From Pseudoruegeria aquimaris (lineage in GTDB: Bacteria > Pseudomonadota > Alphaproteobacteria > Rhodobacterales > Rhodobacteraceae), in the NCBI RefSeq assembly GCF_900172235.1, contig NZ_FWFQ01000005.1:62001-126000 (forward strand): a stretch of DNA of 64,000 nucleotides. Direction: 5' to 3'. Of the stretch, positions 1-64,000 are shown piece by piece. Made by a program: the position numbers and the translations under genes. The first letter of the stretch is position 1. The number at the start of each line of letters is the position of its first letter. The notes beneath the pieces are model-generated. The model was not told the origin of the DNA. It ran no database searches and was given only the letters and a program-made list of their open reading frames with translations.

Positions 1-519
1 ATCCGGTTGCCGCCCGCCGATCAGCTCAAGATAGACCTCCGCGAGAATCTCGGAGTCGAGCAGGGCGCCGTGCAGCGTCCGCGAGGAGTTGTCGATCCCG
101 AAGCGCCGGCAAAGCGCATCGAGAGAGGCCGGCGAGCCGGGAAATTTCTTGCGCGCGATGAGAAGCGTATCGATTGCCTGATCCATCGGCAGAGGCGGGC
201 GGCCATCCCACTTCAGCTCCGCGTTCAGGAACTTCATGTCGAAACTTGCGTTGTGGATCACCAGCGGCGAATCCTGCACGAAATCCACGAAGGATTGCGC
301 GATGTCCTTGAACAGGGGCTTGTCGGCGAGAAACTCGTCTCCCAGCCCATGAACCTCGAACGCCTCCTGCGGCATCGAACGCTGCGGGTTGATGTAGACG
401 TGATACGTCTTGCCGGTGGCAACGTGGTTCCAAAGCTCGACGGCACCGATCTCGACGATCCTGTCGCCGCTTTCCGGATCGAAACCGGTGGTTTCGGTAT
501 CGAGGACGACTTCACGCAT
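1..519 (-). CDS. dnaQ: DNA polymerase III epsilon subunit, 3'-5' proofreading exonuclease (3' end outside window)
   Basis: This is the proofreading exonuclease of the replicative polymerase. It removes mispaired 3' nucleotides in the Pol III core. The reading frame opens at an ATG (519-517) and is still open after 173 codons at the window edge, so the C-terminus is missing. All three DEDDh exonuclease motifs are visible: Exo I DTETTG at residues 7-12, Exo II HNASFD at 89-94, and Exo III with H150 and D155. The start overlaps the end of coaE by 8 nt, which implies translational coupling in a coaE-dnaQ unit. The family call is firm. Only the clamp-binding and polymerase-binding tail cannot be judged. 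Confidence 0.95.
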
Positions 520-1111
520 CTTCCGCTTCTCCTCTTGCCTGCGCCATGATCTCGCGCACCACCTTCCGTGCGCCTTCGAGCGTCTCCGTCGGGATGACGA
601 CATCCGCCCGCGCCCGTTTCTCCGCGTCCGGCAGCTGTTTTGCAAGGATCGTTTCGAATTGCGCGGCGGTCATTCCGGGCCGGGCCAGCACACGGGCGCG
701 TTGAAGCTCCGGCGGGGCGGAGACGACGGCGACGAGATCGAATTGATCGGCGCTCCCCGTCTCGAAGAGCAGCGGAATGTCCAGAACCAGAACATCGGCC
801 GGGCGCGCCGCGATGAAGGCGGCGCGATCGGCGGCGACGAGCGGGTGCACGATCGCCTCGATCTGCTTCAGAACGGATGGATCCTCGGCGATCAGTTCCT
901 TCAGGGCGCCGCGATCCACCCCAGCCTCGTTCACAGCGCCGGGAAATCTGCGTTGCATCGGCGCAACCGCCGCACCGCCTCGGGCATAGAGCCGGTGAAC
1001 GGCGGCATCCGCATCCCACACGGCCGCGCCCTCCTCGGCGAACATCTCGGCCGTCGTGGATTTGCCCATGCCAATGGAGCCCGTGAGCCCGATCAGGAAG
1101 GGCCGCGTCAT
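512..1111 (-). CDS. coaE: Dephospho-CoA kinase
   Basis: CoaE phosphorylates the 3'-hydroxyl of dephospho-CoA, the last step of coenzyme A synthesis in the cytoplasm. The 199-aa protein has the family's usual size and opens directly into its P-loop ([12 protein letters not shown], residues 8-19). The frame is open further upstream, but the ATG at 1111 is chosen because the conserved [11 protein letters not shown] opening starts there. That ATG also overlaps the aroE stop as ATGA. The gene lies second to last in the tightly coupled maf-aroE-coaE-dnaQ run, and its stop overlaps dnaQ by 8 nt. Confidence 0.95.
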
Positions 1112-1944
1112 GCGGCGAGCACCGCCGCGCGCAGGGCGTCGTCCACGTCCGGGCGCTGGCCGAACCACCGCTCGAACCCCGGTGCCGCCTGGTGCAGCAG
1201 CATGCCAAGGCCGTCCACGGTGGTGCAGCCCGCCATTTCGGCGGCATCGAGCAGTGGCGTGCGCAGCGGCGTGTAGACGATGTCCGTCACCACGGTTTTC
1301 GATGTGAGGTTGTCGAGGGGCAGGCGCATCTCGGCCGCGCCGGTCATCCCGAGCGAGGTGGTGTTTGCAAGCAGGGCCGCATCGGGGAGCACATTGCTCA
1401 CTTGCACCCAGTCGATCACCTTCACCTTGGCGCCGAATTCATCCTTCAGCGCCTCCGCACGCGCCTTCGTGCGGTTGGCCAGGAAGATCTCGGGCACGCC
1501 CGCCTCGATCAGGGCGGACAGAACGGCGCGCGACGCCCCGCCGGCGCCAAGAACGATGGCCGGCCCATCGGGACCGCGCCAATTGGGCGCGCCCTGTTTC
1601 AGGTTTTCGATGAACCCGTAGCCATCGGTGTTGTCGGCCAGCAGCTTGCCGTCCTTGCGGAAAATCAGCGTGTTGGACGCGCCGATCAGGGCGGCCCTGT
1701 CCGTCACCACGTCGGCGAGCGCCAGCGCCCGCTCCTTGTGGGGAATGGTGACGTTCACCCCCACGAAGCCCATCTTGGGCAGAGTTTGCAGAACGGTTTC
1801 CAGATGCTCGCGGTTCACGTCCATCGGGATGTAGTGGCCATCGATCCCGTAGCGCCGCAGCCAGTGGCCATGAAGCGCCGGCGATCGGCTGTGCGCGATG
1901 GGGTGACCGATCACCCCGGCCAGTGGAATCGCGTCTTCACTCAT
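1108..1944 (-). CDS. aroE: Shikimate dehydrogenase (NADP+)
   Basis: AroE reduces 3-dehydroshikimate to shikimate in the chorismate pathway. At 278 aa it is of normal length. The shikimate-contacting serines are in the SRSPALH segment (S19, S21). The catalytic lysine is in the TIPHKE segment and the NADP-binding glycine motif [10 protein letters not shown] is mid-protein. The start overlaps the maf stop by ATGA and its own stop overlaps the coaE start by ATGA, so this is a coupled operon member. In Caulobacter the same four genes (maf, aroE, coaE, dnaQ) lie beside the origin. Confidence 0.95.
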
Positions 1945-2540
1945 TTCGGCAGTGTCCCCCGCAGTGTCAGGTAGTTCAGCAGCTCCAGCAGCGGCAGCCC
2001 CAGGACCGTGAAGTAATCTCCTTCGATCCGCGTGAACAGCCGCGCCCCCTCTTCTTCGAGCTTATATCCGCCGACGCTTTCGCGCACAGACTCCCAGTTC
2101 CGGGCAACATAGTCTTCGAGATATGTGTCCGAGAAGTCGCGCATGTGGAGCCGCACTTCGCCGACATGCCGCCAGACCGGCCTATCCCCTTCGTAGATCA
2201 CCGCCGCCGAGAGCAGTTTGTGCCGCTTGCCACGCAGGCTGCGCAGCTGTGCCTTGCAGTCGTCCGGGCTCGCCGGCTTGGACAGAAGCGTTCCGCCTGC
2301 ATCCAGCACCTGGTCGCAACCGATCACCAGTGCGCCCGGCGCTTTCTGGGCCACCTTGCGCGCCTTGTACTCGGCGAGCGTGTCGGCAACGTCGCGCGGC
2401 TTGGCGCCTTCGGCCAGTAGCGCCGCCTTGATCGCGGACTCGTCGATGCGGGCGGGGGCCACGCTGACGCTGAGGCCCGCGTTCTCCAGCAACTTCCGCC
2501 GTATCGAAGAGCCGGACGCGAGAACGATGGGTTCGGACAT
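1941..2540 (-). CDS. maf: Maf family nucleotide pyrophosphatase
   Basis: Maf proteins hydrolyse non-canonical or canonical nucleoside triphosphates to monophosphates (dTTP/UTP or m7GTP types). They were first linked to septum inhibition. The protein is 199 aa, starting [12 protein letters not shown], with the phosphate-binding SGSSIRRK segment near the N-terminus and a GCDQVLD motif carrying the catalytic acidic residue. The frame is open about 70 codons further upstream, but that part is low-complexity. The ATG at 2540 fits the family start. It is the first gene of the maf-aroE-coaE-dnaQ run and faces the putative origin, with a perfect DnaA box touching its start codon. The exact substrate class is not assigned. 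Confidence 0.92.
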
Positions 2541-2548
2541 GTGGATAA
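2540..2548 (-). promoter_or_regulatory. Perfect DnaA box (TTATCCACA) at the maf start
   Basis: The plus strand reads TGTGGATAA, the exact complement of the consensus DnaA box. Its first base is the last base of the maf ATG. It is the strongest DnaA site I found in the window. It could serve both origin binding and DnaA-dependent control of maf transcription. Confidence 0.75.
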
Positions 2549-2964
2549 CTCCGCTGAAAACCGGCCGGAGAAAATTTGCACATTTTGGAACATTTTCCCG
2601 GTTCGCCGGGTCATCCCCCGGAGGCGCGATGTTTGTCAACGGGCTTGCGGGTTTTCTACAGGGTGGAAAAGGAAAACCCGCTTCTGTGGGGGAATCGTCA
2701 AGCGAAAACCTTTGAACAGGGTTTTCCACCAAGTTTTCCCAGCCGCGACCCGCCGACAAGCCTCTGTTTTTGTTTTACTTTCTGGACTATCCAAGAAAAT
2801 CCAGCGGCCTTCCCCAAAGTTTCCCACATGAGCCTTCCACGGGGGTTGAATCGAGGGATAAGATTTAATCCACCGATTCTTGTCTCCCTACAAAATCATC
2901 ATCCTTTTTTCTTATAATATTTATTAATAAGAGGGGCCGGAGGATCACCCGAAGGAACATCGCC
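2540..2964. other. Candidate chromosomal replication origin (oriC)
   Basis: This is the only gene-free stretch over 300 nt, and it separates a minus-strand run (maf to dnaQ) from a plus-strand run (hemJ to parB). Seen directly: a perfect DnaA box on the minus strand (2540-2548); weaker matches TTTTCCACC at 2662-2670 (minus) and 2722-2730 (plus), TTTCCCACA at 2820-2828 and TAATCCACC at 2866-2874; GANTC sites at 2692, 2848 and 2875; and an AT-rich block at 2891-2930 with about 6 G/C in 40 nt. Known: in Caulobacter the origin lies next to this same gene neighbourhood. Inferred: these elements together make an origin with a duplex-unwinding element on the hemJ side. The AT block also contains a perfect TATAAT (2913-2918) that may be the hemJ -10 box. 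Confidence 0.65.
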
Positions 2965-3417
2965 ATGACAAGCTTGCTTGCGGACTTCTATCCCTGGACG
3001 AAAGTGCTCCACGTGATCTCCGTGATCGCGTGGATGGCCGGCCTGTTCTATCTTCCGAGGCTTTTCGTCTATCACGCCGAGCGCATCGAAACCGGCAGCG
3101 AAACGGACGAGCTGTTCCAGACGATGGAAGTGCGCCTCCTGCGTGCGATCATGAACCCGGCCATGATCGCGACCTGGATCTTCGGGCTCATGCTTGCCTT
3201 CACGCCGGGCATCGTGGATTGGACCGCCGTCTGGCCCTACACGAAGGCCGCAGCCATTCTGGCCATGACATGGTTTCATCACTGGCTCGGGAAGCGCCGG
3301 AAGGAATTCGTGCGGGGCGAGAACACGCGCAGCGGGCGCACCTACCGCATGATGAACGAGCTTCCGACCTTGTTGCTCATCGTCATTGTCGTTTCGGTGA
3401 TCGCCCGCCCGTTCTAA
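2965..3417 (+). CDS. hemJ: Protoporphyrinogen IX oxidase HemJ
   Basis: HemJ oxidises protoporphyrinogen IX to protoporphyrin IX in the inner membrane, the step before ferrochelatase, in bacteria that lack HemG and HemY. The 150-aa protein has four likely membrane segments (about residues 12-32, 63-83, 92-108 and 131-148). It has the conserved histidine near the N-terminus (H16) and the lysine in the third helix (K94) typical of the UPF0093 family. A GAAGGA ribosome-binding site lies just ahead of the ATG. The gene begins the plus-strand run next to the origin candidate. hemH is in this window at about 38 kb. hemE, often adjacent in related genomes, is absent here. Confidence 0.9.
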   Translation: MTSLLADFYPWTKVLHVISVIAWMAGLFYLPRLFVYHAERIETGSETDELFQTMEVRLLRAIMNPAMIATWIFGLMLAFTPGIVDWTAVWPYTKAAAILAMTWFHHWLGKRRKEFVRGENTRSGRTYRMMNELPTLLLIVIVVSVIARPF

Positions 3418-3424
3418 GCCAATG

Positions 3425-3453
3425 TTGACTCCTCTTGGCGCGGCCCCTAAGTA
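3425..3453 (+). promoter_or_regulatory. Possible sigma-70 promoter of rho
   Basis: TTGACT (3425-3430), a 17-nt spacer and TAAGTA (3448-3453) lie directly after the hemJ stop and about 90 nt before the rho ATG. The -35 box is good and the -10 box is weak. This would give rho a leader of roughly 80 nt. Confidence 0.4.
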
Positions 3454-3542
3454 GGATCCGACGCTTGGCCGTCCGGCCTATGCACTTTCCGATTCCAATC
3501 CAGAAACCGCGCGCCATATTCCTGGCCGGTGCAGGACTTCCC

Positions 3543-4814
<1,272 letters not shown>

Positions 4815-4839
4815 TGATCACGTAAGTGGTTGATATGTA

Positions 4840-6129
4840 ATGGAAACTATATATGCCCTGGCTTCGGCCCGGGGGAAGGCTGGCGTCAGCGTCATCCGGA
4901 TCTCGGGCGAGAAAGCCTTCGAAGCTTCGGCCAGCCTTGCTGGTTCCCTGCCACCCGCGCGTCGCGCGGGTTTGCGCGTTTTGAGGGGCTCCGATGGCGC
5001 GCCGTTGGACGAGGCGCTGGTGCTGTGTTTCGAAGAAGGGCACAGCTTCACCGGTGAACCTGTGGTCGAGTTTCAGTTGCACGGAAGCCTGGCCGTCGTT
5101 TCCAGCGTTCTGGACGAGCTTTCGCGGTGCGAGGGCGTGCGCCTTGCTGAGCCCGGAGAGTTCACCCGCCGCGCGCTTGAGAACGAGCGGCTCGATCTCG
5201 CGCAGGTCGAGGGGCTCAGCGACCTGATCGAAGCGGAAACCGAGGCCCAGAGGCGCCAGGCTTTTCGCGTCCTGTCCGGCGCACTTGGAGAGAAGGCCGA
5301 GGGTTGGCGGCGGAAGCTGATCCGCGCGGCGGCGCTCCTTGAGGCCACAATCGATTTCGCCGATGAGGAAGTGCCCGTGGACGTTAGCCCGGAAGTGCTC
5401 GATCTGCTCGACGGCACTTTGGCGGAACTGCACGGCGAGGCCGAGGGATCCGTCATATCGGAGCGGATTCGGGAAGGCTTCGAGGTGGCCATCGTCGGTG
5501 CCCCGAATGCGGGCAAATCCACCTTGCTCAATGCGCTTGCGGGCCGGGAGGCGGCGATCACCTCCGAGGTGGCCGGCACGACGCGGGATGTTATCGAAGT
5601 CCGGATGGATCTGGGCGGGCTGCCTGTCACCGTTCTGGACACGGCCGGCATTCGCGACACCGAGGATTTCGTGGAAGGGCTGGGCATCGAGCGCGCGCGC
5701 AGCCGCGCCGAGGCCGCGGATCTCCGCGTCTTTCTTCTGTCCTATCCGGGCGAAGATCTTGGAATTCCAGCGCAACCCGGCGACATTTCCGTTCTTGGCA
5801 AGGCGGATGCGCATGATTGGGAGGGGCCGGCGGTCTCTGGTAAAACGGGGGAGGGGGTCGGTGATCTGGTCCGCCAACTGGCGGCAACGCTGGAGGCGCG
5901 GGCCGCCGGGGCGGGGACGGCGATCCGTGCAAGGCACCGGCAGGCGATCCAGCAGGGAATCCGGGCTTTAGAATCAGCGCGGATTGAAGTATTGAACGGG
6001 CCTGATCGCGCCGAGCTTGCCGCGGAAGAGCTGCGCACGGCGGTGCGGGCTTTGGACTCCCTGGTGGGGCGCGTCGATGTAGAGCAGATCCTCGACGAGA
6101 TCTTTGCCAGTTTCTGTCTTGGTAAGTAA
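4840..6129 (+). CDS. mnmE: tRNA uridine-5-carboxymethylaminomethyl(34) synthesis GTPase MnmE
   Basis: MnmE works with MnmG to build the cmnm5/nm5 group on wobble U34 of certain tRNAs, using GTP hydrolysis and a folate one-carbon donor. The 429-aa protein has an N-terminal folate-binding domain (about 1-115). A helical domain is interrupted by a G domain whose G1 loop GAPNAGKST is at about 219-227, with G3 DTAG following. It ends in FCLGK, the C-terminal CxGK motif that carries the essential cysteine. METIYALAS is the canonical opening. The partner mnmG follows within 15 nt, matching their function as a complex. Confidence 0.97.
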
Positions 6130-6133
6130 GGAG

Positions 6134-6149
6134 TGTTTCACGTGAAACA
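6134..6149. promoter_or_regulatory. parS site 1 (perfect 16-bp palindrome) centred on the mnmG start codon
   Basis: TGTTTCACGTGAAACA is a perfect match to the canonical ParB-binding parS palindrome. It lies 2.5 kb upstream of parA and 3.2 kb from the origin candidate. Its left half fills the space between an AAGGAG ribosome-binding site (6128-6133) and GTG at 6142. Its right half encodes the first residues of MnmG. Confidence 0.93.
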
Positions 6150-8010
6150 TTCGACCTTTGATGTGATCGTAGTGGGCGGTGGCCACGCCGGCGCCGATGC
6201 AGCCCATGCGGCTGCACGAACCGGCGCACGCACCGCTCTGGTAACGCTGCGGGCAGACACGATTGGCGTGATGAGCTGCAACCCTGCTATCGGGGGGCTT
6301 GGCAAAGGGCATCTCGTACGGGAAGTTGATGCGTTGGATGGCGTCATGGGCCGCGTCGCAGACAGGGCCGGCATCCAGTTTCGCCTGCTCAACCGGCGTA
6401 AGGGGCCAGCCGTTCAGGGCCCGAGGGCGCAGGCGGATCGGAAGATCTATCGCCTTTCCATGCAGGCCGAGCTTGCCGCTCAGCAGAACCTCGACATCAT
6501 CGAAGGTGAAGTTGCCGATCTCCTGATGGAAGGGGAGGCCGTGACCGGCGTGCTCTTGGCTGACGGGAGCGCATTGGCGGCGAAATCCGTCGTACTTACG
6601 ACGGGTACTTTCCTGCGCGGTGTCATCCATATTGGTGACGTCTCCCGCCCAGGTGGTCGGATGGGGGATAAACCCTCCGTGCGCCTTGCGGAGCGCATGG
6701 ATGGTTTCGGCCTCCCGCTTGGGCGCCTGAAAACTGGTACGCCGCCCCGTCTCGACGGGCGGACGATCCGCTGGGATCTTCTCGAATCCCAGCCCGGAGA
6801 TGATGAACCGACGCTGTTTTCCTTTCTGTCCAAATCCGTTAGCGCACCGCAGATTTCCTGCGGGATCACGCATACCAACGAGAAAACCCACGAAATCATC
6901 CGCGCCAACCTGGAGCGTTCGGCGATGTATGGCGGGCATATCGAGGGCGTTGGCCCGCGGTATTGCCCTTCGATCGAAGACAAGATCGTGCGCTTCTCCG
7001 AGAAATCCTCGCACCAGATCTTTTTGGAGCCCGAGGGCGTGGACGATCACACCGTCTATCCGAACGGTATTTCGACCTCGCTCCCCGAGGATGTGCAGGA
7101 AGACTACGTGCATTCGATCTTCGGGCTTGAGAACGCAAAGATTCTGCAACCGGGCTACGCCATCGAATATGACTACGTCGATCCTCGTGCGCTGAAACCG
7201 ACGCTGGAACTGAAAGATGTGCCCGGGCTTTTCCTGGCTGGGCAGATCAATGGAACCACCGGGTATGAAGAGGCGGCAGCGCAGGGGCTAGTGGCGGGTT
7301 TGAACGCAGCACGCCGCGCACGCGAAGAAGAGGGCGTGACCTTCTCGCGCATGGAGTCCTACATCGGCGTGATGATTGACGATCTGGTAACCCGTGGCGT
7401 GACGGAACCCTACAGGATGTTTACCTCCCGTGCGGAATTCCGGCTCTCTCTGCGGGCGGACAATGCCGACCAACGCCTGACACCGCTCGGCGAGCGCCTC
7501 GGCCTCATCGGTGAAGAGCGCAAAGCGGCCTTTGCGGAAAAGATGGAGCGGCTGGAGCGCGCCAAGGCTACGCTCGGTTCCTACTCCGTCACGCCCCGTG
7601 CGCTCGCCCAACATGGTGTGAAGGTCAATCCGGACGGCCCGCGTCGCACGGCCTATGAAGCACTTTCACTTCCCGAAATGAGCTTTGATGTTCTGGATGC
7701 GCTCTCTTCGGATTTTGCCGACATCGACGGCGAGACGAGGGCACAAATTGCGCGTGATGCCCTATACGCCAACTACATATCGCGCCAACAGAAGGATGTG
7801 GATGCGCTTGCGCGGGACGAAGCCCAAGTGATCCCGGCGGATTTCTCCTACGAAAACATGCAGGGGCTTTCCAACGAGTTGAAGATGAAGCTTGAAAAAG
7901 TACGCCCGCAGACGCTCGGCCAGGCCGGGCGTGTCGATGGGATGACCCCGGCCGCGCTGACGCTGATCCTCGCCAAAATTCGCCAACATCAAAAACAGAA
8001 ATCCGCATGA
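6142..8010 (+). CDS. mnmG: tRNA uridine-5-carboxymethylaminomethyl(34) synthesis enzyme MnmG
   Basis: MnmG (GidA) is the FAD/NADH-dependent partner of MnmE in wobble-uridine modification. The 622-aa protein begins MKHSTFDV and enters a Rossmann dinucleotide motif (VVGGGHAG). FAD-binding, insertion and C-terminal MnmE-binding helical regions follow at normal family length. Two GTG starts are possible, at 6133 and 6142. The AAGGAG ribosome-binding site at 6128-6133 runs into the first but sits 8 nt before the second, so 6142 is preferred. That GTG is the centre of a parS palindrome, so ParB bound there could affect expression. The stop overlaps rsmG as ATGA. Confidence 0.97.
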
Positions 8011-8624
8011 CATCCAAACCTGACGCCCTTGCCGATGTTTCACGTGAAACAATGGAGCGTCTGGAAATCTACGCCGCGCTCCTGAAAAAATGGAACCCGG
8101 CCATAAATCTCGTCGCAAAATCCACGCTCGGCGACCTGTGGCAACGCCACATCGTGGACTCCGTGCAGGTGTTCTCGCGGGCACCCGAAACCGTCGATCA
8201 CTGGGTGGACATCGGCTCCGGCGGCGGATTTCCCGGGATGGTCTGCGCGATTCTTGCCGCGGAAAAGCGGGGAGGGTGCAGATTTACCCTGATCGAAAGC
8301 GATCAACGCAAGGCGGCCTTCCTGCGGACCGTGGCGCGGGACACCGGCGCAAAGGTGGATGTCCTAGCGAAAAGAATCGAATCCGTGCCTCCTCAGAATG
8401 CGGATGTGCTCAGCGCGCGTGCGCTGGCGTCGCTCGACAAGCTGTTCGAATTCGCTGAGTGTCACCTGAAACCCACGGGGCGTGCGCTTTTCCCGAAAGG
8501 GGAGAGTTATCAACAAGAAATCGAGGAGGCACGGGCGCGATGGCACTTCTCGGCGGATGTGATCCCGAGTATCACTGATGGAAAAGCAGTTGTTCTTTCC
8601 ATCGGAGGACTCGAGCGTGTCTGA
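8007..8624 (+). CDS. rsmG: 16S rRNA (guanine(527)-N7)-methyltransferase RsmG
   Basis: RsmG (GidB) methylates N7 of G527 in 16S rRNA using S-adenosylmethionine; its loss gives low-level streptomycin resistance in several bacteria. The protein is 205 aa. A helical start with the KKWNPAINL segment is followed by the SAM-binding [10 protein letters not shown] motif at about residue 69. The ATG overlaps the mnmG stop (ATGA), which suggests coupling. Codons 11-15 are written by a second perfect parS site. The last 8 nt overlap the preferred parA start. Confidence 0.95.
8036..8051. promoter_or_regulatory. parS site 2 (perfect 16-bp palindrome) inside rsmG
   Basis: A second exact copy of TGTTTCACGTGAAACA lies 1,902 bp from the first and about 0.6 kb upstream of parA. 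Here it is read in a different frame, encoding DVSRET rather than FHVKH. The DNA word, not the peptide, is therefore what is conserved. Confidence 0.93.
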
Positions 8625-9426
8625 TCCAACCCGGCCCCCGGGGCCCAAGATCATTGCCGTCACCAACCAGAAGGGCGGCGTTGGAAAAACGACGACGACG
8701 ATCAATCTGGCCGCGGCGCTCGCCGAAAGGGGCAAGCGCGTTCTGATCGTGGACATCGATCCGCAGGGCAATGCTTCGACAGGCCTCGGCATCGCGGCGA
8801 GCCAGCGGAAATTCACGACCTATGACTTGATCGTGGGCGAGGCCGAGCTTCGGGATGTGATCGCCGATACCGCGGTGCGCAATCTCGGCATCATTCCAGC
8901 GACCACGGATCTGAGCTCCGCGGATATCGAGCTGTTTTCAAACGAAAAAAGGGTGTTTCTCCTGCGTGATGCGCTGCGACAGCCGGCGATCGACGCTTTC
9001 GCGCTGGATTACATCCTGATCGATTGCCCGCCGTCTTTGAACCTGTTGACGGTGAACGCGATGGTGGCGGCGCATTCGGTGCTGGTGCCGTTGCAGAGCG
9101 AATTCTTCGCGCTGGAAGGCCTGTCGCAACTGATGCTCACCATTCGAGAGGTGCGGCAGACAGCCAATCCGGATCTGCGCATCGAAGGCGTGGTGATGAC
9201 GATGTATGACGGGCGGAACAATCTCTCCCGCCAGGTCGAACTGGATGCACGCGAAAACCTCGGGGATCTCGTGTTCAAGACGGTGATCCCGCGCAACGTC
9301 CGGGTGAGCGAAGCGCCGTCTTTCGCGCTTCCGGTGCTCGAATACGATCCGAATTCCAAGGGCAGCGAAGCCTACCGCAGCATGGCGGCAGAGCTCGACC
9401 GCCGCTCTCACTCCGTACAAGCCTGA
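8617..9426 (+). CDS. parA: Chromosome partitioning ATPase ParA (Soj)
   Basis: ParA is the Walker-type ATPase that moves ParB-parS complexes by forming a nucleoid-bound gradient. The deviant Walker A motif KGGVGKTT has signature lysine K19 and catalytic K24, followed by a DIDPQGNAS switch motif. The start is taken as GTG 8617 because a GGAGGA ribosome-binding site (8604-8609) lies 7 nt upstream. An in-frame ATG at 8578 would add 13 residues and overlap rsmG by 47 nt without such a site. The protein is then 269 aa, typical of chromosomal ParA. parB follows 16 nt downstream and two parS sites lie upstream, so the ParABS system is complete. Confidence 0.96.
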   Translation: MSDPTRPPGPKIIAVTNQKGGVGKTTTTINLAAALAERGKRVLIVDIDPQGNASTGLGIAASQRKFTTYDLIVGEAELRDVIADTAVRNLGIIPATTDLSSADIELFSNEKRVFLLRDALRQPAIDAFALDYILIDCPPSLNLLTVNAMVAAHSVLVPLQSEFFALEGLSQLMLTIREVRQTANPDLRIEGVVMTMYDGRNNLSRQVELDARENLGDLVFKTVIPRNVRVSEAPSFALPVLEYDPNSKGSEAYRSMAAELDRRSHSVQA

Positions 9427-9442
9427 ATAGGGGAGGCTGACG

Positions 9443-10357
9443 ATGGCCGAAAAGAAACCGGAACGCCGTGGGCTGGGCCGCGGGCTGTCTGCCTTGATGG
9501 CGGATGTGAACCTCAACGAGACGCCGACCGCGGACACGCCGAAGCCGAAGCCCGATTCCAGGCTGCCCGTGGAAAAGATCCGCCCGAATCCGGATCAGCC
9601 GCGGCGGGCTTTTTCGCCCGAGGCGCTGGCGGAACTCTCTGAATCCATTCGAGAAAAAGGTGTCATCCAACCGCTGATCGTGCGGCCGGATCCGCGGGAA
9701 GCGGGGATGTATGAAATCGTTGCCGGTGAGCGTAGGTGGCGCGCCTCCCAGATGGCGCAGCTTCACGAAGTTCCGGTGCTCATCCGGGATCTGGACGATA
9801 CCGAAGTCCTGGAAATCGCGATCATCGAGAACATCCAGCGGGCCGATCTCAACCCGGTGGAGGAGGCTGCGGGCTACCGTCAGTTGATGGACCGGTTCGG
9901 CCATACGCAGGAAAAACTGGCGGAAGCGCTTTCCAAAAGCCGCTCCCACATTGCCAACCTCCTGCGCCTGTTGACGCTGCCGGACGACGTGCAGGATCTG
10001 CTGCGGGAGGGTAAATTGACCTCCGGGCATGCGCGCGCGCTGATCACGACCAAGGATCCGTCCGCCCTCGCGAAGATCGTTGTCGCCAAGGGGCTCTCGG
10101 TGCGGGAAACCGAGCGGCTTGCCAAACAGGAAGGTGCCGGCGCGAAACCGATGCGGCCGAAGGGGCCGAAAGTTCAGAAGGACGCTGACACGATTGCGCT
10201 TGAGGGCGATCTTTCGGCCACTCTGCGAATGCGCGTTTCGGTGGATCACGATGCCGGCAAAGAGAGCGGGAAAGTGTCGATCACCTACAAATCGCTCGAG
10301 CAGCTCGACGAGTTGTGCCGGATTCTTTCGGTCAGCTCTCCGGACGCGTCCAAATAA
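9443..10357 (+). CDS. parB: Chromosome partitioning CTPase ParB (Spo0J)
   Basis: ParB loads at parS, closes into a CTP-bound sliding clamp and spreads over the origin region to guide segregation. The 304-aa protein has a basic N-terminal ParA-stimulating tail (RRGLGRGLSAL). Its CTP-binding ParB/Srx domain carries GERRWRAS at residues 95-102 and ENIQR. A helix-turn-helix with TQEKLAEALSKSRSHI at about 154-169 and a C-terminal dimer domain follow. A GGAGG-type ribosome-binding site precedes the ATG. Its 3' end overlaps the convergent DUF454 gene by 26 nt, so no terminator separates them. Confidence 0.97.
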   Translation: MAEKKPERRGLGRGLSALMADVNLNETPTADTPKPKPDSRLPVEKIRPNPDQPRRAFSPEALAELSESIREKGVIQPLIVRPDPREAGMYEIVAGERRWRASQMAQLHEVPVLIRDLDDTEVLEIAIIENIQRADLNPVEEAAGYRQLMDRFGHTQEKLAEALSKSRSHIANLLRLLTLPDDVQDLLREGKLTSGHARALITTKDPSALAKIVVAKGLSVRETERLAKQEGAGAKPMRPKGPKVQKDADTIALEGDLSATLRMRVSVDHDAGKESGKVSITYKSLEQLDELCRILSVSSPDASK

Positions 10358-10685
10358 ACAGCAGCACGCAAAGCAGGGTTGCGGCCTGGATCATCAGGAT
10401 CATGGGCCGCACCCCGAGAAGAAGCGAAAGCCCGAAGGCCGCGCCGATCGACAGGGTGGCGAGTTTCTTTGCGCCGCGTCCGATGGCGCCGGAGCGATTC
10501 CAATCCTCGATGGGTGGGCCGAACCGGGGATGTGCGATCAGCCAGTTGTGGAGCCGTTCCGAGGAGCGCGCGAAGAAGAAGGCCGCCAGCAGCAGGAAGG
10601 GCACCGTGGGCAGAAGTGGCAGAAGGATGCCGATGGCCCCCAGTCCCAGCGCGATGATGCCAAGGCAAAGCCAGAGATAGCGCAT
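10332..10685 (-). CDS. DUF454 (YbaN-type) inner-membrane protein
   Basis: This 117-aa integral membrane protein belongs to the DUF454/YbaN family, whose biochemical role is unknown. It has an N-terminal hydrophobic hairpin (about 4-40, rich in Leu/Pro/Phe), a polar middle with the family's FARSSERLHNWL and HPRFGPPI segments, and two C-terminal membrane helices (about 74-110). It starts immediately after the hemW stop (TGAATG) and so is probably co-transcribed with rdgB-hemW. Its 3' end overlaps convergent parB by 26 nt. Confidence 0.88.
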   Translation of the reverse strand: MRYLWLCLGIIALGLGAIGILLPLLPTVPFLLLAAFFFARSSERLHNWLIAHPRFGPPIEDWNRSGAIGRGAKKLATLSIGAAFGLSLLLGVRPMILMIQAATLLCVLLFIWTRPES

Positions 10686-11849
10686 TCAATCCTCGCTCAA
10701 CAGTTCACGCAGGATCGCATTGAGAAGCGGGCGCCCCTTGCCGGTGACGCGGAGCTGCCTTCCGGCGGCTTCGATCAACCCGGAATAAATTAAGTCATTG
10801 TATTTGTTTATATTTAACGCGTTCGGATCGAGCGCGTGAAGACGCTCCAGGCTGATCCCCTCACTGATCCGCAGACCCATAAGAAGGTATTCGACGGCTT
10901 GATCCGCTGGCGAAATCTCTTCTCTCAGGCTTTCCCCGCTGCCCGTTGAGCGTTGGGCGTCCAGCCACTTGCCGGGTTGAAGGTGTGTCTCCGTGGCGAA
11001 GCGGCGGCCGTTCAGCGTGAGCCGCCCGTGAGCGCCGGGGCCGATGCCGGCGTAATCGCCGTAGCGCCAGTAGAGCAGGTTGTGCCGGGATTCCGCACCG
11101 GGCCGCGCATGGTTGGATATTTCATAGGCGGGCATACCGGCTGCGGCGCAAATCTCCTGCGTGCGTTCATACATCTCGGCGGCGTCATCTTCAGGGGGCA
11201 GGCCGCGCAGGCGCCCGGCATCGTAGCGATCCCCGAAGGCCGTGCCCTGCTCGATGGTGAGCTGGTAGAGGGAAAGATGGTCGATCGCCATCGACAGCGC
11301 CTCGCGCAGTTCGGCGGCCCATTGATCCACCGTCTGGTGCTGGCGCGCGTAGATCAGATCGAAGCTGACGCGATCGAAGGTGCTGCGGGCCACATCGAAG
11401 GCCGCACGCGCCTCCGCCACGCCGTGCAGCCGTCCGAGCCGTTTGAGATCTTCATCGTTGAGCGCCTGCACCCCCATCGACACCCGGTTGACCCCGGCTT
11501 CGCGATAGCCGCGGAAGCGCCCTGCTTCCACGGAGCCGGGGTTGGCTTCCAGCGTGATCTCTGCGTCATTGGCCATGGGCCAGGCGGTGCGCACGGCATC
11601 GAGGATCGCGTGGACGGTCTCCGGCGCCATCAGGCTCGGAGTGCCGCCGCCGAAGAACACAGTGCTCAGCACGCGCGGGCCGGTTTCGGCGGCGAGGCGC
11701 TTGATCTCGCGGACGTAGGCCTCCTCCCATTGCCGCTGGTCGATCGAGGCGGCCACGTAGGAGTTGAAATCGCAGTAGGGGCAAAGCGACTGGCAAAACG
11801 GCCAATGGACGTAGAGCCCGAAGCCGGCGTTCTGCCAGTCCTCCGTCAA
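10686..11849 (-). CDS. hemW: Radical SAM haem chaperone HemW
   Basis: HemW is a radical-SAM family protein that binds haem and delivers it to haem proteins. It is often mis-annotated as coproporphyrinogen III oxidase (HemN). The 387-aa protein has the CxxxCxxC cluster motif at C19, C23 and C26, followed by the aromatic/DFN segment. HemN-type enzymes are usually about 450 aa, so HemW is the better call. The start overlaps the rdgB stop by 4 nt. It lies in the rph-rdgB-hemW-DUF454 minus-strand unit. Confidence 0.93.
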
Positions 11850-12454
11850 AAGCAGCCTGCTACGAGCTTGCGGAACGCCTCCGCGCGGTGGCTCATGCCG
11901 TGCTTCTTGTCTGGATCCATCTCGCCGAAGGTCTCGGTCTCGCCGTTGGGCAGAAAGACGGGATCAAAGCCGAAGCCGTTGTCGCCGCGCATCGGCCAGA
12001 CGAGCTGCCCTTCCACGGTCCCGGCGAAGATTTCGTCATGGCCGTCGGGCCAGGCGAGGCACAGGGTGCAGCAAAAACGGCCGGTGCGCGGGGTGGGGGC
12101 CTCTTTTTCGTCGAGAAGCGCCTGCACCTTGGCCATGGCCATGGGGAAATCCCGGCCATTGGGGGTTTCGGCCCAATCGGCGGTGTAGACGCCCGGCGCG
12201 CCGTCAAGCGCATCGACTTCGAGGCCACTGTCATCCGACAGCGCGGGCAGACCGGAGGCCTTGGCGGCGAAATGCGCCTTGATGCGCGCGTTTCCGGCGA
12301 AAGTCGTCTCTGTTTCGGCCGGTTCCTCAAGGCCGAGCGCCCCGGCGGAGACGACCTCCACGCCGTAGGGGGCCAGCAGGGCGCCGATTTCACGCAGTTT
12401 GCCCGCGTTGTGCGAGGCAAGCACGATCTTCTTCTCGGTGAGCTTCCTGCTCAT
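11846..12454 (-). CDS. rdgB: RdgB/HAM1 family XTP/dITP pyrophosphatase
   Basis: RdgB hydrolyses deaminated purine triphosphates (dITP, XTP) and so keeps hypoxanthine and xanthine out of DNA. The 202-aa protein has the N-terminal substrate loop SHNAGK (14-19), the central SDDSGLEV metal-binding motif and the C-terminal GFGFDPVF and SHR segments. Both ends overlap neighbours by 4 nt (rph upstream, hemW downstream). With maf and a MutT-like gene, this window encodes several nucleotide-pool cleaners. Confidence 0.95.
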
Positions 12455-13164
12455 GCGCCCACGGCCGCTTTCTGCGCGGCGACGAGTTCGGCAACGCCTT
12501 TCTCCGCAAGCGCCATCAGCTCGTCCATCTGTGCGCGGGAGAAGGTCGCGCCCTCGGCCGACATCTGGGCCTCCACGAGCTGGCCGTTGCCCAGCATGAC
12601 GAAGTTGCCGTCCACACCGGCCTCGCTGTCTTCCGGGTAGTCGAGATCAAGCACCGCCTGGCCCCCGTAGATGCCGCAGGAGACGGCAGCCACCGGCTCG
12701 ATGAGGGGATCGGAGATCACGTCGCCGGCCTTCATCAGCTTGTTGACGGCCAGTTTCAGCGCCACCCAGCCGCCGGTGATCGAGGCGCAGCGGGTGCCGC
12801 CGTCGGCCTGGATCACGTCGCAGTCCACGGTGATCTGGCGTTCGCCGAGGGCCACGCGATCCACGCCGGCGCGCAAACTCCGGCCGATCAGGCGCTGGAT
12901 CTCCTGGGTGCGGCCGGACTGGCCGTTCTTGGCCTCGCGGCGCATCCGGGTGTTGGTGGCGCGCGGCAGCATCCCGTATTCGGCGGTGACCCAGCCGAGG
13001 CCCGAGTTCTTCAGGAAGGGGGGCACGCGTTCGTCGATCGTGGCGGTGCAGAGCACGTGCGTGTCGCCGCATTTGATCAGGCAGGAGCCTTCTGCGTGTT
13101 TCGTGACCCCGGTTTCGATTGAAATCGGGCGCATTTCACTTACGTTTCTGCCTGACGGACGCAT
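12451..13164 (-). CDS. rph: Ribonuclease PH
   Basis: RNase PH is a phosphorolytic 3'-5' exoribonuclease that trims tRNA 3' ends. The 237-aa length is exactly usual. Visible family features are the conserved opening MRPSGR, the [21 protein letters not shown] region with substrate-contacting arginines, and the [12 protein letters not shown] motif. The frame is open further upstream, but only the ATG at 13164 gives the family start. It leads the rph-rdgB-hemW-DUF454 unit and is divergent from hrcA, sharing a gap of about 120 nt with that gene's promoter. Confidence 0.95.
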
Positions 13165-13229
13165 GGGCTTTCCTTGCTGCAAGAGTTGCGGTCCAGATAC
13201 CCGCCGCGTGTGGCCGAAGGCAAGCCCGA

Positions 13230-13257
13230 TTGACCTTCCGGATGTGTGCTCTTTAAT
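13230..13257 (+). promoter_or_regulatory. Probable sigma-70 promoter of hrcA-grpE
   Basis: TTGACC (13230-13235), a 16-nt spacer and TTTAAT (13252-13257) form a good housekeeping promoter. Transcription would begin near 13264, which excludes an in-frame ATG at 13256 as the hrcA start. A weaker heat-shock-like pair (CTTG at 13173, CAGATAC at 13194) lies upstream and may be chance. No CIRCE element was found nearby. Confidence 0.6.
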
Positions 13258-13282
13258 GGTGCGGCCCGAAGGGGCCCCAGGA

Positions 13283-14362
13283 ATGCGGATACAGATGACG
13301 GAACGCAGCAAAATCTTCGAAGAGATGAACGACCGCAGCCGGGAAGTGTTCCGGCGCGTCGTGGAGGGCTACCTTGAAACCGGCGGCCCAGTTGGTTCGC
13401 GCACGTTGTCCCGGACGCTGAGCGAGAAGGTCTCGGCGGCAACGGTGCGCAACGTGATGCAGGATCTGGAATATCTCGGGCTTCTGGAGGCGCCCCATGT
13501 TTCGGCCGGCCGGATCCCGACGGAAACCGGCCTGCGCCTGTTCGTGGACGGGCTTCTGGAGGTCGAGAACCTGACGGAGGACGACCGCGAAAAGATCGAC
13601 ACGACGATGGGCGGTTCCGGGGCCGACGTGGGCGAGATGCTGGATCGCGTCGGGCAGGCGCTTTCGGGCGTCACCCACGGCGCGAGCCTCGTGTTGGCGC
13701 CCAAGCACGAAGCGCCGATCCGCCACATCGAATTCGTTTCCCTTGCCCCGGATCGCGCGCTCGTGGTTCTCGTCTTCGCCGATGGCCACGTCGAGAACCG
13801 GGTGTTCCGCCCGCCCGTTGGTCAGACGCCGTCGTCTCTGCGCGAGGCGGCGAACTTCCTGAATGCCATCGCCGAGGGGCGCACCCTGAGCGAACTGCGC
13901 CGTGCGGTGGCCACCGAGATCGGGCAGCGGCGGCAGGAGCTTGATGACCTAGCCCGCGACATGATCGAGAACGGCATGGCCGTATGGGACAACGAAGGGG
14001 ATACGAACCCCCGCCTGATCGTGCGGGGCCGCGCGAATCTTCTGCAGGACAGCGCCGAAGCCGCGGATCTTGAGCGTGTCAGAAGCCTGTTCGACGATCT
14101 CGAACGCAAGCGGGATATCGCCCAGTTCCTCGAATTGGCCGAGGAAGGCGAGGGGGTTCGCATTTTTATCGGCTCGGAGAACAAACTCTTTTCACTTTCG
14201 GGTTCCTCTCTGGTGGTTTCTCCCTATATGAACGCGGATCGAAAGATTGTGGGTGCCGTCGGTGTCATCGGCCCGACGCGCCTGAACTATGGACGGATCG
14301 TGCCGATCGTGGATTACACGGCACAACTGGTCGGCCGGCTGCTGTCCGATCAGAGGCAATAG
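13283..14362 (+). CDS. hrcA: Heat-inducible transcription repressor HrcA
   Basis: HrcA represses chaperonin operons by binding CIRCE inverted repeats; GroEL activity keeps it functional. At 359 aa it shows the N-terminal winged helix ([19 protein letters not shown], then [17 protein letters not shown]) and a C-terminal domain ending [12 protein letters not shown]. Two ATGs compete. 13283 lies 8 nt after AAGGGG (13269-13274), and 13295 lies 12 nt after AGGA. The first is preferred. An earlier in-frame ATG at 13256 lies within the promoter -10 box. grpE follows 7 nt downstream. Confidence 0.94.
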
Positions 14363-14369
14363 GTGAGAT

Positions 14370-14978
14370 ATGGCTGAGCCGAAGAAAGAAGACGATTTTC
14401 TGGACGATATCGAAGCGCTCGAAGAAGAGCTCTATGGCGAAGAGCCGATCGACATCATGTCCGAAGAGGCCTCCGAAGAGCCGAGCAAGCCGGCGAGCAA
14501 GGCGGATCCCGAAGAGCTCGCCGCCCTGCGCGCGGAGCGGGACGAGTTGCAGGATCGCGTGATGCGCGTGCTGGCGGAGGCGGAAAACTCCCGCAAGCGC
14601 AGCGAGCGCGACCGGCGCGAGGCCGAGCAATACGGCGGCTCCAAGCTGGCGCGCGACATGCTGCCCGTCTACGACAACCTCAACCGCGCCATCGCGGCGG
14701 TGCCTGAAGAAAGCCGTGAGGCCAACAAGGCGCTGATCGAAGGCGTGGAACTGACCCTGCGCGAGCTTCTGAACATCTTCTCCAAGCACGGCATCGAGAA
14801 GATCGAGCCCCAGGTGGGCGACAAGTTCGATCCAAAGCATCACCAGGCGATGTTCGAGGCTCCGGTTCCCGGCACGCAGGCCGGCGACATCATCCAGGTC
14901 ATGGCGGTGGGCTTCCAGATCCACGAACGCCTCCTGCGCCCGGCGCAGGTGGGGGTTTCCTCCACGCAGAAGTCCTGA
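14370..14978 (+). CDS. grpE: Nucleotide exchange factor GrpE
   Basis: GrpE releases ADP from DnaK and acts as a thermosensor in the DnaK cycle. The 202-aa protein has an acidic, disordered start (about 1-45), a long dimerising helix (about 48-100) and a C-terminal beta-wing that contains PVYDNLNRAI and the conserved HQAMFE segment. It follows hrcA by 7 nt and is the last gene of this unit. An intrinsic terminator lies 70 nt downstream. Its partners dnaK and dnaJ lie about 46 kb away in the same window. Confidence 0.95.
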   Translation: MAEPKKEDDFLDDIEALEEELYGEEPIDIMSEEASEEPSKPASKADPEELAALRAERDELQDRVMRVLAEAENSRKRSERDRREAEQYGGSKLARDMLPVYDNLNRAIAAVPEESREANKALIEGVELTLRELLNIFSKHGIEKIEPQVGDKFDPKHHQAMFEAPVPGTQAGDIIQVMAVGFQIHERLLRPAQVGVSSTQKS

Positions 14979-15048
14979 TCTCCCGCTTCCTCCGCCCTTG
15001 CATGGCGGGCGAAAGCGAGCCTGTTTTCAGGGAAAAAGACCCAGACTG

Positions 15049-15075
15049 AAACCCCGGCCATGTGCCGGGGTTTTT
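15049..15075 (+). terminator. Intrinsic terminator after grpE
   Basis: A 10-bp stem AAACCCCGGC/GCCGGGGTTT with a 5-nt loop is followed by five or more T residues. It lies between grpE and the convergent mutS, whose stop codon begins at 15077, so it ends hrcA-grpE transcription. Confidence 0.88.
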
Positions 15076-17774
15076 CATTTCAGCAGGGATTTCAGCTCGT
15101 AGACCAGATCCAGCGCTTCGCGTGGGGTCAGTTCGTCGGGGAGGATTTCCCGCAGGCGCGCTTCGACGGGCGAAAGCTCCTCGGGTTTCGGTGCGGGCGC
15201 GGGGGCTGCGGCCACTGCCGAGAACAGCGGCAGATCATCGATCAACGCCTTGGGCTTCGCGCCGCTCTCCCGATCGCCTTTTTCCAAAGCTTCGAGCACG
15301 GCGCGCGCGCGTTCGACCACGGCGCGCGGAAGCCCCGCCAGCTGCGCCACCTGCACCCCGTAGGAGCGGTCGGCCGCACCGCGCCGCACCTCGTGCAGGA
15401 AGATGACCTCGCCTTCCCACTCCTTCACGGCCACCGTTGCGTTTTCCACGCCCTCAAGCGTGCCGGCCAGCGCCGTCATCTCGTGGTAGTGAGTGGCGAA
15501 GAGCGCGCGCGAGCGGTTGACGTCGTGCAGGTGTTCGAGCGTCGCCCAGGCAATGGACAGGCCGTCATACGTGGCTGTGCCGCGGCCGATCTCGTCGAGG
15601 ATCACGAGGGCACGGTCATCCGCCTGGTTCAGGATGGCCGCGGTTTCCACCATTTCCACCATGAAGGTGGAGCGGCCACGGGCCAGATCGTCCGCCGCAC
15701 CCACGCGGGAAAACAGCTGCGAGACGAGGCCGATCCGGGCACTGCGGGCGGGCACGAAGCTGCCCATCTGCGCCAGCAGGGCGATAAGTGCGTTCTGCCG
15801 CAGGAAGGTGGATTTACCGGCCATGTTCGGGCCGGTCAGAAGCCAGATGTCGGCCGGCTTGCTGCCGTCGGAGAGGTCGCAGTCGTTGGCGATGAAGGGT
15901 GCGCCGCCCTGCCGCCGCAGGGCCGCTTCCACCACCGGGTGCCGCCCTTGTTCCACGAGAAAGGCGCGGCTGTCATCGACAACGGGCCGGCACCAGTCCT
16001 CTCGCGCGGCGAGATCGGCCAGCGCGGCGCTGAGATCGAACTCCGCCAAGGCCTGGGAGGTGGCGCCGATGGTGCCGATCTCGGCCAAGACGGCGCTTTT
16101 CAGGCTGTCATAGAGCCTTTTCTCGATCTCCAGCGCGCGTTGTCCGGCGTTCAGGATCTTGGTTTCCAGTTCCGACAGGTCCACCGTGGTGAAGCGCACG
16201 GCATTGGCTGTGGTCTGGCGGTGGATGAAGGTTTCCGACAGGGGCGGGGAGAGCATCTTGTCGGCATGGGTGGCCGTGGTCTCGATGAAATAGCCCAGCA
16301 CGTTGTTGTGCTTGATCTTCAGCGAGGAGACGCCGGAAAGCTCGGCATATTGCGCTTGCATGGAGGCGATCACACCGCGGCCCTCGTCGCGCAGGGTGCG
16401 GGCCTCGTCGAGCTCGGCGTCATGGCCGGGCGCGATGAAGCCACCGTCGCGCGCCAGCAGGGGCGGTTCGGCCACGAGGGCCTGGTCGAGCAGGTCCAGC
16501 AGCGCATCGTGGCCGGAGAGCGCGGCGGCGTTCCGGCGCAGCAGCGCCGGCAGTTCCAACCCGGCCAGTTGCTCCGATAGCGCCTGCGCCTGGGCCAGCC
16601 CGTTGCGCACGGCGGCCAGATCGCGCGGGCCGCCACGGTCGAGTCCGAGGCGGGAGAGCGCGCGGTCCATATCCGGCGCCTTGCGCAGGATCTCGCGCAG
16701 CGTTTCACGGAAACCGGGGTGCTCGGTGCAGTAGGACACGGCATCGAGGCGCGCATGGATCGTGGCGAGATCGGTGGAGGGGCCCGAAAGCCTGCGCTCC
16801 AGAAGTCTGGCGCCGCCAGCGGTCACGGTGCGATCGATCACCGAGATCAGCGAGCCTTCGCGCCCGCCGCTCAAGGCCTGTGTCAGTTCGAGATTGCGCC
16901 GCGTGGCGGTGTCGATCTGCATGGCGCTGCCAAGCGACTCCCGCCGGGGCGGGCGCAGCAGCGGCAGTTTTCCTTTCTGGGTAATCTCGAGGTATTCCAC
17001 CAGCGCGCCCATGGCCGAGATCTCGGCCCGGTCGAACTGGCCGAAGGCATCGAGCGCACTCACGCCAAGTAGCTCGGTGAGGCGGGTCTCGGCGGAGGTG
17101 CTGTCGAAGGCGGCGCGGGCCATCGGCGTGCAGGCGGCACCGGATTCAGAGACGATTCCGGCCAGATCCTGTTCCGCGCCCTCCGACAGCAGGATTTCCT
17201 TCGGGGCCAGCCGCGCCAGTTCGGGCCCCAGCCGCACGCGCGGGCAGGGCATGGCGTGAAACGCTCCGGTGGAGATGTCCACCCAGGCCAGCGCCCCTTC
17301 GCCGCGCAATTCGGCATAGGCGGCAAGGAAGTTGTGGCGACGCGCTTCGAGCAGCGTGTCTTCCGTCAGGGTGCCGGGTGTCACCAGCCGCACCACGCCC
17401 CGTTTCACCACGGATTTGGAGCCGCGCTTCTTGGCTTCCGCCGGATCTTCCAACTGCTCGCAGACGGCCACGCGGAAACCCTTGCGGATCAGCGTGAGGA
17501 AGTAGCTTTCGGCCGAATGCACCGGCACGCCGCACATGGGGATGTCCTCACCGAGGTGCTTGCCGCGCTTGGTGAGCGCGATGTCGAGCGCCGCCGCCGC
17601 TTCGACGGCATCGTCGAAGAACATCTCGTAGAAATCGCCCATGCGGTAGAACAGCAGGGCGTCCGGATATTCGGCCTTGATTTCGAGAAACTGCGCCATC
17701 ATCGGCGTCACGCCCGATTTCGCCTGGTTCACTCTTTTCCCCCAGAGATCTTCTTCATTAGCCCGCGTGGCCAT
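15075..17774 (-). CDS. mutS: DNA mismatch repair protein MutS
   Basis: MutS recognises mismatches and small loops and recruits MutL. The 899-aa protein has the mismatch-wedging Phe-x-Glu motif (FYE, residues 48-50) in domain I, connector, lever and clamp domains, and a C-terminal ATPase with Walker A GPNMAGKST and a Walker B DEIGRGT segment. The frame stays open 59 codons upstream, but the ATG at 17774 (MATRANEEDLWG) is the sensible start because mismatch-domain homology begins soon after. It stands alone and is divergent from maeB. Confidence 0.96.
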   Translation of the reverse strand: MATRANEEDLWGKRVNQAKSGVTPMMAQFLEIKAEYPDALLFYRMGDFYEMFFDDAVEAAAALDIALTKRGKHLGEDIPMCGVPVHSAESYFLTLIRKGFRVAVCEQLEDPAEAKKRGSKSVVKRGVVRLVTPGTLTEDTLLEARRHNFLAAYAELRGEGALAWVDISTGAFHAMPCPRVRLGPELARLAPKEILLSEGAEQDLAGIVSESGAACTPMARAAFDSTSAETRLTELLGVSALDAFGQFDRAEISAMGALVEYLEITQKGKLPLLRPPRRESLGSAMQIDTATRRNLELTQALSGGREGSLISVIDRTVTAGGARLLERRLSGPSTDLATIHARLDAVSYCTEHPGFRETLREILRKAPDMDRALSRLGLDRGGPRDLAAVRNGLAQAQALSEQLAGLELPALLRRNAAALSGHDALLDLLDQALVAEPPLLARDGGFIAPGHDAELDEARTLRDEGRGVIASMQAQYAELSGVSSLKIKHNNVLGYFIETTATHADKMLSPPLSETFIHRQTTANAVRFTTVDLSELETKILNAGQRALEIEKRLYDSLKSAVLAEIGTIGATSQALAEFDLSAALADLAAREDWCRPVVDDSRAFLVEQGRHPVVEAALRRQGGAPFIANDCDLSDGSKPADIWLLTGPNMAGKSTFLRQNALIALLAQMGSFVPARSARIGLVSQLFSRVGAADDLARGRSTFMVEMVETAAILNQADDRALVILDEIGRGTATYDGLSIAWATLEHLHDVNRSRALFATHYHEMTALAGTLEGVENATVAVKEWEGEVIFLHEVRRGAADRSYGVQVAQLAGLPRAVVERARAVLEALEKGDRESGAKPKALIDDLPLFSAVAAAPAPAPKPEELSPVEARLREILPDELTPREALDLVYELKSLLK

Positions 17775-18034
17775 TTCATTCTTTCTAATCCCTCGGACGC
17801 GCGAACACGACCGCAAAAAGTGGCCGATGTGCACAGCTGCCGGCAGTGGCGGGGGGCAGGGGCATAACACGACGAATGCACGAATATGTTGCTGGTGGGC
17901 GAGATCCGGGTGGAAGCGGAAAGAAATGGGGCATTCTGGCGCAACAATCAAAAAACTGGGCAGGAACGACCGGCTTCGTATTGAATGAGCGCCGCCAGTG
18001 GCCTACGCCGGTGGGACGAGAGAGAGAGGCAAGA

Positions 18035-20296
18035 ATGGCATCCAGAACGAAAGTGACGCCCGAAGAGGCGCTGGCCTATCACCTGGACCCCCAACCGGGG
18101 AAATGGGAAGTGGTGGCGACCAAACCGATGACGACGCAGCGCGACCTGTCGCTCGCCTATTCGCCGGGTGTGGCCGTCCCGGTGGAGGCGATCGCGGAGA
18201 ACCCGGAGTCCGCCTACGACTACACCACCAAGGGCAACACCGTTGCGGTGATCTCCAACGGCACGGCGATCCTCGGGCTTGGCAACCTCGGCGCACTGGC
18301 CTCCAAGCCGGTGATGGAAGGCAAGAGCGTTCTGTTCAAGCGCTTCGCCGACGTGAACTCCATCGATATCGAGCTGGATACCGAGGATCCGGACGCCTTC
18401 ATCAATGCCGTGAAGCTGATGGGCCCCAGCTTCGGCGGCATCAACCTCGAAGACATCAAGGCACCGGAGTGCTTCATCATCGAGCAGCGCCTCAAGGAAG
18501 AGATGGACATCCCCGTCTTCCACGACGATCAGCACGGCACCGCGGTGATCTGTGCCGCCGGGCTGATCAATGCCTTGAAGATCTCCGGCAAGAAGATCGA
18601 GGACGTGAAGATCGTGCTCAACGGCGCCGGCGCGGCGGGCATTGCGTGTATCGAGCTGCTCAAGGCGATGGGCGCGAAGCATCAGAACTGCATCGTCTGC
18701 GATACCAAGGGCGTGATTTACCAGGGCCGCACCGAGGGTATGAACCAGTGGAAATCGGCCCATGCGATCACCACAGAGCTGCGCACGCTCGAAGAGGCGA
18801 TGAAAGGTGCCGATGTCTTCCTCGGCGTTTCCGTGAAGGGCGCGGTGACGCCGGAGATGGTACAGTCCATGGCGCCGGACCCGGTGATCTTCGCCATGGC
18901 CAACCCGGATCCGGAGATCACGCCCGAGGAGGCCCACGCCGTTCGGGAGGACGCCATCGTCGCCACGGGCCGCTCGGATTACCCGAACCAGGTGAACAAC
19001 GTTCTTGGCTTTCCCTACCTGTTCCGCGGCGCGCTCGACATCCACGCCCGCGCCATCAACGACGAGATGAAGATCGCCTGCGCCCATGCGCTGGCCCAGC
19101 TTGCGCGCGAAGACGTGCCGGACGAAGTGGCCATGGCCTACGGGCGCAAGCTGACCTTCGGCCGCGACTACATCATCCCGACGCCGTTCGACCCGCGCCT
19201 GATCCACGTGATCCCGCCTGCGGTTGCGAAGGCCGGGATGAACACCGGCGTGGCCCGCCGCCCGATCATCGACATGGATGCCTACGAGCACGCCCTGAAA
19301 TCCCGGATGGATCCGACCGCTTCCGTGCTGCGCTCCATCAACACCCGCGCCCGCGCGGCGCAGGCGCGGATGATCTTCGCCGAAGGGGATGACAACCGCG
19401 TGCTCCGTGCCGCGGTGAACTACCAGCGCTCGGGCTACGGGCAGGCGCTCGTGGTGGGCCGGGAAGACGACGTGAAGCAGCGGCTGGAGACCGCCGGACT
19501 CGGCGATGCCTTCGGCGAGATCGAGATCGTGAATGCCCGCAACACGCCCTATCTGCAGGACTACAAGGAGTTCCTCTATCGCCGCCTGCAACGCAAAGGG
19601 TTCGACGGGGCCGACATCCACCGCCTCGCGGCGCGGGATCGCCATGTGTTCGCGGCGCTGATGTTGGCGCATGGCCATGGTGACGGGCTGATCACCGGCG
19701 CGACGCGCAAATCGGCGCAGGTTCTGGAGTTGATCAACCACGTGATCGATGCGCGCGCCGAGGATGGCGCGGTGGGCGTCACCGCGCTGCTGCACAAGGG
19801 GCGGATCGTGCTCATCACCGATACGCTGGTGCACGAATGGCCCGAGAAAGAGGATCTGGCCCGCATCGCCGTGCGCGGCGCAGAGGTGGCGCGGCTCCTG
19901 GGGCTTGAGCCCCGCGTGGCCTTCGTCAGCTTCTCGACCTTCGGCTACCCGGTAACGGAGCGCGCGACCAAGATGCACGATGCGCCGCGGGTGCTGGATG
20001 AATGGGGCGTCGATTTCGAATACGAGGGCGAGATGACGGTGGACGTGGCGCTGAACCCGAAGGCGGCGGAGCAATATCCGTTCTCGCGCCTGACCGGCCC
20101 GGCCAACGTTTTGGTGGTCCCCGCACGGCACTCGGCTTCGATCTCGGTAAAGCTGATGCAGGAGATGGCCGGCGCCACGGTGATCGGCCCGATCCTCGCC
20201 GGCGTGGATCGCCCGGTGCAGATCTGCTCGACGGTCTCCACCGCGGGCGACATCCTGAACATGGCGCTTCTGGCCGCCTGCAAGGTGCGTGCATGA
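18035..20296 (+). CDS. maeB: NADP-dependent malic enzyme with C-terminal phosphotransacetylase-like domain
   Basis: MaeB decarboxylates malate to pyruvate and yields NADPH, linking the TCA cycle to biosynthesis. The 753-aa protein has an N-terminal malic domain (AYSPGVAVPV, KGNTVAVISNG), a Rossmann domain (LNGAGAAGIACIELL) and a C-terminal phosphotransacetylase-like region (about 430-753). That region is usually catalytically inactive and gives allosteric control by acetyl-CoA. The ATG at 18035 follows a GAGAGAGG ribosome-binding site. The stop overlaps the PfkB kinase start as ATGA, which couples the two genes. Confidence 0.95.
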   Translation: MASRTKVTPEEALAYHLDPQPGKWEVVATKPMTTQRDLSLAYSPGVAVPVEAIAENPESAYDYTTKGNTVAVISNGTAILGLGNLGALASKPVMEGKSVLFKRFADVNSIDIELDTEDPDAFINAVKLMGPSFGGINLEDIKAPECFIIEQRLKEEMDIPVFHDDQHGTAVICAAGLINALKISGKKIEDVKIVLNGAGAAGIACIELLKAMGAKHQNCIVCDTKGVIYQGRTEGMNQWKSAHAITTELRTLEEAMKGADVFLGVSVKGAVTPEMVQSMAPDPVIFAMANPDPEITPEEAHAVREDAIVATGRSDYPNQVNNVLGFPYLFRGALDIHARAINDEMKIACAHALAQLAREDVPDEVAMAYGRKLTFGRDYIIPTPFDPRLIHVIPPAVAKAGMNTGVARRPIIDMDAYEHALKSRMDPTASVLRSINTRARAAQARMIFAEGDDNRVLRAAVNYQRSGYGQALVVGREDDVKQRLETAGLGDAFGEIEIVNARNTPYLQDYKEFLYRRLQRKGFDGADIHRLAARDRHVFAALMLAHGHGDGLITGATRKSAQVLELINHVIDARAEDGAVGVTALLHKGRIVLITDTLVHEWPEKEDLARIAVRGAEVARLLGLEPRVAFVSFSTFGYPVTERATKMHDAPRVLDEWGVDFEYEGEMTVDVALNPKAAEQYPFSRLTGPANVLVVPARHSASISVKLMQEMAGATVIGPILAGVDRPVQICSTVSTAGDILNMALLAACKVRA

Positions 20297-21171
20297 CGAT
20301 CTACAACCTCGGCTCGATCAACGCCGATCACGTCTATTCGGTCCCGCATCTGCCGGGGCCGGGGGAGACCCTGGCCGCCGACAGCCTGAACATCGGGCTG
20401 GGCGGCAAAGGTACCAATCAATCGGTGGCCGCCGCGCGGGCCGGCAGCCACGTGGTGCATATCGGCGCCGTCGGTGCCGATGGCGCCTGGGCGCGGGAGC
20501 GGATCGCGGGCTACGGCGTGAACGTGGATCACGTGGCCACGGTGCAGGGCCCCACGGGCCATGCGATCATCAATGTGGATGCCGGCGGCGAGAACGCGAT
20601 CGTGCTTCTGAAAGGGGCGAACTTCGCCTTCGATCCCGCCCTCGTGGAGGCTGCGCTCGCTCACGCGGGCGTGGGCGACGTGCTGCTGCTCCAGAACGAG
20701 ACAGCGCACCAGGCCGAAGCCGCGCGGATCGCCCGGTCCAAAGGCGTGCGGGTCGTCTATTCCGCCGCGCCCTTCTCGGTTGAGGCGGTGAAGGCGGTGC
20801 TGCCCCATGTGGATCTGCTGGCGATGAACGAGATCGAGGCGGCGCAGCTGTCGGAGGCGCTGGGCACCACGCCCGAAGCACTGGAAGTGCCGGAAACGCT
20901 TATCACGCAAGGTGCGAAGGGGGCTGTCTGGCGTGCGGCTTCAGGGGAGCGCCACGTGGTGGCGAGCTTCAGCGTGACGCCGAAAGACACGACCGCTGCC
21001 GGGGATACGTTCGCCGGCTATTTCGCGGCAGCCTGCGAGCAAGGGCTCGCCGTGCCCGAGGCGATGCGGTTGGCGGCGGGGGCAGCGGCGCTGAAGGTGA
21101 CCCGCGCGGGGGCGGCGGATGCCATCCCGACACGCGCGGAGGTTGAAGCTTTCATCGCCGCTCAGGAGTGA
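20293..21171 (+). CDS. rbsK: PfkB-family carbohydrate kinase, probably ribokinase
   Basis: This cytoplasmic sugar kinase most resembles ribokinase, which phosphorylates ribose at O5. The 292-aa protein carries the ribokinase glycine motif GLGGKGTNQSVAAARAG (residues 35-51) and the C-terminal ATP/anion-hole motif TAAGDTF with catalytic D238. The start overlaps the maeB stop by 4 nt. No ribose transporter or repressor lies nearby, so the true sugar is inferred only from motifs; another PfkB substrate is possible. Its 3' end overlaps convergent msrA by 10 nt. Confidence 0.85.
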   Translation: MTIYNLGSINADHVYSVPHLPGPGETLAADSLNIGLGGKGTNQSVAAARAGSHVVHIGAVGADGAWARERIAGYGVNVDHVATVQGPTGHAIINVDAGGENAIVLLKGANFAFDPALVEAALAHAGVGDVLLLQNETAHQAEAARIARSKGVRVVYSAAPFSVEAVKAVLPHVDLLAMNEIEAAQLSEALGTTPEALEVPETLITQGAKGAVWRAASGERHVVASFSVTPKDTTAAGDTFAGYFAAACEQGLAVPEAMRLAAGAAALKVTRAGAADAIPTRAEVEAFIAAQE

Positions 21172-21833
21172 CCGGAGGCGAAGGGCGCGGCATCACCCCA
21201 AAGCTGTTTCACGCGCTGATCCCGGCCGCAGGCGTTGCGATAGAGCTTGTAGGCGTCTGACTGCTTCTTCGGGCCGAAACGGGTGAGCACGCGCTTGCTG
21301 CCCTTGTAGTAATCCTGGTGGTAGGCCTCGGCGAGGTAGAAGGGCTGCGCTTCGAGGATCGGCGTCACGATTTCCTGGCCAAGCGCGGCACGGGCCTTGC
21401 GCTTGGCGGCCTCGGCAGCGGCTTTCTGCGCCGGATCAGAGACGAAAATCGCGGTGCGGTAGCTGTCGCCCCTGTCACAGAACTGGCCGCCGGCGTCCGT
21501 CGGATCGACCGAACGGAAGAAGAGATCCACCAGCTGCGCATAGCTTACCTGCGCGGGATCATAGGTGATGCGCACCGCCTCGTAGTGCCCGGTGCCGCCC
21601 TTCGTCACCTGCTTGTAGCTGGGATCGGACACCGCGCCCCCGGTAAAGCCGCTCTCGGCCTCGATCACGCCCCTTACGCTTTCGAAATCGCTTTCGACGC
21701 ACCAGAAGCACCCCCCGGCGAAAATCGCGGTTTCCGTGCTCTGCGCCCGCGCCTCGGCGCAGCTCAGCAAGAAGCCGAAAGTGATGGCGAGGCTCAGGAA
21801 CATGGCCTTGGCGTAGTCGGTGAGAATGTACAT
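21162..21833 (-). CDS. msrA: Exported peptide-methionine (S)-S-oxide reductase MsrA
   Basis: MsrA reduces S-methionine sulfoxide in oxidised proteins. The catalytic motif GCFWC (residues 41-45, nucleophile C42) and the C-terminal HQDYY region are present. The first 31 residues form a hydrophobic leader ending in ARAQS, so the enzyme is predicted to be exported to the periplasm, unlike cytoplasmic E. coli MsrA. The ATG at 21833 is supported by GGAGGG 7 nt upstream. Tandem 14-bp palindromes lie 55-84 nt upstream of the start and may control it. It converges on rbsK with a 10-nt overlap. Confidence 0.93.
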   Translation of the reverse strand: MYILTDYAKAMFLSLAITFGFLLSCAEARAQSTETAIFAGGCFWCVESDFESVRGVIEAESGFTGGAVSDPSYKQVTKGGTGHYEAVRITYDPAQVSYAQLVDLFFRSVDPTDAGGQFCDRGDSYRTAIFVSDPAQKAAAEAAKRKARAALGQEIVTPILEAQPFYLAEAYHQDYYKGSKRVLTRFGPKKQSDAYKLYRNACGRDQRVKQLWGDAAPFASGHS

Positions 21834-21887
21834 GGGTTTGCCCTCCGTGATGCCCTGTTGGTTACAGGCAATACGGCTCCGGGCAAT

Positions 21888-21917
21888 TCACCGGATGGTG
21901 AGTTCACCGTCTGGTGA
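21888..21917. promoter_or_regulatory. Tandem 14-bp palindromes upstream of msrA, possible operator
   Basis: TCACCGGATGGTGA (21888-21901) and TCACCGTCTGGTGA (21904-21917) share perfect TCACC/GGTGA arms with different 4-nt centres. They are spaced 16 bp centre to centre. They lie between the argG terminator and the msrA start. The arrangement suggests two dimer-binding sites for a regulator, but none is encoded beside it. Confidence 0.6.
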
Positions 21918-21961
21918 TCGGGCGTGACCGATTTCGGGGGGATTGTTACGCCTGAACGGTG

Positions 21962-21994
21962 AAAAACGGCCGCGCCCTGTGTCAGGCGCGGCCG
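21962..21994 (-). terminator. Intrinsic terminator after argG
   Basis: A 10-bp GC-rich stem (21967-21976 with 21985-21994, 8-nt loop) is followed on the minus strand by five T residues. It is 8 nt beyond the argG stop. Confidence 0.88.
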
Positions 21995-22001
21995 GAACGG
22001 C

Positions 22002-23225
22002 TTACTTTACGCGGCGGTTGCGCGCGGCCAGCAATTTCAGGCGCAGGGCGTTGAGCTGGATGAAGCCTGCGGCATCCTTCTGATCGTAGGCGCCCGCATC
22101 ATCTTCGAAGGTCACATGGGCTTCGGAGTAGAGCGAGTGATCCGACCAGCGGCCCACGGTGCGTGCGCTGCCCTTGAACAGCATGACGCGCACGGTGCCG
22201 GTGACATGCTCCTGCGATTTGTCAATCGCGGCCTGCAGCATCTCGCGCTCCGGGGAGAACCAGAAGCCGTTGTAGATCAGCTCCGCGTAGCGCGGCATCA
22301 GGCTGTCCTTCAGGTGGCCGGCGCCGGAATCCAGCGTGATCTGCTCGATGCCGCGGTGGGCTTCCAGCAGGATCGTGCCGCCCGGCGTTTCGTAGATGCC
22401 GCGGGATTTCATGCCGACGAACCGGTTTTCCACGAAATCGAGCCGGCCCACGCCATGCTTGCGGCCATACTCGTTGAGCGCGGTCAGAAGCGTGGCCGGG
22501 CTCATCGGGGTGCCGTTGATCGAAACCGCATCGCCCTTTTCAAAACCGATCTCGATGAATTCGGGCTCATCCGGCGCGGTCAGAGGGCTGTCGGTGCGCT
22601 GGTAGACGTAATCCGGCGCCATCTCGGCCGGATCCTCCAGCACCTTGCCTTCGGAGGAGGTGTGCAGCAGGTTCGCATCCACCGAGAAGGGCGCTTCGCC
22701 GCGCTTGTCTTTCGCGATCGGGATCTGGTGCGCCTCGGCGAACTCCAGAAGCCGGGTGCGGCTCGAAAGATCCCATTCGCGCCAGGGGGCGATCACCTTG
22801 ATGTCGGGGTTCAGCGCATAGGCCGAAAGCTCGAAACGGACCTGGTCGTTGCCCTTGCCCGTCGCCCCGTGGGAGACGGCATCGGCGCCGGTGGCTTCGG
22901 CGATTTCCACCAGCCGCTTTGAGATCAGCGGCCGCGCGATGGAGGTGCCCAGCAGGTAGAGCCCTTCATACACCGCGTTGGCGCGGAACATGGGGAAGAC
23001 GAAATCCCGCACGAATTCCTCGCGCAGGTCTTCGATGAAGATGTTCTCCGGCTTGATGCCCAGCATCTCGGCTTTTCGTCGCGCCGGCTCGAGCTCTTCT
23101 CCCTGGCCGAGGTCGGCGGTGAAGGTCACGACCTTGCAACCGTATTCCGTCTGGAGCCATTTCAGAATGATCGAGGTGTCGAGGCCGCCGGAGTAGGCAA
23201 GCACGACTTTCTTGGGCGCGGACAT
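22002..23225 (-). CDS. argG: Argininosuccinate synthase
   Basis: ArgG joins citrulline and aspartate, using ATP, to form argininosuccinate in arginine synthesis. The 407-aa protein starts [18 protein letters not shown]; this N-type ATP-pyrophosphatase P-loop SGGLDTS is diagnostic, and family segments such as [11 protein letters not shown] follow. GGAGA lies 7 nt ahead of the ATG. The gene stands alone with its own terminator and is divergent from ilvA. argJ, for an earlier arginine step, is in the same window at about 53 kb. Confidence 0.97.
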
Positions 23226-23365
23226 CCGTTTCTCCCATGGTTGGAACTACGCCAAGCGCGTTACCGGGTTTTGGACGCGGGGGCAAGAAGATGCGGGGCT
23301 TTGGCCCGGCGCGGCGGCCGAAAGCGGGCTTGCGCGGCGGCACGGCACGGGGCAAAGCTGCCGTC

Positions 23366-24613
23366 ATGTCCGATTTCACCGATACCGCCCTTGCCGCCGC
23401 CTCCCGGATGCGCAGCCTCTTCACGGAAACGCCCTTGCAGCTGAACGCGCATCTCTCCGCGAAATACGGCGCGGAGATCTGGCTCAAGCGCGAGGATCTC
23501 ACGCCGGTGCGCTCCTACAAGATCCGGGGTGCCTTCAATGCGATCCGCAAGGTGCGCGCGGCGAACCCGGAGCAGGATCTCTTCGTCTGCGCCAGCGCGG
23601 GCAATCACGCGCAGGGCGTGGCCTACTGTTGCCGGCATTTCGGCGTACGCGCGGTGATCTTCATGCCCGTCACGACACCGCAGCAGAAGATCGAGAAGAC
23701 GCGGATCTTCGGCGGGGATTCCGTCGAAATCCGACTTGTCGGTGACTATTTCGACGATACGCTCGCCTCGGCGCAGGCCTTCTGCAAGGAGGCTTCCGGC
23801 CATTTCCTCGCTCCGTTCGACGATCCTGACGTGATCGAGGGGCAGGCCTCGGTTGCGGTGGAAATCCTGGCGCAGATGCAAGGCGTGCCCGACATGATCG
23901 TCCTGCCGGTCGGTGGCGGCGGGCTGGCCTCGGGCGTGGTGCGCTACATGGCGGCGGAAGCGCCGGACGTTGCCTTCCGCTTCGTGGAGCCGGCCGGCGG
24001 GGCAAGCCTCGCCGCGGCGCTTGCCGCCGGTGAGCCGGTGAGCCTGCCGCAGGTGGACAGCTTCGTGGATGGTGCCGCGGTCGCCCGGATCGGGGCCAGG
24101 CCCTTCGGCATCCTGAAAGACGTAGATCCGGCCACGGTGCTTCAGGCACCGGAAGACAGGATCTGCACAACCATGCTCGACATGCTCAACGTGGAGGGAA
24201 TCGTGCTGGAGCCCGCGGGCGCGCTGGCGGTGGACGCGCTCGGAGAACTCGCGGGGGAGATCACGGGCAAGCGGATCGTCTGCGTGACCTCCGGCGGCAA
24301 TTTCGATTTCGAACGGTTGCCGGAGGTGAAGGAGCGGGCGCAGAAATTCAGGGGGCTGAAGAAATACCTCATCCTGCGGATGCCCCAGCGCCCCGGCGCG
24401 CTGAAGGATTTCCTCGGGATGCTCGGCCCCGAAGACGACATCGCACGCTTTGAATACCTCAAGAAATCGGCGCGCAACTTCGGCTCCGTTCTGATCGGGC
24501 TCGAAACGACCGATGCCGCCAATTTCCCAGCCTTGTTCAGCCGCATGGACGCAGCCGGATTCACCTTCCGCGACATCACGAACGACGAGACGCTTTCGGC
24601 CCTTGTCGTCTGA
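23366..24613 (+). CDS. ilvA: Threonine ammonia-lyase (threonine dehydratase)
   Basis: IlvA deaminates threonine to 2-oxobutanoate, the first step of isoleucine synthesis, with pyridoxal phosphate. The 415-aa protein has the PLP lysine K52 in RSYKIRGAF, the glycine loop VGGGGLASG, and a single C-terminal ACT-like regulatory domain (about 335-410, KKYLILRMPQRPGALKDF). This is the short, one-ACT form rather than the 510-aa E. coli form. The frame extends upstream, but the ATG at 23366 begins the conserved region. No terminator with a T-run is seen before the convergent Hpt gene. Confidence 0.93.
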   Translation: MSDFTDTALAAASRMRSLFTETPLQLNAHLSAKYGAEIWLKREDLTPVRSYKIRGAFNAIRKVRAANPEQDLFVCASAGNHAQGVAYCCRHFGVRAVIFMPVTTPQQKIEKTRIFGGDSVEIRLVGDYFDDTLASAQAFCKEASGHFLAPFDDPDVIEGQASVAVEILAQMQGVPDMIVLPVGGGGLASGVVRYMAAEAPDVAFRFVEPAGGASLAAALAAGEPVSLPQVDSFVDGAAVARIGARPFGILKDVDPATVLQAPEDRICTTMLDMLNVEGIVLEPAGALAVDALGELAGEITGKRIVCVTSGGNFDFERLPEVKERAQKFRGLKKYLILRMPQRPGALKDFLGMLGPEDDIARFEYLKKSARNFGSVLIGLETTDAANFPALFSRMDAAGFTFRDITNDETLSALVV

Positions 24614-24702
24614 GCCGGGCTTGGATCAGGATGTTCCGCCCGGTTCGCAGGGGCCGGCATCCCCGGCGGGTTTCTCGAGTCGTTGTCCTCGGGCGGGCCC
24701 GG

Positions 24703-25032
24703 TCAGGCCGGGTGCAGGGGCAGGCTGGCGAGGAAGGCCGTGCGTGAATTGGCGTAGCTGGCAAAAAGCGCTTGCAGAAACGTCGGATCGCGCTCGCTGA
24801 CTTCACCGCCCGTTTCACCCTCCTGGCAGAGGCTGGCAAACTCCGAGAAACCGAGGTTAAGCGCGCTGCCTTTCAGGAAATGCATGTCCGCGCGGAATGT
24901 CTCCGGCTGAATCTGCCCTTTCAGCCGCTGGACCGTTTCATCGACCTCCTCCAGGAATATCTCGACCACCTCGTCAAAGGCTTCCGGCCCGACTTCCTCG
25001 CGCAATTCGTTTACCCGGTTCCAGTCTATCAT
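24703..25032 (-). CDS. Histidine phosphotransfer (Hpt) domain protein
   Basis: This 109-aa all-helical protein is a free-standing Hpt module that relays phosphoryl groups between response regulators or from a hybrid kinase. The phosphoacceptor histidine is H51 in HFLKGSALNLGF, the classic Hpt signature. A GTG at 25041 would add three residues; the ATG at 25032 is preferred. It is divergent from the REC-PP2C gene with a gap of about 155 nt, which suggests a shared phosphorelay. No histidine kinase is encoded in this window. Confidence 0.85.
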   Translation of the reverse strand: MIDWNRVNELREEVGPEAFDEVVEIFLEEVDETVQRLKGQIQPETFRADMHFLKGSALNLGFSEFASLCQEGETGGEVSERDPTFLQALFASYANSRTAFLASLPLHPA

Positions 25033-25187
25033 CGGTGGCACCCCGCCTTTGTCACATGGCTCTGGCAGAATGCGCGCGCTTCCTTAAGATTTCGTTCGTC
25101 TTGTTCAATGTTTGATCCGGCGGGCGTTCAGCCGATGTTAAGGCGCGGTTGGCAGACTCCGGAAAAGATGCAGGAAAAGGGCGCAAC

Positions 25188-26444
25188 GTGGCGACAGTGA
25201 ATTTCAGCACAGCGGCGGCGGAGCAGTCGGGCGACATGCGGGCGATCAACACCGTGCTTCTGGTGGATGACAGCCGTGCGCAGCTTTCGCTGCTGTCGGC
25301 GATGATGCGACGATGGGGATACACGTTCGAAACCGCGGCCTCCGGCGAAGAGGCGCTGGAGATCTGCCGCCGCGCGCCGGTGGATCTCGTCATCAGCGAT
25401 TGGATGATGCCGGGAATGGACGGGCTGGCCTTCTGCCGGGCTTTCCGCGGCCTGCCCACCGATCGCTACGGCTATTTCATCCTCGTCACCTCGAAGAACG
25501 AGAAGCAGGATATCGCCACGGGCCTCGACGTGGGGGCGGACGAGTTCCTGACGAAACCGGTGAACCCCGACGAACTGCGCGCCCGCATCAATGCAGCGGA
25601 GCGGATCCTGCTGATGCAGCGGCGGCTCAATGCCCAGATGGAGCAGTTGCAGAAACTCTACGACAAGCTCGATCAGGATCTGATCGAAGCCGGGAAACTG
25701 CAGCAATCCCTCGTACGGGATCGGGAGGTGCAGCGCGGGCCGCTGGCGCTTTCCTTCCTGCTGGAGCCCAGCGGCCACGTGGGCGGCGATCTGGTGGGCT
25801 GGTTCCGCGCCGGGGAGGGGGATGTCGGCTTCTTCTCGCTGGACGTTTCAGGGCACGGCGTGCCGTCGGCGCTGCTCACCCTGCGCCTTGCCGGCATGCT
25901 GAGTGCCGACAACCCGGAGCACAACATCGCGCTGCGCCGGCTTGAAGACGGCGGGGTCGCGCCGCGCCCGCCGGAAGAAACGGCGGCGCTTCTGAACGAA
26001 GCCATTCTCGACGGGATGGACACCGATCTCTACTTCACCATCGCGCTGGGCGTGCTGAACCTTGCCACCGGGCAAGGGCGGATGGTCCAGGCCGGGCACC
26101 CCGCGCCCCTGTTGCGGCGCGCCGGTGGCGAATTGGCCTTCCTCGGCGAAGGCGGCCTGCCGGTGGGGCTCATTCCGGGCGCGCAGTTCACCGGCTTCGA
26201 TTTCGATCTCACTCCGGGCGACAGGCTTCTGCTCTATTCCGACGGCGTGACGGAGGCCGCCGCCCCGGATGGCGCCCTGTTCGGCGAAACCCGTCTTTCA
26301 GAGCACATGCAGGCCCATGCGCAGGCCGCGGGGCAGGCTTATTTCGTCGCGCTTCAACAGGCGCTCGAGAGCTTCTGCCAAGGGGGCGATCCCGGGGACG
26401 ACGTCTCGGGCGTCCTGCTCGAATACGGCTCGAACATGGCCTGA
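25188..26444 (+). CDS. Response regulator with PP2C-type (SpoIIE/RsbU) serine phosphatase output
   Basis: The protein joins a receiver domain (about 20-138) with phosphoacceptor D71, acidic pocket D27/D28, T101 and K123 to a coiled-coil linker (about 140-180). A SpoIIE-type PP2C phosphatase domain (about 185-415) follows. The PP2C metal motifs GGDLVGW, LDVSGHG, YSDGVTEA and GDDVSG are intact. This RsbU-like architecture usually controls an anti-sigma-factor antagonist switch. The start is taken as GTG 25188, 418 aa, because AAGGG lies 6 nt upstream; TTG 25149 and ATG 25236 are alternatives. The divergent Hpt gene is the likely phosphoryl donor. No antagonist or anti-sigma gene is nearby. Confidence 0.88.
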   Translation: MATVNFSTAAAEQSGDMRAINTVLLVDDSRAQLSLLSAMMRRWGYTFETAASGEEALEICRRAPVDLVISDWMMPGMDGLAFCRAFRGLPTDRYGYFILVTSKNEKQDIATGLDVGADEFLTKPVNPDELRARINAAERILLMQRRLNAQMEQLQKLYDKLDQDLIEAGKLQQSLVRDREVQRGPLALSFLLEPSGHVGGDLVGWFRAGEGDVGFFSLDVSGHGVPSALLTLRLAGMLSADNPEHNIALRRLEDGGVAPRPPEETAALLNEAILDGMDTDLYFTIALGVLNLATGQGRMVQAGHPAPLLRRAGGELAFLGEGGLPVGLIPGAQFTGFDFDLTPGDRLLLYSDGVTEAAAPDGALFGETRLSEHMQAHAQAAGQAYFVALQQALESFCQGGDPGDDVSGVLLEYGSNMA

Positions 26445-26452
26445 TCTGCGTT

Positions 26453-26929
26453 TCAGGCCACCCTGTTGCGGCCCGTCTTCCCGTTCCGGCCTGCCTTCAG
26501 GAACCGGGCAAGGAAATGGCGATCGCCGTCATTGGCCAGCCGGTGCAGGGCTTCCTCGCCGTCCAGCAGGCATGCGGCGTGGCCGGGCTCCGTGGGGGGG
26601 CCGAGCCGCCGCGTCGGCGTCGCGACGTAGATATGGCAGAGCTTCTCGGCCCAGAGATCGTATTCTGGCATGTAGGTGAAGCGCCGGAAGGCGCCCAGTC
26701 GCCGTGGCGCGGTGATCTTCCACCCGGTTTCCTCGAAGGCCTCCCGGTGCAGCGCGGCGACCGGTGATTCCCCCGGATCGATGCCGCCTCCGGGAAGCTG
26801 GAACTCCGGTGCCGGGCTTGCCTGGAACGTCAGGAGGATCCGGCCGCGCAGCGGCAGGATGGCGTAGGCGCCAGGGCGTTGCCGGTAGCGGCGCCCGGGG
26901 GCCGGGGTGTCACCGAATCGTCTGATCAT
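26453..26929 (-). CDS. Nudix hydrolase
   Basis: The 158-aa protein has a full Nudix box (GGIDPGE, seven residues, REAFEETGW), so it should cleave a nucleoside diphosphate linked to another group using Mg2+. The N-terminus carries RYRQRPGAYAIL, a common Nudix beta-strand opening. The substrate cannot be deduced. It may be a nucleotide-pool or ADP-sugar enzyme. It converges on the REC-PP2C gene with an 8-nt gap and is divergent from hslO. Confidence 0.88.
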   Translation of the reverse strand: MIRRFGDTPAPGRRYRQRPGAYAILPLRGRILLTFQASPAPEFQLPGGGIDPGESPVAALHREAFEETGWKITAPRRLGAFRRFTYMPEYDLWAEKLCHIYVATPTRRLGPPTEPGHAACLLDGEEALHRLANDGDRHFLARFLKAGRNGKTGRNRVA

Positions 26930-27010
26930 GGGCCCTGGGACTTGGAGGAGCGGTTGCGAGGCTTATATACTCGCGGTATGCCAACGCGAGACGCGTAAGG
27001 AAACCCCATT

Positions 27011-28009
27011 ATGATTGGTTCGAAAATCGCCTGGGACGATACCGTCCTGCCCTTTCAGCTTGACCGCTCGGACGTGCGTGGCCGCGTCGCGCGCCTCGAT
27101 GGCGTGCTGGACGAGGTCCTCAAGCAGCACGATTACCCGCCGAGCGTCGAAGCGCTGGTGGCGGAGATGGCTCTGCTGACGGCCCTGATCGGTCAGACGA
27201 TCAAGCTGCGCTGGAAGCTCTCGCTCCAGGTGCGTGGGGATGGCCCGGCGCGCCTGATCGCCACGGATTACTACGGCCCCAGCAAGGAGGGCGAGCCGGC
27301 CCGCATCCGGGCCTACGCCAGCTATGACGCCGAGCGGCTGGAGCCCACGGGCGACCCTTACGATCAGATCGGCAAGGGCTATTTCGCCGTGCTGATCGAC
27401 CAGGGCAAGGGCACCACGCCCTACCAGGGCATCACCCCGATCGCGGGCGGATCGCTGGCCACCTGTGCGGAAACCTACTTCGCCCAGTCCGAGCAGCTGC
27501 CGACCCGTTTCGAGCTGAGTTTCGGCAAATCCACGCTGGCAGGCGGCCCGGAAAGTTGGCGCGCCGGGGGCGTGATGCTCCAGCTGATGCCCAAGGCCTC
27601 CCCGCATGTGGCACAGGATGGCGGCTCCGCCGAGGGTGGCCTGCTCAGCGCCTCCGACATCCTGGATGCCGATGCCGAGGAGAATTGGGTCCGGGCCAAC
27701 ACGCTGCTGGATACGGTGGACGATCTTGAGCTGATCGGCCCGACCGTCCAGCCCACGGATCTGCTCGTGCGCCTGTTCCACGAGGAAGCGCCGCGGGTGT
27801 TCGACGCCCAGCCGGTGAGCTTTGGCTGCACCTGCTCGGAAGAAAGAGTGCGCGATAGCCTCTCGATTTACTCAGCCAAGGATATCGCCCACATGACGAC
27901 GGACGAAGGCCATGTCACCGCAGACTGCCAGTTCTGCGGGGCGCATTACGTGCTCGATCCTGCGACGCTGGGCTTCGAGGCCGAAAAGGCGCCGGATGGG
28001 GACTCCTGA
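27011..28009 (+). CDS. hslO: Redox-regulated holdase chaperone Hsp33
   Basis: Hsp33 is a cytoplasmic holdase that switches on when oxidants and heat release its zinc. The 332-aa protein has the C-terminal zinc switch: a CxC pair (CTC in FGCTCSEE) and a CxxC pair (CQFC) about 28 residues later. A weak promoter-like pair (TTGCGA at 26954, TATGCC at 26977, 17-nt spacer) precedes it. A TAAGGA ribosome-binding site lies upstream of the ATG. Its stop overlaps the following Nudix gene by 14 nt, and cca follows that, so the three are probably co-transcribed. Confidence 0.95.
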   Translation: MIGSKIAWDDTVLPFQLDRSDVRGRVARLDGVLDEVLKQHDYPPSVEALVAEMALLTALIGQTIKLRWKLSLQVRGDGPARLIATDYYGPSKEGEPARIRAYASYDAERLEPTGDPYDQIGKGYFAVLIDQGKGTTPYQGITPIAGGSLATCAETYFAQSEQLPTRFELSFGKSTLAGGPESWRAGGVMLQLMPKASPHVAQDGGSAEGGLLSASDILDADAEENWVRANTLLDTVDDLELIGPTVQPTDLLVRLFHEEAPRVFDAQPVSFGCTCSEERVRDSLSIYSAKDIAHMTTDEGHVTADCQFCGAHYVLDPATLGFEAEKAPDGDS

Positions 28010-28601
28010 AACCATCGATCGGATCCGCGCCGCCCTTCAACAGGGCGGCGCGGCCTCGTCGGACTACGACCTGCACCCGGATCTCGTGCTGCCGGAGGGC
28101 CGCAGGCTGCGCCCGGCGGCCGTGCTGGTGCCGTTGATCGGCGGGCAGGAAGATGGCCTGCGGCTGATCCTCACCAAGCGGGCCTCGGGGCTGAAGCACC
28201 ACCCTGGGCAGATCGCCTTTCCCGGCGGCAAGCAGGACGAGGGCGACGCCACGCTCACCGATACCGCGCTGCGCGAAGCGCGGGAAGAAATCGGCCTTCC
28301 ACCTGAAAACGTCTCTATCCTTGGTGAACTCGCCCCACATGAGACGGTGACGGGCTTTCTAGTGACGCCGATCGTCGGGCTCGTTACCGCGCCATTCGAT
28401 GTCATTGCCGAGGCGGGCGAAGTGGAGGAAGTCTTCGAAGTGCCGCTGGCGCATGTGATGGATGAGGAGAAATTCCTCGTTCAATCGCGCCTCTGGCGTG
28501 GACAGCAGCGCAAGTATTTCACCGTTCCCTATGGCCCCTATTACATCTGGGGCGCCACGGCGCGGATGCTGCGATCGCTGGCCGGGGCGGTGGCCCGATG
28601 A
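27996..28601 (+). CDS. CoA pyrophosphatase-type Nudix hydrolase
   Basis: The 201-aa protein carries a Nudix box (GGKQDEGD...REAREEIGL) and, just before it, the UPF0035 CoA-binding signature LTKRASGLKHHPGQIAFPGG. This signature marks enzymes that split CoA into 4'-phosphopantetheine and 3',5'-ADP. The start lies 14 nt inside hslO and its stop overlaps cca as ATGA, so the three genes are coupled. It resembles E. coli NudL. Confidence 0.92.
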   Translation: MGTPETIDRIRAALQQGGAASSDYDLHPDLVLPEGRRLRPAAVLVPLIGGQEDGLRLILTKRASGLKHHPGQIAFPGGKQDEGDATLTDTALREAREEIGLPPENVSILGELAPHETVTGFLVTPIVGLVTAPFDVIAEAGEVEEVFEVPLAHVMDEEKFLVQSRLWRGQQRKYFTVPYGPYYIWGATARMLRSLAGAVAR

Positions 28602-29752
28602 GGCGGGTCACTGGAGAGTGGATCGAAGCGCCGGAGGCACAGGCGGTGATGGCCGTGCTCGCCGATGCCGGCCACGAAGCCTATTTCGTGGGTGGCTGCG
28701 TGCGCAACGCGCTTCTGGGCGCGCCGGTGGGCGATCTGGACGTGACGACGCGCGCCCGCCCGCAGGAGACGACGGCGCTGTTCGAAGGGCAGGGGTTTCG
28801 CGTCGTGCCGACGGGGATCGACCACGGCACCGTGACGGTGATCGCGGGCGGCATTCCCTTCGAAATCACCACCTACCGCAGGGATGTTGAAACCGACGGC
28901 CGCCGTGCCGTCGTGGCTTTCGCGGACAGGATCGAGGAGGATGCGCAGCGCCGCGACTTCACGATGAACGCCCTTTACGCCGATGCGTCCGGACACGTGA
29001 GCGATCCGCTTGGCGACGGGCTCGCCGATCTCGACGCCCGCCGGGTGCGCTTCATCGACGATCCCGCCCAGCGGATCCGCGAAGACTACCTGCGCATCCT
29101 GCGCTTCTTCCGGTTCCACGCCTGGTATGGCGATCCCGAACAGGGGATCGATGCCGAGGGTTTGGCGGCCTGTGCGGAAAATTCCGCCGGAATAGAGACG
29201 CTTTCGGCAGAGCGGATCGGAGCGGAGATGAAGAAGCTGCTGTCGGCGCCCGATCCGGCGCCCTCGGTGGCCTCCATGCAGCAGGCCGGCGTTCTGGCGG
29301 CGGTGCTGCCCGGCGCCGATGCCCGCGGGCTGCCGCTCCTCGTGGCCTTCGAAGCGGAACACGGCTTTCCGGCGGATCCGATGCGCCGGCTTGCCGTTCT
29401 GGGCGGAGAAGACGTGGCCGCGCGGCTGCGCCTCAGCCGCCAGGAAGCCCGCCAGCTCGCCCAGATGCGGGAAGCGATCGGATCGGGCGAAGCGCCCGGC
29501 GCGCTGGGCTACAGGCTTGGCGCTGAGACGGCCCGAAACGTCCTGCTGCTGCGGGCGGCGCTCTTCGAAGTTCCGGCGGCGGCGGCGGATCTCGACGCTG
29601 TCGGCGCGGGCGCGGGCGCGGCGTTTCCGGTGGCGGCAGCCGATCTCATGCCTGCCTATTCCGGCCCGGCGCTGGGCGCCCGTCTGAAGGAGCTTGAAGC
29701 TCGGTGGATCGCCTCGGGCTTCACCCTGACGCGGGACGAACTTCTGGCTTGA
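28598..29752 (+). CDS. cca: CCA tRNA nucleotidyltransferase / poly(A) polymerase family protein
   Basis: This enzyme adds or repairs the CCA end of tRNAs. The 384-aa protein has the class II nucleotidyltransferase motif GGCVRNALLG with catalytic acidic residues in DLDVTT, the RRDFTMNAL segment and the RIREDYLRILRFFRFHAWYG motif that precedes the helical neck and body. Poly(A) polymerase is the alternative in the family, but length and motifs favour CCA addition. It overlaps the upstream Nudix gene by 4 nt. Confidence 0.92.
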   Translation: MRRVTGEWIEAPEAQAVMAVLADAGHEAYFVGGCVRNALLGAPVGDLDVTTRARPQETTALFEGQGFRVVPTGIDHGTVTVIAGGIPFEITTYRRDVETDGRRAVVAFADRIEEDAQRRDFTMNALYADASGHVSDPLGDGLADLDARRVRFIDDPAQRIREDYLRILRFFRFHAWYGDPEQGIDAEGLAACAENSAGIETLSAERIGAEMKKLLSAPDPAPSVASMQQAGVLAAVLPGADARGLPLLVAFEAEHGFPADPMRRLAVLGGEDVAARLRLSRQEARQLAQMREAIGSGEAPGALGYRLGAETARNVLLLRAALFEVPAAAADLDAVGAGAGAAFPVAAADLMPAYSGPALGARLKELEARWIASGFTLTRDELLA

Positions 29753-29814
29753 ACCCGGCGGGAGGGCCGATATCTTCGGCCGGCTTCCCCCTGCAAAAAA
29801 GAACAGGCCCGCCG

Positions 29815-30414
29815 ATGACCCCCGAAAGCTACCTTGCGCTTCTGCTGCTGGCCTTCACCGCGGCTTTCACGCCGGGGCCGAACAACGCGATGGTGGCCGC
29901 TTCAGGGGCCAACTTCGGTTTCCGGCGCACGATTCCCCATATCGTGGGGATCGGCCTCGGGTTTCCACTTATGATCTTCATCGTCGGCCTGTTTCTCGGC
30001 GAGCTGTTTTCCCGCAGCGAGGCGCTGCGGGAGGGGCTGCGCTGGGGTGGCGCGGCGCTGCTGCTCTTCATCGCCTTCCAGATCGCGCGCTCCGGCGGGC
30101 TCTCGCGCAAGGGCAACCGGGCCGCCCGGCCGATGCGGGCCACCGAGGCGGCGGCCTTCCAGTGGATCAACCCGAAGGGCTGGGCCATGGCCATCGCCGT
30201 GACGGCGCAGTTCGTGAGCGGGCAGGGTGGGGTCACGGCGGCGCTGATCGTGGCCCTCACCTTCGTCTTCATGGGGTTCAGTTCGGCCTCGACGTGGGCC
30301 ATCGCCGGGCAAGCGATGACACGCTGGCTGACGACGGAGAACCGGCTGCGCTGGTTCAACTACGCGATGGCGGCGATGATCGCAGCCTCCGTGGTGATGC
30401 TGTTTGCCGACTGA
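29815..30414 (+). CDS. LysE/RhtB family amino-acid exporter
   Basis: The 199-aa protein is a six-helix inner-membrane exporter of the LysE/RhtB superfamily. It has the N-terminal family signature TPGPNNAMVAASGANFG at about residues 19-35 and the FQWINPKGW segment in the middle. Family members export amino acids such as lysine, threonine, homoserine or cysteine; the substrate here is not determinable. An ATG at 29815 is used although the frame extends into cca. It lies between cca and the ABC pair. Confidence 0.9.
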   Translation: MTPESYLALLLLAFTAAFTPGPNNAMVAASGANFGFRRTIPHIVGIGLGFPLMIFIVGLFLGELFSRSEALREGLRWGGAALLLFIAFQIARSGGLSRKGNRAARPMRATEAAAFQWINPKGWAMAIAVTAQFVSGQGGVTAALIVALTFVFMGFSSASTWAIAGQAMTRWLTTENRLRWFNYAMAAMIAASVVMLFAD

Positions 30415-30515
30415 GGGTGCCGCCGGAGCACGCCCCAGGGTGAATCCGCCGCCCGCGGTTTCCCTTTCCGCCCGGACGGTTTATATCCACCGGGCAGCGA
30501 CGGAAGGTTTTTCCT

Positions 30516-32384
30516 GTGTTCCGGTATTTCGAGAATTTCGTCGATCCCTATACGCAGTATGAGGAGAGCGACCGCCCCCCGCAGCGGCTGTGGCCGTTTC
30601 TGCGCGAATACGCGCGGCCGTTCCACCGTGTCTTTCTCTATGCCGGGGTGATGTCGCTCGTCGTGGCGGTGATCGAGATCTGGCTGATCTACTACATGGG
30701 CCGCGTGGTCGATATCCTTGCCAGCGGGACGCCTGAGAGTGTGCGCGCCGATTACGGGCTGGAATTCCTGCTGGTTGCGCTGTTCATCCTCTTCGCCCGC
30801 CCGGTGATCCAGGCGCTGGACGTGGCGCTGCTCAACAACGCGATCCTGCCCAACTTCGGCACCCTCATCCGCTGGCGGGCGCACAAACACGTTCTGCGCC
30901 AGTCCGTGGGTTGGTTCGAGAACGATTTCGCCGGCCGCATCGCCAACCGGATCATGCAGACGCCGCCCGCCGCGGGCGACGCGGTGTTCCAGGTCTTCGA
31001 CATGATGACCTTCGCGGTGGCCTATCTCGTGGGGGCGGCGATCCTGCTGGCGGATTCCGATCCGCGGCTGGCGATCCCTCTGGTGATCTGGTTCGTGCTC
31101 TACATGTTTCTCGTGCGCTGGACGATCCGTACCGTGGGCCCGGCTTCCAAAGCCTCTTCTGATGCCCGGAGCGAGGTGACGGGCCGCGTGGTGGACAGCT
31201 ACACCAACATCCATTCGGTGAAACTCTTCGCGCACCACGATCACGAGATCGACTATGCAAAGGAAGCGATCGAGAACACGCGCCGCACCTTCGCGAAGGA
31301 GATGCGGATCTTCACCAAGATGGATCTCGGCCTCGTGACGCTGAACGGCGCGTTGATCGTCGGGGTCGTCGGATGGGCGGTGGCGCTGTGGATGAACGAT
31401 GCGGCGACGATCGGCACGGTGGCGGCTGCCACGGCGCTGACCCTGCGCCTCAACGCGATGACCGGCTGGATCATGTGGGCGCTTTCCACCTTCTTCCGCT
31501 CGCTCGGCGTGGTGTCCGAGGGCATGGAGACCATCGCCCAGCCGATCACCCTCGTGGATGCGCCGGGTGCGAAGCCGCTGAAGCTGACGGAGGGCGCGAT
31601 CACCTTCGAGGGCGTGTCGCACCATTACGGCCGGGAGGCCGGGGGGCTGGATGCCATTTCTCTGGCGATCCGCCCGGGCGAGAAAGTGGGCCTCGTGGGC
31701 CGCTCGGGCGCCGGGAAATCGACCCTCGTCAAGCTGCTTCTGCGGTTCTACGACGTGGAGACCGGGCGCATCCTGATCGACGGGCAGGACATCTCCCGGG
31801 TGCAGCAGGCCTCCTTGCGCGCCGCCATCGGCATGGTCCAGCAGGACAGCGCGCTGCTGCACCGCTCGGTGCGTGACAACATCCTCTACGGGCGCCCGGA
31901 CGCAACCGAGGAAGAGGTCATCGAGGCCGCCCGGCGGGCCGAAGCGCATGAGTTCATCCTTGATCTGGAAGATCCGGAAGGCCGAACCGGCTACGACGCC
32001 CACGTCGGCGAGCGCGGCGTGAAGCTGTCGGGCGGGCAGCGTCAGCGGATCACGCTGGCGCGGGTGATCCTGAAGAACGCACCGATCCTCGTGCTGGACG
32101 AAGCCACCAGCGCGCTCGACTCCGAGGTGGAGGCCGCGATCCAGGAAACGCTCTACGGCATGATGGAGGGCAAGACGGTGATCGCCATCGCGCACCGGCT
32201 GTCCACCATCGCCCACATGGACCGCATCGTCGTGCTCGACGAAGGGCGCATCGCGGAAGAGGGCACCCATGCCGAACTTCTGGCGCTGGGCGGGCTCTAC
32301 GCGGCCTTCTGGAGCCGGCAGTCCGGCGGCTTCATCGGCACCGATGACGCCCCGGAAGGTGATAGCGGGGAGGCCACCGAATGA
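30516..32384 (+). CDS. ABC exporter half-transporter, first of a tandem pair
   Basis: This type IV (exporter) half-transporter of 622 aa has six membrane helices (about 1-340) fused to a nucleotide-binding domain. Walker A GRSGAGKST is at about 395-403, the signature is LSGGQ, Walker B is VLDEATSALD with the catalytic glutamate, and the H-loop is IAHRLST. The start is GTG 30516, supported by GGAAGG 8 nt upstream. It overlaps the next gene, an equally long paralogue, by ATGA, so the two probably form a heterodimer. The MsbA-like family exports lipids, peptides or drugs; the cargo is unknown. Confidence 0.9.
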   Translation: MFRYFENFVDPYTQYEESDRPPQRLWPFLREYARPFHRVFLYAGVMSLVVAVIEIWLIYYMGRVVDILASGTPESVRADYGLEFLLVALFILFARPVIQALDVALLNNAILPNFGTLIRWRAHKHVLRQSVGWFENDFAGRIANRIMQTPPAAGDAVFQVFDMMTFAVAYLVGAAILLADSDPRLAIPLVIWFVLYMFLVRWTIRTVGPASKASSDARSEVTGRVVDSYTNIHSVKLFAHHDHEIDYAKEAIENTRRTFAKEMRIFTKMDLGLVTLNGALIVGVVGWAVALWMNDAATIGTVAAATALTLRLNAMTGWIMWALSTFFRSLGVVSEGMETIAQPITLVDAPGAKPLKLTEGAITFEGVSHHYGREAGGLDAISLAIRPGEKVGLVGRSGAGKSTLVKLLLRFYDVETGRILIDGQDISRVQQASLRAAIGMVQQDSALLHRSVRDNILYGRPDATEEEVIEAARRAEAHEFILDLEDPEGRTGYDAHVGERGVKLSGGQRQRITLARVILKNAPILVLDEATSALDSEVEAAIQETLYGMMEGKTVIAIAHRLSTIAHMDRIVVLDEGRIAEEGTHAELLALGGLYAAFWSRQSGGFIGTDDAPEGDSGEATE

Positions 32385-34249
32385 GCCCCTACCGCGTGGC
32401 ATCCCGCCTGCTCGACAGGCTCAGGCTGGACCGGCTGATCGATCCGCTGCAACCGGCGGACGGCTCGCCGCCGCGCACGCTTCTGGCCTTCTTCGGCTGG
32501 TGCCTCAAGGGCAGCTGGCCGGTGCTCGGTTTCGCCGCCTTCGTCTCCGTTCTGGCCGGGGTGATCGAGGTTGGCAGCGCCTTCCTGCTTGGCCTCGTGG
32601 TGGACGGCGCCCTGCGTGCCGGCGCCGGGGGGCTTGCGCAGGAATGGCCCCTGCTGCTGGGCGTGGCCGCGTTCTTCCTCGTCCTGCGGCCGCTGGTGTT
32701 CGGGGCTTCGGCGGCGATCCAGAGCCTCGCGGTGGCGCCCAACGTCATGCCGCTGGTTCTCTCGCGCCTGAACCGCTACGCGCTGGGCCATTCCGTCGAT
32801 TTCTTCGACAATGATTTCGCCGGGCGCATCGCCCAGAAGCAGATGCAGACGAGCCGGGCCGTCACCGACGTGACGATGGAAATGATCAACGTGGTGGCCT
32901 TTGCGCTGGCCTCGCTTGTGGGGGCGGCGGCGCTCCTGATGGGGATCGACTGGCGCATCGGGGCGATTCTCTCGGTCTGGCTGGTGGGCTACCTGCTGAT
33001 GATCCGCTGGTTCATGCCGCGCGTCCGGCTGCGCTCTGGAAGGCGCGCCGCGGCGCGGGCGATGGTTTCGGGGCAGATCGTCGATACGATCACCAACATC
33101 AAGACGGTCAAGCTCTTCGCGCATGACGCCCACGAGGACAGCGCGGCGAATGAATCGATGAGTGCCTGGCGGGAGACCGCCGTGCATTTCGGAGAGCTTG
33201 CTACCTTCTTCCGCTTCGCCCTGATGGCGGTGGCCGGGGTCGTGCCGGTGATCCTGATCGGCAGCACGCTGCTGCTGTGGAACGCCGGCGAAGTCACCGC
33301 CGGGGCCATCGCAGCCACGGGGGCGGTTTCGTTGCGGATCGCGCAGATGACGGGCTGGGTGAGCTTCGTGCTGATGGCGATCTATGCCAACATCGGCGAG
33401 GTGGAGGACGGGATGAACACGCTCACCCCGGCCCACAGGCTGACGGACAGCCGCCACGCCAAGCCGCTCGCGGTGACGGAGGGCGCGATCACCTTCGAGG
33501 ATGTGCGCTTCGCCTACGGCCAGCGGTCGGGCGGCGTGAACGGGATCACGCTGAACGTGCGCGGCGGCGAGAAGATCGGCATCGTCGGGGCCTCGGGGGC
33601 GGGAAAATCGACCCTCGTGAACCTGTTGCTGCGGCTCTACGATCCCGAGGGCGGCCGCGTCGAGATCGACGGGCAGAACATCAAGATGGTGACGCAGGAC
33701 TCGCTGCGCGCCCAGATCGGGACGGTCACGCAGGAAACCGCGATGTTCAACCGGTCCGCCTTCGAGAACATCCGTTACGGCACCCCCGGCGCGACGCTGG
33801 AAGAGGTGCAGGAGGCCGCCCGGCGCGCCGAAGCGCATGAGTTCGTGCTGCAGCTGCGCGATCACAAGGGACGCACCGGGTATGATGCGCACCTCGGGGA
33901 GCGCGGTGTGAAGCTCTCGGGTGGCCAGCGGCAGCGGATCGCGCTCGCGCGGGCCATTCTCAAGAACGCGCCGATTCTCGTGCTGGACGAGGCCACGAGC
34001 GCGCTGGACTCCGAGGTGGAAGCCGCCATCCAGGCCGCGCTTGAGCGGGTCATGGAGGGCAAGACGGTGCTCGCCATCGCCCACAGGCTTTCGACCATCG
34101 CCCAGATGGACCGCATCATCGTGCTGGATCAGGGCCGCATCGCCGAAGAGGGCAGCCACGAGGCGCTGCTGGCGAAGGGCGGCCTCTATGCCCGCTACTG
34201 GGAGCGGCAGTCCGGCGGATTTCTCAATATTCAAGAGGCAGCCGAGTGA
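32381..34249 (+). CDS. ABC exporter half-transporter, second of a tandem pair
   Basis: Also 622 aa, this is clearly a paralogue of the upstream gene: the last 120 residues are about three-quarters identical by eye. The membrane domain precedes a nucleotide-binding domain with Walker A GASGAGKST (about 403-411), LSGGQ, VLDEATSALD and the IAHRLST switch histidine. Both copies have intact catalytic residues, so there is no sign of the one degenerate site seen in some heterodimeric exporters. The stop overlaps the RNA methyltransferase start (GTGA). Confidence 0.9.
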   Translation: MSPYRVASRLLDRLRLDRLIDPLQPADGSPPRTLLAFFGWCLKGSWPVLGFAAFVSVLAGVIEVGSAFLLGLVVDGALRAGAGGLAQEWPLLLGVAAFFLVLRPLVFGASAAIQSLAVAPNVMPLVLSRLNRYALGHSVDFFDNDFAGRIAQKQMQTSRAVTDVTMEMINVVAFALASLVGAAALLMGIDWRIGAILSVWLVGYLLMIRWFMPRVRLRSGRRAAARAMVSGQIVDTITNIKTVKLFAHDAHEDSAANESMSAWRETAVHFGELATFFRFALMAVAGVVPVILIGSTLLLWNAGEVTAGAIAATGAVSLRIAQMTGWVSFVLMAIYANIGEVEDGMNTLTPAHRLTDSRHAKPLAVTEGAITFEDVRFAYGQRSGGVNGITLNVRGGEKIGIVGASGAGKSTLVNLLLRLYDPEGGRVEIDGQNIKMVTQDSLRAQIGTVTQETAMFNRSAFENIRYGTPGATLEEVQEAARRAEAHEFVLQLRDHKGRTGYDAHLGERGVKLSGGQRQRIALARAILKNAPILVLDEATSALDSEVEAAIQAALERVMEGKTVLAIAHRLSTIAQMDRIIVLDQGRIAEEGSHEALLAKGGLYARYWERQSGGFLNIQEAAE

Positions 34250-35466
34250 GTATCACCATCCAGAAACTGGGCCATCTCGGGGACGGGATCGCCGAGGGCC
34301 CGATCTTTGCCGCCATGACCCTTCCTGGCGAGGTCGTCGAGGGGGAGGTGGAAAACGGCCGGATCGCCGCGCCGCGCATCCTCGTGCCCTCGGAGCAGCG
34401 GGTGAAGGCGCCCTGCCGGCATTTCAAGGCCTGTGGCGGCTGCACCATGCAGCACGCCAGCGATACCCTGGTGGCCGGCTGGAAGCGCGACATCGTGGCC
34501 AATGCGCTTGCGGCCCACGGGCTGCCGGCGCCGATCCGGGATGTGCACACCTCGCCGCGCCAATCACGCCGCCGGGCCGTCTTTTCGGGCCGGCGCACCA
34601 AGAGGGGCGCGCTGATCGGCTTCCATGGCCGCGCCTCGGGCACGATCGTGGACCTCGCGGAATGCCATGTGGTGCGGCCGGAGCTTTTTGCCCTGCGGGA
34701 AACGATGGCCGCGCTGGTGCTGCTGGGCGCCTCGCGCAAGGGGGAGGTGAGCCTGACGGCAACGCTGACCCTCTGCGGCGTGGATCTGGCGGCGGAGGGC
34801 CTGCATCCGCTCGATGAATCGCTGCGGGCAAAGGCCACGGCGCTCGGTGCGGAAGCCGGACTGGCGCGGCTTTCCTGGAACGGGGAGACGATCGCCCAGT
34901 GGCAGGATCCGGTGCTGCCCTTCGGCAAGGCGCGGGTCGCGCCGCCGCCGGGCGCCTTCCTTCAGGCCACGGCGGAAGGAGAGGCGGCGCTTCTGGCCGC
35001 GGTGCGCGAAGCGGTGGGCGGATCGGCGCGCATCGTCGATCTCTTCGCCGGTTGCGGCACCTTCTCGCTGCCTCTGGCCGAGCAGGCCGAGGTGCTGGCG
35101 GTGGAGGGCGAGGCCGACATGCTGGCGGCGCTGGACAGGGGCTGGCGCCGGGCGCAGGGGCTGAAGCGGGTCGAGGTGGCAACCCGCGATCTGTTCCGCA
35201 GGCCCCTGTTGCCGGACGAGCTTTCCCGATTCGATGCCGTGGTTCTGGACCCTCCCCGCGCCGGCGCAGAGGCGCAGGTCGCCGAGCTGGCGCGCACGGA
35301 CGTTGCGCGCATCGCCTATGTCTCATGCAACCCGCAGAGCTTCGCGCGCGATGCCGCCGCGCTCTGCGCCGTGGGGTATCAGTTGCAGTGGATCGACGTG
35401 GTGGACCAGTTCCGCTGGTCGCCCCACGTGGAACTTGCCGCCGCCTTCCGCCGCCCGGGCGCGTGA
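34246..35466 (+). CDS. Class I SAM-dependent RNA (uracil-5-)methyltransferase, RlmD/TrmA type
   Basis: The 406-aa protein belongs to the RumA/TrmA family that makes 5-methyluridine in rRNA or tRNA. It has an N-terminal Fe-S motif (C57, C63, C66, with a likely fourth cysteine near 145), SAM motif DLFAGCGTFSLPLA, DPPRAG, and the catalytic cysteine in YVSCNPQSFARD. It starts with GTG overlapping the ABC gene stop. The N-terminal TRAM region is short (about 45 residues). 23S rRNA U1939 (rlmD) is the likeliest target; another uridine is possible. Confidence 0.88.
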   Translation: MSITIQKLGHLGDGIAEGPIFAAMTLPGEVVEGEVENGRIAAPRILVPSEQRVKAPCRHFKACGGCTMQHASDTLVAGWKRDIVANALAAHGLPAPIRDVHTSPRQSRRRAVFSGRRTKRGALIGFHGRASGTIVDLAECHVVRPELFALRETMAALVLLGASRKGEVSLTATLTLCGVDLAAEGLHPLDESLRAKATALGAEAGLARLSWNGETIAQWQDPVLPFGKARVAPPPGAFLQATAEGEAALLAAVREAVGGSARIVDLFAGCGTFSLPLAEQAEVLAVEGEADMLAALDRGWRRAQGLKRVEVATRDLFRRPLLPDELSRFDAVVLDPPRAGAEAQVAELARTDVARIAYVSCNPQSFARDAAALCAVGYQLQWIDVVDQFRWSPHVELAAAFRRPGA

Positions 35467-35534
35467 CGCCTTTTTTTCAAGGCGATTCTGGTGTAAAAAG
35501 CGCGCAAGAAAATAAGAGTACGGGCAGTGTTTCA

Positions 35535-36029
35535 ATGGTTTCGCGCAGATCCATCCTCCTTTCGCTGCTGCTTGCCCCGCTGGCGGCCTGCAGCTCGAAA
35601 TTCAAGACGTACAACGGCCCCGAGGTGACCCGCGTCGTCGTCTACAAGGGGCGGCGCAAGATGTATCTGCTGCACCATGACCAGGTGTTGAAAGCCTACG
35701 ACATCGATCTCGGTTTCGCGCCCGAGGGCCACAAGCAGTTCGAGGGTGACGGGCGCACGCCGGAAGGCGACTACACGATCGACAGGCGCAACCCGAATTC
35801 GAAGTTCCACCTGTCGGTCGGGATTTCCTACCCCAATGCCCGCGACGTGGAAGTGGCGCGGGCGCTGGGAAAATCGCCCGGCGGCGACATCTTCATCCAC
35901 GGCCAACCCAACGCCTTCAAGCCGAAGGGCCGGGATTGGACGTGGGGCTGCATCTCGGTGAAGAACCACGAGATCGAAGACATCTACGCGATGGTCAACG
36001 ACGGAACGGTGATCTCCATCTATCCGTGA
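35535..36029 (+). CDS. YkuD-family L,D-transpeptidase lipoprotein
   Basis: The 164-aa protein has a short lipoprotein signal with lipobox LAAC (C19), so it should be anchored in the periplasm. A YkuD domain follows with histidine H122 in IHGQP and the catalytic cysteine C139 in WGCISV. Such enzymes make 3-3 peptidoglycan crosslinks or attach proteins to the wall. The motif is WTWGCI rather than the common SxGCI, a small departure. It lies after the RNA methyltransferase with a 68-nt gap and converges on a CAP-domain lipoprotein. Confidence 0.88.
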   Translation: MVSRRSILLSLLLAPLAACSSKFKTYNGPEVTRVVVYKGRRKMYLLHHDQVLKAYDIDLGFAPEGHKQFEGDGRTPEGDYTIDRRNPNSKFHLSVGISYPNARDVEVARALGKSPGGDIFIHGQPNAFKPKGRDWTWGCISVKNHEIEDIYAMVNDGTVISIYP

Positions 36030-36041
36030 ATGTGGAGGGCG

Positions 36042-36551
36042 TCAGCCGCCCATCACCAGCGTCCACCAGATCTTGCCGTTGGATTCCTGGAACCAGGAGA
36101 AGCCCATATTGCGGGCCGCCGGATCGAGGATCACGCCGCGCGAGCCCGGATCTTCCATCCAGGCGGCAAGGGTTTGAAGCTCGGTCTCGAAAGTTTCCGA
36201 GATCGCTTCGCCGACGGCAGGGCCGGGGTATCCGGCGCGGGCCACGCGGTCCAGCGGGGAGGAGCCGTCGGAACCGAAGTGCCACGGGCGGTTCTGGATC
36301 GACATGTCGCGCGAGTGGGCGGCGGCGGCATTGTTGAGGGCGGTGTTCAGCTGCACCTGCGGTACGCCGGCGGCGGCGCGCAGCGTGTTGACGCCTTCGA
36401 GCATGCGAAACTGGATCTGCCCCGCATCCCGGTTGGAAATCTTGTAGACGGTGGTCGCCGGACGGCCATCTGGCCCGACGGGCGGCGTGGCCGGCTCGCA
36501 GGCGGCGAGGAAAAGAAGGCCGGTAAAAAGGGTAGCAAGAAGCTTCGACAT
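36042..36551 (-). CDS. CAP/SCP-domain lipoprotein
   Basis: The 169-aa protein begins MSKLLATLFTGLLFLAACEPA, with lipobox LAAC (C18). It continues with a CAP (cysteine-rich secretory/PR-1-like) domain containing LNNAAAAHSRDM and VGEAISE, matching the conserved His/Glu pattern of bacterial SCP-like proteins. Their role is poorly known; some bind lipids or cell-wall material. The frame is open 11 codons upstream; the ATG at 36551 gives a clean signal sequence. It lies between two L,D-transpeptidase genes, which hints at an envelope role. Confidence 0.82.
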   Translation of the reverse strand: MSKLLATLFTGLLFLAACEPATPPVGPDGRPATTVYKISNRDAGQIQFRMLEGVNTLRAAAGVPQVQLNTALNNAAAAHSRDMSIQNRPWHFGSDGSSPLDRVARAGYPGPAVGEAISETFETELQTLAAWMEDPGSRGVILDPAARNMGFSWFQESNGKIWWTLVMGG

Positions 36552-36718
36552 GGGCTCCACCGTATAAGCTGAACGCACCCTCATTACAGGGCGAAGGCCC
36601 GCGGATCAAACGCCGAGGCAGGGGCAACCCCGCAAGATTCCGTGTTTAATTTGCGACTGAGGTATCGGGGCCATAACATTCAAGGGCTGCTTTTCATGAC
36701 CGAATCGGGGGGCATTCC

Positions 36719-37297
36719 ATGGCTCAACAGGATTCTCGGCGCCTTGGCCGCCGCATTTTTCTTACTTCTTCCGCCGCCACTCTTGCCGGGCTCGCCGCCC
36801 CTGCGCTGGCCCAGACCGTGCTTGAACCCACCGTCCCGCGCAACCTTTCGGGCTTCCAGGCCCGGCGCTGGCAGGATCATTTCGGCAGCCTGCGCAACGG
36901 CGCCATCCTCGTGGACGTCAACGCGCGCGTGCTGCACTTCTGGTCGGCCGATCAGTCGGTCTACAAGCTCTATCCCACCAGCGTGCCTCTCACCGAGGAT
37001 CTCACGCGCCGGGGCCGCACCAGCGTCGTGCGCAAGGTGGAGGGGCCGAGCTGGTCTCCGACGCCGGCCATGCTGAAACGCAACCCGGAATGGCCCAGCT
37101 ACGTGCCGCCCGGCCCGGACAACCCGTTGGGCACCCACGCGCTCTACCTCGGATGGAAGTATTACCGGATCCACGGAACCCACGATACGCGCAAGATCGG
37201 GCGCCGTTCGTCCAACGGATGCATCGGCCTCTACAACGAGCACATCGCCGAATTGTACCAGTTGACCGGCCCGGGCACCCAAGTGTTGCTTATTTGA
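36719..37297 (+). CDS. YkuD-family L,D-transpeptidase with Tat-like signal
   Basis: The 192-aa protein starts with a twin-arginine-like leader (LGRRIFLTSSA, likely cleaved after ALA at residue 31). A YkuD catalytic domain follows with HGTHD (H152) and SSNGCIGL (C168), the standard active-site motif. It should act in the periplasm on peptidoglycan crosslinks. It is divergent from the CAP lipoprotein. Two L,D-transpeptidases within 2 kb may be partly redundant. Confidence 0.9.
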   Translation: MAQQDSRRLGRRIFLTSSAATLAGLAAPALAQTVLEPTVPRNLSGFQARRWQDHFGSLRNGAILVDVNARVLHFWSADQSVYKLYPTSVPLTEDLTRRGRTSVVRKVEGPSWSPTPAMLKRNPEWPSYVPPGPDNPLGTHALYLGWKYYRIHGTHDTRKIGRRSSNGCIGLYNEHIAELYQLTGPGTQVLLI

Positions 37298-37449
37298 CGC
37301 CACGAAACGGCGGGAAATGGCGGAATTCGAAAGATACATTTGCAATCGGACACATAGCCTGCTTATTGGAAAATACGAGGTACAGTCTGAACTGCCTGCG
37401 CCGTCCTCATTTTGTTTAACGCGGCGTTAGGTGATTACTGGAGGTTAAC

Positions 37450-37632
37450 ATGAAGAAACTCGTTCTCGCCGCTGCGCTGACCGCTGCTGCTTCGACCGCT
37501 TTTGCTGGCGGCTACGAAGAGCCGATCATCGAAGAGCCGGTGATCGTCGAAGAAACCACTGGTTCTTCCGGCGGCTGGGTTGTTCCGCTTCTGCTGCTGG
37601 CCGTCGTGGCCGCTGCCGTTGCTGCCAACTAA
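37450..37632 (+). CDS. Small exported acidic protein with C-terminal membrane segment
   Basis: This 60-aa protein has an N-terminal signal-like sequence (MKKLVLAAALTAAASTAFAGG), a short acidic repeat (EEPIIEEPVIVEE) and a C-terminal hydrophobic helix (about 43-58). GGAGG lies 8 nt before the ATG, and a strong terminator follows 22 nt after the stop, so it is a genuine single-gene unit. A weak promoter pair (TTGCAA at 37340, TTATTG at 37363) precedes it. I do not recognise a function; it may be a small membrane-tethered envelope protein. Confidence 0.8.
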   Translation: MKKLVLAAALTAAASTAFAGGYEEPIIEEPVIVEETTGSSGGWVVPLLLLAVVAAAVAAN

Positions 37633-37654
37633 TATCGGCACTACACGAACAAAG

Positions 37655-37687
37655 AAGGCGGTGGCCGCTTGGCCACCGCCTTTTTTT
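37655..37687 (+). terminator. Strong intrinsic terminator after the 60-aa gene
   Basis: A perfect 12-bp stem AAGGCGGTGGCC/GGCCACCGCCTT with loop GCTT runs into seven T residues. It also ends in A residues upstream, so it can work for the convergent hemH as well. Confidence 0.93.
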
Positions 37688-37713
37688 ATTGGAAATTCCG
37701 GGCCTGATGGCCG

Positions 37714-38766
37714 CTAGATCCAGCCGGCCAGGTTGGTCTGGATGGCTTCCACCAGCGCGGCGATATGCGCGTCGTCGTCGTTGAGGCAGGGGATGTAGGT
37801 GAAGCTCTCGCCGCCCGCTTCCTCGAAGCTTTCGCGGATCTCCTCGTTGATCTCTTCCAGCGTTTCGATGCAGTCCGCAGAGAAGGCCGGAGCGATCACC
37901 GCGATCTTCTTCTTGCCGCTCTCCGCCAGCCGCGCGACCTCTTCCACGGTGTAGGGTTTCAGCCATTCCTCGGGGCCGAATCGGCTCTGGAAGGTCGTCG
38001 TGATCGCGTCGTCGCCCCATCCGAGGCGCTCCTTCAGGAGCCGCGTCGTCTTCTGGCACTGGCAATGGTAGGGATCGCCCTCCATCAGGTAGCGTTTCGG
38101 CACGCCGTGGTAGGAACACACGAGAATGTCGGGCTTTTCCTCCATCGCGGCGTAGGCATTTTCGACCGAGGCCGCCAGTGCGTCGATGTAGGACTCCTGC
38201 GCGAAGTAGGGTGGCACCGTCCGCGAGGCGGGCTGCCATTTCTCCTTCATCAGCGCCCGGAAGAACTGATCGTTGGCCGTGGCCGTCGTGGCGCCGGCGT
38301 ATTGCGGGTAGAGGGGGAAGAAGAGGATCTTCTCGCAGCCCTGCTCCACCAGCGCGCGCACCTTGGACTCCGTCGAAGGGTTGCCGTAGCGCATGCAGTA
38401 GTCCACCACCACCTCCGCGCCGTGCAGCGCCTCCATGGCCTCGGCCACCTTGGCCACCTGCGCCTTGGTGATCGTCGCCAGCGGGCTTTCGTCGAGCTCT
38501 TCGTTCCAGATCGATTTGTAGGCCGCGCCCGAAGTGAAGGGGCGCTTGGACAGGATGATGAGCTGGAGCAGCGGCTGCCACTTCCACTTCGGATAGTCGA
38601 TCACGCGTTGGTCAGACAGGAACTCGTTCAGGTAGCGGCGCATGGACCAGTAGTCGGTGCCGTCCGGCGTGCCGAGGTTGGCCAGAAGCACGCCGATTTT
38701 CGGGGTCGGAAGCTTCGGGTGATCCTTCGGCGCATGGGCCGGGCAGGTCGCATCTGGGTTGGGCAT
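37714..38766 (-). CDS. hemH: Ferrochelatase
   Basis: HemH inserts Fe2+ into protoporphyrin IX, the last step of protohaem synthesis. The 350-aa protein has the N-terminal LLANLGTPD motif, the central YHGVPKRYLMEGDPYHCQC segment with the conserved catalytic histidine, and a C-terminal PAFSADCIETLEEI motif. The frame is open upstream to 38826, but the ATG at 38766 gives the usual start. It uses the product of HemJ, encoded at 3 kb. It is separated from the small 60-aa gene by a terminator. Confidence 0.95.
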   Translation of the reverse strand: MPNPDATCPAHAPKDHPKLPTPKIGVLLANLGTPDGTDYWSMRRYLNEFLSDQRVIDYPKWKWQPLLQLIILSKRPFTSGAAYKSIWNEELDESPLATITKAQVAKVAEAMEALHGAEVVVDYCMRYGNPSTESKVRALVEQGCEKILFFPLYPQYAGATTATANDQFFRALMKEKWQPASRTVPPYFAQESYIDALAASVENAYAAMEEKPDILVCSYHGVPKRYLMEGDPYHCQCQKTTRLLKERLGWGDDAITTTFQSRFGPEEWLKPYTVEEVARLAESGKKKIAVIAPAFSADCIETLEEINEEIRESFEEAGGESFTYIPCLNDDDAHIAALVEAIQTNLAGWI

Positions 38767-38822
38767 CGTGTCCGTCCTGGTCTGTCGTTCGTGGCGAGGA
38801 AGATAAGGCATTGAGCGCCGTG

Positions 38823-39671
38823 TCAATCTCCGCCGGATGATTTCGTGCCGGGCAGGGGCGTTTCTTCGGTGTTCAGCGCCTCGGCAAGGCGGCGGGCGGC
38901 GGAGCCGGGGCGCAAGGGTTTGGGCTGGCTTTCGTCCGGGGCCCAGCCGGTGAGGAAGATCATCTCGAAAGTGGCCGGTAGGCGCGCGTCGCGGCCGAAG
39001 GCCTCGGCGTAGATCGCCTGCGCTTCGGTGAAAAGCGCGCGCGGCGTGAAGTTTTTCCGCCGGGCGGACAGCACATTGGTTTCACCCATGGCGCGCAGGT
39101 CGGCGGCGAGGTGGAAGATGTCGCGGTAGAGCGCGGTCTGCGTGGCGCTGTCGGCCACCGGCAGGGCGAAGCCGGCGCGTTGCAGCAGGCCGCCCAGATC
39201 GCGGATCTCAGCCATCGGCAGAACCCGCGGGCTCAGACCGCCGGAGACGCGCGCTTCCGCCTGCGCCAGCGCCGCGCGCAGCTCGTGCAACGTCTGCCCG
39301 CCGAGCGCGGCACCGAGGAAGAGCCCGTCCGGCCGCAGGGCGTGGCGGCACTGGATCAGCTGGCCGACGACATCCGCTGCCCAGTGCAGCCCCATTGCGT
39401 GGATCACCAGATCATAGGGAGGATCGCGGAAGGGCAGCACATCGGCGCCGTCGACGATCACCTCGGCGTCGGGGAAAGCCGGTGCCCAGAGATCGGGCCA
39501 GGGGGTGATCACGGCGATCTTGCTAAACGTTCTGTTAACCTCGGCGAGTCTTTCCTTGATCTCGAACAGAGCCTCTTCCTGCAGGAACAGCGCTGGCTCA
39601 GCCGCGCGCGCGGCGCGGGCACGGGCGCGGGCAAGGGCCTTGGGATCTGTGATCGGGGTGGGGCTGCTCAT
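38823..39671 (-). CDS. SAM-dependent methyltransferase domain protein, NDUFAF5/BioC-like
   Basis: The 282-aa protein resembles the alphaproteobacterial NDUFAF5 group. Mitochondrial NDUFAF5 hydroxylates an arginine of complex I subunit NDUFS7, while BioC methylates malonyl-ACP. Visible are a helical N-terminus rich in Ala/Arg (about 8-25), a weak SAM fold with VIHAMGLHWAADV and LRPDGLFLGAALGG, and a C-terminal GRDARLPATFEMIFLTGWAP segment typical of this group. It lies between hemH and comF on the opposite strand from comF. I cannot separate the two roles. Confidence 0.8.
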   Translation of the reverse strand: MSSPTPITDPKALARARARAARAAEPALFLQEEALFEIKERLAEVNRTFSKIAVITPWPDLWAPAFPDAEVIVDGADVLPFRDPPYDLVIHAMGLHWAADVVGQLIQCRHALRPDGLFLGAALGGQTLHELRAALAQAEARVSGGLSPRVLPMAEIRDLGGLLQRAGFALPVADSATQTALYRDIFHLAADLRAMGETNVLSARRKNFTPRALFTEAQAIYAEAFGRDARLPATFEMIFLTGWAPDESQPKPLRPGSAARRLAEALNTEETPLPGTKSSGGD

Positions 39672-39709
39672 GCTCTTTCCTGAGATTCGCGGCAAGATAG
39701 GAGGGAACG

Positions 39710-40435
39710 ATGCGGATGCAAAGTGCCCTGCACCTGATTTACCCGCCCCGCTGCCTCGCCTGTGGCGCGTTGGTGGCCGGGGATGGCGGCCTCTGCGGCC
39801 CCTGCTGGCGCGAAACTCCCTTCATCTCGGGGCTGGTCTGCGATGCCTGCGGCGTGCCGCTGCCCGGTGAGGCCGAGGCGGGGGCGGTGGAGTTCTGCGA
39901 CGAATGCCGCCAAACGGCCCGCCCGTGGCGGTCCGGCCGTGCGGCGCTTCTCTACGAAGGCAATGCGCGCCGCCTCGTGCTGGCCTTCAAGCGCAGCGCG
40001 CGGTTCGATCTGGTGGAGCCGGCCGCGGGCTGGATGCTGCGCGCAGCGGCGCCGCTTCTGCGCGAAGACATGCTGGTGGCGCCGGTGCCGTTGCACCCGT
40101 TCCGCTTCCTGCGCAGGCGCTACAACCAGTCGGCGCTCCTGTCGCGGGCCATCGCGCGCCGCGCGGGTCTCGGCCACTGCCCCGATCTGCTTGTCCGCCA
40201 CAAGGCGACGCCGGTTCTGGAGGGGCTCGGCGCGGAGGAACGGTTCACCGCGATGGCTGGCACCATCCGGGCGCATCGCCGCCGCGCCGAACTGGCTTCC
40301 GGGCGGCCGGTGCTGCTGGTCGATGACGTCATGACCTCGGGCGCCACGCTGGCGGCCTGCACCGAGGCCTGCATTGCGGTGGGCGCAGGCGAGGTTTGCG
40401 TTCTGGCCCTCGCACGCGTTGCGAAGGATGCCTAG
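39710..40435 (+). CDS. comF: ComF family phosphoribosyltransferase-like protein
   Basis: ComF proteins combine a zinc ribbon with a phosphoribosyltransferase fold and take part in DNA uptake in naturally competent bacteria; elsewhere the role is unclear. The 241-aa protein has CxxC pairs at C15/C18 and C29/C32 plus a second set at about 44-66. The RRRYNQSALLSRAIAR motif is present, as is the PRPP-binding loop LLVDDVMTSGAT near the C-terminus. The start could be 39710 or the ATG at 39716. grxC follows with a 35-nt gap. Confidence 0.9.
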   Translation: MRMQSALHLIYPPRCLACGALVAGDGGLCGPCWRETPFISGLVCDACGVPLPGEAEAGAVEFCDECRQTARPWRSGRAALLYEGNARRLVLAFKRSARFDLVEPAAGWMLRAAAPLLREDMLVAPVPLHPFRFLRRRYNQSALLSRAIARRAGLGHCPDLLVRHKATPVLEGLGAEERFTAMAGTIRAHRRRAELASGRPVLLVDDVMTSGATLAACTEACIAVGAGEVCVLALARVAKDA

Positions 40436-40470
40436 ATGCCTATAGTTCCGCGCAAACAAGGATATCTCTC

Positions 40471-40728
40471 ATGGCTTCCGTCGAAATCTACACCTCGCCG
40501 CTCTGCGGCTACTGCCACGCCGCCAAGCGCCTTCTCAAGAAGAAAGGCATCGAGTTTACCGAGTTCGACGTCTCGCGCGATCCGGATCTTCGCCAGAAGA
40601 TGATGAAGCGCGCCCACGGCCGCCACACCGTGCCGCAGATATTCGTGGGCGACATCCACGTCGGCGGTTGCGACGATCTCTTCGAACTGGAGCGCGCCGG
40701 GAAACTCGATCCGCTGCTCGCCGCCTGA
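40471..40728 (+). CDS. grxC: Glutaredoxin 3
   Basis: This 85-aa dithiol glutaredoxin has the active-site pair C12-G-Y-C15 and the TVPQIFVGDIHVGGCDDL glutathione-binding region. It reduces disulphides and glutathione-mixed disulphides in the cytoplasm. AAGGAT lies 8 nt before the ATG at 40471. Its TGA shares one base with the ATG of the following Nit amidase (TGATG), so the genes are coupled. Confidence 0.95.
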   Translation: MASVEIYTSPLCGYCHAAKRLLKKKGIEFTEFDVSRDPDLRQKMMKRAHGRHTVPQIFVGDIHVGGCDDLFELERAGKLDPLLAA

Positions 40729-41564
40729 TGCTGCGCGCGGGCCTTCTCCAGCTCAACGTGTCCGATGATCCGGCGGCGAACCTGCCGGTGACGGAGGCCA
40801 TGCTCGCGGAGGCCGTGGCGCAGGGCGCGCAGTTCGTGCTGACCCCGGAGGTGACGAACTGCCTTTCGGCCTCGCGCCGCCGCCAGCAGGACATGCTTCG
40901 GCCTGAAAGCGAAGACGCGACCCTTGCCGGACTGCGCGACGCCGCCGCCCGGCATGGCATCTGGCTGCTGATCGGCTCGCTCGGCCTCAAGACGGATGAT
41001 CCAGACGGCCGCTTTGCCAACCGTTCGTTCCTGATCGCGCCGGATGGGGCCATCGCCGCCCGCTACGACAAGATCCACATGTTCGACGTGGACATCAGCG
41101 AAACCGAATCCTACCGCGAAAGCGCCGGCTACCGGCCCGGCAGGCAGGCCGTCGTGGCCGATGCCGGTTTCGCGAAGGTCGGCATGACGATCTGCTACGA
41201 TCTGCGCTTTCCCCATCTGCACCGCGATCTTGCCAAGGCCGGCGCGCAGATCCTCACGGTGCCGGCAGCCTTCTCGCCCGTGTCCGGTGCCGCCCATTGG
41301 GAGGTGCTGCTGCGCGCCCGCGCGATCGAGACGGGCTGCTTCGTGCTGGCCCCGGCGCAGACGGGCCATCATGCCGCGACCGCAGGCAAAAGCCGCCAGA
41401 CATACGGGCATTCGCTCGTGGTCTCGCCCTGGGGCGAGGTTTTGCACGATGCGGGCACGGCTGCGGGCGTGAGCGTGGTTGATCTTGACCTGTCGCTGGT
41501 GGAGAAGTGTCGCCACAAGATCCCCGCGATCACGCACGACAGGGAATACGGGCCGCCGGCATGA
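40728..41564 (+). CDS. Carbon-nitrogen hydrolase, Nit-type (probable deaminated glutathione amidase)
   Basis: This 278-aa nitrilase-superfamily amidase has the full catalytic triad: E41 (LTPEVTN), K115 (RYDKIHMFD) and C156 (MTICYDLRFP). The YDKIHMFDVDI and DLRFP segments are typical of the Nit1/NitA branch, which repairs deaminated glutathione. Coupling to grxC by TGATG supports a link to glutathione. A general omega-amidase is the alternative. It overlaps marR by 4 nt. Confidence 0.87.
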   Translation: MLRAGLLQLNVSDDPAANLPVTEAMLAEAVAQGAQFVLTPEVTNCLSASRRRQQDMLRPESEDATLAGLRDAAARHGIWLLIGSLGLKTDDPDGRFANRSFLIAPDGAIAARYDKIHMFDVDISETESYRESAGYRPGRQAVVADAGFAKVGMTICYDLRFPHLHRDLAKAGAQILTVPAAFSPVSGAAHWEVLLRARAIETGCFVLAPAQTGHHAATAGKSRQTYGHSLVVSPWGEVLHDAGTAAGVSVVDLDLSLVEKCRHKIPAITHDREYGPPA

Positions 41565-42001
41565 ACACACCGAACGACTCCTTGGCCGCCGCCCTCTTCA
41601 GCGAGCTGTTCATGGCCGGGCAGCTGGCGCGCAGCCAGATCTCCAAGGCCCTGCCCAAGGGCATGGAGCTTTCCCATTTCTCCGTGCTCAACCACCTCGA
41701 CCACGTGAAGGGCGAACGCACCCCGGCACAGCTTGCGGCCACCTTCCACGTGACGCGTGGGGCGATGACGAACACGCTGTCGAAGCTCGAATGGGCCGGC
41801 CATGTGCACATCCGCCCCGATTGGGACGACGCGCGCCGCAAGTTCGTCTCGATCAGCCCGGCCGGCCGCGCCGCACTTCAGGCGGCGATCCAGGCGATCG
41901 CGCCGATTCTCGCGGATGCCACCGCCGACATCGGCGCCGACAGCGCCCGCACGACGCTGCGGGTGCTCCGCGAGCTGCGCGAGCACCTCGGCGAGACGTG
42001 A
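41561..42001 (+). CDS. MarR family winged-helix transcriptional regulator
   Basis: The 146-aa protein has a MarR fold. Its winged helix-turn-helix (about 45-95) includes ERTPAQLAATFHVTRGAMTNTLSKLEWAGHV and the wing RPDWDDARRKFVSIS, with dimerisation helices at both ends. The ATG overlaps the Nit amidase stop. The target and ligand are unknown; since it is the last gene of the comF-grxC-nit run, self-control of that run is possible. It abuts convergent ubiG with no spare base between the two stop codons. Confidence 0.9.
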   Translation: MNTPNDSLAAALFSELFMAGQLARSQISKALPKGMELSHFSVLNHLDHVKGERTPAQLAATFHVTRGAMTNTLSKLEWAGHVHIRPDWDDARRKFVSISPAGRAALQAAIQAIAPILADATADIGADSARTTLRVLRELREHLGET

Positions 42002-42745
42002 TCAGGGTTTGGTGGAGGCGGTGACGTAGTTCACCGAGAGATCCCGATCCGAGATGGACCAGCTCCAGCTGATCGGGTTGAAGACGAATCCCTTGCGATC
42101 CACCGGCAGCAGCCCGGCGGTTTCGATCAGCCCGTAAAGCTCGTCGGGCGTGATGAACTTGTTCCAGTCGTGCGTGCCCTTGGGCAGCCAGCGCATCACG
42201 TGCTCCGCGCCGACGATGGCCATCATGAAGCTTTTGGGGTTGCGGTTGATGGTGGAGCAGATCATCAGCCCGCCCGGCTTGAGCAGCGCGGCGCAGGCGT
42301 CGATGTAGGCCTGCGGATCGGCCACGTGCTCGACGACTTCCATGTTCAGCACCACGTCGAACTGTTCGCCGGCTTCGGCCAGCGCCTCGGCCGTCACGTT
42401 GCGGTAATCGATCTCGAGCCCCTGCTGTTTGGCATGAACCTGCGCCACCGGGATGTTGCCGGCGGCGGCATCGGCGCCCACCACCTCGGCGCCCAACCGC
42501 GCCATCGGTTCGGAGAGCAGCCCCCCGCCGCAGCCGATATCGAGCAGGCGCAGGCCCTTGAAGGGCTCCGGGCCCGTGAGATCGCGGTCGAACTCCAGCG
42601 CGATCTGGCTGGTGATGTAGTCCAGCCGGCAGGGGTTGAGCATGTGCAGCGGCTTGAATTTGCCGTTCACGTCCCACCATTCCGCGGCCATGGCCTCGAA
42701 CTTTGCGACTTCCGTCGGGTCGACGGTGGTTTGAGCGGCTTGCAT
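42002..42745 (-). CDS. ubiG: Bifunctional ubiquinone O-methyltransferase UbiG
   Basis: UbiG carries out both O-methylations of ubiquinone synthesis, using SAM, at the inner membrane surface. The 247-aa protein has the SAM motif [16 protein letters not shown], the MEVVEHV post-motif segment and the C-terminal [13 protein letters not shown] region. GGAGG lies 5 nt before the ATG at 42745; an in-frame ATG at 42778 has no ribosome-binding site and is rejected. It is divergent from pip. Confidence 0.95.
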
Positions 42746-42812
42746 CCTTGCCTCCGTTGATTTCTCCTGTGGGCCCATGGCAGGGCGCCTTTGCAGCTTA
42801 TATAGGTTGGAT

Positions 42813-43802
42813 ATGGACAGAGTCGCAGACCAAAACGGCGCAGGCGGGTTTCTCTACCCCGCGATCGCCCCCTTTGACCAGCGCACGCTGGATGTCGGGG
42901 AAGGCCACCGGCTCTACGTCGAGCAATGCGGCAATCCGGACGGCATTCCCGTGGTGGTTCTGCACGGCGGCCCCGGCGGGGGGTGCAGCCCTGCGATGCG
43001 GCGGTATTTCGATCCGCAGGCCTATCGCATCATCCTGTTCGACCAGCGCGGCTGCGGGCGCTCCCGCCCCCATGCCTCGGTGGAGGACAATACCACCTGG
43101 CATCTCGTCCGGGACATCGAGACCATCCGCGCGGCGCTCGGCATCGAGCGTTGGATCGTTTTCGGCGGCAGCTGGGGCGCGACCCTGGCGCTGATCTACG
43201 CCGAGACCCACCCCGATCGCGCCGCCGCGCTGGTGCTGCGGGGGGTGTTCCTGATGATGCAGCGGGAACTGGACTGGTTCTACGGCGGCGGGGCCGGTGC
43301 CTTCTGGCCCGAGATCTGGGACGATTTCGTCAGCCTGATCCCCGAGGAGGAGCGCGGCGACCTGATTGCCGCCTACCACGCGCGCCTGTTCTCCGGCGAC
43401 CGGGTGCAGGAATCCCGCTTCGCCCGCGCCTGGGCCGGGTGGGAGAACGCGCTGGCTTCCATCCACAACCAGGGCGCGCGGATGGAAGCGCCTTCGGACT
43501 ACGCCCGCGCCTTCGCACGGCTCGAAAACCACTACTTCGTCAACAAGGGCTTCCTCGAGGAGGATGGCCAGATCCTGCGCGATCTGCCGAAGATCGCCCA
43601 TATCCCGGTGTCCATCGTGCAGGGCCGGTTCGACATGATCTGCCCGCCGCGCTCGGCCTATGATCTTGCCAAGGCCCTGCCGCACGCCCGCCTGAAGATG
43701 GTGCACCTTGCGGGCCACGCGCTTTCGGAAGCCGGGATCACGGCGGAGCTGGTGAAGGAAATGAACGCGCTGCGGCTGCGGCGCACAGCACTCATGCTCT
43801 GA
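42813..43802 (+). CDS. pip: Prolyl aminopeptidase (proline iminopeptidase)
   Basis: This alpha/beta-hydrolase releases N-terminal proline from peptides. The 329-aa protein has the oxyanion motif HGGPGGG (51-57), the nucleophile S120 in GGSWGATL, the acid in [10 protein letters not shown] and the catalytic histidine in LAGHALSE. The ATG at 42813 (MDRVADQNG) is preferred over 42777 because the family's [14 protein letters not shown] opening follows. It is divergent from ubiG and followed by the CDGSH gene. Confidence 0.93.
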
Positions 43803-43874
43803 CGCACAGGACGATCATTGATCGCGCACCCACCCGCGTTACCCTTTGTGTAAAGCCAGCAGGAGGAGCCAGCG

Positions 43875-44504
43875 ATGAGTGACGAGACCCCGAAAATCGA
43901 AGAGCGCGAGAACGGGCCGCTCATCGCGAAACACATCCGCAGCCTGACGGGCGAGGATGGCGCGGCGCTGGAGGTGAAGCCGGTCATGGCCCTGTGCCGC
44001 TGCGGGCAGAGCGCGAACAAGCCCTTCTGTGATGGCACGCACACCAAGATTGGTTTTGAAAGCCGGGGCGGCAAGCCCGAAGGCCCGGACCGGTTCTTCA
44101 CCTATGAAGGCAGGGAGGTGACCGTCTCTTTCAACCCGCGCCTCTGCGGCCATGCGGCGGAATGCGGGCGGATCGCCTCCAACATCTTCGACGTGAACCA
44201 GAAGCCCTGGGTGCAGCCCGACAATGGCACCGTGGCGCAGGTGGAGGCCGTGGTGGCGGCCTGCCCGTCGGGGGCGCTTCAGATGGGCACGCCGCCGCAG
44301 ACAATCGTCGATGAAACCCGCGCCCAGATCACGGTGCAGAAGGATGGGCCTTATTGGGTCACCGGGGTGCCGGTGGTGACGGATGCCACCGCGGAAGGGG
44401 TTTCGGAGCGGAAATACATCCTGTGCCGGTGCGGGAAATCCGGCAACAAGCCCTATTGCGACGGCACGCACCGCAGCGCGGGGTGGAAGAGCGGGAATAC
44501 TTGA
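43875..44504 (+). CDS. Double-CDGSH iron-sulphur protein with central Fer4_19-type domain
   Basis: The 209-aa protein carries two CDGSH-type cluster motifs, CRCGQSANKPFCDGTH (C41, C43, C52, H56) and CRCGKSGNKPYCDGTH (C184, C186, C195, H199). Each should bind a 2Fe-2S cluster through three cysteines and one histidine. Between them is a divergent ferredoxin-like domain (LCGHAAECGRIASNIF to CPSGAL). AGGAGGAG precedes the ATG. The function of this three-part architecture is not established; electron transfer or cluster transfer is plausible. It stands alone after pip. Confidence 0.9.
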   Translation: MSDETPKIEERENGPLIAKHIRSLTGEDGAALEVKPVMALCRCGQSANKPFCDGTHTKIGFESRGGKPEGPDRFFTYEGREVTVSFNPRLCGHAAECGRIASNIFDVNQKPWVQPDNGTVAQVEAVVAACPSGALQMGTPPQTIVDETRAQITVQKDGPYWVTGVPVVTDATAEGVSERKYILCRCGKSGNKPYCDGTHRSAGWKSGNT

Positions 44505-44528
44505 GGATCGTTCGATAGGGCCATGGTA

Positions 44529-44582
44529 GCGCCGTCCCGAGGGGTGGCGCATGCGCGCCGCCCCGTGGGGGCGGGACGGCGC
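44529..44582. repeat. Long imperfect inverted repeat between convergent genes
   Basis: An 11-bp outer stem (GCGCCGTCCCG at 44529-44539 with CGGGACGGCGC at 44572-44582) encloses a second hairpin (GGGGTGGCGC with GCGCCGCCCC). It lies between the CDGSH gene and the convergent aldo-keto reductase. There is no T-run, so an intrinsic terminator is not certain. Confidence 0.6.
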
Positions 44583-44612
44583 GGCCTAACAGTGCCTGTT
44601 GGGCGAAAAATA

Positions 44613-45641
44613 CTACGACTCCGACGAGCGCGCCCAGAGGTTGATCTCCCCGAGATCGGTGTTCTCGTCGATCGCGGCCAGTTCTTCGGCGGTGAATTCG
44701 AGGTTGCCGACGGCGCCCACGCAATCCTCCACCTGCGAGGGTTTGGAGGCCCCGATCAGCGCCGTGGTGATGCCGCCGTCGCGCAGCACCCAGGCAATCG
44801 CCATCTGCGCCAGCGTCTGCCCGCGCGCCTGCGCGATCTCGTTCAGCTTGTTGAGCTTCTTCACCGAGTCCGCGTTCACCAGCGCCTGATCGAGGGATTT
44901 GCCCTGCGTGGCGCGGCTGCCCTCGGGCACGCCGTTCAGGTATTTCGCGGTCAGCAGCCCCTGCGCCAGCGGGGTGAAGGCGATGGAGCCGATGCCGAGC
45001 TCCTTCAACGTGTCCTTCAGCCCGTCCTCCTCGACCCAGCGGTTGAGCATGTTGTAGCTCGGCTGGTGGATCAGGCAGGGGGTGCCGAGATCCTTGAGGA
45101 TCGCCGCCGCCTCGCGGGTGCGCCGTGAGTTGTAGGAGGAGATGCCGACGTAGAGCGCCTTGCCCGCGCGCACGATGTCGTGCAGCGCCTGCATGGTTTC
45201 CTCAAGCGGCGTGTCCGGGTCGAAGCGGTGGGAGTAGAAGATGTCCACGTAGTCGAGCCCCATGCGCTTGAGGCTCTGGTCGCAGGAGGCCATCAGGTAT
45301 TTGCGCGAGCCGAATTCGCCGTAGGGGCCGTCCCACATCATGTAGCCGGCCTTGGACGAGATGACCAGCTCATCGCGGTAGCCGGCGAAATCGGTTCTCA
45401 GGATCTCGCCGAAGGCTTCCTCGGCGCTGCCCGGGGGCGGGCCGTAGTTGTTGGCCAGGTCGAAATGGGTGATGCCCTTGTCGAAGGCCGTCCGGCAGAT
45501 CGCGCGCTTGGTGTCATGCGGGGTGTCGTGGCCGAAGTTGTGCCACAGCCCGAGCGAGATCGCCGGCAGCTTCAGCCCGGAGCGCCCGCAGCGGCGGTAG
45601 GGCATGGTCTGGTAGCGGTCGGCGGCGGGAACATAGGGCAT
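44613..45641 (-). CDS. mgrA: Aldo/keto reductase, L-glyceraldehyde-3-phosphate reductase type
   Basis: The 342-aa NADPH-dependent reductase matches the YghZ/MgrA group, which reduces L-glyceraldehyde 3-phosphate and methylglyoxal. Visible are the TIM-barrel opening YRRCGRSGLKLPAISLGLWHNFG, the catalytic Asp/Tyr in FDLANNYGPPPGSAE, the lysine in VISSKAGY and the histidine in YSHRFD. The tail WARSSES is also typical. It is transcribed leftward from a start at 45641, away from the rimP operon. Confidence 0.92.
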   Translation of the reverse strand: MPYVPAADRYQTMPYRRCGRSGLKLPAISLGLWHNFGHDTPHDTKRAICRTAFDKGITHFDLANNYGPPPGSAEEAFGEILRTDFAGYRDELVISSKAGYMMWDGPYGEFGSRKYLMASCDQSLKRMGLDYVDIFYSHRFDPDTPLEETMQALHDIVRAGKALYVGISSYNSRRTREAAAILKDLGTPCLIHQPSYNMLNRWVEEDGLKDTLKELGIGSIAFTPLAQGLLTAKYLNGVPEGSRATQGKSLDQALVNADSVKKLNKLNEIAQARGQTLAQMAIAWVLRDGGITTALIGASKPSQVEDCVGAVGNLEFTAEELAAIDENTDLGEINLWARSSES

Positions 45642-45780
45642 GGGAAAGCTCCGAAACGGCTGTTGCGTGTTGCGCCTTGTGTGGGCGGTGACCTCGGGGC
45701 TGTCAACCTTGGTTCCGGCGGCGGGCCACCCGTGCGGCGGGCATGCGAACCCGTGTGCGCGTCATTGTGAACGCGCCCCC

Positions 45781-45809
45781 TTGCAGACTCGAGATCAAGG
45801 GCGTATATC
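45781..45809 (+). promoter_or_regulatory. Sigma-70 promoter of the rimP-nusA-ylxR-infB operon
   Basis: TTGCAG (45781-45786), a 17-nt spacer and TATATC (45804-45809) form a good housekeeping promoter. Transcription would begin near 45816, about 80 nt before the rimP start, and pass through the hairpin at 45858-45881. Confidence 0.7.
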
Positions 45810-45857
45810 CCCCTTAACAGCGGCGGTTGGCCTCGGTCAGCCCCACCGAAAAAGTTC

Positions 45858-45881
45858 AGCGGGCCGCAAGCCCGCTTTTTT
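45858..45881 (+). terminator. Terminator-like hairpin in the rimP leader, possible attenuator
   Basis: A perfect 7-bp stem AGCGGGC/GCCCGCT with loop CGCAA is followed by six T residues (45876-45881). It ends 15 nt before the rimP start. No plus-strand gene lies upstream within 1 kb, so it most likely acts on the operon's own leader. Confidence 0.8.
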
Positions 45882-45896
45882 GTTTTGGAGACACCC

Positions 45897-46487
45897 TTGT
45901 CTGACCTGATCGCAAAAGCCGCCATCGACAGGCGCCTTGCCGAGATCGTCCAGCCCGTGATCGAGGATCTGGGCTTCGAACTCGTGCGGATCCGCCTGAT
46001 GAGCGGCAAGACCTCGACGCTGCAGATCATGGCCGAGCGCCCCGAGGGCGGCATCGAAGTGGACGAATGCGCGACGATTTCCACCGCGGTGAGCGCGATC
46101 CTCGACGTGGAAGATCCGATCGCCGACAACTACACGCTGGAAGTCTCCAGCCCCGGCATCGATCGCCCGCTGACGCGGCTGAAGGATTTCGACACCTTCG
46201 AGGGCTACGAGGCCAAGATCGAGACGAGCGAGCTGATCGACGGCCGCAAGCGCTTCAAGGGCATCCTCAAGGGCACCGAGGATGACGAAGTGCTGATCGA
46301 AATCGAGAACAACGGCGAAGACGTCATCATCGGGCTCAAGTTCGACTGGCTCTCCGACGCCAAGCTCGTGCTGACCGACGAGCTCATCAACGAAATGCTC
46401 CGCCAGCGCAAGGCCGCCGGCATCGTCGACGAAGATCAGTTCGACGACATCGAAACAGACGAAGACACCGCTTCCGAGGAGGAGTGA
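45897..46487 (+). CDS. rimP: Ribosome maturation factor RimP
   Basis: RimP helps assemble the 30S subunit. The 196-aa protein has an N-terminal alpha/beta domain ([14 protein letters not shown], ending in the [12 protein letters not shown] signature) and a C-terminal Sm-like domain, then an acidic tail. The start is read as TTG 45897: GGAG at 45887-45890 sits 6 nt upstream and MSDLIAK fits the family; TTG 45885 overlaps that site. nusA follows after 2 nt. A leader hairpin suggests control of the whole operon by termination. Confidence 0.95.
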
Positions 46488-46489
46488 AC

Positions 46490-48124
46490 ATGGCAATTAC
46501 CTCAGCAAACCAGCTTGAGCTGCTCCAGACGGCCGAGGCCGTGGCCCGCGAGAAGATGATCGATCCGGCGCTGGTGATCGAGGCGATGGAAGAGTCCCTC
46601 GCCCGCGCCGCGAAGTCGCGCTACGGCGCCGAAATGGACATCCGCGTCTCCATCGACCGCAAGACGGGCAAGGCGACGTTCACCCGCGTGCGCACCGTGG
46701 TGGCCGACGACGAACTGGAGAACTACCAGGCCGAGCTCACCGTCGAGCAGGCCAAGCAATACATGGAAAACCCGCAGATCGGCGACGAGCTGCGCGACGA
46801 GGTGCCGCCGGTCGAACTGGGCCGCATCGCCGCCCAGAGCGCCAAGCAGGTGATCCTGCAGAAGGTGCGCGAAGCCGAGCGTGACCGCCAGTACGAGGAA
46901 TTCAAGGATCGCGTCGGCACCATCATCAACGGCGTGGTGAAGCGCGAGGAATACGGCAACGTCATCGTGGACGTGGGCCGCGGCGAAGCCGTGCTGCGCC
47001 GCAACGAGAAGATCGGCCGCGAAAGCTACCGCCCGAACGATCGCATCCGCTGCTACATCAAGGACGTGCGCCGCGAAGTGCGTGGCCCGCAGATCTTCCT
47101 GAGCCGCACCGCGCCCGAATTCATGGCCGAGCTGTTCAAGATGGAAGTGCCGGAGATCTACGACGGCATCATCGAGATCAAGGCCGTGGCCCGCGATCCG
47201 GGCTCCCGCGCGAAGATCGCCGTCATCTCCTACGATGGCTCCATCGATCCGGTGGGCGCCTGCGTGGGTATGCGCGGCTCCCGCGTGCAAGCCGTCGTGA
47301 ACGAGCTGCAGGGCGAGAAGATCGACATCATCCCGTGGAACGAGGATGCACCGACCTTCCTCGTGAATGCGCTGCAGCCGGCGGAAGTCTCGAAGGTGGT
47401 GCTCGATGAGGACGCCGGCAAGATCGAGGTGGTGGTGCCCGACGAGCAGCTTTCGCTCGCCATCGGCCGCCGCGGCCAGAACGTGCGCCTCGCCAGCCAG
47501 CTGACAGGCCTCGACATCGACATCATGACGGAAGCCGAGGAATCGGCCCGCCGCCAGGCCGAGTTCGAAGAGCGCACCAAGCTGTTCATGGATACGCTGG
47601 ATCTGGACGAGTTCTTCGCCCAGCTGCTGGTCTCCGAAGGTTTCACCAACCTCGAAGAGGTTGCCTACGTGGAACTGGACGAGCTTCTGGTCATCGACGG
47701 CGTGGACGAAGGCACCGCCGAGGAACTCCAGGCCCGTGCACGCGACTACCTCGAAGAGCAGAACCGCAAGGCGCTGGAGCACGCGCGTGAGCTGGGCGTC
47801 GAAGACAGCCTGGTTGAATTCGAGGGCCTCACGCCCCAGATGATTGAGGCACTTGCCGAGGACGGCGTGAAATCGCTCGACGATTTCGCCACCTGCGCGG
47901 ATTGGGAACTGGCCGGTGGCTGGACGACCGTGGACGGGCAGCGCGTCAAGGACGACGGTATCCTCGAGAAATTCGACGTGAGCCTCGAAGAGGCGCAGAA
48001 CCTCGTGATGACGGCCCGCATCCAGCTTGGCTGGGTGGATCCGGTCGAGCTTGAAGGCGAGGACGACGCCGAAGAAGACGCCCTTGCCGAAGGCGAAGAA
48101 GCCGCCGCGGAGGACGAGGCCTGA
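46490..48124 (+). CDS. nusA: Transcription termination/antitermination protein NusA
   Basis: NusA binds RNA polymerase and modulates pausing, termination and antitermination. The 544-aa protein has the N-terminal RNAP-binding domain (about 1-130), an S1 domain (about 138-195), and two KH domains ([11 protein letters not shown] near 252 and [13 protein letters not shown] near 323). Acidic C-terminal helix-hairpin-helix repeats (about 365-525) and a Glu/Asp-rich tail follow. AGGAGG precedes the ATG at 46490; a GTG at 46484 lies too close to it. NusA may itself act on the leader hairpin upstream of rimP. Confidence 0.96.
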
Positions 48125-48150
48125 TTTCAGGCCTCGGAGGGCTTGAGCGC

Positions 48151-48783
48151 ATGTCGCGGGGTGGCCGAGACAAGCAGCGGGGAGACCCCGAACGCCGGTG
48201 CATCGCCACCGGCGAGGTGGCGCCGAAGGCGGGGCTGATCCGTTTCGTCGTCGGCCCTGATGGCTCCGTGGTGCCCGATCTGGCCGGCAAGCTGCCGGGG
48301 CGGGGGCTCTGGGTTTCGGCGGATCGGGCGGCCCTGGATCTGGCGGCCCGCAAGAAGCTGTTCAGCCGGGCCGCGCGCCAGCAGGTGAACGTGCCGGAGG
48401 GGCTCGCGGACCGGGTCGAGGCGCTGCTGGCGCAGCGTGTGATCGAGCTGATCTCGCTGGCCCGGAAGGCCGGGCTCGCGGTGACGGGCTTCGAAAAGGT
48501 GAAAGACTGGATCGTATCGGGCCACGGGGTGGTCCTGATCCAGGCAAATGACGGATCGGAGCGTGGCAAATCAAAGCTGCGCCCACCGCCCGGGGAAGGG
48601 GCCTATATCGGCGTTTTGAGTGCGTCGGAATTGGGTTTGGCTTTCGGGCGGGAAAATGTGATACATGGCGCGCTCGCGGCTGGTGGACTCACGACACGTG
48701 TTGTAGAGGAAGCCACGAAACTTACGGGTTTGCGCGATAAGAACGGTGGAACGTCCACCGGAAAGGGTACGAAGACCACATGA
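48151..48783 (+). CDS. YlxR (DUF448) / L7Ae-like RNA-binding fusion protein
   Basis: The 210-aa protein joins an N-terminal YlxR domain (about 10-85, with [13 protein letters not shown] and LPGRGLWV) to a C-terminal L7Ae/L30e-like fold (about 95-190, with [15 protein letters not shown]). In Firmicutes these are two neighbouring genes (ylxR and ylxQ) at the same site between nusA and infB. In alphaproteobacteria the fused form is common. It probably binds RNA or nucleoid DNA; its exact role is not settled. It overlaps infB by ATGA. Confidence 0.92.
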
Positions 48784-51293
48784 GCGATAGCGACGGCAAA
48801 AAGACACTGGGCCTGCGGGGCGGGCCGCGTTCCGGCAATGTGAAGCAGAGCTTTTCCCATGGCCGCACGAAGAACGTGGTCGTGGAAACCAAACGCAAGC
48901 GCGTTGTGGTGCCCAAGCCCGGCGCCACGAAGTCTGCCGGCGGTGGAACGCCGGGTGGCGACGCCTCCAAACGCCCGGCCGGGATTTCCGATGCGGAAAT
49001 GCAGCGCCGTCTGAAGGCACTCCAGGCCGCCAAGGCCCGTGAAGCCGAGGACGAAGCACGCCGCAAGGCCGAGGAAGAAGCGCGCGCCGCGGAGCGCGAG
49101 CGCCGCCGGGCCGAGCAGGAAGCCAAGGAACGCGAGGAGCAGGAGCGCCTGGAGCGCGCCCGCCAGCGTGCCGAGGAAGAAGAACGCAAGACCAAGGAAG
49201 CGGAAGAAGCCAAGAAACGCGAAGCCGCCGCAGCGGCCCGCGCGAAGGATGATCGTGCCACGGCCTCCGCGCCGCAGCCGCAACCCGGCCGCGAGGACAC
49301 CGGCCCCCGCGGTGGCGGCAAGCCCGGCACCAGCGATCGCAAGTCCGACCGCGACAACCGGGATCGCCCGGCCCGCAAGGGTGGCCGCGACGATGGCCGC
49401 CGTTCCGGCAAGCTGACGCTGAACCAGGCTCTGTCGGGTGGCGACGGCCGCCAACGCTCCGTGGCCGCGATGCGCCGCAAGCAGGAGCGCGCCCGCCAGA
49501 AGGCGATGGGTGGCGCGCAAGAGCGTGAAAAGGTGATCCGCGAGGTTCAGCTGCCGGAAACCATCGTGGTTTCGGAGCTGGCCAACCGTATGGCCGAACG
49601 CGTGGCGGACGTCGTGAAAGAGCTCATGAAAATGGGCATGATGGTCAACCAGAACCAGGCGATCGACGCCGATACCGCCGAGCTGATCATCGAGGAATTC
49701 GGCCACAAGATCGTCCGTGTCTCCGATGCCGACGTGGAAGACGTGATCGATACCGTGGAGGACAAGCCGGAAGATCTGGAGCCCCGCCCGCCGGTGATCA
49801 CCATCATGGGCCACGTGGACCACGGCAAGACCTCGCTGCTGGACGCGATCCGCGATGCGAAAGTGGTTGCCGGCGAAGCCGGTGGCATCACCCAGCACAT
49901 CGGCGCCTACCAGGTGACGACGGACTCCGGCGCGGTTCTGACCTTCCTCGACACACCGGGCCACGCCGCCTTCACCTCCATGCGGGCCCGCGGGGCCCAG
50001 GTGACGGACATCGTGGTGCTCGTGGTGGCCGCCGATGACTCGGTGATGCCGCAGACGGTGGAAGCCATCAATCACGCCAAGGCCGCCGGCGTGCCGATGA
50101 TCGTTGCGATCAACAAGTGCGACAAGCCCGAGGCCGATCCGATGCGCGTGCGCACCGAGCTTCTGCAGCACGAGGTCGTCGTCGAGGCGATGTCGGGCGA
50201 CGTGCAGGATGTCGAGGTCTCCGCCATCACCGGCAAGGGGCTCGACGAGCTTCTGGAAGCCATCGCGCTGCAGGCTGAGATCCTGGAACTGAAGGCGAAC
50301 CCGAAACGTGCCGCCTCCGGCGCAGTCATCGAGGCCCAGCTGGACGTGGGCCGCGGCCCGGTTGCCACCGTTCTCGTACAGAACGGCACGCTGCACAAAG
50401 GCGATATTTTCGTCGTCGGCGAGCAGTGGGGCAAGGTCCGTGCGCTGATCAACGACAAGGGCGAGCGCGTCGATGAAGCGGGCCCCTCCGTGCCGGTCGA
50501 GGTCCTGGGCCTGAACGGCACCCCGGAAGCCGGGGACGTGCTGAACGTGGTCGACACCGAGGCGCAGGCCCGCGAGATTGCCGAATACCGTGAGCAGGCC
50601 GCGAAAGACAAACGTGCTGCTGCCGGTGCCGCGACGACGCTGGAACAGCTGATGGCGAAAGCCAAAGAAGACGAGAACATGGTCGAGCTGCCGATTCTCG
50701 TGAAGGCCGACGTTCAGGGCTCTGCCGAGGCCATCGTTCAGGCGATGGAAAAGATCGGCAATGACGAGGTGCGCGTGCGCGTGCTGCACTCCGGTGTGGG
50801 CGCGATCACCGAATCCGACATCGGCCTTGCGGAAGCCTCCGGCGCGCCGGTCTTCGGCTTCAACGTCCGCGCCAATGCTTCGGCCCGCAACACCGCGAAC
50901 CAGAAGGGCATCGAGATCCGCTACTACTCGGTGATCTACGATCTGGTGGATGACGTGAAGGCGGCCGCTTCCGGCCTGCTCTCTGCCGAGATCCGCGAGA
51001 AGTTCATCGGGTACGCCTCGATCAAGGAAGTCTTCAAGGTTACGGGCGTTGGCAAGGTTGCCGGCTGTCTCGTGACCGAGGGCGTTGCCCGCCGCTCCGC
51101 CGGCGTGCGCCTGCTGCGCGACGACGTGGTGATTCACGAAGGCACGCTGAAGACGCTCAAGCGCTTCAAGGACGAGGTCAAGGAAGTGCAGTCTGGCCAG
51201 GAGTGCGGCATGGCCTTCGAGAACTACGATGACATCCGCCCCGGCGACGTGATCGAGATCTTCGAACGCGAGGAAGTTGAGCGCACGCTCTGA
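48780..51293 (+). CDS. infB: Translation initiation factor IF-2
   Basis: IF-2 is the GTPase that brings fMet-tRNA to the 30S subunit. The 837-aa protein has a short N-terminal IF2_N-like part, a long charged Arg/Glu/Ala-rich helical region (about 70-165), and a G domain with G1 GHVDHGKTS at about 344-352, DTPGH and NKCD. Domains II-IV and the fMet-tRNA-binding C-terminus (ending [12 protein letters not shown]) follow. It is the last gene of the rimP operon, overlapping ylxR by 4 nt and followed at once by a strong terminator. Confidence 0.97.
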
Positions 51294-51317
51294 TCGCCGC
51301 ACAGCGGGAAGCATTCA

Positions 51318-51345
51318 AAGGGCCGCCTTCGGGCGGCCCTTTTTT
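51318..51345 (+). terminator. Intrinsic terminator after infB
   Basis: A 10-bp stem AAGGGCCGCC/GGCGGCCCTT with a stable TTCG tetraloop is followed by six T residues, 24 nt after the infB stop. Confidence 0.93.
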
Positions 51346-51392
51346 GCTGTGGGATGACTCTTTTGGGGTGGGAATGCCGGGCTGGACAAAAG

Positions 51393-51425
51393 AAAAAGGA
51401 CAAGGCTTTCACCTTGTCCTTTTTT
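51393..51425 (-). terminator. Second, bidirectional terminator, facing the 45-aa gene
   Basis: A 13-bp stem AAAAAGGACAAGG/CCTTGTCCTTTTT with a 6-nt loop has T-runs on both strands. It lies 31 nt past the stop of the small minus-strand gene at 51456-51593 and probably ends that gene. It also backs up infB termination. Confidence 0.88.
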
Positions 51426-51455
51426 CTTTCCGTTGGTCCGGAGACCGAGATGATA

Positions 51456-51593
51456 TCAGGCAGCCTTGCCAGCCACCGGGTAGCCTTCGAAGTCGCGCGA
51501 ACCGACGCGTACGACGATCTTCCCGTTGCTCAGTGCGCGGATGAAAGTCCCCTGCACCGAGACATAACTGCCCAGAGTGATCGTTTTCATCAT
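51456..51593 (-). CDS. Small uncharacterised 45-aa protein
   Basis: Two adjacent ATGs (51593 and 51590) open a 45-codon frame. The product begins MMKTITLGSYVSVQG, runs through a basic beta-rich middle (GKIVVRVG) and ends VAGKAA. GGGGAG lies about 10 nt upstream and a 13-bp terminator with a T-run follows 31 nt after the stop, so it has a complete gene layout. The sequence predicts a small soluble beta-strand protein with no signal peptide. I do not recognise a function. It sits alone between infB and mutT; the 5' region of about 175 nt is AT-rich and may hold its promoter. Confidence 0.72.
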   Translation of the reverse strand: MMKTITLGSYVSVQGTFIRALSNGKIVVRVGSRDFEGYPVAGKAA

Positions 51594-51769
51594 TTCCAAT
51601 TTCTCCCCAGTCAAAATTGGTGTGGATGGATTTTATATGGAAACTGATTAACAAAACACCATGTTTTCTCAACGTAAGTTGAACATTTTGACACTTCTGA
51701 AAGGATTTCGTTACGTCAGATTCACAAATCCGTTGTAGATCAACGGGTTGGAAAACTGTTGCGAAAACA

Positions 51770-52168
51770 TCACAACCAGTCGCGAAGTATCGGAATCAAA
51801 GGCAGATCGGCGGCCGGCATCGGGTACTTGGACAGCTCCCTGACATGCGCCCACTTGATGGTCTGCCCTTCGCGGGGGACGACCGTGCCTTCCCACTTCC
51901 GGCAGATGTAGAGCGGCATCAACAGGTGGAACGATTCGTAGCTGTGGCTGGCGAAGGTGAGCGGCGCGAGGCAGCTTTCCCAGGTATTGATTCCCAGTTC
52001 CTCGTGCAGCTCCCGGATCAAGGCGGCCTCGGGCGTTTCGCCGGGCTCCACCTTGCCACCGGGGAACTCCCAGAGCCCGGCCATGGATTTGCCTTCGGGC
52101 CTCTGGGCGATGAGCACGCGCCCGTCGACATCGACGAGCGCCACGGCGGAGACGAGCACAACTTTCAC
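51770..52168 (-). CDS. mutT: MutT-type 8-oxo-dGTP diphosphatase (Nudix)
   Basis: The 132-aa protein has the Nudix box GGKVEPGETPEAALIRELHEELGI at residues 37-60. The N-terminal VSAVALVDVDGRVLIAQRP and LWEFPGG segments are typical of MutT, which clears 8-oxo-dGTP and lowers A:T to C:G mutation. Its start overlaps the argJ stop by ATGA. This argJ-mutT pairing is often seen in alphaproteobacteria and is probably a matter of transcription, not shared function. Confidence 0.92.
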   Translation of the reverse strand: MKVVLVSAVALVDVDGRVLIAQRPEGKSMAGLWEFPGGKVEPGETPEAALIRELHEELGINTWESCLAPLTFASHSYESFHLLMPLYICRKWEGTVVPREGQTIKWAHVRELSKYPMPAADLPLIPILRDWL

Positions 52169-53397
52169 GAGCGATAGTCCGCGTTGATTTCGATGTAGCG
52201 ATGGGTGAGATCGCAGGTCCAGACGGTGGATTTGCCGTCGCCCAGCCCCAGGTCGATCCCGATCACGAGCTCCTGCTGCTTCATGTAGGCGGCGCCGGCG
52301 GCCTCGCTGTAGCTCTCCGCCACCCAGCCGTTCTCCGCCACCAGGATGTCGCCGAAACGGATCGAAAGCCTGTCGCGGTCAGCGGCTGCGCCGGATTTGC
52401 CTACCGCCATGACGACGCGGCCCCAGTTGGGATCCTCGCCGGCGATCGCCGTCTTGACGAGCGGCGAGTTGGCGGTGGCCATGGCGACCTTGCGGGCGTC
52501 GGCATCGCTGGCCGCGCCGGTGACGCGGACCTCGACGAATTTCGTCGCGCCCTCGCCATCGCGCACCACCTGGTGGGCGAGATCTAGCATCACCCCGTGC
52601 AGCGCGTCGCGGAAGGGGCCGATGTTGGCGGCGGTGATCTCCTCCGCATCGGCGGCACCCGTGGCGCAGAGCAGCAGCGAATCCGAGGTGGAGGTGTCGC
52701 TGTCCACGGTGATGGCGTTGAAAGTGACGTCGGTCAGCTCCGACAGAACCTGTTGCAGCAGCGGCTGGGCAATTTTCGCATCCGTGAAGATGTAGACGAG
52801 CATCGTCGCCATGTCGGGGGCGATCATGCCGGAGCCCTTCGCGAAGCCAGAGATGGTGACGCCACCGACCCGGGCGCTGGCGCCCTTGGGGAAGGTGTCC
52901 GTCGTCATGATGGCTTCAGCGGCGTCCTTCAGGCGGTCGGGGGCCAGCCCGGCGGCCAGTTCCGCGATCTTCGCCGTGATCCTCTCGTGCGGCAGCGGCT
53001 CACCGATCACCCCGGTGGAGGCGCTGAACACGCGGGCGCGCGGCAGGCCAAGGGCTTCGGCCACGGCGCCCGTCACCTTGTCCACGGCGTTCTGCCCGTT
53101 CTTGCCGGTGAACGCATTGGCGTTGCCGGAGTTCACGATGATCGCCGCGCCTGCGGAGGTGTCGCCGCCAAGCTTGGCCTGGCAATCCAGAACCGGCGCC
53201 GCGCGGGTGGCGGAACGGGTGAACACGCCGGCCACGGCCGTGCCCGGCGCAAGCTCCGCGAGCATCACGTCGTTGCGGCCCTGGTAGCGCACGCCCGCCG
53301 CCGTGGCGGCGAAGCGCACGCCCTTGATCGGCGGAAGCTCCGGGAAGCCGCCCGCGGGTGCAAGCGGCGAAACGATCTGTTCTTTCTGGGTGCCCAT
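52165..53397 (-). CDS. argJ: Bifunctional glutamate N-acetyltransferase / N-acetylglutamate synthase
   Basis: ArgJ moves the acetyl group from N-acetylornithine to glutamate, and in the bifunctional form can also use acetyl-CoA; both feed arginine synthesis. The 410-aa precursor self-cleaves before the nucleophile T198 in the DMATMLVY motif to make alpha and beta chains. IIVNSGNANAFTG and FSASTGVIGEPLP are family signatures. It overlaps mutT by 4 nt and follows the parvulin gene by 20 nt, so the three may share a transcript. Confidence 0.96.
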   Translation of the reverse strand: MGTQKEQIVSPLAPAGGFPELPPIKGVRFAATAAGVRYQGRNDVMLAELAPGTAVAGVFTRSATRAAPVLDCQAKLGGDTSAGAAIIVNSGNANAFTGKNGQNAVDKVTGAVAEALGLPRARVFSASTGVIGEPLPHERITAKIAELAAGLAPDRLKDAAEAIMTTDTFPKGASARVGGVTISGFAKGSGMIAPDMATMLVYIFTDAKIAQPLLQQVLSELTDVTFNAITVDSDTSTSDSLLLCATGAADAEEITAANIGPFRDALHGVMLDLAHQVVRDGEGATKFVEVRVTGAASDADARKVAMATANSPLVKTAIAGEDPNWGRVVMAVGKSGAAADRDRLSIRFGDILVAENGWVAESYSEAAGAAYMKQQELVIGIDLGLGDGKSTVWTCDLTHRYIEINADYRS

Positions 53398-53417
53398 GGC
53401 TTGGCGGCTCCGGTGGA

Positions 53418-54263
53418 TCAGTTCTCGATCAGGTCGGTGTTGCGGATCATCGAGGGGTCGATCGCGCTTACGTCCGCGCGTTCGACGTCGGTCGAGCCGT
53501 TGAGCGAGGCGATGTATTCCTCCACCACCTTCTGCTCAAGGTCGGCGCGCAGTTCGCCTTCCAGATCCGCGTAGGCCGGGGGCTGGCTGTCGCGGGTTTC
53601 GTTCAGCAGGATCACGTGCCAGCCGAACTGCGTCTGCACCGGCTCGGAGACCTGACCCGGCTCAAGCTGCGTCACCGCCTGCTCGAAGGGCGGCACCATC
53701 ATGCCGAGGCCGAACCAGCCGAGCTGGCCGCCGTTGGGGCCGGATGGGCCGGTCGATTTCTCCATCGCCGTGGCGGCGAAATCGGCGCCCTCGTCGACCA
53801 TCTTCTTGATCTCGGCGGCTTCTTCCTGCGTCGGCACGAGGATGTGGGAGGCGTTGAACTCCGGCTGCGGCTGGAATTCGGCGATGCGGGCCTCGTAGGC
53901 CTCCTTCACCATCTCCTCGGTGACGCCGGCCTTGATGGCGGCATCCAGCGCGGCCCCGGCTTCGAGGCTGCGCGCGGCGTTCTCGGCGGCCAGGGTGATG
54001 GCGGGCGGCACGTCTTCCAGCGCGGCAGCGAGCACGGCCTGCTGGATCAGGTTCTCGAGCAGGCCCTCGAACAGCGCGTCGTCGGGCGCGGACTGATACT
54101 GCTCGGGCAGGGTGGCCCGGGCGGCGATGATGTGGCCCAGCGTGATGTTCTTTCCGGCGACGGTGGCGAGCACGGTATCCGCCGTGACTTCCTCCGCGAC
54201 GGCGGGCGCAGCGAGGACGATGGCGCAGATGGCGCCGAGCATCAGGTTGGGGCTTTTGGGCAT
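53418..54263 (-). CDS. Periplasmic parvulin-type peptidyl-prolyl cis-trans isomerase
   Basis: The 281-aa protein starts with a signal peptide ([25 protein letters not shown]). An N-terminal SurA-like helical region precedes a parvulin (PpiC) domain (about 125-225, ASHILV through [19 protein letters not shown] to FGWHVILL). It should act on proline bonds in secreted or outer-membrane proteins. The ATG at 54263 is chosen because it begins the signal peptide; the frame is open 15 codons upstream. It is divergent from secA, which fits a shared secretion theme. Confidence 0.92.
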
Positions 54264-54301
54264 ATTTGTTTCCTCTGGGCGACACGCGGAGGTGCGTGAC
54301 G

Positions 54302-54330
54302 TTGACACTATCTATGCAGGCCCTTACATC
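54302..54330 (+). promoter_or_regulatory. Probable sigma-70 promoter of secA
   Basis: A perfect -35 box TTGACA (54302-54307), a 17-nt spacer and TACATC (54325-54330) lie about 120 nt ahead of the secA ATG. The leader of roughly 110 nt is long enough for leader control, but I saw no clear SecM-like arrest peptide or terminator hairpin in it. Confidence 0.55.
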
Positions 54331-54450
54331 GCTGAAAGGTCTGCGATGGCCGGTCCGCGCTTTTTCGCCGTTCTATGGGCGATGCGGCAGGCAGGCAAGC
54401 GGCTCACCGCACAGGACCACACATGGATAATCGCCGCAAGCAGAGAGAAC

Positions 54451-57186
<2,736 letters not shown>

Positions 57187-57214
57187 GGCGATTGTTGCCC
57201 AAAAAGCATGAAAT

Positions 57215-57247
57215 CCGGCCGGAGATCCGCAATTGATCCCCGGCCGG
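57215..57247 (+). terminator. Weak hairpin after secA
   Basis: Two copies of the self-complementary word CCGGCCGG (57215-57222 and 57240-57247) can pair across a 17-nt loop. There is no good T-run, so termination here is uncertain. Confidence 0.3.
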
Positions 57248-57311
57248 TCATAATTCCACCCGATTTCCCTGCCATCACACCCTCTGATCCCGTGTTCGGA
57301 AGAGGTGCCCC

Positions 57312-58298
57312 ATGGCAAGCCAACGCAGATATTCCCTGATCGCATCCGCGACCGTGCTGACGGCCCTGCTGGCCATGGGCGTGATGCAATCCGATGCCAT
57401 CGCCTCCCGTTTCGTCACAGCCTCCGCTCCGCAGGGCGCCACGCCGGCCCACCAACCCGTGGAGACGGCGCATGGCGGCGCGCTGTCCGTGCCGCGCGAT
57501 CCCGAGGCTTCGGTGGTCTTCGGTGCCGCTCCGCTGCGCGCGCCGGCGTTGCCCGAGGGAAGCGCCGAACCCGACGCCCGCCGGACGGCGCAGCCCGTGC
57601 TGAGCGCCTTCGGTCTGCCCTGCACCCCGCGCCTTGCGGCAGCGCCGGCGCCGGGCGGCATGGTTGCCGTGCAGCTTTCCGCCCCCTGCGAACCCGAGCG
57701 CTTCTTCACGCTGACCCAGGGCGATCTGGCCTTCACCGACATGACGAGCGTGACGGGCGATTTCGCGGTCACCTTGCCGGCACTTTCGCAGGACGTCGCG
57801 CTCGACGTGCGCTTCGAGGATGGCAGCCGTCTGTCCACCGCCCTGCGCGTCGAGGATGCCGCGCTGTTCGATCACGTGATCCTGCAATGGCAGGGGGAGG
57901 CCGGCCTCTCCATCCATGCGCTCGAATTCGGGGCCCGCTACGGCGAGAAGGGCCACGTCAGCGCGGCCTCGCCGCGGGATCCGAGCTTTGCCGCACGGGC
58001 GCTGGGCGGCTTCATCACCGAGCTGGGCGCCCGCGACCTGAACCACACCCGCCGGGCGGAGATCTACAGTTTCCCGAGCGGCCTGATGGGGCGCAGCGGG
58101 CTTGTGCGGCTGAGCGTCGAGGCCGAGGTGACGCCGGCCAACTGCGGCCAGGACCTGGCCGCCCGCAGCACCCAGATCCGCGCAGGTGCCGCCGAGCCGA
58201 GTGTCGAGATCGCGCTCGCGATGCCCGATTGTTCCGCCGTCGGCGATTATCTGGTGTTGAAAAACCTGCTGCGAGACCTGAAGATCGCCCGAAACTAG
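57312..58298 (+). CDS. Uncharacterised exported protein next to secA
   Basis: The 328-aa protein has an N-terminal hydrophobic helix (about 8-28) that acts as a signal or membrane anchor. A Pro/Ala-rich linker (about 36-100) and a periplasmic domain follow. Four cysteines (in GLPCTP, SAPCEP, PANCGQ and MPDCSA) could form two disulphides. GGAAGAGG precedes the ATG. I recognise no domain. It lies between secA and the SBP-OmpA fusion, 21 nt before the latter, so these two are probably one transcript. A role in envelope organisation is a guess from context only. Confidence 0.82.
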   Translation: MASQRRYSLIASATVLTALLAMGVMQSDAIASRFVTASAPQGATPAHQPVETAHGGALSVPRDPEASVVFGAAPLRAPALPEGSAEPDARRTAQPVLSAFGLPCTPRLAAAPAPGGMVAVQLSAPCEPERFFTLTQGDLAFTDMTSVTGDFAVTLPALSQDVALDVRFEDGSRLSTALRVEDAALFDHVILQWQGEAGLSIHALEFGARYGEKGHVSAASPRDPSFAARALGGFITELGARDLNHTRRAEIYSFPSGLMGRSGLVRLSVEAEVTPANCGQDLAARSTQIRAGAAEPSVEIALAMPDCSAVGDYLVLKNLLRDLKIARN

Positions 58299-58319
58299 AG
58301 GGCAGCAACAGGCACCACC

Positions 58320-59891
58320 ATGGCGATCCTGCGTGCGGCGTTCAGCGCCGCACTTTTCCTTTTTGTCAGCCTCGCTGCGCCGGCAGCGGCGCAGGACGTG
58401 ACGCTTTCCGCCAAGGGGGGCGGGCTTTCGGTGAGCGGAACGCTGCTTTCGTTTGACGGGGAGTTCTACCGCGTCCAGACGGAGTTCGGGCCGCTCGTTC
58501 TCGACGGGTCCGGGGTGGATTGCTCCGGCCCCGGCTGTCCGGATCTCGAAACGTTCGTCGCGCGGATCACCGTGGCCGGGGACGAAATGCTCGGCGCGGA
58601 GCTGATGCCGCTGCTGCTGGAGGCCTATGCGCAGGAGCGTGGGCTGAAGATCCGCCGCATCGTCAGCGACGATCGCAATTTTCACTACGTGCTCTGGGAA
58701 GAGGGCTCCGGCTCGCCCGTGGCCGAGATCGCCTTTCACCTCGGCACCACGGTGCAGGGATTCGGGGATCTGCTGCGCGATCAGGCCGATATCGTGATGG
58801 CCGCGCGCGAGATGACGCGCGAGGAACTCGCCGCCGCGCGCGAAGCCGGGCTGGGGGGGCTGAAGGCCGCCGCCCGTGGGCGCGTGATCGCGCTGGACGG
58901 GCTGGCGCTGCTGGTGGCCCCGGAGAACCCGGTGCAGGGGCTTTCGCTGGCGCAGGCACGGGCGGTGCGGGCGGGGCTTGTTGCGAACTGGGCCGATCTC
59001 GGCGGTGCGGATGCGCCCATCGTGCTGCACGCCCTCGCCGCGGACTCCGGGCTGGAGCAGGCGATCTCCAACCGGCTGGAACCCCTCGGGGGCATCGCCG
59101 TCACGCGGCACCAATCCTTGGCCAGCCTTGCCGATGCGGTGGCGCGCGATCCGCTGGCCTTGGGGTTCGGCACGTTGACGGAACAGGGCAACGCGCGGCC
59201 CCTGGATCTGATCGGCGCCTGCGGGCGGGCCTTTCCGAAAGGGGCCCATGCGATCAAGGCCGAGGATTATCCGCTCACCCTGCCGCTTCTTCTCTACACG
59301 CCGCCGCGCCGGTTGCCGAAATTCGCTCGCGGTTTCCTGCGCTACCTGAACACGGCCCCGGCCCAGGCGCTTATCCGGGCCAACGGTTTCGTCGATCTGG
59401 ACGCCGAGCGGGCGCCCCTCTCCGGGCAGGGGGACAGGCTTGCCGCCGCCATCCTGAACGCCGGCGCGGAGGTGCCGCTCGGCGAGCTGCAGCGCATGGT
59501 CACCGCGCTTGCCGGCTACGAACGGCTGACCACGACCTTCCGTTTCGAAACCGGCTCATCGGTTCTGGACGCGCAATCGCGCACCAACGTGCTGTTGCTG
59601 GCCGAAGCGCTGGAGGCCGGGCGGTATGACGGCCAGACCCTCGTCTTCGTGGGTTTCTCCGACGGAGAAGGTGCGGCGGCCACGAACCGCCAGATCTCGG
59701 AGAACCGCGCGCGCCGGGTGCGTGACGCGGTGCGCCGGGCCGCACGGGCCTTGCCGGAGGGCGGTGTGAGGATGCGCACGGAGGCCTTCGGCGAGGCCAT
59801 GCCTATGGCCTGCGACGAGAGCGGGATCGGGCGCCAGATCAACCGCCGCGTGGAAGTCTGGGTCGGGCCGAAGATGGATCAGGACGGCTAG
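58320..59891 (+). CDS. Fusion of phosphate-binding-protein-like domain and OmpA peptidoglycan-binding domain
   Basis: The 523-aa protein has a cleavable signal peptide (cut near residue 24, AAPAAAQ), a PstS-like substrate-binding domain (about 85-345), and a C-terminal OmpA domain (about 395-518). The OmpA domain has FETGSSVLD, FVGFSDGEG, NRQISENRARRV and QINRRVEVWV, which bind diaminopimelate in peptidoglycan. No PstABC transporter genes lie nearby, so the binding domain is probably wall-tethered and used for sensing or scavenging a ligand. Phosphate is suggested only by family. It overlaps convergent radC by 4 nt. Confidence 0.87.
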   Translation: MAILRAAFSAALFLFVSLAAPAAAQDVTLSAKGGGLSVSGTLLSFDGEFYRVQTEFGPLVLDGSGVDCSGPGCPDLETFVARITVAGDEMLGAELMPLLLEAYAQERGLKIRRIVSDDRNFHYVLWEEGSGSPVAEIAFHLGTTVQGFGDLLRDQADIVMAAREMTREELAAAREAGLGGLKAAARGRVIALDGLALLVAPENPVQGLSLAQARAVRAGLVANWADLGGADAPIVLHALAADSGLEQAISNRLEPLGGIAVTRHQSLASLADAVARDPLALGFGTLTEQGNARPLDLIGACGRAFPKGAHAIKAEDYPLTLPLLLYTPPRRLPKFARGFLRYLNTAPAQALIRANGFVDLDAERAPLSGQGDRLAAAILNAGAEVPLGELQRMVTALAGYERLTTTFRFETGSSVLDAQSRTNVLLLAEALEAGRYDGQTLVFVGFSDGEGAAATNRQISENRARRVRDAVRRAARALPEGGVRMRTEAFGEAMPMACDESGIGRQINRRVEVWVGPKMDQDG

Positions 59892-60649
59892 AGATACCCT
59901 TCGGCACGGAAGCTGACTTCGCGCTCGTGGCCGATCACGAGGTGATCGTGCAACGTAAGCCCCAGCACCTCCGCGGCGGCCTGTACCTGCTGCGTCATCG
60001 TGATGTCGGCCTGGGAGGGGGTGGGGTCGCCGGAGGGGTGGTTGTGCACGAGGATGAGCGCGGAGGCGTTGAGCTCCAGCGCCCGTTTCACCACTTCGCG
60101 CGGATAGACGGGCACGTGATCCACCGTGCCGCGGCCCTGTTCCTCATCGGCGATCAGCACGTTCTTGCGATCCAGGAACAGGACGCGGAACTGCTCCGTC
60201 TGCCGATGGGCCATGCAGGTATGGCAGTAGTCGAGCAGGGCGTCCCAGCTCGAAATCACGTTGCGGTGCATGGCGCGCGAGCGGGCGAGCCGGTGCGCCA
60301 CGGCCTCGACGATCTTGAGATCGGTGATGGTTTCGTCCCCGATGCCCTTCACCTTGCGCAGGATCTCGGGCGGAGCGGAGACGACGGCGGCGAAACTGCC
60401 GAAGGTCTCCAGCAGCATCCGCGCCACCGGCTTCACGTCCTTGCGGGGCAGCGCGCGGAAGAGCAGCAGTTCGAGCAGCTCGTAATCGGGCAGCGCATCG
60501 GCGCCGCCCACCATGAAGCGCTCCCGCAGGCGGCGGCGGTGCTCCGTGATGTAGGAGGGCAGCCGGCCCGCGGGCAGGGGCTGCGCCGGCGCCTCATCGT
60601 CGGCAAGAAAATTCATCTGCGTTTCGGCAAAGCTGTTCTTCCGGCTCAT
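59888..60649 (-). CDS. radC: RadC family JAB1/MPN-domain protein
   Basis: The 253-aa protein has an N-terminal helix-hairpin-helix region (RKVKGIGDETITDLK) and a C-terminal metalloprotease-like JAMM motif (HNHPSGDPTPSQAD). Despite its name, a direct repair role for RadC has not held up, and its substrate is unknown. The metal ligands look intact. Its 3' end overlaps the SBP-OmpA gene by 4 nt. It is transcribed in the same direction as dnaJ but has a terminator in between. Confidence 0.93.
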   Translation of the reverse strand: MSRKNSFAETQMNFLADDEAPAQPLPAGRLPSYITEHRRRLRERFMVGGADALPDYELLELLLFRALPRKDVKPVARMLLETFGSFAAVVSAPPEILRKVKGIGDETITDLKIVEAVAHRLARSRAMHRNVISSWDALLDYCHTCMAHRQTEQFRVLFLDRKNVLIADEEQGRGTVDHVPVYPREVVKRALELNASALILVHNHPSGDPTPSQADITMTQQVQAAAEVLGLTLHDHLVIGHEREVSFRAEGYL

Positions 60650-60704
60650 GCCGCAAGTCTGGCCCGATTCCCTTTAGGCGGTGTTAACCGTGATCCGCAT
60701 GTGA

Positions 60705-60734
60705 AAACGGCGCCGCTCCGGTTGGAGCGGCGCC
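60705..60734 (-). terminator. Intrinsic terminator after dnaJ
   Basis: An 11-bp stem GGCGCCGCTCC/GGAGCGGCGCC with loop GGTT is followed on the minus strand by TTTT. It lies 58 nt past the dnaJ stop and separates dnaK-dnaJ from radC. Confidence 0.85.
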
Positions 60735-60792
60735 GCCTTGGTTGCGGGCAATGGGCGCGGGCCCTTTCTGCGCGCCCGGGGCCGTGCGGCCG

Positions 60793-61941
60793 TCAGCCCT
60801 TCATGCTGTCCCAGAAATTCTTCACCGAGGCGAAGAAGCTGGAACTGTTCGGGTTGTTGTCCGCGGCGATCCCGTCGAACTCGCGCAGAAGTTCCTTCTG
60901 GCGGGCGGTGAGGTTCACCGGGGTTTCCACGGCCAGTTCGATGAACATGTCCCCACGGCCGGCGCCGCGCAGGGCGGGCATGCCTTTGCCGCGCAGGCGC
61001 ATCTGCTTGCCGGACTGGCTGCCAGCCGGGATCTTCACCCGGGAGCGGCCGCCTTCGATGGTCGGCACCTCGATTTCGCCCCCGAGCGCGGCCGTGGCCA
61101 TGCTCACGGGCACCCTGCAGAACAGGGCGGTGCCGTCGCGTTCGAAGATCTTGTGCTCGCGGACCTCGATGAAGATGTAGAGATCCCCGGCAGGCCCGCC
61201 GCGCAGGCCGGCCTCGCCCTCGCCGGCGAGCCGGATCCGGGTGCCCGTCTCCACGCCGGCTGGGATGTTCACCGAAAGGGCGCGTTCCTTCTCGACACGG
61301 CCCGAGCCGCCGCAGCCCTTGCAGGGATTCTTGATCATCTGGCCCATGCCGCCACAGGTGGGGCAGGTGCGTTCGACGGTGAAGAAGCCCTGCTGCGCCC
61401 GGACCTTGCCCATGCCCGAACAGGTGGGGCAGGTCGTCGGTTCCGCACCGCCTTCCGCCCCGGTGCCGCTGCAGTCATCGCAGGCCACCGAGGTGGGCAC
61501 GTTGATCGTTTTCTGGACGCCGGCGAAGGCTTCTTCCAGATCGATGCGAAGGTTGTAGCGCAGGTCGGAGCCGCGGGTGGCCCGCTGCCGGCCACCGCCG
61601 GCGCGCCCGCCCATCATGTCGCCGAAGAGATCGTCGAAGACATCCGAGAAAGCCGAGGCGAAATCGCCGTGGCCGCCGCCGAAACCGCCGCCCGGACGCC
61701 CGCCACCCATGCCACCTTCGAAGGCGGCGTGGCCGTAGCGATCATACGCGGCGCGCTTGTCGGCGTCCTTGAGGACGTCGTAGGCCTCGTTCACTTCCTT
61801 GAACTGCGCTTCCGCATCCGGATTGTCTGCGTTGCGATCGGGATGCAGCTCCTTGGCCTTCTTGCGGAAGGCCTTCTTGATCTCGTCGGCGGAAGCGCCC
61901 TTCTGGATCCCCAGCAGTTCGTAGTAGTCTTTCTTCGACAT
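60793..61941 (-). CDS. dnaJ: Chaperone protein DnaJ
   Basis: DnaJ delivers unfolded clients to DnaK and triggers its ATPase. The 382-aa protein has a J domain with the HPD motif at 33-35, a Gly/Phe-rich stretch (about 82-120), a zinc-binding cysteine-rich region with four CxxCxGxG-type repeats (about 145-225), and C-terminal substrate-binding domains. The start is the ATG at 61941 ([11 protein letters not shown]); the frame is open eight codons upstream. It follows dnaK by 85 nt in the same direction, with a weak hairpin between that may lower dnaJ expression relative to dnaK. Confidence 0.97.
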
Positions 61942-61966
61942 TTGGAATGTCCCCCTTGGGACCAAG

Positions 61967-62000
61967 TAAAAGGCCGGCCCGGTTGCACCAGACCGGCCTT
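61967..62000 (-). terminator. Hairpin between dnaK and dnaJ, possible partial terminator
   Basis: An 8-bp stem AAGGCCGG/CCGGCCTT (61970-61977 with 61993-62000) is followed on the minus strand by TTTT. It sits between dnaK and dnaJ and may allow partial readthrough. Confidence 0.55.
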
Positions 62001-62026
62001 CTGAGGTCCTGTGTCAGGCCCTCATC

Positions 62027-63946
<1,920 letters not shown>

Positions 63947-64000
63947 GATGTTTACCCTTTTCTTTGGCGATGTGCAGGAGCCGGACCCCCTTCTGAGGCA

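Follow-up and report, generated by a model that had tools for sequence, protein, structure and literature searches.

Two adjacent palindromes stand upstream of the gene for a putatively exported MsrA protein in Pseudoruegeria aquimaris, raising the question of which regulator reads them and in response to what. Within the window, by which we mean the whole 64,000-nt stretch of DNA analysed, 21888-21917 contains exactly two copies of TCACC-N4-GGTGA (TCACCGGATGGTGA at 21888-21901 and TCACCGTCTGGTGA at 21904-21917) with a period of 16 bp and a gap of 2 bases, confirming the repeat reported in the first-pass annotation with both copies exact. The arms inside each palindrome lie 10 bp apart and thus on one helical face. 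That annotation had placed two bound dimers on roughly the same helical face as well, but a 16-bp period amounts to about 1.5 turns and the two palindromes would therefore point to roughly opposite faces. The site falls in the 168-nt gap between msrA and argG (Table 1) and, since argG has its own terminator (21967-21994), it belongs to msrA. No regulator gene is adjacent, as had been stated. The signal-like N-terminus of this MsrA, recognised by eye, suggests that the enzyme is exported. Elsewhere in the window (24703-26444) a small Hpt-like protein encoded on the minus strand lies beside a receiver plus phosphatase-like protein on the plus strand, as seen by eye in the ORF list.

Table 1 Features of the msrA-argG region, with box centres given relative to the inferred transcription start
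Feature	Position in window	Strand	Remarks
Distal CenR-like box	21904..21917	-	Exact match; msrA-strand reading TCACCAGACGGTGA; centre ~-59
Proximal CenR-like box	21888..21901	-	Exact match; msrA-strand reading TCACCATCCGGTGA; centre ~-43
-35 element TTGCCC	21881..21886	-	One base past proximal box; TTG conserved in alignment
Weak -10 candidate TAACCA	21859..21864	-	16-bp spacer
GTAAC element	21945..21949	-	32 bp upstream of distal box
msrA, target gene	21162..21833	-	223 aa; Pfam PMSR; N-terminal signal-like segment by eye
Intrinsic terminator of argG	21967..21994	-	Separates site from argG transcription
argG, upstream neighbour	22002..23225	-	Pfam Arginosuc_synth

The suggestion that an oxidative-stress regulator controls msrA was not supported, and the best candidate is instead CenR, a two-component regulator of envelope stress. 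OxyR and LysR-type regulators recognise ATAG-type half-sites at 10-bp steps or a T-N11-A core. A site of this type was rejected for the operator, whose TCAC/GTGA arms follow one another at steps of 10, 6 and 10 bp with the outer T and A 12 bases apart. We consider it highly probable from sequence comparison that the two palindromes constitute a doubled CenR box, predicted to be bound by CenR and to activate the exported MsrA. We infer CenR binding at the msrA operator, its occurrence as dimers, the activation and the start site alike.

This genome carries a cenR orthologue on a different contig (G000:C34), its product being 87.7 % identical to R. sphaeroides CenR with D11-13, D51 and D56 present; at L191, too, the response regulator has those aspartates that are reported for the R. 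sphaeroides protein. The promoter of the cenR gene of this genome contains ACACGAGCGCGTGA, which is, letter for letter, the published R. sphaeroides cenR site. Perfect [AT]CAC-N6-GTGA was found in 20 of 23 promoters of cenR orthologues and in 21 of 23 when up to one mismatch was allowed (12.5 % of shuffles), with a TTG 16-17 nt past the box in 19 of the 23. The msrA operator agrees with a CenR operator in several respects: its boxes have the TCAC-N6-GTGA form, lie upstream of the -35 and point with transcription from the inferred start, the genome encodes a cenR gene with a box of its own, and the distal box is 17 nt from the -35, the distance of usual CenR promoters. A CenR matrix was derived from 30 published R. 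sphaeroides sites (PMC9275681), with the msrA site left out. Among 127,974 window positions, this matrix ranked the distal box third and the proximal box ninth on the msrA strand, while the proximal box on the opposite strand ranked fifth. Two in-gene positions, 38601 and 46283, outscored the distal box with the same matrix and were taken as chance because they fall inside ORFs (46283 by eye). Of 21 upstream regions of exported msrA genes from the family, 18 scored above the 95 % background level and the remaining three did not. No doubled CenR box was seen in the literature listings on the CenR motif, its inverted repeat and a link to msrA, and PMC10470753 gave no match. The doubled box, and the exported msrA as a predicted CenR target, are new here.

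The strongest alternative changes only the identity of the binder, with TCAC-N6-GTGA recognised, for example, by a different response regulator or a factor of the oxidative-stress response, and the likeness to CenR limited to the arms. Brucella CenR interacts with the response regulator EssR and many promoters are bound by both proteins (PMC10746171, in the parts of the text available). Every one of 41 genomes yielded cenR-like genes at E ≤ 0.001, but as this threshold also catches other response regulators, co-occurrence cannot single out CenR. The same box, however, is present at rpoH and at the cenR promoter, perfect in the 20 of 23 orthologues given above, and both genes are CenR targets in the accessible text of PMC9275681; we therefore regard control by a different regulator as improbable and retain CenR as the predicted binder.

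We aligned 53 tandem msrA promoters, collected with a search pattern that did not require TTG, and found a TTG beginning two bases after the last base of the box, its T and G present in 53 of 53 and its middle T in 43. At a 17-bp spacer a -10-like A was present in 36 and a T in 34 of the same 53 promoters; as the window has a 16-bp spacer, its exact -10 is uncertain. A generic sigma-70 consensus scan of 21700-22100 returned no promoter, which is visible by alignment only. A single base separates the operator from the -35 of this weak promoter, a position that fits an activator. This arrangement also bears on whether the palindromes could act as RNA, forming two stem-loops in the msrA leader. 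Although the 168-nt gap folds better than its shuffles (z -4.51), the fold includes the strong argG terminator, and the boxes, being upstream of the conserved -35, would not be transcribed with msrA. In other genera the arms are often not fully paired, TCACC facing CGTGA (36 of the 53 promoters have C at position 10), and no Rfam family was matched in the window at the gathering score (0 matches). RNA hairpins, which we judge very unlikely, were set aside on the position of the boxes.

The exact close pair is rare and its position is conserved. The 3.69-Mb genome has three exact TCACC-N4-GGTGA palindromes as compared to none for the reversed-pattern control, two of them at the msrA site and the third within a murA-like gene (named by eye). 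With one mismatch the numbers rise to 79 and 37 respectively, indicating that single degenerate boxes are common and that it is the exact close pair which is rare. The window count is by itself of little information, since the two exact copies are joined by one with a single mismatch and at least three matches at ≤ 1 mismatch were reached by 24 of 100 shuffles. Allowing ≤ 2 mismatches, 11 of 195 genomes contained the tandem pattern; all but one of these 11 places lie directly before msrA, the exception being L038 (10 of 11). Across 394 genomes of the family we identified TCAC-N6-GTGA-N2-TCAC-N6-GTGA at ≤ 1 mismatch in 66 (2 of 394 for the reversed-pattern control); 52 of the 67 places precede the projected msrA start by 8-146 bp and the other 15 do not. 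This pattern extended by NTTG, with ≤ 2 mismatches, was present in 98 of 394 genomes (control 1). Applied without mismatches to 84,980 species genomes, the extended pattern identified 47 loci, 46 of which precede msrA while the sole other, from Thalassobacter, precedes a short ORF. The titles of these 47 loci name Rhodobacteraceae or genera of that family, together with one 'Alphaproteobacteria' bin. No regulator was recognised by eye among the ORFs neighbouring the 47 loci, where the longest members of clusters were often wrong-frame ORFs.

Perfect TCAC-N6-GTGA was found in 13 of 21 upstream regions of exported msrA genes within the family and a one-mismatch box in 6 more (0.2 % and 7.7 % of shuffles respectively). 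Outside the family no perfect box and a single one-mismatch box were seen in seven msrA regions (7 of 9 loci, L027 and L029 left out). Chance palindromes without function are hardly conceivable as an explanation, for common as single one-mismatch boxes are (79 against 37), the conservation of the pair and of perfect boxes before msrA already contradicts chance. Both the footprint in relatives (52 of 67 and 46 of 47 places, from relatives that are not independent) and the whole-genome search (3 exact against 0) address conditions that the first-pass annotation had named as able to refute its claim, and neither did so: the repeat is kept upstream of msrA and is not scattered at random. Together they support its view of a probable protein-binding site belonging to msrA. 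At L222:1509-1900, L109 and L238 the msrA position is taken by short ORFs that still have the operator in front; these have a signal-like start followed by a stop and, by eye, look like msrA remnants.

Pooling the loci of three pattern scans at ≤ 2 mismatches gave 115 place-strands, of which 79 belong to msrA, 4 to rpoH, 4 to a TPR-like protein and one each to cenR, MsrB-like, DegP-like and DUF5333 genes. The other 24 comprised, on reading, 10 msrA operators on the opposite strand, 2 sites before short ORFs (L222, L238) and 12 unassigned sites. Pfam cut-offs were passed by Response_reg, Trans_reg_C, SelR, Trypsin_2 and DUF5333; the TPR match stayed below the Pfam cut-off, and so did the NCBIfam scores for MsrB and DegP below their own. 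TPR-like proteins of approximately 460 amino acids follow a two-mismatch tandem site in four genomes (L098:1330, L184:1501, L197:1501 and L231:1500), making this family a possible new CenR target. The single cases are an MsrB-like protein that carries a Tat-like signal (L187:1501), a DegP-like protease (L194:1501) and a DUF5333 protein (L052:1501). Only one box, TCAACAGCGCGTGA, precedes rpoH in P. aquimaris, and it departs from the motif at one position. When the tandem-site matrix was applied to the rpoH upstream regions of 30 relatives none reached the training-set minimum of 28.7 and most scores were negative, indicating that rpoH rarely has the box doubled.

An msrA is among the published CenR targets, but it is of another type. 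The CenR-bound msrA of R. sphaeroides, RSP_0559, is an orthologue of the second msrA type of this genome (G000:C51, L284; also L272), to which it is 73 % identical as compared to 47 % over 145 amino acids for the msrA of the window, and only a single msrA match was obtained in R. sphaeroides. For the exported enzyme, CenR control is therefore a prediction. The R. sphaeroides genome used (G077) was identified through coordinates and through the published sites at cenR, rpoH1, tolQ and msrA. Control of the other type appears patchy, as 7 of the 23 upstream regions examined passed the cut of the CenR matrix. The other msrA of this genome (L284) passes the same cut only via a site lying 24 bp upstream of the gene start. 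The operator in the window suggests that CenR control is able to sit on either of two msrA paralogues.

We propose that CenR, a response regulator of the OmpR family driven by the sensor kinase CenK, would occupy both TCAC-N6-GTGA boxes, at approximately -59 and -43, with probably one dimer on each. Bound CenR would help the sigma-70 RNA polymerase to use a promoter whose -10 is weak, and exported MsrA would thereby be switched on by cell-envelope stress. If true, repair of oxidised methionine in exported proteins is tied to an essential envelope-stress pathway. Among family msrA promoters without the pair, 8 of 13 have a TTG 16-17 nt past the best box. Judged by its spacing, the tandem pair keeps the usual distal box and the second box fills the 17-nt gap, at the place used at srlA of Sinorhizobium meliloti, a member of a different order of alphaproteobacteria.

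CenR boxes at msrA and cenR (also L239-L261) are in addition preceded by an element, G[AT]AAC, at a distance of one, two or three helical turns. Among 53 tandem msrA promoters 19 have this element ahead of the box, against a shuffle mean of 4.0; the same holds for 4 of 11 single-box msrA promoters (0.7) and 18 of the 19 cenR promoters in which a box was found (1.7). Of its 45 occurrences, 36 lie approximately 10, 21, 31 or 42 bp from the box against an expectation of 21 %, for phase classes picked post hoc and sequences that are related. A search of the literature for a ChvI motif with GTAAC found none. As a tentative possibility, the msrA operator may be a composite, helically phased switch, made up of a CenR box 17 nt before the -35, a gap-filling second box for cooperating CenR dimers (or for CenR and a partner regulator) and G[AT]AAC bound by a factor shared with the cenR promoter.

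Published CenR systems differ in how the recognition site is described. According to the accessible portion of Lakey et al. 2022 (PMC9275681), R. sphaeroides CenR binds and activates cenR, rpoH1 and an msrA, and its motif is printed as a direct repeat, TGA-N8-TGA. All 31 sites printed there can nonetheless be read as degenerate forms of TCAC-N6-GTGA with a loose second base, the counts being T1 30, C2 18 (G 12), A3 20 and C4 28 for the left arm and G11 19, T12 29, G13 24 and A14 26 for the right. Neither C4 (28 of 31) nor G11 (19 of 31) is part of TGA-N8-TGA, which makes the msrA operator a clean test of the inverted against the direct reading of these sites. The motif search of that study, as described in the same portion, allowed each promoter no more than one site (zoops) and a doubled box was therefore not reportable. 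The R. sphaeroides regulon, as far as this text covers it, shares with the msrA operator sites directly upstream of the -35, activation and targets including cenR, rpoH1 and an msrA, but differs in its direct-repeat motif and in that its msrA is the other paralogue.

The Brucella CenR-EssR-EssS system, in the parts of PMC10746171 available, likewise has CenR at envelope-stress promoters but involves a second regulator; the accessible main text contained no match for motif, consensus, palindrom, msrA or rpoH. In S. meliloti, the available sections of PMC9561847 describe an inverted repeat, AGTCAC-N6-GTGACT, at srlA, centred at -42 beside the -35, which is needed for activity as seen with mutated arms and is bound by CenR in gel shifts, and the authors state that their motif and the R. 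sphaeroides motif align. On this partial account the srlA promoter has a single box and another target gene, but shares with the msrA operator the inverted-repeat form TCAC-N6-GTGA next to the -35.
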